Origin: an uncultured Flavobacteriales bacterium
Lineage (GTDB): Bacteria > Bacteroidota > Bacteroidia > Flavobacteriales > Schleiferiaceae
DNA: 64,000 nucleotides
Direction: 5' to 3'
NCBI GenBank assembly: GCA_913055685.1
Contig: CAJXKC010000005.1
Coordinates: forward strand, 1 to 64,000
The notes beneath the pieces were generated by a model that made no database searches, had not been told where the DNA came from, and worked only from the letters and a program-made list of their open reading frames with translations. A program made the translations under genes and the position numbers. Positions 1 to 64,000 of this stretch are shown here, piece after piece. Positions within the stretch are counted from its first letter, which is position 1; each line of letters begins with the position of its first letter.

Positions 1-28
1 TTTAATCAGTAATTAAATGTAAAACCTG

Positions 29-165
29 ACAACCAAAAGCAGGAAAGGACATCTCTTCCTCTCTTCCTCTCTTCCCCTCCTCCCTTCCTCCCCTCCTCCC
101 CTCCTCCCCTCTTCCCCTACCCTTTCATTTTCTAAATTCTAGATTCTAAACTCTAGATTCTAAAA
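29..165. repeat. Compound low-complexity repeat upstream of dnaX
   Basis: Positions 29-51 (ACAACCAAAAGCAGGAAAGG) are followed by an unbroken pyrimidine tract at 52-118 and then by AT-rich tandem copies of CTAGATTCTAAA at about 131-165. The first two parts recur in opposite orientation at 19945-20010, so this is a dispersed module and not a chance C/T run. No gene is visible between the window start and dnaX. Confidence 0.7.
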
Positions 166-167
166 AC

Positions 168-175
168 TACCTTTG
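168..175 (+). promoter_or_regulatory. Putative Bacteroidota -7 box of dnaX
   Basis: TACCTTTG fits the Bacteroidota consensus TAnnTTTG. It ends five bases before the dnaX ATG, so the transcript would be leaderless or nearly so. No clear TTG -33 element is seen 19-20 bp upstream, which lowers confidence. Confidence 0.4.
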
Positions 176-180
176 CTCCT

Positions 181-2052
181 ATGGAGAATTACATCGTTTC
201 GGCGCGTAAATATCGTCCCCAAGTTTTCGACGAGGTGGTCGGTCAGCAGCACGTTACCAATACCCTCTTTAAGGCCATTGAAAGCAATCATCTGGCGCAA
301 GCCTTGCTTTTCACGGGTCCGCGTGGGGTGGGTAAAACGACCTCGGCCCGTATCCTGGCGAAAATGATTAATGCCAGTGAGAACGATGATCCAAACCAGG
401 ATTTTTCCTTCAATATCTTTGAGCTCGATGCGGCTTCCAATAACTCGGTAGACGACATCCGTAATCTTATCGACCAGGTGCGCTTCGCCCCGCAGGTGGG
501 TCGCTACAAGGTCTACATCATCGATGAGGTGCACATGCTCTCTCAGGCGGCTTTCAATGCTTTTCTAAAAACCTTGGAAGAGCCTCCCAAGCACGCCATC
601 TTTATCTTGGCTACCACCGAGAAACATAAGATTATCCCTACCATCTTAAGTCGTTGTCAGATTTACGATTTTAAGCGTATCTCAGTAGACGACATCATGG
701 GGCATCTTAAAAATGTGGCCGCCAAGGAAGGAGTAAGTGCCGATGATGCGGCTTTGCGTATCATCGCTCAGAAGGCAGATGGAGCCTTACGCGATGCGCT
801 CTCTATCTTTGACCGGATTGTCTCTTTCTCGGGTGAGCATGTTTCCTATCAGGATGTGATTGAAAACCTGCGTATCCTCGACTATGAATACTATTTCCGC
901 ACCATCGATTTGGTGAGTCAGGATGACCAAGCGGGATTACTCAATATTTTCAATGAAGTCTTAGAAAATGGCTTCGACGGTCACCTTTACCTCGGCGGCC
1001 TAGCTTCGCATTGCCGCGATTTATTGGTGTGCCAAGATCAGCGCACCTTAAATCTGCTCGAAGTGGGCGAAGAAATAAAGGAGCGTTACCATCAGCAGGC
1101 GCAAGCGGTTAATGTCGACTTCCTCATGGCGGCCCTAAAAACCCTTTCCGAAGCGGATGTGCGCTATAAATCTTCCAATAATAGCCGGCTTTTAGTGGAG
1201 CTCAGTCTCCTCGAATTAAGTCGCCATTGGCAAGAAACCAGCGGCCAAAAAAAAAAGCCCAGTCCTAGCCTAGCGCAAAGTCCAGCGCCTAAAGTGCCCC
1301 AAAATCAAGCTAAGTCAAGCCCAAAACCAGAACCTCCAGCCCAGCCCAAGGCTACTGCGGAACCTAGCTTGGAGGAAAAGACAGCCCCACAGGAGACTCA
1401 AGCACCAAGCCCTGCTACTCAGATAAAGGAAAATCCGAGCCCAGATCAGGCTGCAGCTAATCCAAAACCGACCCAAGCCAAAGCAGCTCCAAGCGCAGGC
1501 GAAACGAAAAGTGAGGCAGATACCCCATCCGAAGCATGGACAGCGAAAAACCCAAAGCCCCTCGGCATCAAACGCAAAGGCAATAGCCTCTCCATTAGTG
1601 CCACCTTGCAGGGTCAGAATTTAAGTGAAGAAAAGGAGGAAGAAAGCGAAGAGGACTTAGACGCTCCGGTAGCGGGAAAACCGCAGGAGAATTTCGACCT
1701 AGATGCACTGCAAAAGGTCTGGAATCAATTTGTGGAAAAGGCGCGTGCTAATTCACAAAGAGTGGTAGTGGCCACTTTAGCCGATAAGGACCTGGCCATC
1801 AAAGATAATTTTGAGGTGGAGGTCACCCTCGACAATACCATCCAGGAGCAAGCTTTTAGCGAAGTAAAACGCGATTTACTCTATTTCTGTCGCGAGAATC
1901 TGCAAAATTTCGCCCTGCATTTCAGCATTAAGATCGTGAAGGGTAGTCAAAAATTAGACCCTTATTCGGCTCAGGAAAAATACCAATACCTATTGGAGAA
2001 AAATCAGCATTTATCCAGTCTAAAAGAGAAGCTTAACCTCGACCTGGAATAG
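181..2052 (+). CDS. dnaX: DNA polymerase III subunit gamma/tau
   Basis: This is the clamp-loader ATPase that assembles the sliding clamp and couples the replicative polymerases. The 623-residue protein has an AAA+ core with Walker A GPRGVGKT (residues 46-53), Walker B with DEVH (115-118), the DnaX signature ELDAASNNSVDDIR (81-94) and a sensor region LSRC. The usual four-cysteine zinc module between Walker A and this signature is absent (residues 64-80 contain no cysteine); I recall this from other flavobacteria. Domains I-III end near residue 355. A Pro/Ala/Lys/Gln-rich linker follows to about 470, then a tau-type C-terminal domain to 623. A run of ten A at the core/linker junction may direct production of a short gamma form. 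The ATG at 181 sits just behind a promoter-like box. It is a single gene; icd follows on the same strand with its own promoter. Confidence 0.95.
   Translation: MENYIVSARKYRPQVFDEVVGQQHVTNTLFKAIESNHLAQALLFTGPRGVGKTTSARILAKMINASENDDPNQDFSFNIFELDAASNNSVDDIRNLIDQVRFAPQVGRYKVYIIDEVHMLSQAAFNAFLKTLEEPPKHAIFILATTEKHKIIPTILSRCQIYDFKRISVDDIMGHLKNVAAKEGVSADDAALRIIAQKADGALRDALSIFDRIVSFSGEHVSYQDVIENLRILDYEYYFRTIDLVSQDDQAGLLNIFNEVLENGFDGHLYLGGLASHCRDLLVCQDQRTLNLLEVGEEIKERYHQQAQAVNVDFLMAALKTLSEADVRYKSSNNSRLLVELSLLELSRHWQETSGQKKKPSPSLAQSPAPKVPQNQAKSSPKPEPPAQPKATAEPSLEEKTAPQETQAPSPATQIKENPSPDQAAANPKPTQAKAAPSAGETKSEADTPSEAWTAKNPKPLGIKRKGNSLSISATLQGQNLSEEKEEESEEDLDAPVAGKPQENFDLDALQKVWNQFVEKARANSQRVVVATLADKDLAIKDNFEVEVTLDNTIQEQAFSEVKRDLLYFCRENLQNFALHFSIKIVKGSQKLDPYSAQEKYQYLLEKNQHLSSLKEKLNLDLE
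1247..1256 (+). promoter_or_regulatory. A10 slippage site in dnaX (putative gamma/tau switch)
   Basis: Ten consecutive A span codons 356-359 (CAA AAA AAA AAG), exactly where the ATPase/collar part meets the Pro-rich linker. A shift to the -1 frame reads GCC CAG TCC TAG (stop at 1266-1268). A shift to the +1 frame reads CCA GTC CTA GCC TAG (stop at 1271-1273). Either slip therefore yields a protein of about 362 residues. Thermus dnaX uses an A-run in this position by transcriptional slippage, and E. coli uses A AAA AAG ribosomal frameshifting. Use here is inferred. Confidence 0.6.
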
Positions 2053-2078
2053 TTAAAATTAGGTTCATTCCAAATTAA

Positions 2079-4429
<2,351 letters not shown>

Positions 4430-4430
<1 letters not shown>

Positions 4431-5134
4431 TGGCAAGGCGGGTCTGGGCGATAAGTTTTTTGGTACTACTTAGTCTAAGTAGCTTTTCGCCGATTCCCAG
4501 TTTTACTAAAGCAGAATTATTGGGGGATATTGATCCGAGTGACAGCTGGGACTTCGACCGTATCCGCTCCAAATACACTACTAAGGATAGGATCTACCTG
4601 CGCGATGAAGTCTATGATGCCTTTAAAGATATGTGGAAGGCGGCCCACAAAGAGGGTATCGAGCTCACCATCATTTCCGCTACCCGTAATCGCACCTATC
4701 AAAAAGGCATTTGGAACCGTAAATGGCTCACTTTCGGGGGAGCCGAAGAAGATCGCGCCCAACGGATTCTACAGTACAGTTCTATGCCCGGTACGAGTCG
4801 GCATCATTGGGGAACCGACTTCGATCTAAACGATCTCAACAATAGCTATTTCGAATCAGGGGAAGGCCTTAAAGTTTATGAATGGTTGCAAGCCCATGCG
4901 GCCGAATACGGCTTTTACCAACCCTATACCGCTTTTAACCCTTATCGAGATGCGGGTTACCGCGAAGAAAAATGGCATTGGTCTTATTTCCCCCTCGCTT
5001 CCAAATTACAACGCGCTTACCAACAAGTGGTAAAATATGAAGACCTCCGTGGTTTCATGGGCGATGAATACGCCGAGAAACTGGAGGTCATCAATAATTA
5101 TGTTATGGGTGTCGAGGCTTGGCCTAAAATCTAA
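4430..5134 (+). CDS. Secreted M15-family D-alanyl-D-alanine carboxypeptidase (VanY-like)
   Basis: A zinc peptidase that trims D-Ala from peptidoglycan stem peptides or cleaves related peptides in the periplasm. The 234 residues start with a signal peptide (MARRVWAISFLVLLSLSSFS). The M15B signatures are visible: SATRNRTYQKGIW, then SRHHWGTDFDL, where the first His and the Asp ligate zinc, and EKWHWSYF, which supplies the general base Glu or catalytic His. It overlaps icd by one base, although the two have no obvious functional link. The exact substrate cannot be told from sequence. Confidence 0.88.
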
Positions 5135-5210
5135 GGCGAATATCAAAACTCTGCGCTTCCATACCTAAACCCAATAAAAGGAGGGCTCCTAGGTAAATAA
5201 TCTTCTTCAT
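5124..5210 (-). CDS. Possible 28-residue signal-peptide-like microprotein
   Basis: The ATG at 5210 opens a short frame beginning MKKIIYLGALLLLGLGMEAQ and ending after SFDIRLRF at a TAG. It is a well-formed Bacteroidota signal peptide with an AQ-S cleavage-like site and almost no mature part. Its last 11 bases overlap the 3' end of the vanY gene in antisense. It may be a remnant of a secreted gene truncated at its 3' end, or a small membrane peptide. No clear promoter was found, and the gene is too short to be certain. Confidence 0.35.
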   Translation of the reverse strand: MKKIIYLGALLLLGLGMEAQSFDIRLRF

Positions 5211-5328
5211 ACTAAATTGATTGAATTGCACTCCAATTTAGCATTTCATTGATACTGAATTGTTTGGAATCAGTCCAAATCACCGGCATTATTTCCTAAC
5301 TTCGTGCCGCTCTGTAAAATCGACACCC

Positions 5329-6570
5329 TTGAAAAAAAATTCCCTGCTTTGGATCGCCGCCGGACTCCTTGCAAGCCTCCTCGCCTGGTGGGCTTTTAGC
5401 GGCGAAGAAGAGATAAATCGCGACATTACTGTAAGCTCCTTTCGAGCTAATTTCGAAGATGTGGTTAGTAGCTCGGGCGAGCTGATGGCCAAGAATTCGG
5501 AAGACATCATGGGCCCCTCCAATATGCGACGCTATGGCCTTTACAATATTAAAATCTCCGACCTGGTTGCCGAAGGTACTTATGTGCAAAAGGGTGATTT
5601 TGTGGCGGAGCTGGATAAAACCGAATTAAGCGGTAAGATCAACGAACTGCTCAATGAACTGGATAAAGCGAAGAGTCAGTATACCCAAACCCAGCTCGAC
5701 ACCACCCTTGAACTACGCCAGCAACGCAGTGAAATCGAAGCCCTAGCCTTCGACATCCGCCAAAAAAAGGTGGAAATAGAACAGAGCATCTACGAGCCAC
5801 CGGCTACAATTCAGCGCCTTAAATTAGATCTGGAAAAACTGGAGCAATCCCTCGACCAAAAGCGCTCCAATTACATCATTAAGCAAAAGCAGAGTGCCGC
5901 TAAAATGGTGGAAGCTTCGGCTAACCTCGCACAAACCCAAAATAAGTTCGACGCCCTGCAGGAATTGGAAAAAGAGTTCCGCATCAGCGCTCCCAAACAA
6001 GGCATGGTCATCTACAAACGCGAGTGGGGCGGCCGCAAGCGTAAAACCGGTTCGACCATCTCCCCTTGGGATCCGGGGGTGGCTACCCTCCCCGACCTCA
6101 GTGAAATGGAATCACGCACCTATATTAATGAGGTGGATATCCGTAAGGTAGAAGTGGGTCAGCTGGTAGAAATTGGCCTTGACGCCTTTCCGGAGGCGAA
6201 GCTCAGTGGCATCGTTACCGAAGTGGCCAATATGGGTGAAGACCGCGAGAATTCGGATTCCAAGGTTTTTGAAGTGGTGATTGCGGTGAATGAAAGTGAT
6301 TCGACCTACCGCCCCGGGATGACCACCTCCAACCGTATTATCACCGCTACCCTTGAGTCGGTAGTGCAGGTTCCTCTAGAAGCGATTTTTAGCGAAGAGG
6401 GGCGCACCTTCGTTTATAAAAACAGTGGGGTTTCCATTATCAAGCAAGAGGTAATGATTAGCACCAGCAACGATGAGTTTGCGGTTATTGAAGCGGGATT
6501 AGCCGAAAAGGAAGAGGTCTATCTCACCGAGCCGGCCTCGGCGCAAGATGCGGAAATACAAGCCATCTAG
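5329..6570 (+). CDS. HlyD/MacA-type periplasmic adaptor protein
   Basis: Membrane fusion protein linking an inner-membrane ABC permease to a TolC channel. From the TTG at 5329 it has 413 residues: a cationic start and one membrane anchor (LLWIAAGLLASLLAWWAF), a barrel/lipoyl half with VAEGTYVQKGDFVAELDKTE, a long Lys/Gln/Glu-rich coiled-coil hairpin at roughly residues 85-210, the second lipoyl half (FRISAPKQGMVIYKREWGG) and a beta-barrel domain with RPGMTTSNRI. An upstream TTG at 5260 would add 23 residues with no signal character, so I prefer 5329. It is followed after 4 bp by the permease gene and then by tolC, forming one operon. Confidence 0.88.
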   Translation: MKKNSLLWIAAGLLASLLAWWAFSGEEEINRDITVSSFRANFEDVVSSSGELMAKNSEDIMGPSNMRRYGLYNIKISDLVAEGTYVQKGDFVAELDKTELSGKINELLNELDKAKSQYTQTQLDTTLELRQQRSEIEALAFDIRQKKVEIEQSIYEPPATIQRLKLDLEKLEQSLDQKRSNYIIKQKQSAAKMVEASANLAQTQNKFDALQELEKEFRISAPKQGMVIYKREWGGRKRKTGSTISPWDPGVATLPDLSEMESRTYINEVDIRKVEVGQLVEIGLDAFPEAKLSGIVTEVANMGEDRENSDSKVFEVVIAVNESDSTYRPGMTTSNRIITATLESVVQVPLEAIFSEEGRTFVYKNSGVSIIKQEVMISTSNDEFAVIEAGLAEKEEVYLTEPASAQDAEIQAI

Positions 6571-6574
6571 GCCC

Positions 6575-7891
6575 ATGGATCGCTTAATCAGCAATCTAAA
6601 TATCGCTCTCGACGCTATCCTTGCCAATACGATACGCTCCATTCTTACCGCCCTAGGTATCATCTTTGGCGTGGCGGCGGTAATTACCATGCTGGCCATT
6701 GGTCGAGGCGCCCAGGTCGAAATCCTTCGTCAGATTGAACTGGTGGGGGTAAACAACATCGAAATCAAGCCGGTAGTAGAGCAGAAAGATGAACTTATTT
6801 CGGAGGAAATAAATCCGCTCGCCGAAAAGAAACGTTTTAGCAAGGGCCTCGACCTCGAAGATGCGCGGGGCATAGAGAAAATTCTCCCCACCATCAAAGC
6901 GATTAGTCCGGAGGTGGTCTTCGATACCTATGTAATTTCCGGTGGACGCCGACGCTCGGCCAAACTGGTTGGGGTCGAAAATGCCTTTTTTGAAGTGGCC
7001 AATATTCACCTGCGTCGGGGTCAGTTCTTTTCTAGTCAGCACCTCGAAGGCAAAGAGGCAGTCTGTATCATTGGCTCGGGTATGGCTAAAAAGCTCTTTC
7101 CAGGGGAAAATGTCCTAGGTAAACAGATCAAAGTGGGTAAGCAATGGCTCAGCATTATCGGGGTAACCTCGGGGGTAGCCATTTCCCAGAAAGCTCAAGA
7201 AAACTTGGGGATCCGTGACTATAATATGGACATTTACACGCCCATTACTACCCTGCTTAGTCGCTATCGTAATCGGGCTAAACTCCGCGAAGAGAATGGC
7301 CGCGACGACGATGAAGAAGAGTCAAAAAAGGTGCTTAATTACCATCAATTAGACCGACTCCTAATCCAGGTTGAAGAAAGTGATTTCCTGGCCTCTACCG
7401 CCGAGGTTATCGCGCGCTACCTCGAACGTAACCATAATCAGGTGGTCGACTTCGAAATTATTATACCCCAACAATTATTGGAACAGCAACAGCGCACTAA
7501 AGACATTTTCAACTTGGTCCTCTCTGCCATCGCGGGCATCTCTCTGCTGGTAGGCGGGATTGGCATCATGAATATCATGCTCGCCTCGGTACTTGAACGC
7601 ACCAAGGAAATTGGTACTCGCCTCGCTATCGGTGCAAAGAAACAGGACATCATCCAACAGTTCCTTTTTGAGGCCTTATTAATAAGCTTAAGTGGGGGTT
7701 TAATTGGCATCGCCTTGGGGGTTTTAGCCTCTTTCTTGGTGAGTGAGTTTGCCGAAATTGAAACCATTGTGAGCCCCCTATCCATTCTCATTTCCTTTGG
7801 GGTAGCCTCGGCAACCGGACTAGTATTTGGTTTGTCTCCCGCTCGCAAGGCGGCCGAAAAAAATCCCGTAGAATCGCTGCGCTATGAATAA
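6575..7891 (+). CDS. MacB-like ABC transporter permease (no ATPase domain)
   Basis: Inner-membrane subunit of a MacAB-TolC-type exporter of antibiotics, peptides or lipoprotein-like substrates. The 438 residues have a first TM segment (SILTALGIIFGVAAVITMLAIG), a MacB_PCD periplasmic domain at about 45-275, and three C-terminal FtsX-type TM helices with the ERTKEIGTRLAIGAKKQDI loop between the first two. E. coli MacB carries an N-terminal ATPase, but here there is none and no ABC ATPase gene lies in the operon, so the ATPase must be encoded elsewhere. ATG 6575, four bases after the adaptor stop, is preferred to ATG 6548, which overlaps that gene by 23 bp. It overlaps tolC by 8 bp. Confidence 0.9.
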   Translation: MDRLISNLNIALDAILANTIRSILTALGIIFGVAAVITMLAIGRGAQVEILRQIELVGVNNIEIKPVVEQKDELISEEINPLAEKKRFSKGLDLEDARGIEKILPTIKAISPEVVFDTYVISGGRRRSAKLVGVENAFFEVANIHLRRGQFFSSQHLEGKEAVCIIGSGMAKKLFPGENVLGKQIKVGKQWLSIIGVTSGVAISQKAQENLGIRDYNMDIYTPITTLLSRYRNRAKLREENGRDDDEEESKKVLNYHQLDRLLIQVEESDFLASTAEVIARYLERNHNQVVDFEIIIPQQLLEQQQRTKDIFNLVLSAIAGISLLVGGIGIMNIMLASVLERTKEIGTRLAIGAKKQDIIQQFLFEALLISLSGGLIGIALGVLASFLVSEFAEIETIVSPLSILISFGVASATGLVFGLSPARKAAEKNPVESLRYE

Positions 7892-9344
7892 AATTTTTCT
7901 CGCCCTTCTCCTACTATTTAGCCTTAATAGCTATGCTCAGGAAGAGTACCTCGACCTAAACCGAGCCATCCTCAGGGCCCAAAAGCAATCGCCTTCCTAT
8001 TTCCGGGCGATAAATTTGGCCGAGAACCGTTATTGGAACTACAAGCAATTTAGAGCCAGCCTGCTGCCGCAGCTAAACTTTAGCTCTACCCTGCCAAATT
8101 ACAGCTCGGCCATCGATCGGGTAACCTTGCCGGACGGAACTTTCGATTTCCCCGAAAGGGAGCAGCTCTTTATGAGTGGGAATCTTTCGGTCGACCAAAA
8201 CATTATTCTTACCGGTGGCCGACTTTCGCTTATTTCCAGCTTGCAGCGTACCGATGTGTATCGACCGGACCGACGCATAAACTTCTTTAGCACGCCCATC
8301 TCCGTTTCCTATTTCCAACCGATGTTCCTTTACAATCGCCTTAAATGGGAAAATAAAATTCAGCCCCTGGCCTACGAAGCTTCGCGTCGCTCCTATTCCG
8401 AGGATCTGGAAAATATTGCCAGTGAAACCACCCGCCTCTACTTCGAAGCGCTCAATGCCAAAGTAAGCAAGCGCATAGCCGAGCAAAACGTGAAAAACAA
8501 CGATACCATTTACAAGATCTCGGTAGGTCGCTATAATCTGGGTAAGATTGCGGAAAACGAATTACTGCAAATTGAGCTCAATCTCCTCAATGCGGAAAAC
8601 GCGCTAACCAATGCCCGCCTTAATTACGAAGTGGCCAGTCAGAATCTAAAGCGCTATCTCGAATTACCAATGAACAGCGAATTGGAACTCAGCATTCCCT
8701 CTGGGGTTCCCTTTATTGAGGTGAATCTGGAAAAAGCCCTCAGCGAAGCGCGTAAGAATCGGGCAGCGGTATTGCAATTTCGCCAACGTCGCTTGGAAGC
8801 GGAACAGTCGGTGGCCGAGGCCCGCGGCAATACCAATTACAATTTTAACCTCAGCGCTAATTTCGGGATCAACCGCCAGGCCTCGGAATTTAACACCGCC
8901 TACGCCACGCCCTATGCGCAGCAGCAAAATATCTCCGTAGGTATAAATATTCCCATCATCGACTGGGGACAAGCGCGTTCGCAAATCCGTCGGGCGCAAG
9001 CCAACCGCGATTTGCAGGAGGTGAATATTCGTCAGGATGAAATCAATTTTGAGCAAGAGATCTTTTTGCAGGTGATGCAATTCAATGCCCAATACCAGCG
9101 CCTCGAAATTGCCGCAAAGGCGGATACCGTGGCCCAAAAGCGTTATGAAGTAGCCCGCCAGCGTTACCTAACCGGAAAGATTTCCATCACCGATATCAAC
9201 ATCGCCCAAAGCGAGAAAGACCGGGCCAAGCAGAGCTATATCCAAGAGCTGCGGAATTTCTGGCAGGCTTATTACACCCTGCGTCGACTGACCCTCTTCG
9301 ACTTCGAAAAAGGGCAGGTAATTGAGTATGAGCTTAGTTTTTAA
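7884..9344 (+). CDS. TolC-family outer membrane efflux protein
   Basis: Trimeric outer-membrane/periplasmic channel completing the export system encoded upstream. The 486 residues begin with a signal peptide (MNKIFLALLLLFSLNSYAQ) and contain the duplicated long-helix OEP architecture. The N-repeat has KRIAEQNVKNNDTIYKISVG and NELLQIELNLLNAENALTNA. The C-repeat has VAQKRYEVARQRYLTGKIS with ITDINIAQSEKDRAK. Between them lies the beta-strand VGINIPIIDWGQARSQIR, typical of the family. It starts inside the end of the permease gene, indicating translational coupling. Its transcript ends at a strong hairpin at 9355-9405 shared with the convergent cdaA transcript. Confidence 0.92.
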   Translation: MNKIFLALLLLFSLNSYAQEEYLDLNRAILRAQKQSPSYFRAINLAENRYWNYKQFRASLLPQLNFSSTLPNYSSAIDRVTLPDGTFDFPEREQLFMSGNLSVDQNIILTGGRLSLISSLQRTDVYRPDRRINFFSTPISVSYFQPMFLYNRLKWENKIQPLAYEASRRSYSEDLENIASETTRLYFEALNAKVSKRIAEQNVKNNDTIYKISVGRYNLGKIAENELLQIELNLLNAENALTNARLNYEVASQNLKRYLELPMNSELELSIPSGVPFIEVNLEKALSEARKNRAAVLQFRQRRLEAEQSVAEARGNTNYNFNLSANFGINRQASEFNTAYATPYAQQQNISVGINIPIIDWGQARSQIRRAQANRDLQEVNIRQDEINFEQEIFLQVMQFNAQYQRLEIAAKADTVAQKRYEVARQRYLTGKISITDINIAQSEKDRAKQSYIQELRNFWQAYYTLRRLTLFDFEKGQVIEYELSF

Positions 9345-9354
9345 GGAGATTACT

Positions 9355-9405
9355 TAAACGCAAAGAAGCAAAGGCTCTTTATAACGCTTTGCTTCTTTGC
9401 GTTTA
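9355..9405. terminator. Bidirectional hairpin between tolC and cdaA
   Basis: A 19-bp perfect inverted repeat (TAAACGCAAAGAAGCAAAG at 9355-9373 against 9387-9405) with a 13-nt loop lies between convergent genes. There is no clean U-tract, so it may act bidirectionally with Rho or as a processing barrier. The right arm is identical over 19 bases to 39712-39730, so it is built from a dispersed repeat. Confidence 0.7.
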
Positions 9406-9416
9406 GGCAATATTCA

Positions 9417-10187
9417 CTACTCGCCTTTCAGAATACCTTCCAAGTCAGTGGCGCTCAGCTTATGCCTAAACTGATTATCCTGCACCACGCTAATCTCACC
9501 GGTCTCCTCCGAGACTACGATCGCGGTAGCATTAGCCTTTTCTGAGATTCCCATCGCCGCCCGATGTCGCAAACCAAAGCGCGAGGGCAAAGCGGTTTTT
9601 TCGGTGAGCGGTAAAATACAGCCCGCGGCCACAATTTTCTCCCCACTTATAATCACCGCCCCATCGTGCAAAGGCGAGTTCTTATTGAATATACTTTCCA
9701 ATAAACCCGCGCTAATCTTTGCCCCAATGCTAGTTCCCGTACTCGAATAAAACCCTAGCTTAGAATCGCCTTCCAAGACAATTAAGGCTCCAGTTCTCAC
9801 CTGCGACATATGTGTGCAGGCCTTAACCAGTTCACTGTAATCGATGGCGGTGCCGTCTTCCTCATCGCGTAAAAACTTCAACTGGCGGAAGAACATGCGC
9901 CGACGGGTAAAATTGGTGGAGCCAATTACCAGCAAAAAACGCCGGATTTCCTGCTGGAAGACTATCACCAATGCGATGACGCCCACGCCAATAAACTGAC
10001 CCAATATTTCCGATAAAAGCTCCATTTGCAAAGCTTCCACCAATTTCCAAATCAGGTAAATGGCCGCGACGCCGATCAATACATTAATTGCCACCGTATC
10101 CTTTATAAGCCGGTACAATTGATAGAGCAAAAAGGCCACCAATAAGATGTCGAGTAGGTCTAAAAAGCTGAAGTCGAGAAAAGACAT
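9417..10187 (-). CDS. cdaA: Membrane-bound diadenylate cyclase (CdaA type)
   Basis: It makes the second messenger c-di-AMP from two ATP, typically controlling osmolyte and potassium transport and the cell envelope. The 256 residues have three N-terminal membrane helices (around 6-22, 30-47 and 60-80) and a cytoplasmic DAC domain with the two catalytic motifs: DGA in NSPLHDGAVIISG and RHR in FGLRHRAAMG. The start directly abuts the folP stop (TAG then ATG), so the two form an operon, a pairing common in Bacteroidota. No c-di-AMP phosphodiesterase is in the window. Confidence 0.94.
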   Translation of the reverse strand: MSFLDFSFLDLLDILLVAFLLYQLYRLIKDTVAINVLIGVAAIYLIWKLVEALQMELLSEILGQFIGVGVIALVIVFQQEIRRFLLVIGSTNFTRRRMFFRQLKFLRDEEDGTAIDYSELVKACTHMSQVRTGALIVLEGDSKLGFYSSTGTSIGAKISAGLLESIFNKNSPLHDGAVIISGEKIVAAGCILPLTEKTALPSRFGLRHRAAMGISEKANATAIVVSEETGEISVVQDNQFRHKLSATDLEGILKGE

Positions 10188-11051
10188 CTAGGCAAATTTT
10201 TGGCTGAAGTTAAGGATTTTGCGCACTTCGCAAGCTTCCTTTACGTCGTGTACCCGCAAAATATCGGCACCTCGTTCCAAAGCAAGGCTATTGAGCACGG
10301 TGGTGCCATTCAAAGCTTCGGCCGGTGCAATATCCAATACTTTATTAATCATCGATTTGCGGCTAATGCCCACCAGCAGCGGTTCATCGAAGAGACTTTT
10401 AAAATAAGGCAGGGCATTGAAAAGCTCGTAATTATGTTCAAGGCTTTTGCCAAAACCAAAGCCGGGATCCAAAATCACGTCTACTGCCCCTTGCTTGCGC
10501 AAGGCCTCCAATTGCTTACTAAAGAAATAGGCCACTTCCTTCACCACATTTTCATAGCGGGGATTATGCTGCATGTTTTCGGGCAAACCTTGCATATGCA
10601 TCAATACATAGGGGGCTTTGGCTTCACCTATAAAGGGAATCATCCGGGCATCAATCATTCCCCCCGAAATATCATTGATTAAATGCACCCCCGCCGCAAA
10701 GGCCTTTTCCGCCGTAGCGGCATTGTAGGTATCCAAGGATAGGCGCGCTTGCGGTAATTCGCTTTTTAAGGCCTCCAAAACCGGGGCTACGATCTTCCAT
10801 TCTTCTTGGGGGTCGATTAAGGCCGAGCCGGGTTTGGAGCTAGCCGGACCAATATCGATAATATCGGCGCCCTCCGACCAAAGCTTGTGCGCCTGACGCA
10901 CCGCTGCGGCAGTTTCGACATAAGCCCCGCCATCAAAGAAGGAGTCGGCGTTAATGTTTAAAATTCCCATCACCAATGGGGAGTCCAATTCCAGCAGTTC
11001 TCCGCCTAAATTGATGCTCTTTTTCCTGTAAAATGCCTTATCTTTCGCCAC
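10188..11051 (-). CDS. folP: Dihydropteroate synthase
   Basis: It condenses 6-hydroxymethyl-dihydropterin pyrophosphate with p-aminobenzoate in folate synthesis. TIM-barrel motifs are visible: MGILNINADSFFDGG (loop 1), DIIDIGPASSKPG (loop 2), LSLDTYNAATAEKA, LINDISGG, DVILDPGFGFGKS and GISRKSMI. Loop 1 normally reads NVTPDSF; here the Thr-Pro pair is replaced by Asn-Ala. The frame is open to a TTG at 11102, but that would overlap the divergent DUF1599 gene. The GTG at 11051 gives 287 residues and a normal family N-terminus, so I use it with moderate certainty. cdaA follows without a gap. Confidence 0.92.
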   Translation of the reverse strand: MAKDKAFYRKKSINLGGELLELDSPLVMGILNINADSFFDGGAYVETAAAVRQAHKLWSEGADIIDIGPASSKPGSALIDPQEEWKIVAPVLEALKSELPQARLSLDTYNAATAEKAFAAGVHLINDISGGMIDARMIPFIGEAKAPYVLMHMQGLPENMQHNPRYENVVKEVAYFFSKQLEALRKQGAVDVILDPGFGFGKSLEHNYELFNALPYFKSLFDEPLLVGISRKSMINKVLDIAPAEALNGTTVLNSLALERGADILRVHDVKEACEVRKILNFSQKFA

Positions 11052-11081
11052 CTTAGAAAGCTTTTTCAGCGAAATTAACCA

Positions 11082-11633
11082 ATGGCGAATACTTCTCAGC
11101 AATACGACGCGGTAATTGAGCTTTGCCGCAGCTTATACCTCAAAAAGTTTCACGACTACGGAGCGGCTTGGCGCATCTTACGTATCCCCTCCCTAACCGA
11201 CCAGATTTTTATCAAGGCCAATCGCCTGCGCAGTATTCAGGATAAGGGAAAACAAATGGTGGAAGACGCCATGGATGGCGAATTTATTGGCATCCTCAAC
11301 TATTCCCTCATGGCCTTGGTGCAGTGCGAAAGGGGTATTGCCGATCAGGCCGACCTCAACGAAGCGGAGGCTTTGGCGGTATTTAACCAGCAGGCTCAGG
11401 CAGCCAAGGCCCTGATGGAACGCAAGAATCACGATTATGGAGAGGCTTGGCGCGATATGCGTATTTCTTCGCTAACCGACCTTATCCTCCAAAAAATCTT
11501 GCGCATCAAACAAATCGAAGACAATGCCGGAAAGACTTTAGCCAGTGAAGGTATAGAGGCCAATTATTACGATATGGTGAACTATGCCGCCTTTGCATTG
11601 ATTAAGATGAACGAAGAAAAAACGGGACAATGA
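11082..11633 (+). CDS. DUF1599 protein with an internal duplication
   Basis: A 183-residue cytoplasmic protein made of two tandem homologous halves of about 80 residues. Half one has KKFHDYGAAWRILRIPSLTD followed by a Lys/Arg-rich helix and GILNYSLMALVQ. Half two has ERKNHDYGEAWRDMRISSLTD, then LRIKQIEDNAG and DMVNYAAFALIKM. The conserved HDYG.AWR..R..SLTD core is the hallmark of DUF1599, a family I associate with nucleotide-modification neighbourhoods in some genomes, though its role here is unknown. It opens a plus-strand operon, divergent from folP, and overlaps the DoxX-like gene by 4 bp (ATGA). Confidence 0.85.
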   Translation: MANTSQQYDAVIELCRSLYLKKFHDYGAAWRILRIPSLTDQIFIKANRLRSIQDKGKQMVEDAMDGEFIGILNYSLMALVQCERGIADQADLNEAEALAVFNQQAQAAKALMERKNHDYGEAWRDMRISSLTDLILQKILRIKQIEDNAGKTLASEGIEANYYDMVNYAAFALIKMNEEKTGQ

Positions 11634-12775
11634 AACTCATCACACAAATTAGCCGCATCCTCGTAGGTGCACTCTTTATTTTCTCGGGACTTATTAAGCT
11701 GAACGACCCCATGGGTTTTTCCTTTAAGCTGCACGATTATTTCGCTCCCGACGTGCTTAACTTACCTTTCCTGATCGACTACACCTTGCCCATGGCGCTC
11801 TTCATTGTAATCCTGGAGGTCATCCTGGGTATGGCGCTCTTACTGGGTAAATGGCGCGATCTTACTGCTTGGCTGCTGCTGTTAATGATTGTCTTTTTCA
11901 CCTTCCTTACTTTCTATTCGGCCTATTTCAATAAGGTAACCGATTGCGGTTGTTTTGGGGATGCCATTCCCTTAACGCCTTGGGAATCTTTTGGCAAGGA
12001 TGTGGTACTCACGGTGCTCATCGTCCTTATCTTCCTCAACCGCCAATACATCAAGCCGCTCTTTAAACCCATGACGCAGACGGGCATCCTCGCCCTCTCC
12101 CTCTTAGGCTGTATTTATTTGGGCTACCACGTGCTCAATCACCTCCCCCTCAAAGATTTCCGCGCTTATGCGGAGGGGAAATCCATTATTGAGGGGATGA
12201 AATCGGCCGAGGAATTAGGCTTAGAGCCTCCTAAATACGCGACCATCTATACCCTCGAGAATGCCACTACGGGTGAGCAAATGGAGGTTGACAGTGAACG
12301 CTATGTCGACGAAGAATGGTGGAAGAAATCAGACTGGAAAATCCTCTCCGACCTTACCGAAAGTAAAAAGCTGAGCGAGGGTTATGAGCCTCCGGTGCAC
12401 GACTTTGTAATCGACCTCAATGGTGAAGAGGTAACCGAGCAGGTTTTAAATGCCGATCGCATCTTCTTATTGGTGGCTTATCGCCTGGAAAAATCGGAGG
12501 GTGAAGCTTATGCGGCGCTCAATGAGTTTGCTCTAGCGGCGGCCGCCCAGGAAATTCCCTTTATCGGTCTAACCGCCTCCCTTCCTTCGGTAATCGCTGA
12601 AAAATCTCAAGCTTGGCAAACCCGCTTTAGCTGGGCCACCATGGACGAAACTACCCTTAAAACCATCGTGCGCGCCAATCCGGGGATTGTCTTGCTCGAA
12701 AAAGGGGTGATTGTTAAAAAATGGCATTGGCAAGATTTACCTAGCTTCGAAAATCTGGCTCAAACTCTAAACTAA
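11630..12775 (+). CDS. DoxX/MauE-like membrane protein with periplasmic C-terminal domain
   Basis: The 381 residues start with four TM helices of the DoxX/MauE kind, including the first-helix signature VGALFIFSGLIKLNDP and the loop CGCFGDAIPLTPWESF, which carries a Cys pair seen in redox-partner members of this family (the BT_3928 type). Residues from about 165 onward are soluble and rich in Glu, ending in a part that resembles a degenerate thioredoxin fold (IVLLEKGVIVKKWHW). A role in periplasmic thiol redox or in organising a membrane complex is an inference; substrate unknown. It overlaps DUF1599 by 4 bp and abuts the ABC permease gene. Confidence 0.8.
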   Translation: MKLITQISRILVGALFIFSGLIKLNDPMGFSFKLHDYFAPDVLNLPFLIDYTLPMALFIVILEVILGMALLLGKWRDLTAWLLLLMIVFFTFLTFYSAYFNKVTDCGCFGDAIPLTPWESFGKDVVLTVLIVLIFLNRQYIKPLFKPMTQTGILALSLLGCIYLGYHVLNHLPLKDFRAYAEGKSIIEGMKSAEELGLEPPKYATIYTLENATTGEQMEVDSERYVDEEWWKKSDWKILSDLTESKKLSEGYEPPVHDFVIDLNGEEVTEQVLNADRIFLLVAYRLEKSEGEAYAALNEFALAAAAQEIPFIGLTASLPSVIAEKSQAWQTRFSWATMDETTLKTIVRANPGIVLLEKGVIVKKWHWQDLPSFENLAQTLN

Positions 12776-13849
12776 TTGCTGCGCTTCCTCCTTCATAAAT
12801 TGGGCTATGGCCTCTTGGTGATGTGGGGGGTAATAACCGCCGTTTTCTTCCTTTTCAACGTCTTGCCGGGCGATCCTTCGCGGATGATGCTCGACCAAAG
12901 GGAAGACTCAGAGCAATTGGCGCGCATTAAGCATAAATACGGCTTCGACTTGCCGCTATCGGCTCAGTACTTACATTATCTAAATGATCTTAGTCCGCTC
13001 TCCTGGCATAGCCACTCGGAAGACGATTTTAGTCACCCCAGCCGCTACGACAGCCCGCCCCTCCCACTCATTGAGCTCGCCGGCGGTGAACTGGTCCTTA
13101 AAAAGCCTTTCCTGCGCACTTCCTTCCGCCAACAGGGAAAATCGGTGGCCAGTATTATTGCGGAAACTTTTCCCAATACTCTGGTTTTAGCGGTGGCGGC
13201 GATGACTATTGCTTTGCTGTTGGGTTTAAGCCTCGGACTCATCGCAGCGCTTAATAAGGGCAAAGCCCTCGACCGTATTATAAATCTGGTCGGCACCCTG
13301 GGTATGTCGGTACCTTCTTTCTTCTCGGCCATCCTCATGGCTTGGATCTTTGGTTTTATTTTATCGGAGTATACTGGCCTCAACATGACCGGCAGTTTGT
13401 ATGCGGTAGACCCTTACGGGGAAGGGGTGTATTTGCAGTGGTCCAATCTTATTCTGCCGGCTATTACTCTGGGCATCCGTCCTTTGGCGGTCATCATCCA
13501 GCTCAGCCGCAGCTCCATTCTCGAGGAAATGAGTCAGGATTACATTCGCACCGCCCGCGCCAAAGGCCTCGCCATGGCCGCCATCCTGCGCAAGCATGCC
13601 CTGCGTAATGCCCTAAACCCCGTTATTACTGCCGCTACCGGCTGGTTTGCCTCCATGTTAGCGGGAGCGGTATTTGTGGAGTATATCTTCGGTTGGAATG
13701 GCCTAGGTAAACAAATTGTTGAAGCATTAAATACCTTGGATTTACCCCTCGTAATGGGGGCAGTACTGCTAATAGCACTTACCTTTGTAATCATCAGTAT
13801 TATTGTCGATTTATTGTATGCCTGGATTGATCCCCGGGTGCGAAAATAG
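12776..13849 (+). CDS. Orphan DppB/OppB-type ABC transporter permease
   Basis: Inner-membrane permease of the peptide/nickel importer family. The 357 residues begin at a TTG directly after the previous stop. They show the N-terminal OppB helix (GYGLLVMWGVITAVFFLFNV) with LPGDPSRMM, five further helices, and the EAA loop (YIRTARAKGLAMAAILRKHALRNAL). An insert of about 65 residues between helix 1 and the core is longer than in classic DppB. No partner permease, ATPase or binding protein is nearby, so the rest of the transporter must be encoded elsewhere. tpiA follows after 6 bp. Confidence 0.88.
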   Translation: MLRFLLHKLGYGLLVMWGVITAVFFLFNVLPGDPSRMMLDQREDSEQLARIKHKYGFDLPLSAQYLHYLNDLSPLSWHSHSEDDFSHPSRYDSPPLPLIELAGGELVLKKPFLRTSFRQQGKSVASIIAETFPNTLVLAVAAMTIALLLGLSLGLIAALNKGKALDRIINLVGTLGMSVPSFFSAILMAWIFGFILSEYTGLNMTGSLYAVDPYGEGVYLQWSNLILPAITLGIRPLAVIIQLSRSSILEEMSQDYIRTARAKGLAMAAILRKHALRNALNPVITAATGWFASMLAGAVFVEYIFGWNGLGKQIVEALNTLDLPLVMGAVLLIALTFVIISIIVDLLYAWIDPRVRK

Positions 13850-13855
13850 AAGCAT

Positions 13856-14629
13856 ATGGCTAGAAAAATTGTCGCAGGAAACTGGAAAATGAACCTGCAT
13901 CTTAAAGAAGGACAAGCATTGGTACAAGCGACCAACGAATACCTCAACCAAAATCCGGTCGAGCATATCGATGTCATCATCGCGCCACCGGCCTATCAAT
14001 TATGCCAGTCGGTTTTTAATTCTGGCAATAAGAAACTATCCATTGCCGCCCAAAATATGGCGGCCCAAGACAATGGGGCCTTTACCGGCGAGCTTAGCGC
14101 TTCCATGCTTATCGACTCGGGAGCGGAGTTGGTAATCCTCGGACACTCAGAGCGTCGTACCCTATTTGGCGAAGACGATGCCCTCATCAATGCTAAAGTT
14201 AAGAAGGCGCTAAGCAAGGGACTCTACCCCATTCTTTGCATCGGCGAAAGCTTGGAACAAAGGCAAAGCAATGTGCATCAAGCGCATATTAAAGCGCAAT
14301 TGGATGCCGGTTTGGAAGGCCTTGCGGCGGATGAGCTGTACCGCGTGATTATTGCCTATGAACCCATTTGGGCCATTGGCACGGGTGAAACCGCTAGTCC
14401 GGAGCAGGCGCAAAACATGCACAGCTTTATCCGCAAATACCTCAGCGAAAAATACAGCGCCACCGTGGCCGATGAAGTATCGATCCTCTACGGGGGCTCG
14501 GTAAAACCGGCCAATGCCCGCGATCTTTTTGGTCAGCCTGATATCGACGGGGCCCTTATTGGCGGTGCCTCTATTGTTAAGGACTCTTTCTTGGACATCA
14601 TCCAGGTAGGGGAAGAAATTCTGCGATGA
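13856..14629 (+). CDS. tpiA: Triose-phosphate isomerase
   Basis: It interconverts dihydroxyacetone phosphate and glyceraldehyde 3-phosphate in glycolysis and gluconeogenesis. The 257-residue TIM barrel has all active-site features: catalytic Lys in GNWKMN (K11), His in VILGHSERR, Glu in AYEPIWAIGTG, which is followed by loop 6, and phosphate-binding YGGSVKP. Length is normal. It lies in a tight operon, 6 bp after the permease gene and overlapping prmA by 4 bp. Confidence 0.98.
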   Translation: MARKIVAGNWKMNLHLKEGQALVQATNEYLNQNPVEHIDVIIAPPAYQLCQSVFNSGNKKLSIAAQNMAAQDNGAFTGELSASMLIDSGAELVILGHSERRTLFGEDDALINAKVKKALSKGLYPILCIGESLEQRQSNVHQAHIKAQLDAGLEGLAADELYRVIIAYEPIWAIGTGETASPEQAQNMHSFIRKYLSEKYSATVADEVSILYGGSVKPANARDLFGQPDIDGALIGGASIVKDSFLDIIQVGEEILR

Positions 14630-15462
14630 AAAGTTATTTGGTAATCGACCTAAAGATTAAGCCGGTAGAACCGGGTAGGGATATCCTCCTGGCTATGCTG
14701 GATGCCCTGGGCTATGACTCCTTCGAGGAAACGCCGCAGGGTTTAAAGGCTTATGTGGAAACGGCCGATTTCTCCCCGGAGGAATTGGAAAGCTTGCCGC
14801 TCTTTAATTCGGAGGAATTCGAACTCAGCTACAGCACCGAAAAGCTGGAGACCATTAATTGGAACGAGGAATGGGAACGCAATTACGAGCCGGTGCGCTT
14901 GGGCAATAAGCTCTTAATCCGCGCGCCTTTCCATCCGCCGCAAGGCGAATTTGAGCACGAGATCTTAATCGAGCCCAAAATGTCTTTCGGCACCGGACAC
15001 CATTTTACCACCCGCCTGATGGCCCAGGCCATGTTTAGCCTCGACTTCCAAGGCAAAAAGGTGCTCGACATGGGCACTGGTACGGGTATCTTGGCCATCC
15101 TCGCACAACAATTAGGGGCCGAGGATATTGAAGCCATCGATAATTTCGAATGGGCGGTGGAGAATACCGCCGAAAACGCGGAGCGCAATCAGGCGCATAA
15201 GGTGAAAGCCGAATTGGGTGATGCCACCGTCCTCCCCGGTCGTAAATACCAGATCCTCTTGGCCAATATCAATCGTAATGTCTTACTCGAGGATATGAAA
15301 ACTTATGTAGATACGTTAGAAAAGGGTGGCGATTTACTTTTAAGCGGTTTCTTCGAACACGACTTTGCGCTTATCGATGCGGAGGCGCAAAAGCAAGGCC
15401 TGCGCTTCGTCAACAAAATTGAAGAAGAACGCTGGCAGTGCTGCCACTACCGAAAAGACTAA
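14626..15462 (+). CDS. prmA: Ribosomal protein L11 methyltransferase
   Basis: SAM-dependent methyltransferase that trimethylates L11. The 278 residues have the PrmA N-terminal substrate-recognition domain (about 1-110, with NWNEEWERNYEPV), the substrate/SAM motif MSFGTGHHFTTRLM, the class I SAM-binding motif KVLDMGTGTGILAILA and the NPPY-like ILLANINRN. Length fits the family. It starts inside the tpiA stop (ATGA overlap) and is followed after 9 bp by the 1471-residue gene. Confidence 0.95.
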   Translation: MKSYLVIDLKIKPVEPGRDILLAMLDALGYDSFEETPQGLKAYVETADFSPEELESLPLFNSEEFELSYSTEKLETINWNEEWERNYEPVRLGNKLLIRAPFHPPQGEFEHEILIEPKMSFGTGHHFTTRLMAQAMFSLDFQGKKVLDMGTGTGILAILAQQLGAEDIEAIDNFEWAVENTAENAERNQAHKVKAELGDATVLPGRKYQILLANINRNVLLEDMKTYVDTLEKGGDLLLSGFFEHDFALIDAEAQKQGLRFVNKIEEERWQCCHYRKD

Positions 15463-15471
15463 AACATTCTT

Positions 15472-18400
15472 ATGCGAAAACTCTACTTGCTGCTCTTCCT
15501 CCTCGCTACTTCCTTGCTTTCGGCCCAAAGTCTGCGCAAGTTTAGCCGCGAAAAAGGGGCTTACTTGCAGGACCTCAGCAAATTCCTGGAAGACAATAAC
15601 GATAAGCTCGAAGAGGATACCCTGCAATTAGTAATTAGCGAATTCGATACTATTTTCCGCAGCAGCTTTACCGAGGAAGAAGAAAAGCTGCTTTACGATA
15701 TCAGCGACAATTTTCTGCGTAAGCGCTATAATGATTTTCAAGATTGGCGCCATTTTTTAGAGGTGCTGGCCTATTTTAAAGAAGAATTAAATCCGGGGGA
15801 ACTCAGCCTTTTCCTGCGCGACTTTGTGGAGCTCAGCCTCAAGCCGGTGCGCTACAGTAGTCAGTATATCTACACCATCCACAATGTCTTCTACCGCAAT
15901 GTGCTCTTCGACGACGGTCGGGTGCGCTGGGAAGTTTGGGGCGAAAAACCGGTCTACAGCTTTAAGGAGGAACCGCGCTTTACTTTTGAGATCTCGGATC
16001 TTATCGGCTATTATAAAAATGACTCCACCCTAGTAGAAGCAACCGCCGGAGTTTTTAAACCCAAGCAATATATCTTCGAAGGGCGTGGGGGCACTTCCTA
16101 TTTTACGCGGGCGGGGCTTAGTCAGGATAGCGCCTACGTTGAAATTGACCTCTATCAGTTCGACGTTACCAAACCGGATTTGCAAATCGATTCGGTGACC
16201 CTCTACACCAATTTCTACCTCAATGAACCGACCTTAGGGACCTTCCACGAGCGACTCACCTCGCAGTCCAATAGTGCCAACGCTACCTTCCCGCGTTTCC
16301 GCTCCTACCGCAACGATATTTTTATTCCCTACATCCTCCCCAAGGCCCAGTTTACCGGCGGTTTTTCCATCATTGGCAACCGTTTCTACGGTGGGGGAAC
16401 CGACGATAGCTCGCGGGCTACCATTAGCTTTAATTACCAAGATACCCTCCTCATTCGGGCGCGTTCGGCGCGTTTTTGGCTGCGCCAAGACAAGGTGTAT
16501 TCCGAAAATGTGGAAGCGGTAATCTACCTCGGGCAAGATTCTATTTACCATCCCAAACTCACCCTGCGCTACCTGCCTAAACTAGACCAGGTAACGCTAC
16601 TGCGGAAGGATGAAGGCATGGGCTCGGCGATTTTCTCGGATACCTACCATAATATCGACCTCCTCTTTGATGTCATTAACTGGAAGATCGATCAGCCGCA
16701 AATGACCATCTCCAGTATGAACCTCGGTTCTTCCTCTCCGGTGGTAATCGAATCCAAAAATTACTACCGCGAAAAACGCTACCGCGATCTAGGGGGAATG
16801 AGCAGTCGCCACCCGCTTTGGGAGCTGCAGCGCCTTTCGCAAAGCATGAGGGGAAAACGGGAGTTTAGCGATGAAGATATTGCCTATCACCTGCGCATGG
16901 ATAAGAGCGATGCCCACCGTTTTCTCATGCGTTTCGCCATCTTGGGCTTCATCGATTACGATGTGCGCACGCGGCGAGCGATCTTTAAAGACAAAATTTT
17001 CGAATACATCCTCAATGCGCGCGATATGCGCGATTACGACGTAATTCAGTTTGTATCCCGCCTCGAGGGCGAAGCCAATGCCAAGCTTAGCCTCGAAGAT
17101 TATGCTATGGAAATTCGGGGGATTAAGAGTATTGCCCTATCTGACTCCCAGCGGGTGGGACTCTATCCCTACGGACAAAAAATTATCCTTAAAAAGGGGC
17201 TTAACTTCGACTTCGACGGACAAATTTCGGCCGGGCGTTTTAATTTCTGGGGGAAACAATTCAAATTCGATTACGAGGGTTTCCGCATCGCCATGACCGA
17301 TATCGACTCCATGCGCTTTAAGGTGCTGAGCTTCGAACCAAATTCCCTGGGCCAAAAATACCTGGTCGACGTGAAAACGGTTTTACAGGATCTTACCGGT
17401 GACCTGCAAATCGACAAACCCAATAATAAATCGGGGCGGATGTCCTATTCGGAGTATCCGATTTTTACTTCGGGCAAAGACTCTTATATCTATTACGATA
17501 AGCCCAGTATTTTCGACGGAGTCTACAACCGCGAAGAGTTCTACGTACGCCTCGACCCCTTCGAAATCGATAGTCTCGACAATACTTCCACCACCGGTTT
17601 GGCTTTCGCCGGAACCTTTACCTCGGCAGGCATTTTTCCAGATTTCGATGAAAACATTAAGGTGCAACCCGACTATTCCCTGGGCTTCCAGCGGGAAACG
17701 CCCAGCGAAGGTTTTCCGGCTTATGGGGGCAAGGGTACCTACACCGCCGCGCTTAGCCTCAGTAATGAAGGCCTGCGCGGTAATGGCCGTATCGATTACC
17801 TAAATTCCTATGCCCTCTCCGAAGAGTTTTTCTTCTTCCCCGATTCTACCGACGGTAAAACCACCGCTTACGAAATCACCGAAATAAAAGGCAAAGGGGG
17901 CTCCAATCCCCATGTGCTAGTCGATGCTTGTCAACTGCACTGGGAACCGAAAAACGATGTGCTCTATACCAGTACTATTAGTCAGCCTTTCGCCTTGTAC
18001 GACGCCTTGGGCATGCGCACTACCGGCACCCTGGCCCATTCGCCCGGAGGCTTAAAAGGGGAAGGCTTAGCCGAATTCCTCGACGCCGAAACGCGCTCCA
18101 AGGACTATATCTTCGAGAGCCGACGCCTCCTTTCGCCCAATACGGCCTTTAGGGTAAGGGCCAATCCTACTGCCGACTGGGGCTTTGGGGTGGAGAATGC
18201 TACTGCCGAGCTTGACTTCGACGCGGAGCAAGGGCGCTTTAGCCTTAATGATGAGGGCGATTACTTTAGCCTTACCGCGAATAAATACATCGCCTATATG
18301 GACTTTGCCCTTTGGCAGATTCCCCAAAAGGCGATCGACCTAAGTCGTAAGAAAGGCCTAGAGCAGTCGCAGATGATCTCCGTCCACCCCAAACAAGATT

Positions 18401-19887
18401 CTTTGCGCTTCTTGGCCAGCCACTCGAAATTCTATTTGGAAAATACCCTCCTCGAGGCCTTTGAGGTGCCAGAAATCTTGGTGGCCGATGCCTATATCTA
18501 TCCCGATACGGGTTATGTGGCCATTGACTCCAATGCGGCGATGCGCACCCTGCACAATGCTTCCATTTCGGCCAGCATCACCAATATGTACCATAATTTC
18601 TACGGCGGGGTAGTCGACATTACTTCGCGTAGCTATTTCAAGGGCACCGCCGATTACGAATACCTCGATCAGGATGGTACTCCCTGGCCGATTAAATTCC
18701 AGGATATTCACGTCGATACCGGCACCACCGTAGGTTTTGCCCAGGTGAGTCAGGAGGAAGCCTTTTACATGAGTCCCTATTTCGCCTATTACGGCAATGT
18801 GCGCTTTAAGGCGAACCGTAAGGATTTACTATTCCAGGGCTATACCCATATCGATGCCGATTGTGAAGCCATCAGTACCAACTGGTTTAAATTTGAGAGT
18901 TTAATCGACCCCAGCAATATCTTAATTGAATTGCCCAAAGTGGAGTCCGACGATAAAACCAAATTACTGGCCAATGGTATCTACCTGGCCTCCGACACCA
19001 TCAGTGGCTTTGCGGCCTTCCTCAGTAAGGAGGTGCGGCCTACCGATAAGCAAATGTTCTTTGCCAATGGGGTGCTCTTCTACGATGAGTCTATTACCTC
19101 CTACGTAGTAACCGAACGCGCCAAGGTGCAAGATGCCAGCCTGCCCATCAATATCCTCCGCTTCAACAATATGGACTGTACCATGGAGGGTGAAGGGGAA
19201 ATGAGTCTAGGGGGTGATCGGTCGCAGCTGGAGATCAATAGCTATGGGATCATCTACTATGACCTCAATACCGATGAGATGAGTCTGGACCTTAGTCTGG
19301 GTATGGACTTCTTCCTCAACGACGATTTACTGGAATTACTGGCGCAAATTGTGGCCGATAATCGCCAAGGTGAGGGAGTCGATATTGGTCGACCGGCCTT
19401 CCAGGTATCCACCCGCCACCGCATGGAAAAGGAGGATCGCGAAGATTTCGAAAAAGACCTCGCTAATTTCGGGGCGCCCGAAAAAGTGCCGGAAGAATTA
19501 AGGCAAACCCTCCTCTTTGGGGATATCCAAATGAATTGGACCCCCGAATCCATTTCCTTCCTTAGCGAAGGCGATATCGGTATTGCCGGCATGGGCAAGG
19601 CCTTTGTGAACAGCAAGGTAAAAGGCTTCGTGGAAATCCAGCGCAAGCGCCGCGGCGATGAAATCTACATCTACCTCAACCTTAAAGGGGATGATGTCTA
19701 CATCGACTACAAGCGCAATATGATGGGCATTTACAGCAGCAATGAAGAATTCATGACCAAGCTCCGCGAACTCGAACTCAAAGAACGTCGCAGCGAGAAA
19801 AAAGGCCTACCGCCCTTCACCTATACCATCAGCACCAAGGGCAAGATGAACCGCTTTATCCGGCGATTCGAGAATTTTGAGGAATAG
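15472..19887 (+). CDS. Very large secreted protein of unknown function (1471 aa)
   Basis: I do not recognise a named domain. A signal peptide (MRKLYLLLFLLATSLLSAQ) is followed by an acidic helical segment (about 20-130). Most of the remaining 1300 residues are Asp/Tyr/Phe-rich and look beta-strand-dense, with many short strands alternating hydrophobic residues and recurring phrases such as AxIxFNYQDTLLIRARxA and GRFNFWGKQFKFDYEGF. One embedded stretch near 440-510 (LRMDKSDAHRFLMRFAILGFIDYD) looks like a small winged-helix-like helical module. There is no T9SS sorting domain, TonB box or lipobox. The style resembles large envelope proteins such as AsmA/LptD-like lipid-handling or surface proteins, but this is only an impression. 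It is last in the tpiA-prmA operon. Confidence 0.85.
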   Translation: MRKLYLLLFLLATSLLSAQSLRKFSREKGAYLQDLSKFLEDNNDKLEEDTLQLVISEFDTIFRSSFTEEEEKLLYDISDNFLRKRYNDFQDWRHFLEVLAYFKEELNPGELSLFLRDFVELSLKPVRYSSQYIYTIHNVFYRNVLFDDGRVRWEVWGEKPVYSFKEEPRFTFEISDLIGYYKNDSTLVEATAGVFKPKQYIFEGRGGTSYFTRAGLSQDSAYVEIDLYQFDVTKPDLQIDSVTLYTNFYLNEPTLGTFHERLTSQSNSANATFPRFRSYRNDIFIPYILPKAQFTGGFSIIGNRFYGGGTDDSSRATISFNYQDTLLIRARSARFWLRQDKVYSENVEAVIYLGQDSIYHPKLTLRYLPKLDQVTLLRKDEGMGSAIFSDTYHNIDLLFDVINWKIDQPQMTISSMNLGSSSPVVIESKNYYREKRYRDLGGMSSRHPLWELQRLSQSMRGKREFSDEDIAYHLRMDKSDAHRFLMRFAILGFIDYDVRTRRAIFKDKIFEYILNARDMRDYDVIQFVSRLEGEANAKLSLEDYAMEIRGIKSIALSDSQRVGLYPYGQKIILKKGLNFDFDGQISAGRFNFWGKQFKFDYEGFRIAMTDIDSMRFKVLSFEPNSLGQKYLVDVKTVLQDLTGDLQIDKPNNKSGRMSYSEYPIFTSGKDSYIYYDKPSIFDGVYNREEFYVRLDPFEIDSLDNTSTTGLAFAGTFTSAGIFPDFDENIKVQPDYSLGFQRETPSEGFPAYGGKGTYTAALSLSNEGLRGNGRIDYLNSYALSEEFFFFPDSTDGKTTAYEITEIKGKGGSNPHVLVDACQLHWEPKNDVLYTSTISQPFALYDALGMRTTGTLAHSPGGLKGEGLAEFLDAETRSKDYIFESRRLLSPNTAFRVRANPTADWGFGVENATAELDFDAEQGRFSLNDEGDYFSLTANKYIAYMDFALWQIPQKAIDLSRKKGLEQSQMISVHPKQDSLRFLASHSKFYLENTLLEAFEVPEILVADAYIYPDTGYVAIDSNAAMRTLHNASISASITNMYHNFYGGVVDITSRSYFKGTADYEYLDQDGTPWPIKFQDIHVDTGTTVGFAQVSQEEAFYMSPYFAYYGNVRFKANRKDLLFQGYTHIDADCEAISTNWFKFESLIDPSNILIELPKVESDDKTKLLANGIYLASDTISGFAAFLSKEVRPTDKQMFFANGVLFYDESITSYVVTERAKVQDASLPINILRFNNMDCTMEGEGEMSLGGDRSQLEINSYGIIYYDLNTDEMSLDLSLGMDFFLNDDLLELLAQIVADNRQGEGVDIGRPAFQVSTRHRMEKEDREDFEKDLANFGAPEKVPEELRQTLLFGDIQMNWTPESISFLSEGDIGIAGMGKAFVNSKVKGFVEIQRKRRGDEIYIYLNLKGDDVYIDYKRNMMGIYSSNEEFMTKLRELELKERRSEKKGLPPFTYTISTKGKMNRFIRRFENFEE

Positions 19888-20258
19888 AACGTAAAACCAT
19901 GCCTCCGCAAGCTTCGGCAGGCAGGCAGTTCCTAGGAAGCACAGGAGAGGAGAAGAGAAGATGAGAAGATGAGAAGATGAGACATTGTCCTTTCCTGCTT
20001 TTGGTTTTAAAGCGATTATATTGTCATCCTGCCTGCCACGTTATACGTAGTTTACCTCGTTTTACGGGGACTGCCAAGTTATACGTGACCTGCCACTTTA
20101 TATGTGGCCTGCCACGTTTTACGTGGCCTGTCACGTTTTACGTGAAGCGGAGGTAAGGGCTTAGCATGATACAACAATTACCACCGAAGAAAAATTATTG
20201 TCATCCTGCCTGCCACGTTATACGTAGTTTACCTCGTTTTACGAGGTAAACAGGATGA
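19888..20258. repeat. Intergenic palindrome-rich repeat cluster with a 47-bp direct repeat
   Basis: No gene is visible. A 47-bp sequence occurs at 20020-20066 and again at 20197-20243. Both copies contain TGTCATCCTGCCTGCC, a CACGTTATACGTA hairpin and CTCGTTTTACG. Perfect hairpins with loop TTTTA lie at 20112-20126 (stem CCACG), 20131-20145 (stem TCACG) and 20228-20250 (9-bp stem). The second direct-repeat copy is enclosed by TCATCCTG and CAGGATGA, giving nested hairpins. The stretch 19925-20010 is an inverted copy of the module found at 29-118. Confidence 0.8.
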
Positions 20259-20287
20259 AATTGATTATTCCTTCGAAGCTTTTATTC

Positions 20288-20312
20288 TGTCATGCTGAGC
20301 TTGTCGAAGCAC
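20288..20312. repeat. TGTCATGCTGAGC-type dispersed repeat, uninterrupted copy
   Basis: TGTCATGCTGAGCTTGTCGA continuing AGCAC is an intact copy of a short dispersed repeat. Other copies are at 23083-23129 (with a 20-bp insertion), 23149-23174 (inverted) and 38428-38451. This copy serves as the reference for the insertion described there. Confidence 0.75.
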
Positions 20313-20333
20313 GGTATGTTTATACATTAAACC

Positions 20334-20385
20334 TCTCACGTCTCACGTCTCAGGTCTCACATCTCACATCTCACGTCTCACTTCC
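20334..20385. repeat. Tandem 7-10 bp CTCACGT repeat
   Basis: About five to seven tandem, slightly varying copies of CTCACGTCTCA/CTCACATCTCA directly precede the operator-like array of comEC. No coding capacity is visible. Confidence 0.7.
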
Positions 20386-20395
20386 CAAGCCCATT

Positions 20396-20516
20396 CGTGC
20401 GATATCTGCACGAAATCACCCCCTCCCTACCCAAAATCGTGCAGATTCCGCACGCCCCCCTTCCAAAACGTGCAGATTCCGCACAACTTTTTTGAAATTC
20501 GTGCGAATTCTGCCTA
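20396..20516. promoter_or_regulatory. Four phased 17-bp palindromes upstream of comEC
   Basis: Copies lie at 20396-20412 (CGTGCGATATCTGCACG), 20438-20454 (CGTGCAGATTCCGCACG), 20469-20485 (CGTGCAGATTCCGCACA) and 20500-20516 (CGTGCGAATTCTGCCTA, right half degenerate). Their centres are 42, 31 and 31 bp apart, that is about four, three and three helical turns. The promoter-like box at 20539 starts about 31 bp after the last centre. This looks like an operator array for one dimeric regulator binding on one DNA face. The regulator is unknown. The motif was not found elsewhere in the window. Confidence 0.55.
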
Positions 20517-20538
20517 GGAATTGGCCTATATGCTCCCT

Positions 20539-20546
20539 TACATTTG
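20539..20546 (+). promoter_or_regulatory. Putative -7 box of comEC
   Basis: TACATTTG fits TAnnTTTG. A TTG at 20521-20523 is only 15 bp upstream, shorter than usual, so a regulator may be needed. Transcription would begin near 20552, leaving about 97 nt of leader before ATG 20649. Confidence 0.45.
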
Positions 20547-20575
20547 TGATGTGCTTGAACCTTAACCTGATAATT

Positions 20576-20630
20576 AAGCTAAGCCGGGGAGTCTTTCCCC
20601 TTGATGAAAAGCCCCGGTCTTAGCTTTTTT
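20576..20630 (+). terminator. Leader terminator 1 of comEC (possible attenuator)
   Basis: AAGCTAAGCCGGGG (20576-20589) pairs with CCCCGGTCTTAGCTT (20612-20626, one bulged T), followed by a run of six T at 20625-20630. The GGGG at 20586-20589 could alternatively pair with the nearer CCCC at 20597-20600, so two exclusive folds exist. No gene ends within 650 bp upstream, so it lies in a leader and does not close an operon. Confidence 0.7.
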
Positions 20631-20648
20631 AGAAAAAGATTAAACCTG

Positions 20649-22271
20649 ATGGAAGTCCGCCGAACTGTTGACCTATACCTTAACAGTTTCGGCGGACTTT
20701 TTTTTAGCCTCGCCCTGCTTACTTTGTACTTGGTGCGCTACCAACAAGCCACTGTAACTCACCCTCCACGCGGGACTGGCAACTACCTCCTCGAGCTCAG
20801 TTCCAAAGAAGCCTATACTGTAGATAGCAGCCAGCATTACCGCCTTGGATTTCGCCTGCTGGAGGAGCCCGAGATTCAGCTCTTTAGTCGCAGTGATGAG
20901 TCCCTCTGGCAAAATATCTGGCCGGGAGCTAAACTTTACATCCAAGGTGAATGGCAAGACCTACCGAAAGGGCATAGTCTGCAGTCCTTCGATTATGGTC
21001 ACTACCTATTCCACCAAGGTTTCAAAGGTTATTTAAAAATTGAACGCTTGCGAATACTCGATGTACCCAATGAGAGCCCGAGCAAACCTTACCGCCAGTA
21101 TATCGTGGATAAAATTGAGGCCTGGCCTTGGACCGAGGATCAAAAGGGAATCTTCAAGGCCTTAATGGTGGGTGATAAAGGCGGACTCAGCCGTGAGTTG
21201 AAAAAAGATTTCGGGGCGGCCGGAGCGATGCACTTTCTGGCCCTGAGTGGCTTGCACGTGGGCGTCCTATACCTTTTACTAAGCTTTGTGCTGAGTCTAT
21301 TTCGCCTGCAAAAATGGCCCTGGCTCGAATTTATACTCATTAATGCCGCTCTATGGAGCTTCGCCCTCTTCTCGGGAGCCGCGCCCTCAGTTTTAAGGGC
21401 AGTGAGCATGTTTGGCTTTATAGCTTTGGGCCGACTCAGCCGTAGACCCCAAGGTGGCCTCCGCGCCTTGATTTTTTCCGCCTTTATCTTCTTGGGACTA
21501 AATCCCCTCCTCATTCATTCGGTGGGTTTTCAACTCAGCTATTTAGCTCTTTTGGGCATTCTGCTTTTCATGCCCAAGCTCGAACAAATATGGCGCCCTC
21601 GCTCGGCTTTAGCCTTTAAATTCCTCCAACTCAACTACCTCAGCCTCTCCGCTCAGGTCTTTACTTGGCCCCTTACCATATCCTACTTCGGACAATTCCC
21701 GCTTTATTTTGCCCTCACTAGTCTGCTCCTAATGCCCTTAATCAGCATTATTATGTACGGCGGAATCCTCTGCCTTAGCCTGAGTGAGCTACCCCAGGTA
21801 GGAGAATATATCTTAGAAATCTACCCACTTAGCCTTAATGCCCTCCAAGAAGTGGTGGCCTTTATTGAAGGCCTAGATTATTCAACTATTCAGGGTCTAT
21901 CGCTAAGCGGGGCTAATCTCCTACTCTTCCTTTTGCTACCCTTCGCCTTCATTGTGACCCGAAAATGGCGCTTACCTTATCTAGGCCTGCTGTTGGTCCT
22001 TTTTGGTGGCTATAAAATAGGCCAGCGTTTCCTAGAACCGGATTGGCAATTGAGGGACCATGGACCTCACCCCCCGATAAAGGAACTGCGCATTGCCGAG
22101 CAGCATTATTATTTCCATGAGCTGATCGAAGCCCAATTAAAGCAGAAGCAAGACTATTGGGATAAACTTGATAAGGAGGCGATTTTTATTCATGTCCATC
22201 AGCGCTATGTCGACTCCCTAATTCAATGGGACCACCAAGGGCTTCGTATTGCGCCAAAAAAAGCGCCCTAA
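20649..22271 (+). CDS. comEC: ComEC/Rec2-family DNA uptake channel protein
   Basis: Inner-membrane channel for single-stranded DNA in natural transformation. The protein has 540 residues from ATG 20649, with one N-terminal membrane segment, a DUF4131-type OB-fold region (about 45-150), and the ComEC competence domain with the family motif FLALSGLHVGVLY and about eight TM helices. A short soluble tail follows instead of a metallo-beta-lactamase domain. It is shorter at the N-terminus than many homologues. An alternative ATG at 20604 lies inside terminator hairpin 1, so I prefer 20649. A second terminator hairpin sits within codons 2-18. The 3' end overlaps the terminator of the convergent regulator gene. 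Confidence 0.85.
   Translation: MEVRRTVDLYLNSFGGLFFSLALLTLYLVRYQQATVTHPPRGTGNYLLELSSKEAYTVDSSQHYRLGFRLLEEPEIQLFSRSDESLWQNIWPGAKLYIQGEWQDLPKGHSLQSFDYGHYLFHQGFKGYLKIERLRILDVPNESPSKPYRQYIVDKIEAWPWTEDQKGIFKALMVGDKGGLSRELKKDFGAAGAMHFLALSGLHVGVLYLLLSFVLSLFRLQKWPWLEFILINAALWSFALFSGAAPSVLRAVSMFGFIALGRLSRRPQGGLRALIFSAFIFLGLNPLLIHSVGFQLSYLALLGILLFMPKLEQIWRPRSALAFKFLQLNYLSLSAQVFTWPLTISYFGQFPLYFALTSLLLMPLISIIMYGGILCLSLSELPQVGEYILEIYPLSLNALQEVVAFIEGLDYSTIQGLSLSGANLLLFLLLPFAFIVTRKWRLPYLGLLLVLFGGYKIGQRFLEPDWQLRDHGPHPPIKELRIAEQHYYFHELIEAQLKQKQDYWDKLDKEAIFIHVHQRYVDSLIQWDHQGLRIAPKKAP
20653..20706 (+). terminator. Terminator 2, inside the first codons of comEC
   Basis: AAGTCCGCCGAACTGTT (20653-20669) pairs with 20682-20699 along 17 bp with a single bulged A and a 12-nt loop, followed by eight T (20698-20705). 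This is a textbook intrinsic terminator. It begins 4 bases after the ATG, so a ribosome initiating there would block its folding and transcription would continue only when translation starts. Confidence 0.75.
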
Positions 22272-22278
22272 GGCGCTT
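22256..22278 (-). terminator. Terminator of the response-regulator-like gene
   Basis: On the minus strand AAGCGCC and GGCGCTT (22261-22267/22272-22278) form a 7-bp stem with a 4-nt loop, followed by T7 (22256-22262). The comEC stop codon lies in the loop. Confidence 0.75.
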
Positions 22279-22281
22279 CGA

Positions 22282-22716
22282 TTATTTCAATTGCAAGACT
22301 TGATCTAAAGCCTGCAACATTTTCTTCTTTTCTAGCGGGCGATGCAAAACATAGGCAAAACCACTGTGAATACCTCGACCCATCATATCATTACTGCTAA
22401 TGGCGATCACTGGTGCCTTAATAAGGCTATCCTCACGTAAGCGACTCAGAATGCCAATGGCGTTTTCCATGCCCAAACGGGAGTTCATGAGAATAAGGTC
22501 ATAGCGACTACTCGCTAAGGTGCGACGCATACTCTGCTCGGTAGTTACCACATTTAAGGTCCCCCCATGCTCTACCACCATATAGCGCAAAAGCATTTCG
22601 TCTACCTCATTGGCCCCCGCCAATAACACTCTTTTCCCCTCTAAAAATTCTTTCATATTACGACTAACAACCACTAGATTGTCACTGCTAATAACGCGTT
22701 TCTTTGCTGTATACAT
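22282..22716 (-). CDS. Degenerate (pseudo-)receiver domain protein
   Basis: A stand-alone receiver-like protein of 144 residues with the CheY-type alternation of strands and helices from about residue 27 (KRVLLAGANEVDEM) to the end. The phosphorylation chemistry is missing. The acidic pair after strand 1 is replaced by GANE, the acceptor Asp after strand 3 is Asn (YDLILMNSRLG), and the conserved Lys of the KP motif is Arg (VLHRPLEKKK). Only the Ser of VIAISSN is kept. It may work as an unphosphorylated adaptor or ligand sensor. The ATG at 22716 is supported by a strong Shine-Dalgarno site. It is monocistronic, with its own terminator. Confidence 0.8.
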   Translation of the reverse strand: MYTAKKRVISSDNLVVVSRNMKEFLEGKRVLLAGANEVDEMLLRYMVVEHGGTLNVVTTEQSMRRTLASSRYDLILMNSRLGMENAIGILSRLREDSLIKAPVIAISSNDMMGRGIHSGFAYVLHRPLEKKKMLQALDQVLQLK

Positions 22717-22721
22717 ATTAT

Positions 22722-22729
22722 CCCTCCTT
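22722..22729 (-). promoter_or_regulatory. Strong Shine-Dalgarno site of the pseudo-receiver gene
   Basis: On the minus strand AAGGAGGG lies five bases before ATG 22716. Such a site is unusual in a Bacteroidota gene and fixes the start. Confidence 0.7.
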
Positions 22730-22936
22730 TAAATTATCAAAGGACCTCCATTTTCATCCTCTCTACCTAGAACCATCTCCTTAGCTTTTAGTTCTATTTC
22801 AGCTTCGGCCGGATCAATTCTCCGCCCGCAAGCAGAGAATAAGAATTATCTTTTCAAATGGAATTTCCCCTTTTGCCTGACAAAAGTGTATTGATTACAC
22901 TTAGTTAAAAGCAGAGCAAATATAAGAGAATTTTTG

Positions 22937-23174
22937 AAAGAGCTATACCTGTTGGTAGGCAGGCCTACCTGTCGGGAGGCAGGGTTTTACCTGCGGTAAA
23001 GCGGGGTTTTCGCTTACAGCGAAGCGGGCCTACCTGACGGTAAGCAGCATGATAGTAATTCTAGTTTCAAAGCTATCTACTTTGTCATCCTGAGCCCTGC
23101 CTACCGGGAGGCAGGTTGTCGAAGGACACTATATTCTCAATCCACGCCGTGCTTCGACAGGGCTCAGCATGACA
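22937..23174. repeat. Nested palindromes and an inverted pair of TGTCAT repeats
   Basis: No gene is seen between 22730 and 23433. Positions 22950-23045 are a chain of hairpins (GGTAGGCAGGCCTACC, GCAGGGTTTTACCTGC, AAGCGGGGTTTTCGCTT). Then TGTCATCCTGAGC...TTGTCGAAGGACAC at 23083-23129 faces an inverted copy at 23149-23174. The left copy is split by the 20-bp hairpin CCTGCCTACCGGGAGGCAGG at 23096-23115, absent from the right copy and from the copies at 20288 and 38428. Confidence 0.8.
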
Positions 23175-23264
23175 TTATTTTTAGCTTCGTGTGCGGCCTT
23201 ACGAACTAATTCTCCCCACGTCTTAGCTTTGCGAAAAAAGTGGCAGGCCTGTGAAAATAAACAG

Positions 23265-23425
23265 TTTAAGCTTCGGCGCGAAAGGCACCTCCAAAATTTA
23301 AGCGTCCTTTGTGTCCTTGGTGCGCTTCGTGTGGGACTTTATGCGCAACGTCTCTTCAAAGCAACTGCCGTGCTCGCCGTGTGCGCCGTGTGAGACCCTT
23401 TGCGTAACCTTCCCTTTTTAGCGTT
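23265..23425. repeat. Degenerate ~12-bp CTTTGTGTCCTTGGTG-type array
   Basis: Words such as GCGTCCTTTGTGTCCTTGG, GCGCTTCGTGTG, GCCGTGTGCGCCGTGTG and CCCTTTGCGTAACC follow one another with varying spacing. The same word family recurs at 41085-41345, 43655-43905 and 44255-44488. No coding potential is apparent. Confidence 0.65.
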
Positions 23426-23433
23426 CCTTCCAA

Positions 23434-23465
23434 CAAAAAAAGCTCTCCGAAAAAGAGAGCTTTTT
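23434..23465 (-). terminator. Terminator of tRNA-Asp
   Basis: On the minus strand AAAAAGCTCTC and GAGAGCTTTTTTT form a stem with a TTTTTCG loop and a T7 tail, starting 3 bases after the tRNA 3' end. Confidence 0.85.
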
Positions 23466-23468
23466 ATG

Positions 23469-23542
23469 CGGTCTGGACGAGACTCGAACTCGCGACCCCA
23501 TGCGTGACAGGCATGTATTCTAACCAACTGAACTACCAGACC
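23469..23542 (-). tRNA. tRNA-Asp (anticodon GTC)
   Basis: A 74-nt cloverleaf with acceptor stem GGTCTGG/CCAGACC and discriminator G, D arm GTTCAGTTGGTTAGAAT, anticodon arm ATGCCTGTCACGCAT with anticodon GTC, and T arm CGCGAGTTCGAGTCTCG. The 3' CCA is not fully encoded. It has its own promoter and terminator, so it is a single-gene transcript. Confidence 0.96.
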
Positions 23543-23576
23543 AATATGAAGAGCATTGTTTTCTCAAATGCGGGTG

Positions 23577-23606
23577 CAAATATACTATCGCTTTTGAGCT
23601 TTGCAA
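23577..23606 (-). promoter_or_regulatory. Promoter of tRNA-Asp
   Basis: On the minus strand TTG (23604-23606), 19 bp, then TATATTTG (23577-23584): a perfect match to TTG-N19-TAnnTTTG. Start of transcription is expected near 23570, 28 nt before the mature tRNA. Confidence 0.8.
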
Positions 23607-23641
23607 GCAATTGCAGGGGAAAAATTATAAAAATTTTAGGG

Positions 23642-24946
23642 CTAAAAGCTATCCTGCTTAGTACGAGGCAGCTGCACGGTAAAGCAGGATCCTTTACCCT
23701 CGGTAGAGCGCACCGAAATTTCACCTTGCATGGTTTTCACAAAGTCGCTACAGAGCTTTAATCCTAGTCCAATGCCCTTTTCCTCGGCGGTACCTTTGCG
23801 CACTTCGCGTTCATCGCCAAAGAGCTTTTCTTGCTGCACGGCACTCATGCCAATACCATTATCCTCTACTTCTAAAAGCAGGATCTTATCGGTTTCATAG
23901 GCACGTAATTTCACCCAGCCTCCTTTAGGTACAAACTTAATGGCATTCTGCACCAAATTGCGAATGATCATTTCCAACATCTGGGCATCATTCCAAACTT
24001 TTCCTTCATTGGGTTCGATCAAAACCTTCAGTTCCACTTGCTTCGATTTTGCAATAGGATCCAAATAATCGGCTACCATTTTTATTACCTGGGGATAATC
24101 GATTAGGCTGGGCTCATAGGCATTGGTCTCACGCTTCGACCAAAACAGGAGGTTGTCGAGGAGGGTCCGACTATTACGGGTTAAACGCAAAAGATCCTGT
24201 TGCATGATCTTCTGGTCCTCACTCTGGTTTTCATCCAAGGAAAAGAGGTGCAGAAGACCTTCGATACCCGAGAGGGGACTGCGCAGATCGTGACCAATAA
24301 TCGAAAACAAGCGACTCTTCTGAGCATTGAGCTCCGAGATTTCAAAGACCTGTTGGCGGTAAGCCTGATTACTCTGCTCCAACTCATTCTTCTGCTTCGC
24401 ATAATCGCGCATAATCCGATCGTATTCACCCTTTAGGTAGACCGTGCCTAGGTAAAAGATGACAATGATAAAGAGGAATATAGCGGTAAATACTACTAAT
24501 TCGTCTTGACTATAATCTGCGCGACCCGGACCATGAATCATCACCAAGCCATAAATCAAATAGAGGGCAAAGACTACTCTTTGAAAATTGCGCTCCCTAC
24601 TGGTGGTAAGCAGCACTAAAAAGGAGAGCAGCACACCGTAAAAGACCGGCCCCTGCAAGCCACCACTAAAGGTAAAGACCCAGAAAGCGATGCCTAGCGA
24701 ACAGAGGAGATAAAGACTCTGCGCATAAATCAGCCAAGCCGCCTTGCGCCGCAATTGAAAAATCAATAGAAAAGAGGCTCCCAGGCTCAGCAAGGCCCAA
24801 AAGACCTGTCGCTCTGGCCAGTTAAGCGTAGCCAGCGCCAAGCTAATCAGGGCCACACTAGAAAGGAGGATCACCGCGTAAAACAAACGCCCTTCCAATT
24901 GGAGGTTATTGCTGCGATCAAAAAATTTCCAGAGTCTTCGTTCCAT
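23642..24946 (-). CDS. Membrane sensor histidine kinase
   Basis: The 434 residues begin with six hydrophobic segments (about 21-40, 48-65, 70-90, 100-114, 122-138 and 150-172), then a coiled-coil linker (180-210) and a HisKA domain with phospho-acceptor H219 in SIIGHDLRSP. The C-terminal HATPase has an N-box NLVQNAIKF, G1 DNGIGMS and G2 GIGLGLKL. There is no extracellular sensor domain, so it probably senses within the membrane. No cognate regulator is adjacent: the nearest receiver (22282-22716) is degenerate and separated by tRNA-Asp. The signal is unknown. Confidence 0.92.
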   Translation of the reverse strand: MERRLWKFFDRSNNLQLEGRLFYAVILLSSVALISLALATLNWPERQVFWALLSLGASFLLIFQLRRKAAWLIYAQSLYLLCSLGIAFWVFTFSGGLQGPVFYGVLLSFLVLLTTSRERNFQRVVFALYLIYGLVMIHGPGRADYSQDELVVFTAIFLFIIVIFYLGTVYLKGEYDRIMRDYAKQKNELEQSNQAYRQQVFEISELNAQKSRLFSIIGHDLRSPLSGIEGLLHLFSLDENQSEDQKIMQQDLLRLTRNSRTLLDNLLFWSKRETNAYEPSLIDYPQVIKMVADYLDPIAKSKQVELKVLIEPNEGKVWNDAQMLEMIIRNLVQNAIKFVPKGGWVKLRAYETDKILLLEVEDNGIGMSAVQQEKLFGDEREVRKGTAEEKGIGLGLKLCSDFVKTMQGEISVRSTEGKGSCFTVQLPRTKQDSF

Positions 24947-25031
24947 GTACGAAAGCCAAGGTACGACCTAATGCGGAATTGGCAAAGAGCCGCAGCCCAG
25001 GCAAGAAATTCAAAACAGGAATCCCCTAAAA

Positions 25032-25062
25032 AAGAAAAACCAGCCTAAGCCGGTTTCTCCTA
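25032..25062 (-). terminator. Terminator of the beta-propeller/lipase operon
   Basis: On the minus strand GAAACCGGC and GCTGGTTTTTC form a stem with a TTAG loop and a T-rich tail (TTCTTTTTT), 20-50 bp after the stop of the last gene. Confidence 0.65.
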
Positions 25063-25083
25063 ACTAATGTTTAATTAAAAAAA

Positions 25084-26315
25084 CTAAATGCCCTCAGGAA
25101 TCTTAGCGCAAAAGGCGTGGCTCCCATTCTGAAAGTACATCAAGCGGGTCTCTGGGTCAATGGTAACCTTACTATTAATCTCCCTAAACTCAAAGCGAGG
25201 ATCATCTTCAGTTGTGAATAGTAAATCACCACTCTTTGCTTCCACTATATATAATCCAGAGCTTGTTGTGATATAGAAATTGCCCTCAAATTCTTCTGCA
25301 CCTCCTCCTCTATTGCCCGTTTCTAGGACGGTCCGCTCGGCCAAATAGCCTGTATTCTTCTTGATGTATAAAAGTTCTGGCGCATCTCCCTTGAGCACTA
25401 AACTATCACCATATTGCCAAAATAAACCCACATCCATATTCGCCGAATTAATCATCGACACCATACCCTGGAAGTCGGTATCCCACAGCACTTCACCATT
25501 TTGCAAGTCCAAAGCAAATATTCGCTTGAAAACCATACCGTAAACACGATTTTCATCTACTTGTAAAACGGAACCTCCAGAAACCAGGTCATAGACGGTT
25601 TTTCGCCATAATAAAGTGTCTGCACTTAAGTTGTAAGCAAAAATATCCGTTCGGTCCCTTGACCATTTTATACTGCGATTCTTCCACACCACTACTTCAT
25701 CGCCATTGGCCATTTCGCCAAAATTGATACCATCAAAATGTGGCTCATAGCATCGGTACTGGTAAAGAAATAAATTGTATCCCATTGATTCGACTCAGGT
25801 CTGGTTCTAACTACTGCAGCACTAGTTTGATTATTAAAGATAACTCCGGTATAAACAAAGTCATCGCTTAGATAAATCTTTGGGCCTACCGCCTGGAACT
25901 TCTCGGACCATTGGGTTCTTCTAGTATCTAAGTTTATGCAATCAATGGAGGTAATGCTAGAAAGAATCAGATAGCCATCCAGAGCTTGCGCGGTTTCCTC
26001 GGTGTAGGTCCAGGGGCCTTCAATATAGTCAGACCAGGTATCCAAAATTTGCCCAGTCCTTTTATTCATAAATAGGACGGGGGCTCCTTTTCCCAAATAG
26101 CTTGTATTGGTACTGAAGACCACCAAAGAATCATGAATACAGGGATCCATTCCTAGTCCTCCCGTCGCATTAGGATTTGCAATTATGGGGGTTTCCCAGA
26201 CAATTTCTAATCCATTTGCACTAGACTCTGGTCTTACCATTGTAGGTTCACCTTTTTTGCAAGCGAAGGGAATACTGAGAGTAAATAAGAGCTTAAGTAG
26301 GGTAGCGAATTTCAT
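25084..26315 (-). pseudogene. Frameshifted PQQ-like beta-propeller lipoprotein (paralogue 1)
   Basis: Intact halves identical in architecture to the neighbour at 26363-27595 are read in two frames. From ATG 26315 a lipoprotein signal (LLFTLSIPFACKK, Cys lipobox) leads into the first half, up to QWDTIYFFTSTD. The second half resumes at HFDGINFGEMANGDEV in another frame. Compared with both paralogues one base is missing near 25750 (CTCATAGCATCGG against CTTGTATCCATCGG). There is no homopolymer there, so slippage phase variation is unlikely. It is either a recent pseudogene or an assembly error. The repeated blades carry W, DLQNGEVLWD and VIVE/AKSG motifs of PQQ-type propellers. Confidence 0.8.
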
Positions 26316-26362
26316 AATCAGGTTTTTATAGAATAGCAGAAGCGGGTTTAACAATCTTAGCT

Positions 26363-27595
26363 TTAGATCCCTTCTGGAATCTTGGCGCAAAAGGCGTGGC
26401 TTCCATTCTGAAAATACATTAAACGGGTCTCTGGGTCAATGGTAACCTTACTTCTAACCTCCCTATTGTAAAACCGAGGGTCACCTTTAGTGGTAAATAA
26501 TATTGCCCCAGACTTGGCTTCGACTATATAAATAGCGGATGAGGTCGTGATGTAATAATTTCCTTCAAATTCCTCCACGTCCCCGCCACTATTACCTTCA
26601 TCTAAAATGGACCTATGACCTAAATACCCGGTATTCTTCTTTATATACAATAACTCTGGAGCATCCCCTTTTAGAACTAGGCTATCCCCATGCTGCCAGA
26701 ATAGACCCACATCCATATTAGCCGAATTGATCATCGACACCATACCTTGGAAATCGGTATCCCAGAGTACATTGCCATTTTGGAGATCTAAAGCAAAAAT
26801 TCGTTTATTAACCATAGCATAAACCCTGTTTTGATCCACCTGCAAAACAGAGCCACCTGAGACTAATTCATAATCAGTATTCCGCCATAAGAGGCTGTCT
26901 GCACTAAGATTGTAGGCGAAGATATCCGTTCTACTTCTAGACCACTTAGAACTACGATTCTTCCACACTACCACTTCATCGCCGTTGGCCATTTCGCCAA
27001 AATTAATACCATCAAAACGGGGTGTATAACCATCGGTACTCGTAAAAGCAAAAACAGTATCCCATTGATTAGACTCAGGTCTGGTTCTTACCACGGCAGC
27101 ACTAGCTTTATTATTAAAGATAACTCCGGTGTATACAAAGTCGTCGCTTAGATAAATCTTTGGGCCTACCGCTTGGAACTTCTCGGACCATTGGGTTTTT
27201 CTAGTATTTAAGTTTATACAATCAATGGAGGTGATGCTAGAAAGAATCAGATAGCCATCCAGAGTTTGCGCGGTTTCATCGGTGTAAACCCATGGACCCT
27301 CGATGTAATCTGACCAGGTATCTATAATTTGCCCAGTACTTTTATTCATAAATAAGACGGGGGCTCCTTTTCCCAAATAGGTGGTACTGGTACTGAATAC
27401 CACCATAGAATCGTGAATACAGGGATCCATTCCCAGTCCTCCCGTCGTATTAGGATTTGCAACTATGGGTGTTTCCCAGATTATTTCTAATCCCATTGCA
27501 CTAGATTCTGGCCCCGCCACTGCAGGTTCTCCCTTCTTGCAAGCGAAGGGAATACTGAGAGCAAATAAGAGCTTAAGTAGATTAGCGAATTTCAT
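26363..27595 (-). CDS. PQQ-like beta-propeller lipoprotein (paralogue 2)
   Basis: A 410-residue predicted outer-membrane or periplasmic lipoprotein. The signal peptide ends in the lipobox SIPFAC followed by KKGEP. Repeated blades contain strands such as VLFMNKSTGQIIDTWSDY, RIFALDLQNGNVLWDTDF and AIYIVEAKSGAILFT, the pattern of PQQ/pyrrolo-quinoline-like propellers (likely a scaffold without cofactor). The start is ATG 27595; the open frame runs 25 codons upstream into the spacer without signal-peptide character. It is separated by 47 bp from each neighbouring paralogue, and even the spacers are similar, showing tandem duplication. Function unknown; same operon as the hydrolase at 28868-30451. 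Confidence 0.85.
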   Translation of the reverse strand: MKFANLLKLLFALSIPFACKKGEPAVAGPESSAMGLEIIWETPIVANPNTTGGLGMDPCIHDSMVVFSTSTTYLGKGAPVLFMNKSTGQIIDTWSDYIEGPWVYTDETAQTLDGYLILSSITSIDCINLNTRKTQWSEKFQAVGPKIYLSDDFVYTGVIFNNKASAAVVRTRPESNQWDTVFAFTSTDGYTPRFDGINFGEMANGDEVVVWKNRSSKWSRSRTDIFAYNLSADSLLWRNTDYELVSGGSVLQVDQNRVYAMVNKRIFALDLQNGNVLWDTDFQGMVSMINSANMDVGLFWQHGDSLVLKGDAPELLYIKKNTGYLGHRSILDEGNSGGDVEEFEGNYYITTSSAIYIVEAKSGAILFTTKGDPRFYNREVRSKVTIDPETRLMYFQNGSHAFCAKIPEGI

Positions 27596-27642
27596 AATCA
27601 GGTCCTTGATACAAAAGCAGAAGCGGTTTTTATGGTTTAGCC

Positions 27643-28863
27643 TTAGATTCCTTCTGGAATTTTGGCGCAAAAGGCGTGGCGGCCGTTTTGGAAATACATT
27701 AATCTAGATTCTGGGTCTATGGTAACACGACTTTTAATATGTCTGGAATTAAAGCGCGGATCATCTTTGTTAGTAAACAAAATCGTTCCCGACTGGGCCT
27801 CCACGATAAACAAGCCAGTCGTTGTGGTGATATAGTAGTTCCCTTCAAAAGTTTCAATACTATGTGCCGGATTACCCCAAGCCAAATCAGTAGATTGAAG
27901 TAAGGATCCTACCTTTTTATTCAAGTACAAAAGTTGTTCCGTATCACCTTTTAAAACCAAGGTATCTCCCCTTTGAACTATAATCCCTGCATCCATATTG
28001 GCCGAACCTGGATCAGAGACTAAACCCCTAAAATCCCTTTCCCAAAGTACGCTGCCATCCTGTAAGTCTAGAGCAAACAATTTTTTATGAATCATGCCAT
28101 AAACGCCCATATCATCAACTTGTAAAACTGCTGCTCCCGAGACTACATCCGCGTAGTTAATATGCCAAAGCAAGGTATCAGCACTTAGATTATAGGCGAA
28201 AATTTCGGTTCGGTCTCTTGACCACTTTAGACTCCTATTTTTCCATACTAGCACTTTATCTCCGTTGGCCATTTCGCCAAAATTTATACCATCAAATTGC
28301 GGCTTGTATCCATCGGTACTGGTGTATTTATACAGGGTATCCCAGCTATTCTGATCTGGCCGCGTACGAATTACTGCAGCACTTGTATTTGCATTAAAAG
28401 TGGTACCCGTATAAACATATCCATCATTAAGATAGATATAAGGACCAACCATATTAAATCGTTCCGACCATTGGCTCTGCCTAGTTTTGAGATTCAAACA
28501 GTCAATCGAGCTTATACTTGATAATATAAGGTAGTCTCCTAAAGCCTTAGTGGTCTCACCGCGGTAGGTCCAAGGCCCTTCCACATAATCAGACCAACTG
28601 TCAACTATTTGCCCCGTGTGTTTATTCATAAAGAGCACGGGAGCCCCCTTGCCTAGGTAATTATTATCGGTATTAAAAACTACCAAAGAGTCGTAGATAC
28701 AGGGGTTCATTCCGAGTGCAAAATGAATTAAAGTATCTTCAACAATGGGGCTTTTCCAGATAATTTCTAATTTACTATCCTTAACATCTGGGGTTCCAAC
28801 TAGCTTCGAGTCTTTTTTGTTACAACTGTGCAACAAAAAAATAATCGTAAAAAGAAAATACAT
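27643..28863 (-). CDS. PQQ-like beta-propeller lipoprotein (paralogue 3)
   Basis: This is the most divergent of the three paralogues, 406 residues from ATG 28863, which is 5 bases after the hydrolase stop. The signal is MYFLFTIIFLLHSC with the lipobox Cys followed by NKK. The same landmarks as in the other two copies appear: GLGMNP or equivalent, GKGAPVLFMNK, WSDYVEGPW, DGINFGEMANGDKV and the C-terminus FQNGRHAFCAKIPEGI. Strong conservation of the C-terminus among copies suggests a shared partner or surface. It is transcribed with the upstream hydrolase; a chaperone-like or inhibitor-like pairing with that enzyme is only a hypothesis. Confidence 0.85.
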   Translation of the reverse strand: MYFLFTIIFLLHSCNKKDSKLVGTPDVKDSKLEIIWKSPIVEDTLIHFALGMNPCIYDSLVVFNTDNNYLGKGAPVLFMNKHTGQIVDSWSDYVEGPWTYRGETTKALGDYLILSSISSIDCLNLKTRQSQWSERFNMVGPYIYLNDGYVYTGTTFNANTSAAVIRTRPDQNSWDTLYKYTSTDGYKPQFDGINFGEMANGDKVLVWKNRSLKWSRDRTEIFAYNLSADTLLWHINYADVVSGAAVLQVDDMGVYGMIHKKLFALDLQDGSVLWERDFRGLVSDPGSANMDAGIIVQRGDTLVLKGDTEQLLYLNKKVGSLLQSTDLAWGNPAHSIETFEGNYYITTTTGLFIVEAQSGTILFTNKDDPRFNSRHIKSRVTIDPESRLMYFQNGRHAFCAKIPEGI

Positions 28864-28867
28864 CTTT

Positions 28868-30451
28868 CTACTTTCTAGAAATAATAAAATTCGGTCCATG
28901 TCTTCCTTCAAATAAATCACTTAATCCTGTTCTAGTTTCGGAGGAATTACGCTCCTGCATGTGATTAGTCTCAGCCATTCTAACTGTCTTATAAACGCCT
29001 GGATAACCAGTTTGCGATGACTTTGTTACCACTCCATCATTTTCCTCTTCAATTATTACGTGTCCGATAACCGTACTAACTGAGCAAATAGAATCCAATG
29101 AACTCGGACAATTACCTGGGTTTAATATCCGTGTCCTAGAGAATTGATAAGTACCCTTAGGCCCAGATTGACTATAACAGTCACAATAATAACCGTCGAT
29201 AAAAGTGGAATCCCTTCGAGCACCAATTATCCGCTTCCAGGTAGTGTTTGCGGTAGCCAACCAATGTGCAGCTGAATCATAAAACTCCGCTTTTTGCCGA
29301 GGCTCCTTACCAGGATATCTAAAACCCAAAAGAACAAAAGCAACAGGGCCACTAACCATTTCAGCTAAATTCAGCTCATTTTTTTCTGCTGTTAAATGCT
29401 CATTTTTCTTTGCAATGAAATCATTAATACGATTATTCACCTTTCTTGGCATTTGATCGTCTGAATCAAGGTAAAAGGGCGAATCAGGTAAAAATGCTCC
29501 GAATTTTGCACTATCTACTTCGTAGGTCATTGAATTTAAAGTCCTCCATAATACAGGTTCTTTCTCTACACCATAAAAATTTACTACCTCAATATTATCA
29601 TTAGCAGCAATTGAGTCTAATACAATTAATTCAGGGGCTCCAACTTTATAATGTTTTGCGATTTCCTTTCGAATAGAGCTAACTAATATTGGCAGAACAT
29701 TAGTAGTCAAACCATCACATGCAGATGTAGCAAAGTCATTTATGACATCAGGACTTATTATTAAGTCAAGTAAAAAAATGGAATCTGTAAATTCTGTGAT
29801 TTCAGCCCTCGACATTACCCTACATCCTTTATTAATCCACTTTTGTGCTCTACCATTGGAACTGTTATTAATAACCATAGCGCCTTTATGTGGGCTGCCG
29901 AAAGTGACGAGACCTTTGAAAAGTTCTGGTACATGAATCAAGGGGTCGGTGTTAAAATATGCTCTGCGCAAGGCTCTAGCCATTATACCACCCTGACTGT
30001 GTGCAATTACGAATGCTTCTTGCCGACTTAAATGGGAAAAATTGGAACTTTTTACGTGTTGATCTAATTTATTACCGTAGTCAGTGGCAGCATTAAATAT
30101 ATCAGATGTCTCGGAATCATTATAATCCAAGTTTACTGAAAATGCTTTTCGTTCCTTGTAATTTGGCAATTTTCTAACACCTTGGTCTCTTGTGGCGTGC
30201 ACGACCCCTTGCCAGGACTCGACTCCGCCCGCCAAACCATGTATCCAATACACCATTTTATAACCGGTATCATTGGGGTTACCTGCCGATCCAGAGCCGG
30301 TCCAGCCGCCGTAGGATCCTAAACTGTCGCCCACCCCAAGGCCGCTTTCGACGCTGTCGATTACCAAAGAATCGGTCGCGAAAATTTCGGTCTGCGCACT
30401 GAGGCTAAGACCAATCATTATTGTGAATAGTAGATATGTTAATTTTTTCAT
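28868..30451 (-). CDS. Secreted alpha/beta-hydrolase (lipase/PGAP1-like)
   Basis: The 527 residues start with a signal peptide (MKKLTYLLFTIMIGLSLSAQ) and a Gly/Ser-rich region. The hydrolase core shows the oxyanion segment YWIHGLAGG, the nucleophile elbow IAHSQGG and LVTFGSPHKGA, typical of triacylglycerol lipase and PGAP1-like esterases. The catalytic Asp/His are probably in the last third (ENDGVVTKSSQ and ETNHMQE). There is no T9SS sorting domain, so periplasmic or OM-released location is likely. It is the first gene of a four-gene operon with three propeller lipoproteins. Confidence 0.82.
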   Translation of the reverse strand: MKKLTYLLFTIMIGLSLSAQTEIFATDSLVIDSVESGLGVGDSLGSYGGWTGSGSAGNPNDTGYKMVYWIHGLAGGVESWQGVVHATRDQGVRKLPNYKERKAFSVNLDYNDSETSDIFNAATDYGNKLDQHVKSSNFSHLSRQEAFVIAHSQGGIMARALRRAYFNTDPLIHVPELFKGLVTFGSPHKGAMVINNSSNGRAQKWINKGCRVMSRAEITEFTDSIFLLDLIISPDVINDFATSACDGLTTNVLPILVSSIRKEIAKHYKVGAPELIVLDSIAANDNIEVVNFYGVEKEPVLWRTLNSMTYEVDSAKFGAFLPDSPFYLDSDDQMPRKVNNRINDFIAKKNEHLTAEKNELNLAEMVSGPVAFVLLGFRYPGKEPRQKAEFYDSAAHWLATANTTWKRIIGARRDSTFIDGYYCDCYSQSGPKGTYQFSRTRILNPGNCPSSLDSICSVSTVIGHVIIEEENDGVVTKSSQTGYPGVYKTVRMAETNHMQERNSSETRTGLSDLFEGRHGPNFIISRK

Positions 30452-30477
30452 GACAATAGTATTTTGTAGCCCTAGGC

Positions 30478-31542
30478 CTAGTTAATCTTCTGAATGGTTT
30501 CGGTATATACACCCTGATTGGTACTCACAATCAGGATTAAGGGTCCATTGGGATAGCTCGACCCATTGAGGGCGATCATCCCTTCATTGATGCTGGGATT
30601 CATATGGCTTTGAACAATGTTCCCCATATGATCGCGCACCTGTACCATCGAAACTTGGGCTTCGGGTATGCCTACTAAAACTATTTCGTAATCACCTTGG
30701 ACCGGACTCGGGTAGACTTCCAAATGAGCCTGATCAGTATACTTTTCAATTTCCCCGTTGATGTCCTCAATCACGTGATTGGAGAAAACCTTGGTTTCTA
30801 CGAAGGTTACCGGGTGACTCAGACGCTGATTGGTTCTCCGCTCCTTGCTCCATACCTCCACATAGCCATAAGGGGCGAAAAGGGTGTATTTAATATGACT
30901 TTCAATGAAAGTACTATCCTCGGTAAAACTGGAGATGATCTCTAAATCCTTTGGCCGGATTTCTACATACGAGTTTCCCTTGGTGAGCTTAAAGGCATTA
31001 TCGGGCAATTCATAAAAGGTAGCGCCATTATTCTCGGCTTCGGAAACAAAATCGGAATGCTTATTAGGGAAAAATAGCATCACCGGCTGAAATCCTTCGG
31101 TGAGGTAAAAGCTGCTCAGGGCATCTGAGTTTAATTGCTCTACATCATTATTGGGGAAATAATAAACTTGGGCGCCGCTTGAGTCAAAGCCAAAACTCCC
31201 GGTCGGTGTAACTAATTGCAAATCGGGAGTAGACATCCAGGCTTCCAATTCGAAGCTCTTTTTATTTATAATCTGGAAATACTGCTCCTTGGCACTATTA
31301 ATACCCACGCAGACCTCCTTCTTACGCTCCTCTATTTGCAAAAGGTCACGTTCACTCCAATCAATCTGATCGATAGTCGTACCAGCGGGCAACTCTGCAT
31401 GCTTGTACTCCTCCACCTCATACCGATACCTGGCCTCGGTACTGTCATTAATGGGATTAAAAATATTCTGGGATTGCGCGGCAAAGGCAAGCAGCGCGAA
31501 GGCGGCTAGCCATAGGGCCCGCCGAACTACTAAATGTTTCAT
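30478..31542 (-). CDS. Secreted protein with T9SS type A sorting domain
   Basis: The 354 residues have a signal peptide (LWLAAFALLAFAAQSQ), an unrecognised beta-rich body (about 25-270) and a C-terminal sorting domain from about 275 (YPSPVQGDYEIVLVG, then VQVRDHMGNIV and TNQGVYTETIQKIN). Proteins with this domain are exported by the type IX system and usually anchored at or released from the cell surface. It ends 26 bp upstream of the hydrolase gene on the same strand, so the two may share a transcript. The body has no motif I can name. Confidence 0.85.
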   Translation of the reverse strand: MKHLVVRRALWLAAFALLAFAAQSQNIFNPINDSTEARYRYEVEEYKHAELPAGTTIDQIDWSERDLLQIEERKKEVCVGINSAKEQYFQIINKKSFELEAWMSTPDLQLVTPTGSFGFDSSGAQVYYFPNNDVEQLNSDALSSFYLTEGFQPVMLFFPNKHSDFVSEAENNGATFYELPDNAFKLTKGNSYVEIRPKDLEIISSFTEDSTFIESHIKYTLFAPYGYVEVWSKERRTNQRLSHPVTFVETKVFSNHVIEDINGEIEKYTDQAHLEVYPSPVQGDYEIVLVGIPEAQVSMVQVRDHMGNIVQSHMNPSINEGMIALNGSSYPNGPLILIVSTNQGVYTETIQKIN

Positions 31543-31724
31543 CTGGTTAAGGTTTTGATTTACCCAAACCTAGAAAATTTATTGGCAAAAAAGGAATTTT
31601 AAACGTTTAAGTGACAGAGAATCAGGGGTTAAGCGCTATAAATCGAGACTCAAAGTCCTTAATTATAGGTTACTTAAGAAAATTTCTAAGTGAATAAGAG
31701 ACAGGCACTTATTTTAAGGCTATC

Positions 31725-32906
31725 CTAACGCAAAACCGTCACAAAACCACGCTTAATACGCGTCTTGGTCTCCCGCTCGCTCGAGAAGCGATACTCTAAG
31801 GTATAGGTATAAACCCCGCTGTGTTCGGCATTGGTGCCGTCCCAGCCTACCTCCGGACTCAGGGTTTCGAAGACCTTGCGGCCCCATTTATCGAAAATGC
31901 GGAGATCGTAATGCTCTAAATATCCATCTACCCCACAAACGGGTAATATGCTGAAAACATCATTGCGGTTGTCGCCATTGGGGGTAAAAGCATCGGGGGC
32001 ATACACCACGCATTCTTCGCAGTTTACCAGCTCTACCAAAATGCTGTCGGTATAGGTACAAAGACCATTGCTAATACGAGCACTGTAAGTTCCGGGCGCC
32101 GTAATAATGAAATTAGGATCGGTGCTGCCATCGCTCCAAAGTACGTTTATTCCGGGGGCTTTGATGCGTAAATCAATGCGTCCCTCCTGACAAATAATGG
32201 TATCCTTAGGCAATTGCGGGAAATCATTCTCTACCACTTCCACGAAATCCACCATGATATAGGCTTCTTCGGGATTCATTGCATTCTCTAAAGGAACGGC
32301 CGTAGTTTCAAAGTCATTGCGGAAATTACCAATGGTAATGTACTTCTCCCCACCCTGGGCCTTGAAGATGCCGCAAATGGGGGTCCAATAGTTTACCTGA
32401 GTAACCGGATTGGTCGCCACTACCTGTGGATCGGCATAAATCACGCGATCGGGATTAATACTGTCAATCACCGTATCGGTAAACAACATCCCAATATTAT
32501 TGATGCCATAGGCCTCACGGGTCTGATTGTTATTACGGGGACGTACGTAGAATGTCGCACGGTAATATTTCCCAGAATCCAAAGGACGCATCAGTTCCCC
32601 ATGTAAATATTCACGGTAAAATACCAAACCGGTGATATTGCGGCCAAAGACGCGGATCCCGGCAAATCCTTCACCGTCGAAGGCTAAACTATTATTGGTA
32701 GCCGAGTCACTGCCCGGGAATGCACAGGGGTGGTAGTAATCCGGACTCCCAGCATAATAATCCCAAGGGGCTACATAGCTGTTAAAACCCTGACTAGTAT
32801 CAATAGGACAGTCCCCTTGATTCTCAAAGCTTGGATTACGAACTAAATTCTGAGCCGATAAAGATCCGAGGCTCATTAAAAACACAAGTAGTGTAAGTCT
32901 TTTCAT
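31725..32906 (-). CDS. Secreted protein with gliding-motility-type C-terminal domain (T9SS type B)
   Basis: The 393 residues start with a signal peptide ending SAQ, followed by NLVRNPSFENQGDCP, the opening of carbohydrate-binding-like/jelly-roll OmpA-associated adhesin modules. A PKD/Ig-like segment is around residues 230-295 (LRIKAPGINVLWSDGSTDPN, SISNG-type strands). The C-terminal gliding domain follows: CVVYAPDAFTPNGDNRNDVF, YDLRIFDKWGRKVFET and WDGTNAEHSGVYTYTLEYRF. Likely a surface adhesin-like protein exported by T9SS. It stands alone with 180 bp before the next gene. Confidence 0.88.
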   Translation of the reverse strand: MKRLTLLVFLMSLGSLSAQNLVRNPSFENQGDCPIDTSQGFNSYVAPWDYYAGSPDYYHPCAFPGSDSATNNSLAFDGEGFAGIRVFGRNITGLVFYREYLHGELMRPLDSGKYYRATFYVRPRNNNQTREAYGINNIGMLFTDTVIDSINPDRVIYADPQVVATNPVTQVNYWTPICGIFKAQGGEKYITIGNFRNDFETTAVPLENAMNPEEAYIMVDFVEVVENDFPQLPKDTIICQEGRIDLRIKAPGINVLWSDGSTDPNFIITAPGTYSARISNGLCTYTDSILVELVNCEECVVYAPDAFTPNGDNRNDVFSILPVCGVDGYLEHYDLRIFDKWGRKVFETLSPEVGWDGTNAEHSGVYTYTLEYRFSSERETKTRIKRGFVTVLR

Positions 32907-33072
32907 AGACGCTCCCTCAATTGAGGCAAATTTCTAAGAATGGCTAAAATATAAAAAGCCAGCATTATTATAGGGGATGAGGGAATTATTAAACGAAATT
33001 TTTGGGGCTTTATTTAAATTTTATTTTTTACCCTTTTTAAAAAAGGGTGAAAATCTTTTTTCTTTTTTCCCG

Positions 33073-33688
33073 CTTTGATCCGGCCTTCGGATTAGTAGTT
33101 CTAAGATTTATCTTGATTCTTTTGTGCCCTTAGGCCGGGCAGGCCATTTTCCCGCTTTTTTTTCTTGATAAAAAAAAGCTTCAAAAAAAATCAAGCCCAG
33201 CCAAGGCCTTTGCCTCCCTTTGGTCGGCACCGTGGACCACCAATTTCGCTTATTTATAAAATGAGTTCCGCCTTCTTCGTTTGATTATATCACCATAGTG
33301 CAATCCTCATTCCGGCGGCCACCTAAGGCTGCGCCTGGGCCCCTGTCACCCGCAAGCATCCATCTAAAAACAAAATTGTTGTTACCAAACTAATTTGCAT
33401 GAAAGATTTCGACTGTACTAGAAACATCATCGAAGGCGGGACCGGCATAGCCTTTCGACCCGTAAAATTTAAGCTAGGGAGCGTTTAAGAAAGAAACGCT
33501 GTTTGAGGCCCTGGTTTACCAGGCCGAGTTCGTTTCTTTCCAGCGAGAAAGCGTAAAATTTGAGGGAGAAAGGCAAGCCTTGACTTTTGGTTACTTTTGG
33601 TCAAGCAAAAGTAACAAGGCCCGCCCGGCCATAGGGCAAAAAAATCTATCACATAAGGATAATAACTTATCCGAAGACCTATCCAAAG
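33073..33688. repeat. Large repeat element, copy A
   Basis: About 616 bp, repeated in the same orientation at 35028-35760. It has imperfect inverted ends (CTTCGGATTAGTAG and TTAGGCCGGGCAGGCC on the left against the complement of GGCCCGCCCGGCCATAGGGC and TTATCCGAAG on the right, about 60 bp in all). Inside lie a CTTGAT...ATCAAG poly-A hairpin and a conserved core near 33300-33350 (CCTCATTCCGGCGGCCACC). A GGCCTGGTTTACCAGGCC hairpin, split so as to sit between the words GAG and GAG, lies near 33510. The short frames it contains are not gene-like. A mobile non-coding element or structured RNA are both possible. Confidence 0.8.
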
Positions 33689-33723
33689 AAAAAATAAAAA
33701 AAAGGCCCTGTCCCGTCTTGGGA

Positions 33724-34851
33724 CTAAAAGATCTTTTTAAAAACCCTTTTAAACCGTCCTAAATTAAAAGCATAATAAAAAAACCATGCGGTAGCACTAC
33801 CAAGCGAAGCGTAACTCCATGCCTCGAAAATAGTATTCTTGAAATTCCAAAAGGCTCTCGTTCTGCCCACGGCATGGCGTATATTCGCAAGATCCATGGG
33901 TAAAAACCAACGGATGTATTTACCGCCTTCCACGGTAGTTTTAACCGGTTTCTCACCCAGGGCCACGCGGATGTAATTATCCATTAATTGGGTGCCGATA
34001 TAGTCGGAAAGCATAATGGAGCCCCAAACCCGGGGATTGATTTCAATCACCTTGGGATTCATCTCGTCATCACACATAAATTCAATCATGGCGATACCTT
34101 CCCATTCCAAGGCCGCTAATACTTGCTCACCCAAGGCTTCCATTTCCGGTTCTACCCGGGCCACCGAAAAGACGGTGACGCCCCCGCTGGGTGGAGAGGT
34201 GCGGATGCGTTGATGTCCGTAGTGGGAGATTACTTTTCCGCCTGACATAAAATAGAACTCTCCTTTCACCGGTGAGCCGGTGAGCTTTTCTTGCACCACG
34301 TGATCGCTCCACTCAAAGTTTTCCAGGCGCTCCAAATCGGCGGGCTCATTCACATAAAACTGCCCTACGGCACCGCCGCCGTGGCGACGTTTTACCACCA
34401 CCGGACGAAAATTGGCCTTAAGATCCGGAAAATCTACTTCCTCATAAATCCGCGGAGCCGCTAATCCTTTTTGCAATAAAAACTTATTGAGGGCATACTT
34501 ATCCCGCGCCAATTCAAAATTCGCTCGATGTGGCAAGGTATAATGCCAGTGCTTATGCTGAGTACGATCCTTATAATTCAAAAACAAACTAATCCCCACC
34601 TCCGTCACCGGCATATACACCAGTCGATAGGCCTTAAACTTTTCCGCCAAGGCATCCATGGTCTCCATAAACACCTCCGGATTCGCATGATTAATCCGAT
34701 GAACCTTCTTCCCATACACCAAGGACAGACGACCATTATCAAACTCCGACAACAATATCGCCTGATACCGACTCCGCAAGAAATTATACAAATCAAAGGT
34801 CTTGCGCAAATGCGCATCGGGAATTACAAGCAATACATCAGATTGAGACAT
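33724..34851 (-). CDS. ATP-grasp carboxylate-amine ligase family protein
   Basis: The 375 residues show a pre-ATP-grasp Rossmann part (about 1-110), the ATP-grasp A and B subdomains with VVVKRRHGGGAVGQF and ENFEWSDHVVQEKLTG, and the metal-binding NPRVWGS in KVIEINPRVWGSIMLSDY. A C-terminal segment with hydrophobic helices (WSYASLGSATAWFFYYAF) is probably membrane-associated. Members of this type ligate an amino acid or amine to a carboxylate, often on cell-surface sugars or peptides. The substrate cannot be named. It stands alone, bracketed by two direct copies of a large repeat, which suggests the segment may have moved or been duplicated as a unit. Confidence 0.85.
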   Translation of the reverse strand: MSQSDVLLVIPDAHLRKTFDLYNFLRSRYQAILLSEFDNGRLSLVYGKKVHRINHANPEVFMETMDALAEKFKAYRLVYMPVTEVGISLFLNYKDRTQHKHWHYTLPHRANFELARDKYALNKFLLQKGLAAPRIYEEVDFPDLKANFRPVVVKRRHGGGAVGQFYVNEPADLERLENFEWSDHVVQEKLTGSPVKGEFYFMSGGKVISHYGHQRIRTSPPSGGVTVFSVARVEPEMEALGEQVLAALEWEGIAMIEFMCDDEMNPKVIEINPRVWGSIMLSDYIGTQLMDNYIRVALGEKPVKTTVEGGKYIRWFLPMDLANIRHAVGRTRAFWNFKNTIFEAWSYASLGSATAWFFYYAFNLGRFKRVFKKIF

Positions 34852-35027
34852 AGGGGTTTTAGTTTGGAAGGGCTAAGATAATGGACAATTGTATTGGTCG
34901 GACGAATTACAAAGATTTGGGATTTTACCGATGTCCACCTAAGCTGGTTTACCAGGCGGCAGGGCTCTCCGCTTGGAGCGGAGGCGGGGTTTCGCCTGCA
35001 GCGAGCGTTCTGCTTACAGCTTATTAT

Positions 35028-35760
35028 TTTGATTGGTCTACGGATTAGTAATACCAAGTTTTATCTTAACTCTTTATTGCCCTTAGGCCGGGCCGGCCAT
35101 TTTCCCGCTTTTTTTTCTTGATAAAAAAAAGCTCCAAAAAAAATCAAGCCCAGCCAAGGCCTTTGCCTCCCTTTGGTCGGCACCGTGGACCACCAATTTC
35201 GCTTGTTTATAAATTGAGTTCCACCTTCTTCGTTTGATCACATTAATACAGTGCAATCCTCATTCCGGCGGCCACCTAAGGCTGCGCCTGGGCCCCTGTC
35301 ACCCGCAAACTTCCATCTGTAACCAAAATTAATGCTACCCAACTAGTTTGCGCGAAAGATCTTCCGCTGTACTAGTATCAACATTGAAGGCGGGACCGGC
35401 ATAGCCTTTTGACCCGTAAAATTTAAGCTTGGGAGCGATTAAGAAAGAAACGCTGTTTGAGGCCCTGGTTTACCAGGCCGAGTTCGTTTCTTTCCAGCGA
35501 TAAAGCGTAAAATTTGAGGGAGAAAGGCAAGCCTTGACTTTTGGTTACTTTTATTCGAGGCATGTTAATTTTCAATGGAACTCATGAACTCACTCCCTTT
35601 GGTCGTTCGGTTGGTCAAGCAACCGAAGAGCGAAGCGATGAGTTCACAAACTCCTTTTAAAATTTTAAACTCGTTTGTAAAAGTAACAAGGCCCGCCCGG
35701 CCATAGGGCAAAGAGATTTTTAGTACCAGAATAATCACTAATCCGAAGACCAAATCAAAA
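35028..35760. repeat. Large repeat element, copy B (with internal insertion)
   Basis: Direct repeat of copy A, with better-preserved inverted ends: GATTGGTCTACGGATTAGT on the left against the complement of ACTAATCCGAAGACCAAATC on the right. Blocks such as GGCGGCCACCTAAGGCTGCG and CGTTTCTTTCCAGCGA are unchanged from A. Copy B carries an extra ~120 bp at about 35551-35680, itself a hairpin with TTCGGTTG/CAACCGAA and GAACTCAT/ATGAGTTC arms. Part of that insert reappears at 40668-40740. Confidence 0.8.
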
Positions 35761-35800
35761 AAAGAAATAAAGTTCAGTCCCTGCTTCGAACGCAGTGAGA

Positions 35801-35947
35801 AAACCCTGCTCGCCCCAAGGCGAAACCCTGCTGCGACTGCAAGGAGTAAACCCTGCTCGCCCCAAGGCGAAACCCCGCTGCGACTGCAAGGAGCAAACCC
35901 TGATCGCCCCAAGGCGAAACCCTGCTGCGACTGCAAGGAGCAAACCC
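35801..35947. repeat. 47-bp minisatellite, three units
   Basis: Units begin at 35801, 35848 and 35895 with AAACCCTG and a partial fourth at 35942. Each holds a TCGCCCCAAGGCGA hairpin and CTGCGACTGCAAGGAG. Exact 47-bp spacing and near-identity of units indicate recent expansion. It ends 9 bp before cysC. Confidence 0.85.
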
Positions 35948-35955
35948 CGCGGTGC

Positions 35956-36561
35956 CTAAGCCTTAGCTATCCTTCTCTCCAGAACCTCCATCACCATCCC
36001 CACTCCCTCTTCAAGAGACACTTGGTGCGTGGGCACCTTCACATCAGGTTGCTGTGGCTCCTCAAAAGGCGAGCTAATCCCCGTGAAATTCGAAATCTCC
36101 CCCCGGCGGGCTTTGGCATAAAGGCCTTTCACATCGCGTTTTTCGCATTCCTCGATGGGACAGTTTACATAGACCTCGATGAAGTTTTCGGGGCCAATCA
36201 AGTTCTTCACTCGGGTTCGTTCTTCTTCAAAGGGAGTGATGAAAGCGGTGAGGGTAATGATGCCGGCGTCTACCATCAACTTGGCCACTTCACCAATTCG
36301 GCGTAGGTTTTCCTTGCGGGCGGCATCGGAAAAATCGAGGTCGGAATTGAGGCCACTGCGAATATTATCACCGTCGAGAATATAGGTGTGCATACCGCGC
36401 TGGTAGAGCTGGCGCTCGAGTTCGGAAGCGAGGGTGGATTTACCTGATCCAGAGAGACCAATGAACCAGATTACGAGGCCAGGGTGACCCATAAGTCGAG
36501 CGCGGTCAGCCGCAGCTATAGCGTGCTTATGGGGAATGATATGTAATTTCTCTTGCGCCAT
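35956..36561 (-). CDS. cysC: Adenylylsulfate (APS) kinase
   Basis: It phosphorylates APS to PAPS, the sulfonate donor for sulfotransferases or the substrate of PAPS reductase. From ATG 36561 the protein has 201 residues with P-loop GLSGSGKST (35-43), the APS-binding segment YILDGDNIRSGLNSDL, RKENLRRIGEV, and IEVYVNCPIEECEKRDVKGLY, with the usual lid GEISNFTGISSPFEEP. The open frame upstream to 36612 would overlap the transporter gene and lacks conservation. It follows the SLC13 gene after 10 bp, so sulfate uptake and activation are co-expressed. The frame ends just beyond a minisatellite. Confidence 0.96.
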   Translation of the reverse strand: MAQEKLHIIPHKHAIAAADRARLMGHPGLVIWFIGLSGSGKSTLASELERQLYQRGMHTYILDGDNIRSGLNSDLDFSDAARKENLRRIGEVAKLMVDAGIITLTAFITPFEEERTRVKNLIGPENFIEVYVNCPIEECEKRDVKGLYAKARRGEISNFTGISSPFEEPQQPDVKVPTHQVSLEEGVGMVMEVLERRIAKA

Positions 36562-36571
36562 GGTAAATTCT

Positions 36572-38338
36572 TTACAAATACATGAAGTGGATATAGCTAA
36601 TGAAAATGGCACCGTAGACCAGGCTCAGCACCAAACCGAGCTTGAAATAATCCATAAACTTATACTGCCCCAATTCCAAAACCATCAAATTGGTCTGATA
36701 GGCATAGGGGGTCATAAAGCTACAACTGGCCCCAAAGGCGGTGGTAAGGAATACGGCTTCATAGGAAATACCGCTGGCCTGCGCCAAGCTATAGGCAATG
36801 GGGAAAATGATCGATACCGCCGCCACATTGGTTACGAAGGAGGTCAGCAGCCAGGCGGCCACAAAGAGACTTATGATAATACTAAGGGGTTGCCAATTGG
36901 CGGCATTGGCAAAGAGGGAATCGGTCAGTATTTGCGCGGCCCCTGAATTAATCAGCGCTTCCCCCAGTACGAGGGAGGAGAGCAAGACCACCAATAAATC
37001 CAAACTCAGACTCTTCTTCACCAAATTGCTGTATACCATTTTCAGGGCCACCTGGGCCACTAATATGCCCAATAAAGCTTCGAAGAAAGTCCACCAGCCG
37101 AAGATCGATCCGGCAATCGCAAGCGCCGTCGCTCCCCAGAAAATATACTTCTTAGTGGCGGGCATTTCCGTAAAACTCTCAAAAGTCTGCAAAACGATCA
37201 GGTCATCGAACTGGGCATTGCGCTTTTGGAAGTTCTTGCCGGCCACGATTAAAAGCACGTCTCCTACCCGCAGGGGAATCTTACCAATCTTTCCCGATAA
37301 CTTCTCCCCCTTGCGGTGGATGCCAATAATGGCGGCGTCCATCCGCTGACGAAAATTATAGGCCTTGGCAGTTTGGCGGTCGAGTTGGGAATTCTGACTC
37401 ACAATCGCCTCAATAACCTGCGTATCTTCTTTTAAATCAAATTCCAAGGTCTTGGATAGCTCCAAGCCGGGAAAGCGTTTTTCCAAACCGGTTACCATGG
37501 AAGTATCCCCCGCAAAGAGCAAAACATCTTTGGCCTGCAAGACCTCCCGCCGTCTAACCGGAGCAATTACCTCATCCCCGCGAATGATTTCGGATAAATA
37601 AAAGCCTTCCAAATTCCGTAATTCCGCCTCCTCCACCGATTTACCAATTAAATCCGCATCGGGCAGGACCCGCATCTCGATTAAGTACTCGCGCTCCTGA
37701 CCCTCAATCTCCGACATCAAATCTTCCTTGCCCTTTAAGAGCAGGGGGGCCAATAAAAGCATTAAGCCTATCCCCACTAGGGTGATGAGAGTACCGGGTA
37801 GGGTAAAATCGAAAAAGCCGAGGGGTATGAGTCCGGCTGATTCAATCAGGCCGTTCAGCACTAAATTGGTCGAAGTACCAATCAGGGTAATCACCCCACC
37901 CATCACCGCGGCGAAGGAAAGGGGCATTAATAGAATGGAGGGACTCACCTTTTTATCCTTACCCCATTGGTAAACAAAAGGCATCATTACCGCCACCACG
38001 GGGGTATTATTCATAAAGGCCGACAAGCCACTCACCGCCCCACTCATGCGCAAGATAAAACCCCGCGGACCTTTAGCACCTTTAAACAGACGCCCAAAAA
38101 AGCCCACCAAATCAAAGCTCTCATTAATCCCTGCGGTAATCAATACCAACACGAAAATGGTCACAATCGACTGATTGCTCAAGCCCCCAATAAATGACTC
38201 CACCCGACTCGCCCCTACCAATATCAAGGCCGCCGAGGAAAACAAAAACACCCGCGAAGTCTTAAACCGATCACTAATCAGCACCGCCACCGTCGCCGCG
38301 ATAATGAATAGTGTGCTATAAGCTTCCCAGTTTTGCAT
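36572..38338 (-). CDS. SLC13/DASS-family anion (sulfate) transporter with TrkA-C domains
   Basis: A sodium-coupled or proton-coupled transporter, here very probably for sulfate because it is operonic with cysC and near cysDN. From ATG 38338 it has 588 residues: an N-terminal helix bundle with MNNTPVVAVMMPFV and GTSTNLVLNGL, two RCK_C/TrkA-C regulatory domains in the middle (about 205-370, e.g. LIGKSVEEAELRNLEGF and RVGDVLLIVAG), and a C-terminal helix bundle with TNVAAVSIIFPIA. The frame is open 58 codons further upstream, but that part is translated repeat DNA (ALRQAQGD) and is not protein. Confidence 0.9.
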   Translation of the reverse strand: MQNWEAYSTLFIIAATVAVLISDRFKTSRVFLFSSAALILVGASRVESFIGGLSNQSIVTIFVLVLITAGINESFDLVGFFGRLFKGAKGPRGFILRMSGAVSGLSAFMNNTPVVAVMMPFVYQWGKDKKVSPSILLMPLSFAAVMGGVITLIGTSTNLVLNGLIESAGLIPLGFFDFTLPGTLITLVGIGLMLLLAPLLLKGKEDLMSEIEGQEREYLIEMRVLPDADLIGKSVEEAELRNLEGFYLSEIIRGDEVIAPVRRREVLQAKDVLLFAGDTSMVTGLEKRFPGLELSKTLEFDLKEDTQVIEAIVSQNSQLDRQTAKAYNFRQRMDAAIIGIHRKGEKLSGKIGKIPLRVGDVLLIVAGKNFQKRNAQFDDLIVLQTFESFTEMPATKKYIFWGATALAIAGSIFGWWTFFEALLGILVAQVALKMVYSNLVKKSLSLDLLVVLLSSLVLGEALINSGAAQILTDSLFANAANWQPLSIIISLFVAAWLLTSFVTNVAAVSIIFPIAYSLAQASGISYEAVFLTTAFGASCSFMTPYAYQTNLMVLELGQYKFMDYFKLGLVLSLVYGAIFISYIHFMYL

Positions 38339-38643
38339 TTTTTTTTGTCTAATGTATGCTTCTTGCCTTCGCTGAAGCTTCGGCAAGCAAAGCTTGATAG
38401 TTATTTCGGTTCTTCTAGATAGATTATTGTCACCCTGAGCTTGTCGAAGGGCTTTATCATCTCCTCTTCTTGCCTTCGCTCCCGTAAAACGGGACAAGCA
38501 AAGCTTCGGCAAGCAAGGCTTCTCCTCCTCTCTTCTCCTCCTCTCTTCTCCTCATCCTCTCATCTCATCCTCCTGTCACCCCGCTTGGCTCAAGCCAAAT
38601 CCCTGCTCGCCCCGAATAGGGGCGTCCCAGCATCCCAGCAATG
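38339..38643. repeat. Repeat-only spacer between SLC13 and Gfo/Idh genes
   Basis: No gene is visible. It contains two copies of a TTGCC...GGCAA hairpin (38368-38391; 38470 onward), the second carrying an inserted TCCCGTAAAACGGGA at 38480-38494. An uninterrupted TGTCACCCTGAGC repeat lies at 38428-38451, a pyrimidine tract at about 38518-38575, and GGCTTGAGCC-like and GCCCCGAATAGGGGC hairpins near 38590-38630. Confidence 0.75.
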
Positions 38644-39669
38644 TCAAGCCTCACAAGCTTGATATATCCTCTCAATAATCTCCACAACCTTCATCCCCTC
38701 CAGCGCATTCGTCGTAATCGTATCTCTCCCCTTCAAAACATCAATCACATTGCCAATCAAATACACATGATTCGCCGCCGAACCCTTGTAGGGCCCGTAA
38801 TCATTCGGCGGATTCGCCTCCGCCAAGACCGGCATTTCATAGTCCTTCACGTGGCAGTATTCCACCTCATTCATATACTGACCCCCGATTTTAATGGTAC
38901 CATTCTCAGCCAAAATCGTAATCGAGCTCTCAAAGTTTTTATCCCAGCAGGAAGTAGAAAAATTCAGTACCCCCATGCCACCATCGCTAAAATCAAAGCT
39001 CACCACCCCCGAATCTTCAAAGTCGGTCAGTTCCTGGTGATTAAAATCCGTCAAGCGCCCTTTAATATTCTGGATATCCCCAAAGAGCCAATACATAATG
39101 TCAATAAAGTGCGAAAACTGGGTAAAGAGCGTTCCGCCGTCCAATTCCTTATGCCCATGCCAATTACCCTTCTTATAGTACCGGTCGTCGCGGTTCCAAT
39201 AGCAATTGATCTGCACCATATTAATGCGTCCCAAGCGACCACTGTCCACCATTTCCTTAATCCATACCGAAGGCGGTGAATAACGGTTCTGCATCACCGC
39301 AAATACATGGCGATTCTTATGCAAGGCCGTGAAGATAATCTTCTCCACCGCCGCTTTCTGCAGCCCTAAAGGCTTCTCTACCACTACGTGATAACCCGCA
39401 TTCAAGACCGCCAAAGCCTGCTCCGCATGCAAACCATTCGGAGTCGCAATATTCACCACATCCAAATCCGAATGCTTAGCCAGCAATTCCTCCAAACTCT
39501 TGTAAGTCGGAACCTCCGCGTACTTAGCGTCCAATCCCAATTCGCGTGCTTCGCGCACATCACACAGCGCCACCAATTCCCCCTCCGGATTATTCCAAAT
39601 CATCTCCGCATGCCGCTTCCCAATATGGCCACAACCGATTACCGCAAATTTTATTTTCTGATCACTCAT
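38644..39669 (-). CDS. Gfo/Idh/MocA-family oxidoreductase (WlbA/WbpB-like)
   Basis: NAD-dependent sugar oxidoreductase of 341 residues. It has a Rossmann domain with VIGCGHIGKRHAEM, the family EKP motif in HVVVEKPLGL, and a catalytic-site region DGGTLFTQFSHFIDIMYWLFG. The run of features matches UDP-GlcNAc(A) 3-dehydrogenases of the WlbA/WbpB group, which together with a 3-aminotransferase and the WbpD-type acetyltransferase encoded at 39909-40481 make 2,3-diacetamido uronic acids for surface polysaccharide. The aminotransferase is not in the window. Confidence 0.85.
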   Translation of the reverse strand: MSDQKIKFAVIGCGHIGKRHAEMIWNNPEGELVALCDVREARELGLDAKYAEVPTYKSLEELLAKHSDLDVVNIATPNGLHAEQALAVLNAGYHVVVEKPLGLQKAAVEKIIFTALHKNRHVFAVMQNRYSPPSVWIKEMVDSGRLGRINMVQINCYWNRDDRYYKKGNWHGHKELDGGTLFTQFSHFIDIMYWLFGDIQNIKGRLTDFNHQELTDFEDSGVVSFDFSDGGMGVLNFSTSCWDKNFESSITILAENGTIKIGGQYMNEVEYCHVKDYEMPVLAEANPPNDYGPYKGSAANHVYLIGNVIDVLKGRDTITTNALEGMKVVEIIERIYQACEA

Positions 39670-39908
39670 TATCTACTATCTCTGTCTTCTCTTCTTTTTT
39701 TCTTTGCTTCCCTTTGCTTCTTTGCGTTTAAGCAATCCTGCCTTCGCTCCCGTAAAACGGGACAAGTAAAGCTTCGGCAAGCAATGCTTCTCATCATCTC
39801 TTCTCCTCTTCTCCTCTTCTCCTCTTCTCCTGTGCTTCCTTGGAACGTTTTACGTTCTGAGCTCCTGAGCTCCTGCGCTCCTGCGCTCCTCATCCTCCTT
39901 GGGTCGTT
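39670..39908. repeat. Repeat-rich spacer with TTTTA-loop hairpins
   Basis: Carries CTTTGCTTCTTTGCGTTTA at 39712-39730 (identical to a terminator arm at 9387-9405), TCCCGTAAAACGGGA at 39748-39762, a pyrimidine tract at about 39788-39835 ending CCTGTGCTTCCT, and hairpins with stems GAACG (39843-39857) and GGTCG (39902-39916, running into the next gene's 3' end) around the loop TTTTA. Confidence 0.75.
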
Positions 39909-40481
39909 TTACGACCTCCTCACCTCATCTCCATCCAAAAAATACTCCTCCCCACTCTCCGGACAAACCGCCTTCCCATCTTCAAACAACAGCCGATGCC
40001 CATAGGCACTCATCCAACCAATCTGCCGCGCCGGATTCCCCACCATCAAGGCATAAGGCTTCACGGTCTTGGTTACCACCGCCCCCGCGCCAATAAAGGC
40101 ATACTCACCAATATCGTGACCACAAACAATGGTCGCATTGGCCCCGATACTCGCCCCTTTCCCAACGGTCGTCTTTTCATACTGCCCCCGGCGATTCACC
40201 GCCGAACGGGGATTGGTCACATTGGTAAACACCATCGAGGGACCCAAGAACACATCGTCCTCGCAGATCACCCCCGTATAAATGGATACATTATTCTGCA
40301 CCTTCACATTGCGGCCCAGCACCACCTCCGGCGATACCACCACATTCTGTCCCAAATTACAGTGTTCCCCCAGCACCGCCCCCGCCATCACATGCGAGAA
40401 ATGCCAAATCTTAGTGCCTTTACCAATCTGCGCGCCCGCATCAATTACCGCCGTTTCATGGGCAAAATAGGAGTCTTTCAT
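39909..40481 (-). CDS. Left-handed-beta-helix acetyltransferase (WbpD/WlbB-like)
   Basis: The 190 residues from ATG 40481 consist of hexapeptide repeats (AQIGKGTKIWHFSHVM, VLGEHCNLGQNVVVSPEVVLG, ASIGANATIVCGHDIGEYAFIGAGAVVTKTV) and PYALMVGNPARQIGW, the consensus end of UDP-2-acetamido-3-amino sugar N-acetyltransferases. The extra C-terminal segment holding CPESGEEY is common in the WlbB group. Partner of the WlbA-like oxidoreductase downstream. The upstream in-frame extension to 40547 has no conserved character. A TACATTTG box lies 24 bp before the start. Confidence 0.88.
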   Translation of the reverse strand: MKDSYFAHETAVIDAGAQIGKGTKIWHFSHVMAGAVLGEHCNLGQNVVVSPEVVLGRNVKVQNNVSIYTGVICEDDVFLGPSMVFTNVTNPRSAVNRRGQYEKTTVGKGASIGANATIVCGHDIGEYAFIGAGAVVTKTVKPYALMVGNPARQIGWMSAYGHRLLFEDGKAVCPESGEEYFLDGDEVRRS

Positions 40482-40504
40482 TAAGGTTTGTTTATGGGTA
40501 GGAG

Positions 40505-40512
40505 CAAATGTA
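40505..40512 (-). promoter_or_regulatory. Putative promoter -7 box of the acetyltransferase gene
   Basis: On the minus strand TACATTTG fits TAnnTTTG, 23 bp before ATG 40481. No clear TTG is seen 19-20 bp upstream. Confidence 0.45.
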
Positions 40513-40667
40513 AGGGAATTAGGGGTTTTGTCCTTGGGCAGGACCAAGCCTTTTCTCTTAGACAGAGGGTCCTTTTTTAATTTTTCATTTCTGTGAAAAT
40601 GATTCGTTGTTCAAAGATTCAGATCCTTAACCTTTTTACCACTTTTTTTACTAACGACATTTAATTT

Positions 40668-40862
40668 TTTAAAGGTGTTTGTGAGCTCATCGCTGCGCTC
40701 TTCGGTTGCTTGATCAAAAAATTTACAAAAAAAATCAAGGCTGGCCTTTCTCTCTTGGCTTCAGGCGCTTGTTCGCTTGGAAAAAACGAACTCGTTCGTT
40801 CCCCCGTGACTGCGCACGGGGCAAGCTCACTCAAACAGCGTTTTTTCCCGGTCGCTCTCAAG
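40668..40862. repeat. Partial inverted copy C of the large repeat element
   Basis: In reverse orientation it matches the right part of copies A/B: AAACGCTGTTTGAG, GAGTTCGTTT, AGAAAGGC.AGCCTTGA. It also matches the insert of copy B (CATCGCT.CGCTCTTCGGTTG). At the position where A and B hold a GGCCTGGTTTACCAGGCC hairpin, C instead has one with CCCCGTG/CACGGGG arms. Both ends are truncated. Confidence 0.65.
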
Positions 40863-41449
40863 CTGGCAGCCTACGAATCCAAAGGCATGCCGATCCCCTT
40901 ACCCGTTAACATTGATCTGAGACTAAGGTGCATGCTACCAACCTTGTTTACATGGAATATTTTCCCCTACAGTTTTATTCAATTTAAATGTGTGATTGTG
41001 TGAGATGTTTAGGGCAGAGTCTTTTCAGAATTGCGCGGTATGACCCTTTTTCACAGAGTCTCTTCAAATTCACTCCTTCTTCGTGTCCTTAGTGTGCCCT
41101 GCCTGCCGGCAGGCGGGTTCGTGTGAGGCTATACACGCATCGTCTCTCCAACGCCGCTTCTTCTTAGTGTGCTTCGTGTGCTTCGTGTGAGGCTCTTAAG
41201 AAAAAGTCTCTCCAAAGTAACTCAACCGCCGCGCTCGCTCCTGGAACGTTTTACGTTCGTATGCGCCGTGTGAGGCTTTTTGCGCAACGTCTCTCCTCCA
41301 GCGCTCCTCTGCGACCTCCCCACCTTTGCGCCTCTAGCGAGCTTGCGAGCGGGCGTTTAAGCAATTTGAAACAATTTCAACCCAAAATCCCTTCATTCCA
41401 TCGAAAAATTTTCCCCATTCAGCCCTTTCCCCTAACTTTATCGCTTCAA
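40863..41449. repeat. Intergenic region with degenerate 12-bp array and hairpins
   Basis: No gene is visible. Positions 41085-41345 are an array of CTTCGTGTCCTTAGTGTG-like words. A 20-bp hairpin CCTGCCTGCCGGCAGGCGGG at 41098-41117 splits the word GTGTGC/TTCGTGTG, which is intact at 41168. A GAACG-TTTTA-CGTTC hairpin is at 41244-41258. TAACTTTA at about 41432-41439 may be a weak cysD promoter box. Confidence 0.65.
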
Positions 41450-41479
41450 ATGAAAACCAGCCCATGCGCTATACATTAA
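41450..41479 (+). CDS. Possible 9-residue leader peptide before cysD
   Basis: An ATG at 41450 encodes MKTSPCAIH and stops at 41477-41479, overlapping the cysD start (41464) in another frame. It contains one Cys. Such a short frame may be chance; it could couple or compete with cysD initiation. Confidence 0.2.
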   Translation: MKTSPCAIH

Positions 41480-42366
41480 CCCATCTTAAAGAACTCGAAT
41501 CCGAGGCGATTTACGTTATGCGTGAAGTTTTCGCTCAGTTCGAGAACCCCGCGATATTATTCTCGGGCGGTAAAGACTCCATCGTCTTAACCCACTTAGC
41601 GAAGAAAGCCTTTTACCCTGGGAAAATTCCATTCCCTTTGATGCATATTGATACCGGTCACAATTTCCCGGAAACCATCGAGTTTCGCGATAATTTAATC
41701 AAAGAATTGGGCTGCGAACTAATTGTGGGGTCAGTGCAAGAATCCATAGATACCGGAGCGGTGCAAGAAGAGACCGGTAAAAATGCCTCTCGTAATGCCT
41801 TGCAAACCACCACCCTCCTCGATGCGATTGAGGCCAATAATATTGATGCCGCTATGGGTGGCGCCCGTCGTGATGAGGAAAAAGCCCGCGCTAAGGAACG
41901 TTTCTTCTCCCACCGTGACGATTTTGGTCAGTGGGACCCCAAACACCAACGCCCCGAGCTTTGGAACCTCTTTAATGGTAAAAAGAATATGGGCGAGCAT
42001 TTCCGAGTATTCCCCATTTCCAACTGGACCGAGATGGACGTCTGGCAGTATATTTTACATGAAAATATTGCGATTCCAAGTCTTTATATCGCTCATGAAC
42101 GTCAGGTAGTCTGGCGTAACAATGCCTGGTTACCGGTTTCGGAATTCATCACCGTTGAAGAGCACGAAAAGATAGAAACCAAGCAGGTGCGCTTCCGTAC
42201 CCTAGGCGATATTACCATCACCGGGGGCATTGAATCGGATGCCGATACCTTAGAGAAAATTGTGCAAGAAGTAGCTTCGGCCCGCCAAACTGAGCGCGGC
42301 AATCGTGCCGATGATAAACGTGGCGAAACCGCCATGGAAGACCGTAAGAAACAAGGCTATTTCTAA
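41464..42366 (+). CDS. cysD: Sulfate adenylyltransferase small subunit
   Basis: With CysN it makes APS from sulfate and ATP. The 300-residue N-type ATP-PPase has the PP-loop SGGKDS (34-39), HIDTGHNFPETIEFRD, the MGGARRDEEKARAKERFFS segment and WTEMDVWQYI, all standard for CysD. Length is normal. It is followed after 18 bp by cysN. PAPS or sulfite reductase genes are not in the window. Confidence 0.97.
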   Translation: MRYTLTHLKELESEAIYVMREVFAQFENPAILFSGGKDSIVLTHLAKKAFYPGKIPFPLMHIDTGHNFPETIEFRDNLIKELGCELIVGSVQESIDTGAVQEETGKNASRNALQTTTLLDAIEANNIDAAMGGARRDEEKARAKERFFSHRDDFGQWDPKHQRPELWNLFNGKKNMGEHFRVFPISNWTEMDVWQYILHENIAIPSLYIAHERQVVWRNNAWLPVSEFITVEEHEKIETKQVRFRTLGDITITGGIESDADTLEKIVQEVASARQTERGNRADDKRGETAMEDRKKQGYF

Positions 42367-42384
42367 AACCAAACCGAATTTACC

Positions 42385-43650
42385 ATGAGCGATTCTTATT
42401 TAGATATGCAATTATTACGCTTTACCACTGCTGGTAGCGTAGACGACGGAAAAAGTACTTTAATTGGCCGCCTCCTTTACGATTCGAAATCCATTTTCGA
42501 GGATCAGTTGGACGCGGTAGAAAGCAGTTCCAAAAAACGGGGCGTGGATCATGTGGATTTAGCCCTGCTCACCGACGGTTTGCGCGACGAGCGCGAACAG
42601 GGCATCACCATCGACGTAGCTTACCGCTACTTCGCTACCCCCAAGCGTAAATTCATTATTGCCGATACCCCCGGACATATCCAGTACACCCGAAACATGG
42701 TGACGGGTGCTAGTACCGCCAACTTGGCTCTCATTTTAGTCGATGCCCGCAATGGGGTAGTCGAACAAACCTGCCGCCACTCTTTCATCGCCAGTTTGTT
42801 ACAAATCCCCCACTTGGTGGTTTGTATCAATAAAATGGACTTGGTCGATTACAGCGAGCAGCGTTTCGAAGAAATCGTGGAGCAGTACAAGGCCTTCGCC
42901 GCTAAATTAAATGTGAGCGACATTCGCTTTGTGCCCATCTCCGCCTTACACGGCGATAATGTGGTAAACCGCTCCGAGAATACCCCTTGGTATAATGGCG
43001 AGACCCTCTTACATACTTTGGAAACCATTCACATTGATAGCGATCAGGATCATGTGAACGCCCGTTTCCCGGTGCAAACGGTAATTCGCCCTAAGAGCGA
43101 TAAATACCACGACTACCGCGGTTATGCCGGTCGTATTGCCGGTGGGGTGTACAAACCAGGCGACAAGGTAACCGTATTACCCAGTGGTTTCACCTCCAAA
43201 ATCAAGAGTATTGATAGCTATACCGAATCCTTATCGGAAGCCTTTGCTCCCATGTCGGTGACCATCACCCTCGAAGACGATATCGACATCTCCCGCGGCG
43301 ACATGATTGTTCGCCCCAACAATCAACCCGAAGTCCTCCAAGACCTCGACGTGATGCTCTGCTGGCTTAACAATAAGTCAGCCCAGCCCCGCGCGAAGTA
43401 CACCCTCCGCCACACCACCAATGAGGCCCGTTGTATGATCAAAGAGGTCCTCTATAAGGTAAACATCAACACCCTCCACCGCATTGAAGACGATAAGGAA
43501 ATTGGGATGAACGATATCGTGCGAGTTAAAATGCGGGTGACCAAGCCGCTGTTCGTGGATGCTTATAATGATAATCGGAATACGGGGTCGATTATCTTAG
43601 TCGACGAGAGTACCAATGAAACAGTTGCTGCAGGCATGATAAGACTTTAA
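42385..43650 (+). CDS. cysN: Sulfate adenylyltransferase large subunit (GTPase)
   Basis: An EF-Tu-like GTPase that drives sulfate activation. The 421 residues have G1 GSVDDGKST (17-25), G2/switch REQGITIDVAYRYF, G3 DTPGH, G4 NKMD, and two beta-barrel domains. There is no fused CysC kinase domain, consistent with the separate cysC at 35956-36561. It is co-transcribed with cysD. The downstream region is a repeat array. Confidence 0.97.
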   Translation: MSDSYLDMQLLRFTTAGSVDDGKSTLIGRLLYDSKSIFEDQLDAVESSSKKRGVDHVDLALLTDGLRDEREQGITIDVAYRYFATPKRKFIIADTPGHIQYTRNMVTGASTANLALILVDARNGVVEQTCRHSFIASLLQIPHLVVCINKMDLVDYSEQRFEEIVEQYKAFAAKLNVSDIRFVPISALHGDNVVNRSENTPWYNGETLLHTLETIHIDSDQDHVNARFPVQTVIRPKSDKYHDYRGYAGRIAGGVYKPGDKVTVLPSGFTSKIKSIDSYTESLSEAFAPMSVTITLEDDIDISRGDMIVRPNNQPEVLQDLDVMLCWLNNKSAQPRAKYTLRHTTNEARCMIKEVLYKVNINTLHRIEDDKEIGMNDIVRVKMRVTKPLFVDAYNDNRNTGSIILVDESTNETVAAGMIRL

Positions 43651-43905
43651 AACGCGAAGAACATTAAGGGAACGCGAAGAACGCTAAGTAGGACGCAAAG
43701 AGCGCTAAAGAAACGCGAAGAACGCTAAGGGCTAAGGGAGACCTTGGCGTTCTTTGTTTTTATACCCTTCATGTTCTCCGCGGATCCTTCATGCTCTCAG
43801 CGTTTATCCTCTTGGTGTTCTTTGCGTCCCCTCTTCGTGTTCTTTGTGTTCACTCTTACTGTTCTTCGCGTCCCCTCTTTGTGTCCTTCGTGTAAATTAT
43901 CCTCC
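43651..43905. repeat. Array of ~12-bp AACGCGAAGAACGCTAAG words, both orientations
   Basis: From 43651 to about 43733 the word runs forward (AACGCGAAGAACGCTAAGGG and variants). From about 43740 it runs as the reverse complement (GTTCTTTGCGTCCCCTCTTC and variants), so the two halves can fold on each other. The last ~40 bp are also the coding 3' end of the GxxExxY gene. Confidence 0.8.
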
Positions 43906-44257
43906 GGATACCATCCTTAAAAAGTGCCACATTAAAGTTCACGACAAATCCTAATTCAAGGTCAGCGATTTTAAGGTAGGTAAGTACTTGCTTAAAGTGC
44001 AAAGGTCCGCTGTACTTTGTTGACTTTAGCTCAACCAGTATTTTCTCTTCTACAATAAGATCAGCTATGTAAGCCTTTTCAATAGTAATTCCCTCCCACT
44101 GCAGTTTCAAACGTTTTTGCCGCTCGTAATTAATGCCTCGCTTGTTTAGTTCCGCACATAAAATCTCCTCATACACTTTCTCATAAAGCCCCGGACCTAT
44201 TTCCTTGTGAATCTTGAAACAAGCATCCACTAATTCTTTCGCAATCTCTTCAATCAT
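43856..44257 (-). CDS. GxxExxY-family, PD-(D/E)XK nuclease-like protein
   Basis: The 133 residues carry the family name motif GPGLYEKVYEEIL (G..YE..Y) and a nuclease-like core: E in YEEILCAEL, D in AYIADLIV and ExK in ILVELKS, followed by HFKQVLTYL and LGFVVNF. This fits TIGR04256/PDDEXK_3 relatives, whose role is not established. The last ~12 codons (YTKDTKRGREEQ) and the stop are supplied by the adjacent repeat array, while the normal family end is near GIRRII. The gene has repeat arrays on both sides, between cysN and wza on the opposite strand. Confidence 0.85.
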   Translation of the reverse strand: MIEEIAKELVDACFKIHKEIGPGLYEKVYEEILCAELNKRGINYERQKRLKLQWEGITIEKAYIADLIVEEKILVELKSTKYSGPLHFKQVLTYLKIADLELGFVVNFNVALFKDGIRRIIYTKDTKRGREEQ

Positions 44258-44488
44258 GGCGCTAAGAACTCCAAGGGGACGCTAAGAACACGAAGCTAAA
44301 CTAGTAGCAAACACTTACCTTTCCACTCTCCCCATCCACTTCCTGCCCTCAATATCCCTTTTGTGTGCTTCGCGTTTTCTTAGTGTTCTTAGCGTACTCC
44401 CCTTCCCTTCTTAGCGTTTCCCCTTCCCTTCTTCGCGTCCCCTTCCTTTCTTCGCGTCCTAAAATTAGCGTTCTTCGTGTCCTAACCC
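44258..44488. repeat. Second 12-bp word array between GxxExxY gene and wza
   Basis: GGCGCTAAGAACTCC and GACGCTAAGAACACGAAGC at 44255-44293 run in one orientation; GTGCTTCGCGTTTTCTTAGTG through GCGTTCTTCGTGTCC at 44360-44480 run in the other. It abuts the wza promoter. No gene is visible. Confidence 0.75.
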
Positions 44489-44496
44489 TATATTTG
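44489..44496 (+). promoter_or_regulatory. Promoter -7 box of wza-wzc
   Basis: TATATTTG fits TAnnTTTG, 24 bp before the wza ATG. The -33 region lies inside the repeat array and no good TTG is seen. Confidence 0.55.
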
Positions 44497-44520
44497 CCAA
44501 CTAAACTTAATCGACCTTAA

Positions 44521-45309
44521 ATGAAGCGATTCCTTCTATTGCTCTTCGCCCTATCCTTTTTTGCGAGCTGTGTGCCCAAGAAGCGATTAACCTACCTCCA
44601 AGAAAATAAAGAAAACAAAGCCGATTACAAGCTACAGCGCTCGGCCTATAAGGTACAGCCCAATGACATCTTAAGCATTACCGTACGTTCCTTCGATTTG
44701 GAGACTAGTCAGATGTTTAACATTGCTAATCAATCTGGAACAACGCAATTAATGGCAGGCGACATCCTTTTCTACCTTCAAGGTTACTCTATTGATTTAG
44801 AAGGAAAAATCACCATGCCCGTAGTAGGAGAATTGGCGGTGGCCGATAAGACCATTGAGGAAGTTCAGATTATGGTCGAAACAGAATTAAAAAAATACTT
44901 CACAGAGGAAGCCCTCAATGTGACGGTGCAATTAGCGGGTATACGCTTTTCCGTGGTTGGTGAGGCGAACCGACCCGGGAAGTATGTCATCTACCAGAAC
45001 CAGGTAAACATCTTTGAAGCTTTGGCACAGGCCGGTGACATCTCCATTGTAGGGGACCGGAAGCAAGTGATGATTGTTCGCCAAAAGCCCCAAGGCGATG
45101 TGGAAACCTTTTACCTAGACCTCACCGATGCGAATGTCATCAACGAACCCGGTTACTTTATCCAACCCAATGATGTCATCAACGTACAACCCTTAGTGCA
45201 AAAATCTTACGGGATTGGTACTACTGGTTTTCAAACCTTTTCCCAAATATTATCGGTTTTAGCCTCCACCATTACCTTAATTATCGCTATTAATTCCTTG
45301 AGTAACTAA
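44521..45309 (+). CDS. wza: Polysaccharide export outer-membrane lipoprotein (Wza-type)
   Basis: It forms the outer-membrane exit for capsule or exopolysaccharide. The 262 residues have a lipoprotein signal (LLLFALSFFASC, lipobox Cys at about 18), a Poly_export domain (YKVQPNDILSITVRSF) and two SLBB domains (FSVVGEANRPGKYVIYQNQVNIFEALAQAG). It ends in a hydrophobic helix (SVLASTITLIIAINSL), the probable outer-membrane barrel helix. It overlaps wzc by one base (TAATG). Shorter than E. coli Wza, as is usual in Bacteroidota. Confidence 0.93.
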   Translation: MKRFLLLLFALSFFASCVPKKRLTYLQENKENKADYKLQRSAYKVQPNDILSITVRSFDLETSQMFNIANQSGTTQLMAGDILFYLQGYSIDLEGKITMPVVGELAVADKTIEEVQIMVETELKKYFTEEALNVTVQLAGIRFSVVGEANRPGKYVIYQNQVNIFEALAQAGDISIVGDRKQVMIVRQKPQGDVETFYLDLTDANVINEPGYFIQPNDVINVQPLVQKSYGIGTTGFQTFSQILSVLASTITLIIAINSLSN

Positions 45310-47801
45310 TGGAATCGAATCCTAATTTACGTCCTCAAGAAGAGGAAACTATAGACCTTAAAGCGCTCTTATTCCAAATTTTAAGTGCCTGGCCGCTTAT
45401 TCTCGCCTCGGTAGTGGTAGCTTTAGGTATAGCTTTTTTAGTGAACCGCTACAGCGATCGCATCTACAAAGTCGAATCAGTGGTGATGGTAAAAAGCCAA
45501 GACGACAATTTCGGTGGACTGGAAAGCATGTTGGACTTTGCAGGTATGTCCAATCCAAAATTAGAATTTGAGAATGAGGTCATCATATTAAAATCACGGA
45601 CCCTGACCGAAAGAACTTTAAAACAGTTGAACTTTCAAGTGAGTTATTTTAATGCAGGGCGAGTGCGTTCGGGCGAAGTTTTTCCTGACCCTGGATTCCA
45701 ACTGACCTTTAAGGAAAATCATCCTCAGTTGACCGGTGATTACAAGATATTGTATTCAGCTAAGGAAGACCAATTTGCGATTAGCCTCCCAGACCTCACA
45801 AAAAAAGAAACAAAGCTCATTCTATATCAAGATGAGGTAGAAGGTCAGGATTTAGAATTAGACTTAGGTGATTTGCAAATTTCAGAAGTTCAGCTTTCTT
45901 GGAATGAAAGTTTTGAAAATGAATTCTGCTCCTTTTCCATTATTAAATCAGATGAGTTCAAAAAGAGCGCATTATACAAGAAGGAAGAAGAGCATTTAGA
46001 ATACAGCTTAACCCTTAGGGATATGAAAAGCCTAGTGAAAGAGTATAATGAGGGGTTGAAAATAAATCCAAGCTCAGAAGGGAGTTCAGGTATTACGCTA
46101 AGTATGGAGTCGGCCGTACCTGAAAAAGCCAGTCTGTATTTAAATACGCTGATTCAGGAATATCTTGCTCTTAATTTAGAGTCAAAAAACTCGAATTCGG
46201 CAGGCGCTTTGGAATTCATCAGTACCGAGTTAAAAGGTATTGAAGATTCCTTACGACGGGTGGAACTGAGTATGCAAGCTTTCCAATCCCAGAATCAGGC
46301 GGTGAATCTCAGTGAACAAGGCGCCCAATTGATTGAAAATTTGTTTGAACTCGAAAAAGAAATCGGACTTCTTAAAACCCAGAAGCGTTACTTGCAATAC
46401 TTGCGGGAAGAATTAGCCAATCCGAAAGCGGAAAATCCGCTTCTAGCCCCTGTAGCAGTAGGTATTGAATCTGGCGGTCTTAGCACTAGCGTAGAAAGAA
46501 TTAATGAACTTCTAACAGAGCGTATCAGTCTTTCCATGGCGCAAACCGAAAATAATCCCCGTTTGCGTACGATCGACGCCCAGCTTGTCAAGGCCAAGGA
46601 AGCCCTGGTAGAAAACTTAGTAAGTTTGGATCAAAGTCTGAGCTTCTCCCTGCGCAATCAAGAAGTAAAATTGATACAATTGGATCAACAGGTTCGTACT
46701 TTACCCGCCACGGAATTGCAATTGGTGAATATCAAACGACAAGCCCAGCTTAATGAAAACCTATACTTATTCCTCAAAGAGAAACAAGCGGAAACGGCTA
46801 TTCTATTAGCCGGAAACACGCCAGATATTAAGGTGATCGACCCTGCTCATATTAATGAGATTCCCTTAAAACCGAAAGGAGCATTGAACTATGCTATAGC
46901 GCTTCTATTAGGTATTTTACTACCTACAGGCTTTGTACTAGGTCGCAATTATTTCGATACCAAAATACGGTCGAAAGAGGATTTAGAGAAAATATCCCCT
47001 TTACCGGTGGTGGGTATGATTGGGCATAGTGATCGGGATTCCAATTTGATTGTGGCCCAATTCCCTAAATCAGGTATCGCCGAATCTTTTAGAGCCTTAC
47101 GCTCTAATTTAGGATTCCTCAGTTCTCATAATGGAAAAGCCATTCAGACCATATTATTTACTTCCTCCATTGGGGGCGAAGGGAAAACCTTCATCAGCAT
47201 CAATATGGCTTCCATTTTGGCGGCCAGTGGAAAAAAAACGGTTTTAGTGGGATTGGACTTACGAAAACCTAAAATTTACAATGACTTTGAGCTTTCCAAT
47301 ACGGTTGGGGTCAGTACGGTCTTAAGTGGCCAGGCCGAATTAAAAGAGGCTATTCAAGCCACCCGATTGGATTATTTGGATATCATCTCAGCAGGCCCTA
47401 TTCCCCCCAACCCCTCGGAGCTTATTTTAGGAGAGCGCTTTGCCCAAATGACACAAACCCTGCGTGAACAATACGATTATATTGTATTCGACACCCCACC
47501 CGTGGGTCTAGTAGCCGACACCTTTGAATTAATGAAAACGGTTGACTACAGTTTCTATGTGGTACGGCAAGGCTATACCGATAAAAACCTTCTGGGTTAT
47601 ATCAATGACCGTTATGAGAATAAGGCGGTGAATGATGTGGCTTTAGTTATCAATGACTTTAGTATTTCCAAAGTCTATGGTTATGGTTATGGTTATGGTT
47701 ATGGTTATGGTTATGGTTATGGTTATGGTTATGGTTATGGTTATGGCTCCGCTTATTATGGAGAAGAGGACCAAGAGACAAAAAGGGTCCGAAGGAATTG
47801 A
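45309..47801 (+). CDS. wzc: Tyrosine autokinase / polysaccharide co-polymerase (Wzc-type)
   Basis: An inner-membrane chain-length regulator fused to a cytoplasmic BY-kinase. The 830 residues have a Wzz domain with TM1 (about 30-47), a periplasmic coiled-coil region with GNVR-like part, TM2 (about 527-548, IALLLGILLPTGFVLG), Walker A TSSIGGEGKT (about 619-628), Walker A' VLVGLDLRKPK and Walker B YDYIVFDTPP. The C-terminal tyrosine cluster is a pure Tyr-Gly dipeptide run (12 copies) followed by SAYYGEED. The run is encoded by a hexanucleotide microsatellite, so tyrosine number could change by slippage. Confidence 0.95.
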   Translation: MESNPNLRPQEEETIDLKALLFQILSAWPLILASVVVALGIAFLVNRYSDRIYKVESVVMVKSQDDNFGGLESMLDFAGMSNPKLEFENEVIILKSRTLTERTLKQLNFQVSYFNAGRVRSGEVFPDPGFQLTFKENHPQLTGDYKILYSAKEDQFAISLPDLTKKETKLILYQDEVEGQDLELDLGDLQISEVQLSWNESFENEFCSFSIIKSDEFKKSALYKKEEEHLEYSLTLRDMKSLVKEYNEGLKINPSSEGSSGITLSMESAVPEKASLYLNTLIQEYLALNLESKNSNSAGALEFISTELKGIEDSLRRVELSMQAFQSQNQAVNLSEQGAQLIENLFELEKEIGLLKTQKRYLQYLREELANPKAENPLLAPVAVGIESGGLSTSVERINELLTERISLSMAQTENNPRLRTIDAQLVKAKEALVENLVSLDQSLSFSLRNQEVKLIQLDQQVRTLPATELQLVNIKRQAQLNENLYLFLKEKQAETAILLAGNTPDIKVIDPAHINEIPLKPKGALNYAIALLLGILLPTGFVLGRNYFDTKIRSKEDLEKISPLPVVGMIGHSDRDSNLIVAQFPKSGIAESFRALRSNLGFLSSHNGKAIQTILFTSSIGGEGKTFISINMASILAASGKKTVLVGLDLRKPKIYNDFELSNTVGVSTVLSGQAELKEAIQATRLDYLDIISAGPIPPNPSELILGERFAQMTQTLREQYDYIVFDTPPVGLVADTFELMKTVDYSFYVVRQGYTDKNLLGYINDRYENKAVNDVALVINDFSISKVYGYGYGYGYGYGYGYGYGYGYGYGSAYYGEEDQETKRVRRN
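47676..47747 (+). repeat. TATGGT hexanucleotide microsatellite in wzc
   Basis: Eleven perfect TATGGT units and a final TATGGC encode (Tyr-Gly)12, the phosphorylatable tail of the kinase. Length changes by whole units stay in frame. Confidence 0.9.
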
Positions 47802-47892
47802 AAGTGATTAAATTTTGAAATTCCTTTAAACTCTTAAAGTCTATTATCTTGAATACAAAGAAAAAAGACGGCTGAAACTAACCAGAACCACC

Positions 47893-48687
47893 CTACCTAT
47901 ATTTATTTGCTATTCTATACTTGATATACTGAAATATAGTTGGGTGATAGAAAATAGTATTATCCGTTAAGTTGGGATTCTTTATTCTAGGTAACTGGGC
48001 AATATCATCCGTTTCAGTTAAAATTTTATTCAAGCTTGCTGCTGTGTATTTCATACCTCGCCAGTTCAAGCTCATGTAAGTATCTTCTGGTTTAGGCAGA
48101 AATTTCTCTTGGTAAATAATATCACCTGAATCAACACCTGAGTCAACCCAAAAAATTGTGTACCCAATTTTATCTATTTCATCTTTATAAATTGCCCAAA
48201 ATGAAGAATGCACCCCTCGATAATATTGAGTGATTCCGGGGTGTGCGCCAATTACTCGGCCATCCACAATATCTCTAACCTTCTTCGATACCCAATAAGG
48301 CGTATGAATAATAATTAAATCTGGATTTAAGTCTTTCATCCATGATAAAACATTGGGATCATCATAGGACGACGTATACATAATATTTTCTTCAAACTCT
48401 TCAAGAACCTTATTTATGGAGTCTTTATGGAAAAGGCTATGATATACCCTTTTATCCCTTCTTCTATTCAGTAGAGTGTACAATAACCTCTCCATGATCT
48501 GGAATAAAACCTTCCATATCCCTTGTTTCCTAATTGCTATCTTTAGAAACTTAAAATTAATACCATTATTTTTCTGGTTCGCGACAACGGCACCAACTAT
48601 ATTATGCTGACCTTTTAATAGGGTTGCCAGGGTATTTAAATTGTGTAACGATGAACCCGTCAGAACGAGAATACGAGAATTAATCAT
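47893..48687 (-). CDS. Formyltransferase-like enzyme
   Basis: The 264 residues from ATG 48687 have an N-terminal Rossmann-like part (ILVLTGSSLHNLNTLATLL) and the formyl-transfer domain with DLIIIHTPYWVS, GAHPGITQYYRGVHSSFWAI and the loop VDSGVDSGDIIYQEKF. The family catalytic triad Asn-His-Asp appears here as GAHPG and DSGD, with Ala-His replacing Asn-x-His as in many surface-sugar formyltransferases. Likely N-formylates an amino sugar. Last gene of the minus-strand locus; overlaps the deacetylase gene by 8 bp. Codon use looks more AT-rich than that of wza-wzc. Confidence 0.82.
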   Translation of the reverse strand: MINSRILVLTGSSLHNLNTLATLLKGQHNIVGAVVANQKNNGINFKFLKIAIRKQGIWKVLFQIMERLLYTLLNRRRDKRVYHSLFHKDSINKVLEEFEENIMYTSSYDDPNVLSWMKDLNPDLIIIHTPYWVSKKVRDIVDGRVIGAHPGITQYYRGVHSSFWAIYKDEIDKIGYTIFWVDSGVDSGDIIYQEKFLPKPEDTYMSLNWRGMKYTAASLNKILTETDDIAQLPRIKNPNLTDNTIFYHPTIFQYIKYRIANKYR

Positions 48688-49459
48688 TGTGCCTTCTTGA
48701 ATTATGAATTTTAGAGTAAACGGGAAAAACAATTGACTTCACTATATTCTTAAATCTTCTTTTTATTCTGGCCCTTTTTATTCCTTTCAACTCACATAAT
48801 TTAGTGATTTCCTTCAAGCTTGTACCTGCTTTTGGGTAGAACCGTCCAAAGACTCGCGCCCCTCCTATATCTCTAGTTTTTAAATACGGTTCTGAATCAA
48901 ACACATACCTAAAACCATTATCATACGCCGCCATGTAGGAATTATAATTTGAGTCACCTCCTGGTATGGAGCAACATTTCACGGAATCATTTAATATCTC
49001 CTCTAAAATTCGCCTACTTTGCTTCCACTCATCTTGCATTTCCCTGTAAGATAGGCTCCTAAAAACATTCGGATGGGTGTGAGAATGAGATCCTATTATA
49101 TGTCCTCGCTGGTGTAAATCAATTATCTCAGACTCATTCAAAAAATATTTGTCTCCAATTAAACTTGTGGTTATGAAGAAATGCCCCTTAACCCCATATT
49201 TTTCTAAACACTCCGCTATAAACATAGCCGACTTTCCTCCATCATCAAAAGTTAGCAAGGTCCCACTATCATGTTTCTCAATCTCATTAATTGTTATGAT
49301 GTCCTTCCTCAGTTTTACTATGATTTCAATATTCTCAATAAACTCACTAACCTTATGTTTATAAGGCAGAGCGCTTTCCCTCTGGAAACCTGAGTCCCTG
49401 GGATTATCTACGACCTCATGATATAGAAATGTTAAAAATGAGTTTTTCCCGTTTGTCAT
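48680..49459 (-). CDS. NodB-type polysaccharide deacetylase
   Basis: The 259-residue protein has the NodB metal-site motifs LTFDDGG and GSHSHTHPN. An N-terminal TFLYHEVVD matches the YHxV opening of this family, and a basic C-terminal helix region follows. It removes N-acetyl groups from surface or precursor sugars. No signal peptide is obvious, so it may act on a cytoplasmic precursor. Coupled to the formyltransferase downstream, suggesting deacetylation then formylation of one sugar. 236 bp of very AT-rich DNA without visible genes separate it from the next upstream gene, and this is where its promoter should lie. Confidence 0.85.
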   Translation of the reverse strand: MTNGKNSFLTFLYHEVVDNPRDSGFQRESALPYKHKVSEFIENIEIIVKLRKDIITINEIEKHDSGTLLTFDDGGKSAMFIAECLEKYGVKGHFFITTSLIGDKYFLNESEIIDLHQRGHIIGSHSHTHPNVFRSLSYREMQDEWKQSRRILEEILNDSVKCCSIPGGDSNYNSYMAAYDNGFRYVFDSEPYLKTRDIGGARVFGRFYPKAGTSLKEITKLCELKGIKRARIKRRFKNIVKSIVFPVYSKIHNSRRHND

Positions 49460-49695
49460 ACTTTTTTATTTACAATATTGGAATGATTAGTATTTCATTT
49501 ATCGATATACTCGGATATCAATCCATAGATAATGTGAGTTCTATATTCTATAAAAGTGTTGAATTAATTAATTTAAAGAAAAGCTCATATTCATATTAAT
49601 AAATGAACGATGTTAAAAAAATGAGAAACGAGAAATTAAGTAAAGTACTTTAAAACCTCTCTCCGGAACCCTAGCAATGGAACGTAACCTTTTCC

Positions 49696-50517
49696 TCAAT
49701 CAATGGAATACTCTAAAATAAAATAAGGACCATCTGCCAATTCCAGCACTTCCGCCCCTTGGGTTACACTGAGCGTGCCTCGCCAAATTATCTTCTTCGC
49801 TCCATTTTCCAAGGGCAAAAAGGCGCCAGGGTAAGGACGCGTGGTAGCGCGCACCAAACGATCCACTTCACTGCGGGTCATCGAATACCTTATTTCTCCA
49901 TCTTCAGGCTTTCGCCCCTCCCAATAAGTGGCCCTACTTTCATCTTGAACCTCCGCTTTTAATTCCCCCGACACCAAATCTGGCCAAATATTTTGAATCA
50001 AATGAACATGGGCTTCATTCACTTTCTCGTAGAGGTTAGTAGCCGTTTCCGAGAGGCTCAGTGGTATTTCATACTGTCCTAATAGTGCCCCTGTATCAAC
50101 CCCTTCGTCCATTTTAAAGAAGCTGACTCCGGTTTTATCTAAACCTTTCAAAATAGCCCAGGGCACCGCCGCTCGCCCTCGGCCTTGGGGCAACAAAGTC
50201 GGATGCGCACCGATGGCCCCTTGTTTGGGCGTTTCAATAACTTCCTTCGAAGCGATTTGCGACCAACCAATTATAAAAAGCCAATCGATTTGATATTGCT
50301 TCAAGGCTTCAATCGCCTCCGCGTCATTGATGTGATCGATTTTGACTAAAGGTACCTTTTTCTCTTCTGCCAATCGGTCCAAGTAAATACGTCCTGACTT
50401 CTTTTTCGCTTTATGGTCGTGTAGCGTGATGAACAAATCAAATTGCCCCCCTACCTCATAAACCGCTTCGATACAACTCAAACCGATTTGAACACAAGTA
50501 CAAAATGCTATTTTCAT
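49696..50517 (-). CDS. Methionyl-tRNA-formyltransferase-like sugar formyltransferase
   Basis: The 273 residues from ATG 50517 have LFITLHDHKAKKK, IGWSQIASKEVI, GAHPTLLPQGRGRAAVPWAI and DEGVDTGALLGQ (catalytic His and Asp), then a C-terminal FMT-like barrel (RLVRATTRPYPGAFLPL). It resembles the ArnA/FMT family acting on nucleotide-linked amino sugars. The TAATG overlap with the sugar-transferase gene fixes the start; the upstream open frame lies inside that gene. Composition is noticeably higher in GC than both flanking segments. Confidence 0.87.
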   Translation of the reverse strand: MKIAFCTCVQIGLSCIEAVYEVGGQFDLFITLHDHKAKKKSGRIYLDRLAEEKKVPLVKIDHINDAEAIEALKQYQIDWLFIIGWSQIASKEVIETPKQGAIGAHPTLLPQGRGRAAVPWAILKGLDKTGVSFFKMDEGVDTGALLGQYEIPLSLSETATNLYEKVNEAHVHLIQNIWPDLVSGELKAEVQDESRATYWEGRKPEDGEIRYSMTRSEVDRLVRATTRPYPGAFLPLENGAKKIIWRGTLSVTQGAEVLELADGPYFILEYSID

Positions 50518-51080
50518 TAGTAAGCGGGTGGTTTTTTGGTGAAATAAACGAGGGTCTTCCCTAATATTCTCAAATCCATCAGAAGGGAAACTTGCTGGGC
50601 GTATTCCCCATCGAAAGCTGCTTTTTGCTCTGGCGGCATATTGTCGTAGGAATTGACCTGAGCCCAACCGGTAAGTCCCGGTCTTAAGTTTATGGCCCCA
50701 TTGACTCTACGCATTTCAATTAAGCTCTCCTGGCTGGGAATGGGAGGACGTGGGCCAATAAAGGACATATCGCCTTTCAGCACATTCACAAACTGCGGCA
50801 ATTCATCTAAATTGGTACGTCGAATGAATTTTCCAAAAGGTGTAATACGAAGTTTATGCCGTTCATGGGATTCTACATTAGGCGTCTTTAGAGGCATGCT
50901 ACGAAATTTGTAGAAGCGAAAAGCTTGTCCGCCCTTACCGATACGGTCATGAGAAAAAATCGGGTGACCACCATCTTGCACCAAAATAATTAGAGCTATA
51001 AGTCCAAATAATGGCGCTAAGACAATTAATAAGAAAAGTGCAAATACTATATCAAAGAACCTTTTCAGCAAAGAGTACAT
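50517..51080 (-). CDS. Initiating sugar-phosphate transferase (WcaJ/PglC family)
   Basis: It transfers a sugar-1-phosphate to undecaprenyl phosphate, starting repeat-unit assembly. The 187 residues from ATG 51080 have one reentrant membrane helix (FFDIVFALFLLIVLAPLFG), then IFSHDRIGKGGQAFRFYKFRSM, RRTNLDELPQFVNVLKGDMSFIGPRPP with the catalytic Asp-Glu, and RPGLTGWAQVN. It is the short PglC-like form without extra N-terminal TM helices. It starts 4 bp after the PIG-L gene stop. Confidence 0.94.
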   Translation of the reverse strand: MYSLLKRFFDIVFALFLLIVLAPLFGLIALIILVQDGGHPIFSHDRIGKGGQAFRFYKFRSMPLKTPNVESHERHKLRITPFGKFIRRTNLDELPQFVNVLKGDMSFIGPRPPIPSQESLIEMRRVNGAINLRPGLTGWAQVNSYDNMPPEQKAAFDGEYAQQVSLLMDLRILGKTLVYFTKKPPAY

Positions 51081-51084
51081 CGCG

Positions 51085-51765
51085 CTAAGGATTAATGATA
51101 TGCATAGCGGTTTGGAATGCCTCACAAAGGTTTTTACCTACCTGGGCCCCTCGTGTTAAAGCCAATGCTCTAATCGCTTCATCACTGCGCGGATGGGGAT
51201 AATCGCGCATTACGCCTTCATAGGAATACAAGGCTTTCATCTTTGCCCGCAATCCTTCTTCCCCAATTTCTATAAAGGTATCTGGGCGGAAATTTTGACC
51301 ATCAACAGGGAAGGCCCAATCGGTACTAGAGGGAATTTCCATGAAATACAGGCCTTGAATGGGCTTTACCGGTTTGCGTTGGTACAATCGAGCCGCGGCC
51401 TGACAGGCTTTGCTCGTATGGTAATGATCATTGTTTAAATCATAGGGGTGATGCGTAAAAACGAAATCGGGCTCAATTTCTTCGATCACCTTTTCAATAA
51501 ATTGTACCAATTCCAAATGGGGGATAGTATTGAATTTGATATTAGGAAATGGTCCCAAAATAGGCGCTTCGGCGCCCATGTATTTTTGAGCTTGAGCCGT
51601 ATGTGCCTTCAGCTCATCTACATCAGGTCGATGCCGGCGAGCATCTACATCACCTGATAAAATCAAGTTATAGACTTTATGTCCGGCTTGTGAAAGAATG
51701 TAAGAACTTCCGCCAAAACCTAGAGCTTCATCGTCTGGATGGGCGGTTACAGTTAAAAAAATCAT
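51085..51765 (-). CDS. PIG-L-family zinc deacetylase
   Basis: LmbE-type N-deacetylase of 226 residues with the zinc motif AHPDDEALGFGG (from residue 8), FTHHPYDLNNDHYHTSKA (distal His) and a typical HPRSDEAIRALA end. It probably removes an acetyl group from a nucleotide- or lipid-linked GlcNAc-type sugar in the surface polysaccharide pathway. It overlaps the glycosyltransferase gene by 4 bp and precedes the initiating transferase. Confidence 0.9.
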   Translation of the reverse strand: MIFLTVTAHPDDEALGFGGSSYILSQAGHKVYNLILSGDVDARRHRPDVDELKAHTAQAQKYMGAEAPILGPFPNIKFNTIPHLELVQFIEKVIEEIEPDFVFTHHPYDLNNDHYHTSKACQAAARLYQRKPVKPIQGLYFMEIPSSTDWAFPVDGQNFRPDTFIEIGEEGLRAKMKALYSYEGVMRDYPHPRSDEAIRALALTRGAQVGKNLCEAFQTAMHIINP

Positions 51766-52517
51766 TTTATATAATACCTAAATACACCATTAATAGCCCA
51801 AATGAAAGTGAAATATGACGACTCGATTATAGACAAATTTTGAGATTTCCGTAGGAACACATAATGCTTAAAAAACAACTTCCATTTCTTTGAAGTTGCA
51901 GAATCTTCATGTTGCCTATAATAGGCAGTTATTTCTTTAAATGGCAAGGAGGTATAACCAAGGCTTAATATTTTTAGCCAAAGAGCATAATCCTGCTTTC
52001 GTCGATCCAAGCTCATATATTGTTTTCCGAGAACTTTCGCATCATATATGGCTGTAAGACAACTTATTTCTGTTCTTCTCAATAATCCATAATAATTAAC
52101 TGGTTTTGAGCTAACTATTAGGGTCTTAGATAATATCCTTCCGTCTGAAGTAATATACCCATAACTACTGTGTGAAAAGACAGCATTATTATGCACCATA
52201 TAGGAAAGATGCTTTTCAATCCTATTCAATTCCCATACATCGTCTGAATCGATAAAAGTGATAAATCGACCAACTGCATTTCGGATTCCTAAATTTCTTG
52301 CCGCACCTGCTCCCGAATTTTGATCTAATTCAAATAACCTTATTCTTTCGTCTTTTTCAACTAGATGTTTTAAATAGAGTTTTTCGTCCGGATCAGAGCC
52401 ATCATCGACTATTATCCACTCAAAAGATTTAAAGCTCTGGTTTACAACTGAACTAAAAGTTTCGTTAAAATACTTTGAACCATTAAAAAAAGAAGTAATA
52501 ATACTTACTTTACTCAT
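51762..52517 (-). CDS. Family 2 glycosyltransferase
   Basis: The 251-residue GT-A enzyme has SIITSFFNGSKYFNETFSSV, EWIIVDDGSDPDE, and DXD motif FITFIDSDDVWE, followed by AYYRQHEDSATSKKW. It adds one sugar of the repeat unit; donor and acceptor cannot be told. Four-base overlaps on both sides place it within the polysaccharide operon. From here to about 62.8 kb the DNA is clearly AT-rich. Confidence 0.92.
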   Translation of the reverse strand: MSKVSIITSFFNGSKYFNETFSSVVNQSFKSFEWIIVDDGSDPDEKLYLKHLVEKDERIRLFELDQNSGAGAARNLGIRNAVGRFITFIDSDDVWELNRIEKHLSYMVHNNAVFSHSSYGYITSDGRILSKTLIVSSKPVNYYGLLRRTEISCLTAIYDAKVLGKQYMSLDRRKQDYALWLKILSLGYTSLPFKEITAYYRQHEDSATSKKWKLFFKHYVFLRKSQNLSIIESSYFTFIWAINGVFRYYIK

Positions 52518-53071
52518 TTAAAATTATTTAAAACTTCCATAGTTTCTTTTACCTGATAATCAAAAGCATTTGTTTTTAACAACTTACTTATAACAGCATC
52601 GTCAAACCTATACTTAATATGCTTAGCGGGCACACCAACAACGATTGAATAAGAATCTACATCCTTTAAAACGACCGAATTACTTCCAATAACGGCACCT
52701 CGGCCAATTTTAACTCCAGCACGAACTGTCACTTTTGTTCCAATCCAAACATCATCTTCAATGATAGTAAGCTTCTTTTTTGACTGTTTGTACAAAAGCG
52801 TTGATGTTGAAAAATTCCGGTAATCATGATCCATACCACCAATTGATATAAAAGATGCTATAGAACAATAATTACCAATGACAGCTCTGTCAATTAATGA
52901 ATAATCACCAATATAAGTACAATGACCCACTTTTGTATTTGACAATTTAACAGAGCCTTCAATACGACAATTTTTTCCAATATGATTATTTTTAAACCAA
53001 CCAGTAACTCTATGCTTTATATGAAAATAATTAAATTTTAAATTACTTAAAAAGATCCTAATCATTATCAA
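52514..53071 (-). CDS. Hexapeptide-repeat acetyltransferase
   Basis: The 185-residue LbH protein has repeats IGKNCRIEGSVKLSNTKVG, DDVWIGTKVTVRAGVKIG and RGAVIGSNSVVLKDVDSYSI, ending VVGVPAKHIKYRF, the WbbJ/CatB-type C-terminus. It would O- or N-acetylate a surface sugar. Overlaps by 4 bp with genes on both sides. Confidence 0.88.
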   Translation of the reverse strand: MIMIRIFLSNLKFNYFHIKHRVTGWFKNNHIGKNCRIEGSVKLSNTKVGHCTYIGDYSLIDRAVIGNYCSIASFISIGGMDHDYRNFSTSTLLYKQSKKKLTIIEDDVWIGTKVTVRAGVKIGRGAVIGSNSVVLKDVDSYSIVVGVPAKHIKYRFDDAVISKLLKTNAFDYQVKETMEVLNNFK

Positions 53072-54291
53072 TCCACTATTTTAAATCTATCATTAAACAA
53101 CATTAAAACATAAAATAACAATAAATCCCAAAAGAAAAAGCCACCTAAGGCAAGGCTTGTCAAGAAGTAAACCAAGATTAAAGCAATACTATTCCAAGAC
53201 CAACTAATGGCTATATTCATCCAAAAAATAAAGTAGATAATAAAAAATAATGCTCCAGACTCTACTAAAACCACTGCATAAAGATTATGAAGCACATTAG
53301 AAACTGAGCCTAAGCTTTCCGTTAGTAAACGATTCTCATTGTACCCCACACCTAATAGTAAAGCATCCGTGTCTCGCCTAGACCAACTATTCAATCCACT
53401 AATGATCAGATCTGATCGATTTGAAGAAATACTATTTAAATCTCTTTTACCAAAATCTATGCTAATACGATCATAAAGATTATTAAGATAGCCAAGGTAA
53501 TTAGCAACGAACATTGCAACTACTATACCTGAAATTAAGCCAATCTTAGCATTGAATGTTATTTTCATCGATCTTCGAGAAACCAATAACAATAATAATA
53601 TCACATATATAATGAATGCCATCTTTGATAGAGTACTTATTACAACAATGGTATAAAAAATTAACTCCAGTAAATATTTAACTTTAATTTCTTTAACCTT
53701 AGTAACTGACAAGGCTAATCCAAACAAGCCATAACGGGCAAAATAATTTGGGTCTCCTATTCCTCCTACCATTCGGTATACCACCTCATTCTCAACATAT
53801 TGACCTCTTCCAGTTGAATAGATCAACCCCCACAAGAAAGACGTTAAAACTCCATAGAACCAAGCTTTTGATATGACAGTATAACTTGTACTTGCGAAAA
53901 TTCCACTAAGAAATAAAATAAAAAAATAGAAGAAAGTTAGCTCCAAAGCAAACCGAAATTTTAGCTCAAAGATTAATTTTGATATTTCTAGAAAAAAAAT
54001 TAACGTTAGTAAGATAAAATGATTTGAAAAACGCACTAACTTGAGCTTCTGCGTACTAATTTGAATTACAAATAAAAAAGGAATAAGACTTCCTACCCCA
54101 GGCAATATTAGAACATTATACAAACCTACATTAACTAATGTGGTAAAGATGATAAAGCTATTCCGATGTACTGCAAAATTAGTAACTGTAAACAAATAGA
54201 CTCCGAGTGATAAAAGGACCGGCCAGCTGAATCCAAAATAGCCACCAATGAATAAGATTGAAATGTAACCCAATAAATATAATCTATCCAT
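53068..54291 (-). CDS. wzy: O-antigen/capsule polymerase (Wzy-like)
   Basis: The 407 residues have about eleven hydrophobic helices, including a Phe/Leu-rich block and a large loop at roughly 270-320 (SRRDTDALLLGVGYNENRL). This region GxGxN near HNLYAVVLVESG matches the O-antigen ligase/polymerase pattern (H-N-x-x-x...E-x-G). Polymerises repeat units in the periplasm. Wzy proteins are poorly conserved, so the call rests on topology, the HN/ESG motif and context. Overlaps neighbours by 4 and 8 bp. Confidence 0.8.
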   Translation of the reverse strand: MDRLYLLGYISILFIGGYFGFSWPVLLSLGVYLFTVTNFAVHRNSFIIFTTLVNVGLYNVLILPGVGSLIPFLFVIQISTQKLKLVRFSNHFILLTLIFFLEISKLIFELKFRFALELTFFYFFILFLSGIFASTSYTVISKAWFYGVLTSFLWGLIYSTGRGQYVENEVVYRMVGGIGDPNYFARYGLFGLALSVTKVKEIKVKYLLELIFYTIVVISTLSKMAFIIYVILLLLLVSRRSMKITFNAKIGLISGIVVAMFVANYLGYLNNLYDRISIDFGKRDLNSISSNRSDLIISGLNSWSRRDTDALLLGVGYNENRLLTESLGSVSNVLHNLYAVVLVESGALFFIIYFIFWMNIAISWSWNSIALILVYFLTSLALGGFFFWDLLLFYVLMLFNDRFKIVD

Positions 54292-55321
54292 TATAAGAAT
54301 AAATTAAATAATTATCTAGTTTCTCAATTTCCAAGCCGTCCATGGCAGAAAACATGAAAAAATCAATTAATTCACGACTCCTCTTATCCTCTGCGCTCAA
54401 CAAAACCCTATAACCATTAAGAAACAAATCAACAAGAACTGTACTATATACACCTACAAAAATCACTTCCTTGGATAAACAAGTTCGCAAATCCTTGATT
54501 TCCTCAACTCTTTCGACCATCAGCAAATCCTCCGGAATATCAAACCTATGCCTTGGATGAAACTTCAATCCTACATTGTAGCCATTTATTGATAAAATAG
54601 AACTGAATTCACTCAATAATTTCAAAGAAGTTGGTTTATCCTGAAGTATGAATACATATCGACAACGAACACCACTTACTTCAGCATGAAATAAATTTAA
54701 GTTATACTTTTTATAAACCACATTAATCTCACTAAAATTCGGCATACTTTTCAAATAATGTACATACAAATAAGAATATACTACTAATTCGCTTTTTGAG
54801 TAGTTTAAAAAATTCGATACACTTTTTTGATAACCGGGATGACTTGGATATATATGTCCATGCTGGTACTCCACTATAGCTAAATCCTTTTCAATTGAAA
54901 CTAAAATTAAGGCACTTTGCAATTTACTGTAGGAATTAATAAGATGTATTTCCTTTAGTTGAGTGAACCTTTTTAAATACCAACGCCAGAAAAGTACAAA
55001 ACCTCTATATCGCAAAGAGGGCCCGTCAATAATTTTCCCTGAGAATAATGCCTTTAGAATAAATACAGGTAAAAGCATATAAATCCAAAACCCACTGATA
55101 ACATAACTAAACTCCCTTCCACTTAAATCTACATACTTAAAATAAGGCAATAAGATAAAAAGATCAGTCCCAACTTCCTTTAGGTCCCTATACACTTCGT
55201 AAACTGTATCATCTTCATTCCAATCAAATGGAAAGTGTAAATAAATTTTTGTTTTTTTAAACCTATCTCCTGTGAATAATTTGAATCCGCATAAATGCCA
55301 ATAAATCAACCTAAAAAACAT
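54284..55321 (-). CDS. Probable GT-B glycosyltransferase (sialyltransferase-like motifs)
   Basis: The 345 residues have no strong family match by eye. Landmarks are EYQHGHIYPSHPGY, LKFHPRHR and FVGVYSTVLVDLFLNGY. The order QHG, then KxHPR, then VYST is shared by several bacterial polysialyl- and capsule-type transferases with GT-B folds. Given the nonulosonic acid genes nearby, transfer of such a sugar is a reasonable inference, not a demonstration. A hydrophobic stretch at about 75-95 may be membrane-associated. Confidence 0.55.
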   Translation of the reverse strand: MFFRLIYWHLCGFKLFTGDRFKKTKIYLHFPFDWNEDDTVYEVYRDLKEVGTDLFILLPYFKYVDLSGREFSYVISGFWIYMLLPVFILKALFSGKIIDGPSLRYRGFVLFWRWYLKRFTQLKEIHLINSYSKLQSALILVSIEKDLAIVEYQHGHIYPSHPGYQKSVSNFLNYSKSELVVYSYLYVHYLKSMPNFSEINVVYKKYNLNLFHAEVSGVRCRYVFILQDKPTSLKLLSEFSSILSINGYNVGLKFHPRHRFDIPEDLLMVERVEEIKDLRTCLSKEVIFVGVYSTVLVDLFLNGYRVLLSAEDKRSRELIDFFMFSAMDGLEIEKLDNYLIYSYNG

Positions 55322-55324
55322 TTT

Positions 55325-56422
55325 CTACAATTGATTTAAAAGAGCTATATATTCAGAAGAAACATCATCCCAACCCCTAACTTTGGGCTCAACAATTCTG
55401 TCAACATTACTTTTAGTCAATTCTAATTTCGGATTAGAAGAGTCAAGCACATTTAAAATATTGTACCACTCTAAATCGCCTAATGTATCTATAATCAAAT
55501 CCCTAACTATAATTGGTAAACCAAGGCTAGAAGCCTCTAAAACACTTAAAGCTTGACCTTCAGCTGTGCTAACATGGGCATAAATATCTGCACTACAATA
55601 GGCTTCACGAATTGCGGATCTATCACTAATTAAACCTAAGTACTTGATTCTACTATCTGCAAAAAACCCATCGTACTCACTTGAATTATCATGAGCCAAT
55701 CCTCCTACAATAATATACTCCCAATCAATTTCTAATTCTTTTAAACAATTTTCATAAAACCAAAGTTGACCTTTTCTACTTTGAACAGAAGCTACTGTTA
55801 TAAACCTAATACTACTCCTAGACTCCATTAAATCATCACAACGTTTCCAAAATCCCTTATCAACCCCATTACTTATAACAACTCCATCTATAAACTCATT
55901 TCTATTAACAAACTGGTCTCTCATCCGATCTGTAAGAAAACTAAACCTAACATTTGAATTAAATCTAATATCATCTAACTGAGATTCAAAACCCAACTTT
56001 CCTTCAAAGTAACCATGAAAAACAACAAGGAACTTTTTATCCGTAAAGTTTAATATTTCAGAAACCCAATAATAATAAATACCATGAATCAATACCTTCC
56101 TTGACTTCAACAACAGGAGTACTGCAGAATAATAAAACAATTTAAGCGCACCTATCCTACCATAAAAGCCAGATAAAAAATTAAATTTACTCAATCTTAT
56201 AAACAACAGAAATACCAGAACAGGAAGTGATTTAAGAAGTAAATCAATTCTATAAACCGATCTATTATCAAAAAATAAACGCGTCGAAATATTAGTAGCT
56301 AAAAGCTTATAATTCGATAAAGCCCCTGATAACTGAATATCCAATTCTTTAACAACATTACAAATTCCAGTAGTATACCTACCTCCGATATCCAGTGACA
56401 CCGGTCCTAATTGAAATATCAT
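55325..56422 (-). CDS. Family 4 glycosyltransferase
   Basis: The 365-residue GT-B enzyme has an N-terminal glycine motif DIGGRYTTGI, LVVFHGYFEGKL, VISNGVD, FITVASVQSRKGQ, the donor-site segment YCSADIYAHVSTAEGQALSVLEAS (E-x7-E) and LPIIVRD. It begins inside the last 44 bases of the flippase gene; ATG 56422 gives the expected N-terminal strand, so the overlap appears real. Confidence 0.9.
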   Translation of the reverse strand: MIFQLGPVSLDIGGRYTTGICNVVKELDIQLSGALSNYKLLATNISTRLFFDNRSVYRIDLLLKSLPVLVFLLFIRLSKFNFLSGFYGRIGALKLFYYSAVLLLLKSRKVLIHGIYYYWVSEILNFTDKKFLVVFHGYFEGKLGFESQLDDIRFNSNVRFSFLTDRMRDQFVNRNEFIDGVVISNGVDKGFWKRCDDLMESRSSIRFITVASVQSRKGQLWFYENCLKELEIDWEYIIVGGLAHDNSSEYDGFFADSRIKYLGLISDRSAIREAYCSADIYAHVSTAEGQALSVLEASSLGLPIIVRDLIIDTLGDLEWYNILNVLDSSNPKLELTKSNVDRIVEPKVRGWDDVSSEYIALLNQL

Positions 56423-57599
56423 GAAAAACTAATTTAAGTAAGACCAAAAGTCTTATCAGGCTGATAAGCGCAACTATTATCAAATACGAGATTAAATTAT
56501 TAAAAATATAAGAGAAGCAAAACGTAACTGATATTAATAGCAAGTTTAAATACAAAGCATTTCTATTTGAACTAGGCTTTAGTCGACTCCAACTTTGACC
56601 TATCAATAAAAAAAATAAATTTGCGAAAACGGTTAGGGCACTTAGCAATAAAAAAGCCCTTTCATAAAATTCCTCTCCCTTTTGCATTATAACTATATAT
56701 GAAAATAAAGTACCCAATATCGCGCAGAGAAAGCTGTATAAAAGAAATTCAAGTATTCTTTTCTTTGTAAGCAATCCATTATCTTCAACTACATTTTTAT
56801 ACAAATAGGTTCCAATAATTCCACCAACAATTAATATCGCGTTGAATGGTAGCATAATATAACTGTAACTTCCGAAAACACTATCGAGACAAAAAAATGC
56901 TATGACAATCCTTTCTAAAGACATGAAAATCTGATTACTATAGTTATTAAATTGTATTATCAATCCATCCTTCGCGGACACCATAATTAAGGATTTGTAA
57001 GAAGGTGTAGGCAATTTATTTTCCCATTGTAAAAAAATCAATAATAACACAGAAAATAAGCTAAAGACAAATAGAACCCCTAATAAATCAGATTCACCCG
57101 CAGTATATAAAAGGAAGATTGATATAAGTATAGATAAATCCTTGATTAGTTTACGTAAAGCTATTTTTGACCTTATATTCGTATGAAAATACCAAACTTC
57201 ACTAAATGATATATATTGAACGGCCAATATATAAACCAAAGTTAACGCTATAAATAAGTTTCCGAATAAACCTATCAAGAACGCTGTAAAAAATAATGGG
57301 ACTAATACAAGGTAAAAGAAATTACCAAAGTACCTTTTATGCAACTCTCGAATGTTCCCTTTAGACTGTAAAGCCTTTAATAAATATTCATCTCTATAGC
57401 CCAAAGTTATTAAACCAGAAAGTGAAACCGCAAGCATGGCATATTTAAATTGCCCAAAAGAGGACATGGGTAAAATATTACCAAGATAGAATTGAAGTAG
57501 GTAGATTAATAACGTAGATAAGCCACTAAAAACAAGAAATCTGAATGACTCCTTCCTAAGCTTCCCTAAAAATATTTTTAATTTGGAAGAATAAAACAA
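56379..57599 (-). CDS. wzx: Polysaccharide repeat-unit flippase (Wzx-like)
   Basis: The 406 residues have about twelve TM helices without long soluble parts, in the MATE/PST arrangement, with the typical opening FLVFSGLSTLLIYLLQFYLGNIL and SSFGQFKYAM. It flips the lipid-linked repeat unit across the inner membrane. A TTG start at 57599, 15 bp after the nucleotidyltransferase gene, is the only reasonable initiation codon. Only topology, the opening motif and context support the name. Confidence 0.82.
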   Translation of the reverse strand: MFYSSKLKIFLGKLRKESFRFLVFSGLSTLLIYLLQFYLGNILPMSSFGQFKYAMLAVSLSGLITLGYRDEYLLKALQSKGNIRELHKRYFGNFFYLVLVPLFFTAFLIGLFGNLFIALTLVYILAVQYISFSEVWYFHTNIRSKIALRKLIKDLSILISIFLLYTAGESDLLGVLFVFSLFSVLLLIFLQWENKLPTPSYKSLIMVSAKDGLIIQFNNYSNQIFMSLERIVIAFFCLDSVFGSYSYIMLPFNAILIVGGIIGTYLYKNVVEDNGLLTKKRILEFLLYSFLCAILGTLFSYIVIMQKGEEFYERAFLLLSALTVFANLFFLLIGQSWSRLKPSSNRNALYLNLLLISVTFCFSYIFNNLISYLIIVALISLIRLLVLLKLVFHDISIRTGVTGYRR

Positions 57600-57614
57600 T
57601 TCCCTACTAATTGA

Positions 57615-58670
57615 TTAGTTATCAAAACTAATGCTCTGTATATCAGAACATGCCTTTGTATAATCATCATGCCTTCCAATATCTAGCCAATAATCATGAG
57701 TTGGGTAAGAGATTAGTTTCCCTTTTTCCTCAATAACCTTTTCCATCAAATCAGTTGTATTATAAAACTGATTAAGTGGTACCGAATTTATTAGCTCACG
57801 TTTAATTAGGTAAATCCCGCCGTTAGAATAATAAGTATAATTCGGTTTCTCCCGAAAGGATAAAACAAAATTATTTTGAGTTTCTAGAACTGCATAGGGA
57901 ATGTTAACTTTATATGGAATAGTGACAACCGACATATCTGCATCTTTTTCAAGAAAGTCAAGAAAAAAGTCTTCGTAATTTAGTTTAGTTAATAAGTCAG
58001 AGTTAGTAATTAGCACATAATCGTGCTTAAAATTATCAATCAACTTGATTGCTCCAAGCGTTCCAAGCGGTCGATTCTCCCAGACATAGTTAATGTATTG
58101 TCCTCGGCTAAAACCATTTCCTAGATAGTCTTCTATCTGATTTCCTAGATAATTTAATGATATCCAAACATCATCTATTCCGAACAAGTGTAATCTGTCC
58201 AAATTATGCTCGATTATTGGCTTATTACCAACTCTCAACAGAGGCTTGGGCGTTGCTTCAGTTAATGGGCGAAGGCGCGTCCCCTTTCCTCCAGCCATAA
58301 TCAAAGCATCGATGGGTAGATACGATTCTTGCCGCCTAAAATTTATTACATTGACTATTACCCCTGATTCACTCACTACCGGTAAAAGTTGTAAGTTCTT
58401 TTTCCGGTAATCAACTATTTGGTTTATCGTATAGTCGCTTTTTACTATAGATTTAGGATTATTATTAATAAAGCTCAATAAAGGGCTCTCCATTGAAGCT
58501 CCAGTAATTAGTGCTCTACGAACATCTCCATCAGTTAAACTTCCAACCAATTTGTTTTTGTTGTCCACAACAAAGAGCACCGCATCAAGTGATAATTGAT
58601 TTAATTTGCTTAACGCTTCCTTTATTGAAGTATTGGATTTAATGAGGTGTTTTTCCCAATGAATGTTCAT
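57615..58670 (-). CDS. CBS-domain sugar nucleotidyltransferase (PtmE-like)
   Basis: The 351 residues begin with two CBS domains (about 1-118, e.g. AVLFVVDNKNKLVGSLTDGD) followed by a nucleotidyltransferase with MAGGKGTRLRPLTEATPKPLL, NSDLLTKLNY and DYWLDIGRHDDY. This CBS-NTP_transferase fusion is characteristic of PtmE, which makes GDP-GlcN(Ac) at the start of the legionaminic acid pathway in Campylobacter. The neighbouring NeuB-family genes support that reading. It ends 15 bp before wzx. Confidence 0.85.
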   Translation of the reverse strand: MNIHWEKHLIKSNTSIKEALSKLNQLSLDAVLFVVDNKNKLVGSLTDGDVRRALITGASMESPLLSFINNNPKSIVKSDYTINQIVDYRKKNLQLLPVVSESGVIVNVINFRRQESYLPIDALIMAGGKGTRLRPLTEATPKPLLRVGNKPIIEHNLDRLHLFGIDDVWISLNYLGNQIEDYLGNGFSRGQYINYVWENRPLGTLGAIKLIDNFKHDYVLITNSDLLTKLNYEDFFLDFLEKDADMSVVTIPYKVNIPYAVLETQNNFVLSFREKPNYTYYSNGGIYLIKRELINSVPLNQFYNTTDLMEKVIEEKGKLISYPTHDYWLDIGRHDDYTKACSDIQSISFDN

Positions 58671-58680
58671 ATCTGTAATC

Positions 58681-59667
58681 CTAAAAATGATTCTTTAAAA
58701 AGGGCATATCACCCTTAATTGATTGAGACAATTTTTGTCCTTCCACCATTACAGCAGAGTCAAATGTTTTGGAAACGTCATGATACATTTTAAGTTTAAT
58801 ATCATTCGCCGTCAACACCGTTCCTGCATCTAAATCTCGTGCAGCCACGCAAATTAGTTGACGTTTGCGATATCCCAGCTCTGTATCGGTCATATCCTCT
58901 TGCGTGTCTCCCTTGGTTAGAACGTTCTTAGCTAGAAACTCTAATCGCTTTTCAATTTCAGCTAAAACCTCTATTGAGACAGCTGCTGAATAATCGACCC
59001 GCTCTTCACCTGGCTCTAACGCCACATGCTTTTCAAATACCGTAGCTCCAAGAAAATATGCATACTCTAAACTTTTAATTGCATTTTCATGATTGTAGGC
59101 AGAGTGATCTGCATATCCAATTTGTATATCCGGATACTTCCTTTTCCAATAGGAAATCTGACCTAATCGCACATCCTCTAATCTACTTGGAAAGGCTTGA
59201 AAACCAACCATAAGGACCGAAACCTGGTCATCAAAAAATTGAATATCCAACTCTATTTCTTCTTCATAACGACCGCCGGAAGTAATAATTAAATCTATTC
59301 CCGTCTCCTTAACCGCATGCTTTAAAAACCAATCATTTTGGCTAACTGAATGAATTTCTAACCACTTAATAGGAAAATCTGCGCACAAATCAAGAGCGTC
59401 AATATTGAGCGGCATCATTACCACGTCTAACTCTTTCTGCACAGCATAGGCAATTATCTCCCTCCATTTTTCCTTAGAAAAGCAATAAGAGGAAAGTTCT
59501 TCAAAACCCTTGTGGAATGACGATAAAAAATCAGACGCTTGAGTTAAGACCTGAAACTTTATCCCATTGGCCGGACTCTGGGCGACCTTATCGATTAATT
59601 GATACAGGTAATTAGCATCACCTTGATGAATAAAGGCCGTTTCCGTAAAAATATAGTGACTATTCAT
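58681..59667 (-). CDS. Second, divergent NeuB-family synthase
   Basis: The 328 residues are homologous to NeuB/SpsE sialic acid synthases (NGIKFQV, then VSVLMVGFQAFPSRLEDVRLG, GYADHSAYNHENAIKSLEYA, ATVFEKHVALEPGEERVDYSAA) with a C-terminal SAF domain (ARDLDAGTVLTANDIKLKM). The N-terminal EIGxNHxG strand is altered to ETAFIHQGD, so substrate handling may differ. It is smaller than the NeuB at 60921-61982. It probably condenses PEP with another amino sugar to make a second nonulosonic acid, or is an SpsE-like specialised form. Confidence 0.82.
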   Translation of the reverse strand: MNSHYIFTETAFIHQGDANYLYQLIDKVAQSPANGIKFQVLTQASDFLSSFHKGFEELSSYCFSKEKWREIIAYAVQKELDVVMMPLNIDALDLCADFPIKWLEIHSVSQNDWFLKHAVKETGIDLIITSGGRYEEEIELDIQFFDDQVSVLMVGFQAFPSRLEDVRLGQISYWKRKYPDIQIGYADHSAYNHENAIKSLEYAYFLGATVFEKHVALEPGEERVDYSAAVSIEVLAEIEKRLEFLAKNVLTKGDTQEDMTDTELGYRKRQLICVAARDLDAGTVLTANDIKLKMYHDVSKTFDSAVMVEGQKLSQSIKGDMPFLKNHF

Positions 59668-60475
59668 CTATTCCTTTATGAAATGAAAGGTTGATACGTT
59701 CGTTCATGTCCGCTTTAAATGCAGTAAATGGAATAACCTTTCCATAAGGTAGTTTCACATCCCCACTCGGTTCATATTTAATAGCTGGTAAGTCTGTATT
59801 TTCACTGATAACCTTAAGAATATGTTTCAATTTTATCCCTTTGAAGTCATTTGTAAAGTTGAGGTGCGATAGGATAGACTTTGTCCGCTCTAAATCAGCA
59901 GGCATATCCACAGTAAGGGAATAATTACCAAAGTCCTGTCCAACAATATGCATTACTCCACACCTGAACTTCTGCGGTTGAAACATGAAAAGCATTAAGT
60001 ACTCGCTGACAGATCGATCCATATCTGACACACATTTTTCTAATGCCCTGGTGGTAAAAACTTCGCACCCTGCCCCAATGGGTAGTTTATCCATTCTGAC
60101 ATAATCTAAATTCCGCTCTTGTAAAAAACCCACCTGTGAGGTGATATATTCAACAGAGGAAAACGGATTATCTCCAGTAATGCGAACCAATATATCTGCT
60201 TGCTCTTGGTGAGCGACACTAAGTAATCGCTCTGTTACATCTTCAGCAGAACCGCGATATATTTTTATGTTATTCCTTTCGGCTATGTCTACTAATATGT
60301 CATCCTGCGGGGCTGTGGAAGTACATAGGTAGATTTGATCTACAGAAGCATTCAACTGGATATTTTTAATTATGAAGTCCAACATTGTCATACCAGGAAC
60401 CAAATCGCGTAAGACTTTTAATGGCAAACGGGTGGAGACTGTCCGCGCAACAATACAGGCAACTACTTTAGTCAT
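59660..60475 (-). CDS. SpsF-like NTP transferase (CMP-sugar synthetase family)
   Basis: The 271 residues begin VVACIVARTVSTRLPLKVL (the nucleotide-binding signature of CMP-Kdo/CMP-NeuAc synthetases) and contain YLCTSTAPQDDILVDIAE, IYRGSAEDVTERLL and VRITGDNPFSSVEYI. It most resembles SpsF and CMP-nonulosonic acid cytidylyltransferases. It would activate the product of one of the two NeuB-type synthases. It overlaps neighbours by 8 bp on each side, giving tight coupling of the three genes. Confidence 0.82.
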   Translation of the reverse strand: MTKVVACIVARTVSTRLPLKVLRDLVPGMTMLDFIIKNIQLNASVDQIYLCTSTAPQDDILVDIAERNNIKIYRGSAEDVTERLLSVAHQEQADILVRITGDNPFSSVEYITSQVGFLQERNLDYVRMDKLPIGAGCEVFTTRALEKCVSDMDRSVSEYLMLFMFQPQKFRCGVMHIVGQDFGNYSLTVDMPADLERTKSILSHLNFTNDFKGIKLKHILKVISENTDLPAIKYEPSGDVKLPYGKVIPFTAFKADMNERINLSFHKGIDE

Positions 60476-60911
60476 TCTTTTTTTTTAGTTTAAAAACAAC
60501 CTTAATAGCACCTGACTCTAATAGATTCACATGAAGAACGCCTGGTTTAATCAACATAAAGCTTCCGGATCGTATCAAATATTTTTTGCTTTTTCTCACT
60601 TTTACTAATCCGTAGTCTTCCACCGAATCAAAATTCTTTATTGTTTCCTTCACATTTTCACCTACATACATCCTATCCTTTCCAGAAAGCGTAACATGAA
60701 TATCAGAATACTGGTTATGATACTCCATCACTTCTTTTGAGGACGCTGATTGCGCTAGCAAAATACATTTTACAGGCTTATTTTCAGAAAAGTGCACCCA
60801 CTTTCCGATGTAAGCTTCTGCGGAGCTTGGGTTTGCTAATAAATCCTGCAAAAAAATAAAAGCCTCGCATCCAATATGACTCTTGATTTCATCTAAATGT
60901 TGAACTCTCAT
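60468..60911 (-). CDS. YhcH/NanQ-like protein (putative nonulosonate anomerase)
   Basis: The 147-residue cupin-like protein matches the YhcH/YjgK/YiaL family: EYHNQYSDIHVTLSGKDRMYVG, then GSFMLIKPGVLHVNLLE and AIKVVFKLKK. E. coli NanQ (YhcH) accelerates anomerisation of sialic acid. Here it sits between a NeuB synthase and a cytidylyltransferase, so it may present the right anomer for CMP activation in a biosynthetic setting. Metal-binding His and Glu candidates (EYH, DIH, LH) are kept. ATG 60911 is preferred to the GTG at 60914. Confidence 0.75.
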   Translation of the reverse strand: MRVQHLDEIKSHIGCEAFIFLQDLLANPSSAEAYIGKWVHFSENKPVKCILLAQSASSKEVMEYHNQYSDIHVTLSGKDRMYVGENVKETIKNFDSVEDYGLVKVRKSKKYLIRSGSFMLIKPGVLHVNLLESGAIKVVFKLKKKND

Positions 60912-60920
60912 CACAAGTTA

Positions 60921-61982
60921 TTAGGATAACCATTCCCAACGCATTAATGTATCACCTTGTACGTCTTGATTTAACGAGCGCCCAACTAGCATGTGCATTT
61001 GGTCTGGGGAAATACCAGTCCCCGGTCGTTTACTAGTCAAATCCTCCTCAGTCAAGACATGCCCAACTGGCAAGTCGTGCTTAACTACCACACTTCTTCT
61101 AAATTTAGCTTTTTTAGACTCTTCTGCCGCAGATAACGTTCGGTAATGATTCCCCAGACTTACTGATATAATTGGAGATTGTTCACAAATCACCTTCAGT
61201 TCGGTCGGATCTGCAGAAATCTGGTGATCCCAGCCGGGCAAATCTTTATCAGTTGTAAAGTGCTTTTCAATTATACAGGCTCCTAAAGCAACGCTAGCAA
61301 GAGGGATAGAAAAACCAATAGAATGGTCCGAAAAACCAATAGGCAAGTCAAAGGCTTGCTGCAACATGGTAATATTGTTTAAGTGAATATCTTCATGTGC
61401 AGGAGGATAAATAGATATACAGTGTAATAAAGCAATATCCTTCACCCCTCTTTGGGTAAGCAGCTCTACGGCTTTGTCAATTTCCCACATCCGGGCCATC
61501 CCGGTTGAAAGGATAACCGGTTTATTTTTTTCAGCTATATAGTTCAATAGTTGAACATTGTTAATATCCATGGAGGCAACCTTATAAAACGGCACTTTAC
61601 AGCTTTCGAGCAATTCTACTTCTTTTTCGGAAAAGGGCGTTGAACAAAAGTCGATTCCTAACTCATCACAATATGCTTTTAGTTCGTGATGTTGCTCAGG
61701 GCGTAGATAGTATTTATCCACCATATCTTTCAGTGAACCAAAGTGCTTTTTACCCCCATCTCCATCGTCATACGACTGGTTGCGATCATACTCTTCTTTT
61801 GCAATTAAAGAACTACCATCCCAGGATTGGAACTTGGCAGCATCGGCACCACAGTCTGCAACAGCTTTGATCATTTTTTTAGCCAATTCCATATCGCCAT
61901 TATGGTTGGCACCTATTTCGGCAATAATATATGGTGCACTAAAATTTCGCACTGTTTTTTTACCTAAAACTATTTCTCTCAT
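60921..61982 (-). CDS. neuB: N-acetylneuraminate/legionaminate synthase (NeuB/LegI family)
   Basis: It condenses PEP with a hexosamine to make a nine-carbon nonulosonic acid. The 353-residue protein has EIGANHNGDMELAKKMI, AAKFQSWDGSSLI, FCSTPFSEKEVELLE, PVILSTGMA, GFSDHSIGFSIPLASVALGA and EKHFTTDKDLPGWDHQIS, with a C-terminal SAF antifreeze-like domain (VVVKHDLPVGHVLTEEDL). This is the canonical copy of two in the locus. Whether the product is sialic or legionaminic acid cannot be decided; PtmE- and LegC-like genes favour legionaminic. ATG 61982 is preferred to the TTG at 61988. Confidence 0.94.
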   Translation of the reverse strand: MREIVLGKKTVRNFSAPYIIAEIGANHNGDMELAKKMIKAVADCGADAAKFQSWDGSSLIAKEEYDRNQSYDDGDGGKKHFGSLKDMVDKYYLRPEQHHELKAYCDELGIDFCSTPFSEKEVELLESCKVPFYKVASMDINNVQLLNYIAEKNKPVILSTGMARMWEIDKAVELLTQRGVKDIALLHCISIYPPAHEDIHLNNITMLQQAFDLPIGFSDHSIGFSIPLASVALGACIIEKHFTTDKDLPGWDHQISADPTELKVICEQSPIISVSLGNHYRTLSAAEESKKAKFRRSVVVKHDLPVGHVLTEEDLTSKRPGTGISPDQMHMLVGRSLNQDVQGDTLMRWEWLS

Positions 61983-61984
61983 AA

Positions 61985-62818
61985 TCAATTATAAATTTCC
62001 CACCAGAAGTCATCTGGTCTATGTTCTCTAAATTTTGCGTTCTTATTTTCAACTTGAATTCCTAGCTGATCTATCGCTAAATAATGAAGTCGTAAAGCCT
62101 CATCAATTTCGTCTTTTTTAGCTTGCTGCAATCCAATTGTATTGTATGTATGTTGCCTGTACTTGGTAGTGCAATCGCTAGTTCGGTATCCTGTAGCACC
62201 AGATTGAAGTAAACAGACATAAAACAAGTACCAATCCACTGCGATAATTTCAGACGCGGGTCTAGGCGGCAGGTAGTCTAAAAGGTTAACAGTTATAGAT
62301 GTATTTCCCAAGCCTGCAAAATTATAGGAACTCAGATGTTGCGCAGAAAAATGGCTTTCTTGCTTGAATCGTGCTTCCCATATTTTTGCTTTAAAAACCT
62401 CTCCATGCTCATCCATCAAGTCTAAATCGTTTACAACCAAAGCATATTTATCTAATAACTGATTGACGGTTTGTATGCGATTTGAACTCAGCCCATCGTC
62501 ACTGTCCTGAAAAATAAATTTAGTAAAGGAGGTTTGTGCTAAGGCTTCCAAGCCTTTAAATCTGACTTCCATTGGGTTAAAACCGATCACATCATAAACT
62601 AAATAAGGTATTTTTAAATCTTTAAAAAAGTAGGAAGAGTTTTTCACTCCATCGTTAAACGCTATCAAAACGAAATTTTCGGTAGTTTGTGCATTGATAT
62701 CTTGCACCAAAGAATCTAAGTAAATAATTGCTGCTGGATAAATGAAAGTGACTAATAGTGTCTTAGACTGATGAGTACGCGAAAATTGCTTTAATTCAAA
62801 TAATTTAATGTCTTCCAT
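61985..62818 (-). CDS. Family 2-like glycosyltransferase
   Basis: The 277-residue protein has a GT-A-like start (TLLVTFIYPAAIIYLDSL), IAFNDGV and the DxD-type motif FIFQDSDDGLSSNR, and YRQHTYNTIGLQQ toward the end, like GT2 enzymes of polysaccharide clusters. The donor is unknown. It lies between the NeuD-like gene and neuB and stops 2 bp before the neuB ATG. Confidence 0.78.
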   Translation of the reverse strand: MEDIKLFELKQFSRTHQSKTLLVTFIYPAAIIYLDSLVQDINAQTTENFVLIAFNDGVKNSSYFFKDLKIPYLVYDVIGFNPMEVRFKGLEALAQTSFTKFIFQDSDDGLSSNRIQTVNQLLDKYALVVNDLDLMDEHGEVFKAKIWEARFKQESHFSAQHLSSYNFAGLGNTSITVNLLDYLPPRPASEIIAVDWYLFYVCLLQSGATGYRTSDCTTKYRQHTYNTIGLQQAKKDEIDEALRLHYLAIDQLGIQVENKNAKFREHRPDDFWWEIYN

Positions 62819-62868
62819 GATTGACTATTAATTTCTGCAGTAACAAAAATTTTACGGCCTTTCTCTAG

Positions 62869-63516
62869 TCATTTCTTTATTAGCTGCTTTGCAGGCACTC
62901 CGACCATTAGCATATTATCACCAACATTTTTATTTACCATACTTGATGCTCCGAAAATATTATTTGACCCAATTGATATTTCTTGCAATATGGTAGCATT
63001 TGTGCCTATAAGGTTACAATCCTTAATGATCACCGAACCACTAATATTCGCACCAGGATTAAAAATATTAAAGTCACCTATTTTAGTATCGTGACCCACT
63101 GTTGAGTTTAGATTAAAGACATTAAAACTTCCTATTTGTACGTCAACCGTTAAAATACATCCAGAAGTAATAATATTACCTTGTCCCAAAATAAATGACG
63201 AATAATGAAGTTCAACATTTGGATGAATCAAGTTTGGGAAGTGAAATCCTTCAAATCGTTTATACACTCGCTTCAACACCGTTGGGTCACCAATACCAAA
63301 GAAGATTTCAATATCGTCTGAATGAGAATTATTTTCTAAAAACCAATCTTCATCAATTACTGGAAACTGCTTTCCACCTATGGCAACAGAATTGCTTTCT
63401 GGTTTATAATCTATAAAGCCTGAAAAAATAACTTCATCCTGATTTAAAACCCTTTGCGATAGAAATAAAACTTCTTTCGCAAAACCTCCGTTTCCTATTA
63501 TATAGATCTTTTTCAT
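62869..63516 (-). CDS. NeuD-family sugar O/N-acetyltransferase
   Basis: The 215 residues combine an N-terminal nucleotide-like fold (KKIYIIGNGGFAKEVLFLSQ) with a left-handed beta-helix of hexapeptide repeats (VQIGSFNVFNLNSTVGHDTKIGDFNIF through ASSMVNKNV) and the end MLMVGVPAKQLIKK. This is the NeuD/PglD-type architecture; in nonulosonate pathways the role is acetylation of the 4-amino sugar (LegH) or of the acid. It overlaps the aminotransferase gene by 4 bp. Confidence 0.88.
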   Translation of the reverse strand: MKKIYIIGNGGFAKEVLFLSQRVLNQDEVIFSGFIDYKPESNSVAIGGKQFPVIDEDWFLENNSHSDDIEIFFGIGDPTVLKRVYKRFEGFHFPNLIHPNVELHYSSFILGQGNIITSGCILTVDVQIGSFNVFNLNSTVGHDTKIGDFNIFNPGANISGSVIIKDCNLIGTNATILQEISIGSNNIFGASSMVNKNVGDNMLMVGVPAKQLIKK

Positions 63517-64000
63517 ATCACACTACTTGGTATATTCACAATTCGTTCTTCCAAAAACTTTGCATTAGTTTGCTCATCACGCTGACAATTATCGTACATC
63601 GGCAAACTATACATCAACTGCCAAATGGGTCTAGTCATTACCCCTTTCGCATTAGTTTCTTTCAAAAAGGAGTCGCGATCTACACGGCTCTCTAATTGCA
63701 CAGAAATTAACCAATGATTCCATTGGGTGGTGGTTTCAGGAACGGGCACTAAATTTAAATCCGCCTCAACTAAGGCTTCTTTGTAAGCCGAATAAACAGC
63801 AGACTTCGATTGGCGGTAGGCTTCCAGTTTTTCAAATTGCGCCAATAATAAGGCAGCATTCACATTTGGCATCCTGAAGTTGAAAGCCAATTCATCATGA
63901 TAATACTCAAAGGGATGTGGCCTTTTTGCCGTCGTTGTAATATACTTTGCCTTTAGGCCTAATTCTTCCTGATTGGTCACGATTAAACCACCTCCACCAG
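63513..64000 (-). CDS. DegT/DnrJ-type sugar aminotransferase, C-terminal part (LegC-like)
   Basis: The gene is cut by the window end, so only about 160 C-terminal residues are seen. The visible start GGGGLIVTNQEEL and YITTTAKRPHPFEYYHDEL, FRMPNVNAALLLAQFEKLE and MTRPIWQLMYSLPMYDNC are typical of PLP-dependent DegT/LegC aminotransferases. The catalytic Lys lies a few residues beyond the window. It would make the 4-amino sugar acetylated by the NeuD-like enzyme. In-frame codons continue past GTG 63980, so that is not the real start. Confidence 0.9.
   Translation of the reverse strand, partial: GGGGLIVTNQEELGLKAKYITTTAKRPHPFEYYHDELAFNFRMPNVNAALLLAQFEKLEAYRQSKSAVYSAYKEALVEADLNLVPVPETTTQWNHWLISVQLESRVDRDSFLKETNAKGVMTRPIWQLMYSLPMYDNCQRDEQTNAKFLEERIVNIPSSVI

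Follow-up and report, generated by a model that had tools for sequence, protein, structure and literature searches.

Phased palindromic arrays in front of comEC and of the gene for a candidate regulator in a Schleiferiaceae bacterium

The comEC locus and its leader

The window, i.e. the whole stretch of 64,000 nucleotides analysed here, carries on its plus strand a comEC gene (20649..22271), whose 540-aa product matches the Pfam family Competence (PF03772, E 1.2e-50) and whose most likely start is the ATG at 20649. Upstream of it lies a -7 box of the Bacteroidota sigma-A type, recognised by its sequence (TACATTTG, 20539..20546, plus strand), together with a probable -33 element, TTGG (20521..20524, plus strand), assigned from its position relative to the -7 box. 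In Flavobacterium the -7 box spans -12 to -5 (PMC9723704), and with the box placed likewise the comEC transcript is predicted to begin near 20551. ATG 20549 was considered as the start of a leader peptide and dropped, as it coincides with the predicted transcription start and lacks conservation.

The promoter is preceded by four 17-bp near-palindromes, none of them assigned to a strand. Copy 1 (CGTGCGATATCTGCACG, 20396..20412) is centred at 20404, about -147 from the predicted transcription start, copy 2 (CGTGCAGATTCCGCACG, 20438..20454) at 20446, about -105, copy 3 (CGTGCAGATTCCGCACA, 20469..20485) at 20477, about -74, and copy 4 (CGTGCGAATTCTGCCTA, 20500..20516) at 20508, about -43, with the TTGG element 5 bp past it. 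The centre steps of 42, 31 and 31 bp described in the sequence-only reading of this locus can be read directly from the letters, as can the TAnnTTTG box beginning 31 bp past the last centre. The weakened right half that it noted in the promoter-nearest copy is borne out by the palindromy of copies 1 to 4, which pair at 5, 7, 6 and 3 of 8 positions, respectively, and its statement that the motif occurs nowhere else in the window agrees with our finding no other match there at up to 3 mismatches.

Two terminator-like hairpins are predicted on the plus strand of the comEC leader, namely GCTAAGCCGGGG...CCCCGGTCTTAGC followed by TTTTTT (20576..20632, z -2.3), and AAGTCCGCCGAACTGTT...AACAGTTTCGGCGGACTTTTTTTT, which extends over the first comEC codons (20652..20706). 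They are followed by runs of six (T6) and eight (T8) thymines, respectively, and each is preceded by AACCTGATR. Scanned by the same criteria, the rest of the window shows no gene with equally strong hairpins so near its start, and a search of the leader against Rfam gave no match, the best scores falling far below the gathering scores. In five genomes of the same genus (G001-G005) comEC has the same upstream gene as here, and four of them (G001, G002, G004 and G005) possess an equivalent hairpin and T run just before comEC, in different sequences, while in G003 the T run behind the hairpin is poorer. Since no further promoter would fit here, transcription attenuation in the leader seems likely.

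A second array and the comEC promoters of relatives

A scan of the 2.96-Mb genome (G000) with the 17-mer at up to 3 mismatches revealed one further array, 54 kb off (G000:C5:74126-74246) and directly upstream of a gene encoding a protein of 305 aa, P0001 (G000:C5:74302-75219). It again comprises four sites spaced by 42, 31 and 31 bp, and a -7-like box (TACCTTAG) stands 39 bp from the start of its fourth site, exactly the distance found at comEC; the P0001 promoter is without a clear -33 element. A two-copy pattern with the 31-bp step, allowed up to 2 mismatches, retrieved both arrays and nothing more from the entire genome, where a reversed control pattern at up to 3 mismatches gave 1 match in all. 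Since its sole other genomic occurrence precedes the P0001 gene, the comEC array most likely consists of P0001 sites. The same sites, in the same helical phase, thus stand at comEC and at the promoter of their putative regulator, as in an autoregulated array.

Between the two arrays, sites are identical at 59 of 68 positions (87%) and spacers at 32 of 53 (60%; Fisher p 0.0009), a difference which suggests selection on the sites. Copy 1 is identical at 11/17 positions, copy 3 has the same sequence in both arrays, and the same holds for copy 4, including its weak right half, within a region of 21 identical bases (CGTGCGAATTCTGCCTAGGAA). Beyond the arrays, the regions upstream of both have further repeat fragments in common (47 bp at 96% identity). 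Dispersed repeats of the GTCATCCTGCCTGCCACGTTTTACGTGG and GTCATGCTGAGCTTGTCGAAG types were also observed upstream of both arrays (window 20020-20330; L005 9660-10060).

Among the relatives compared, mostly metagenome assemblies, the same-genus comEC promoters appear to retain sites that are weaker and diverged in sequence but stay in register. At comEC of G000, G002 and G003, 31 bp ranked first among 62 spacings; in 6/6 genomes inspected, the start of a site-like 17-mer lies 38-39 bp upstream of the -7 box; and in a pooled test of the five same-genus relatives, with boxes picked by eye, the statistic was reached by 24/1000 shuffles, which gives moderate support to a modest conservation. Upstream of comEC outside the genus no 31-bp enrichment was detected.

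In G002, 31-bp pairs of the comEC motif (TTGCGTAWTRCGC) also occur upstream of a lipoprotein gene (219 aa) that is followed by a gene for a beta-helix protein of 1403 aa, and upstream of a gene for a 350-aa protein with a weak match to a type IX secretion tail; furthermore, a perfect single TTGCGTAWTRCGC site lies near a gene for a 249-aa secreted protein. These exported-protein genes (L293 4216-4872, L298 1629-2681, L297 488-1234) raise the prospect that, in G002, comEC may belong to a small regulon together with genes for exported proteins. In G002 we found no regulator gene with this motif at its promoter; like the lack of a 31-bp signal at comEC outside the genus, this speaks against the switch proposed below. 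In another genome, G015, a 31-bp TGC-N7-GCA pair (L135 1501-1544) was seen upstream of a gene for a 205-aa CarboxypepD_reg lipoprotein that resembles the G002 target.

The P0001 family and its operator spacing

P0001 gave no significant match in Pfam or NCBIfam, and as sole query in a first contig scan it retrieved no relative. It has five paralogs in the genome (six family members altogether) and relatives in 32/59 related genomes, and the wider family comprises 78 loci in named Bacteroidota and in a few Chlorobiota-labelled assemblies. An N-terminal HTH is recognised in family members as Pfam BetR (18/24) and HTH_3 (12/24), and by this family homology only an XRE HTH is assigned to P0001 itself. 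The conserved C-terminal part carries the pattern YY..D.P.F....P....K...W and is unnamed in every domain library searched.

An AlphaFold2 model of one family member, built from a 44-sequence alignment (pLDDT 91), provides the fold, which for P0001 is thus predicted from a homolog only about 21% identical to it. Residues 1-75 of the model match lambda CI, C.EcoT38I and P22 c2, i.e. the lambda/XRE HTH. Residues ~76-310 yield matches within the PLD superfamily at Z 7-9 (NucT, Nuc, FAM83, Zucchini, PPK1 and TrmB), where values of 7-8 would be weak alone but consistently point to one superfamily; further neighbours in the PDB list are PLD-fold restriction enzymes, and the list speaks only to the folds contained in it. 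Because the catalytic HxKxxxxD (HKD) motif is present in just 1/68 alignment rows of the family, the PLD-like domain is probably a sensor. Taken from the model, P0001 and its relatives would represent a phylum-wide, as yet unnamed family of Bacteroidota regulators that combine an XRE/BetR HTH with a noncatalytic PLD-like domain. An RRNPP/Rgg peptide receptor, suggested by the protein length, was rejected: the model has mixed strands and helices and is PLD-like rather than TPR all-helical, and ComR, PrgX and similar chains appear only at low probability in the Foldseek list (ComR <=0.25).

The 31-bp step recurs across this family. When any spacing from 18 to 79 bp was allowed, palindromic repeats fitted best at 31 bp in 22 of 138 family upstream regions (about 2 expected), followed by 30 (11 regions), 40 (8), 32 (7) and 41 bp (5). 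After clustering at 50% protein identity, 30-32 bp won in 16 of 57 clusters, against 3.9 +/- 2.0 in dinucleotide shuffles. The palindrome itself varies: TTTGCA-N5-TGCAAA is common, CGTGC...GCACG is found in this genome, the promoter of the G013 homolog has several copies of TATGC-N7-GCATA and that of the G014 homolog TTCTC-N7-GAGAA, both in 31-bp steps. As the spacing of ~31 bp recurs while the sequences differ, the comEC array may be regarded as exemplifying a general design of self-regulating operators, in which the spacing is kept and the sequence drifts.

The view of a phased operator array thus gains on two sides: the genome holds two arrays, both promoter-proximal and in identical register, and the second precedes the gene of a DNA-binding family with ~31-bp palindromes at its homologs. 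The sequence-only reading had named many 17-mer copies at random spacings as evidence against itself, and with just two arrays genome-wide it stands. It also asked whether the motif is confined to DNA-uptake genes; this is not so, for the other target is the presumed regulator's own gene. Of the scan of relatives with one matrix that it proposed, the expectation of a preserved spacing held, whereas the matrix itself would miss sites, as the 17-mer sequence drifts across species.

Some further palindromes came to light alongside these comparisons. A scan of 295 genomes of the class for TTGC-N7-GCAA pairs returned mostly coding or chance matches, the better ones including regulator promoters and three loci of G320 with no regulator nearby. 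In G320, pairs of the TTGCAAAAAATGCAA palindrome at a step of exactly 31 bp lie near three unrelated genes (L257 2341, L258 2346, L259 2170), possibly a multi-gene regulon or a repeat. Another palindrome, TATGCGTGCATA, is conserved among the same-genus orthologs of a single regulator (L099, L106, L109, L113, L116, and L048, where it reads TATGCACGCATA), ~170-200 bp upstream of their start.

A proposed switch for comEC and its alternatives

We propose, with a probability of roughly 0.6, that P0001 binds the array cooperatively and controls its own gene and comEC as a self-amplifying activating switch. P0001 dimers would bind the 17-bp palindromes, and since steps of 31 and 42 bp correspond to three and four helical turns, up to four dimers could line up on one face of the DNA, which would render occupancy steeply cooperative. 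By the same array at its gene, P0001 would control its own synthesis, while its PLD-like domain probably senses a ligand, as in TrmB. The proximal dimer, ~43 bp before the transcription start and beside the -33 element, would contact RNA polymerase and activate transcription, the self-amplifying switch would turn comEC on, and the transcripts would then have to pass the leader hairpins before comEC is read. Lambda CI activates from a position around -42, adjacent to the -33 element, and by analogy with CI at OR2 the position of the proximal site near -43 suggests activation here.

The strongest competitor, which we consider clearly less probable yet keep as the main rival, holds that P0001 binds the arrays but represses comEC and itself until it is freed by a ligand bound to the PLD-like domain. 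Repressors are frequent among XRE-family proteins, and in many family members elsewhere the palindrome starts ~26 bp ahead of the box and overlies the -33 region, with a half-site following 31 bp later, downstream of the -7 box (a GCA half-site at +31 accompanies 22/46 strong sites). This layout is typical of negative autoregulation and thus suits repression, and TTGG at 20521 offers comEC a possible -33 element of its own. The arrays at comEC and P0001, however, end upstream of the -33 element; the proximal site is placed as class II activator sites are, with the weakened half beside -33 identical in both promoters, and the lack of a clear -33 element in the P0001 promoter suits dependence on an activator.

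Two other readings find less room. That P0001 is merely a target, and that the protein on the array is a different family member, for instance the conserved paralog at C1:398535, or an unrelated dimeric regulator, seems rather improbable to us. The genome does hold six members to choose from, and paralog L048 shows TTTGCGATATATGCGTA plus another site at a distance of 31 bp, with a core like comEC copy 1, but the outer bases differ (CGTGC vs TTTGC), the CGTGC array is absent from every other paralog in the genome, and arrays at the regulators' own promoters recur across the family. Least credible of all is an origin of both arrays from a dispersed repeat without regulatory role, of the type of the hairpin repeats abundant in the same intergenic regions. 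Their location downstream of dispersed repeats and the fragments that their upstream regions have in common would fit such an origin; a repeat of this kind should, however, occur in many copies without fixed relation to genes, whereas just two promoter-adjacent copies in identical register exist in 2.96 Mb, their sites are conserved above their spacers, and equivalent arrays of unrelated sequence stand at homologs. Unless further copies hide in assembly gaps, the counts already refute it.

Returning to the activating switch, its closest counterpart in competence is ComK of Bacillus subtilis, an activator that controls its own gene by switch-like cooperative binding (PMC8170675). ComK promoters have whole-turn spacings, with natural spacers of 8, 18 and 31 bp, of which the 31-bp spacer also allows cooperativity (PMC8170675). 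The likeness lies in the control of the own gene and in the whole-turn spacing of sites, with cooperativity predicted for P0001. In contrast, ComK recognises AT-boxes and controls many genes, whereas here 17-bp palindromes in two arrays would be served by an XRE-HTH and PLD-like protein. We know of no relation between ComK and the P0001 family.

Lambda CI at OR/PRM resembles the proposed system in its XRE-type HTH, its palindromic sites and its autoregulation, as well as in the site near -42 beside the -35 region, where sigma region 4 is contacted (1rio is among the structural matches of the model). Its operators are nearly adjacent instead of 31 bp apart, its C-terminal domain is different, and no phage context was seen at the arrays. 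Archaeal TrmB, which is sugar-responsive, likewise joins a DNA-binding domain to a PLD-like effector domain (2f5t, 3qph and 5box were matched), and the homolog model shows such a domain without the catalytic HKD; TrmB, however, has a winged helix in place of the XRE-type HTH, and the present family resides in Bacteroidota. Streptococcal ComR (Rgg/RRNPP) regulates competence and has an XRE-type HTH, yet its effector domain is TPR-helical, unlike the alpha/beta PLD-like domain of the P0001-family model.

The passages available from a Riemerella transformation-gene screen list proteins for uptake and DNA handling but mention no dedicated regulator (PMC8459023), and in full-text literature, as covered by open-access papers, we found no competence regulator for Bacteroidota. 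With a candidate regulator and an operator common to its gene and comEC, the control of DNA uptake in Bacteroidota becomes testable, and the operator rule (palindromes ~31 bp apart, of any sequence) provides a way to locate targets of the family phylum-wide. If true, our model would represent a type of competence switch not known to have been described in Bacteroidota, with a second layer of hairpins. More tentatively, and with less confidence than in the switch itself, we envisage a family characterised by phased self-regulating arrays that within this genus was recruited as comEC activator, the hairpins adding the second layer.

A minor observation concerns the neighbourhood of these regulators. 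Members of a family of 249-aa proteins, 29-31% identical and with no Pfam match, are encoded close to P0001 and directly ahead of two paralogous regulators (L005 7346-8095, minus strand; L044 865-1539; L045 2161-2850; L056 1773-2222), and possibly represent a partner gene of P0001-type regulators.
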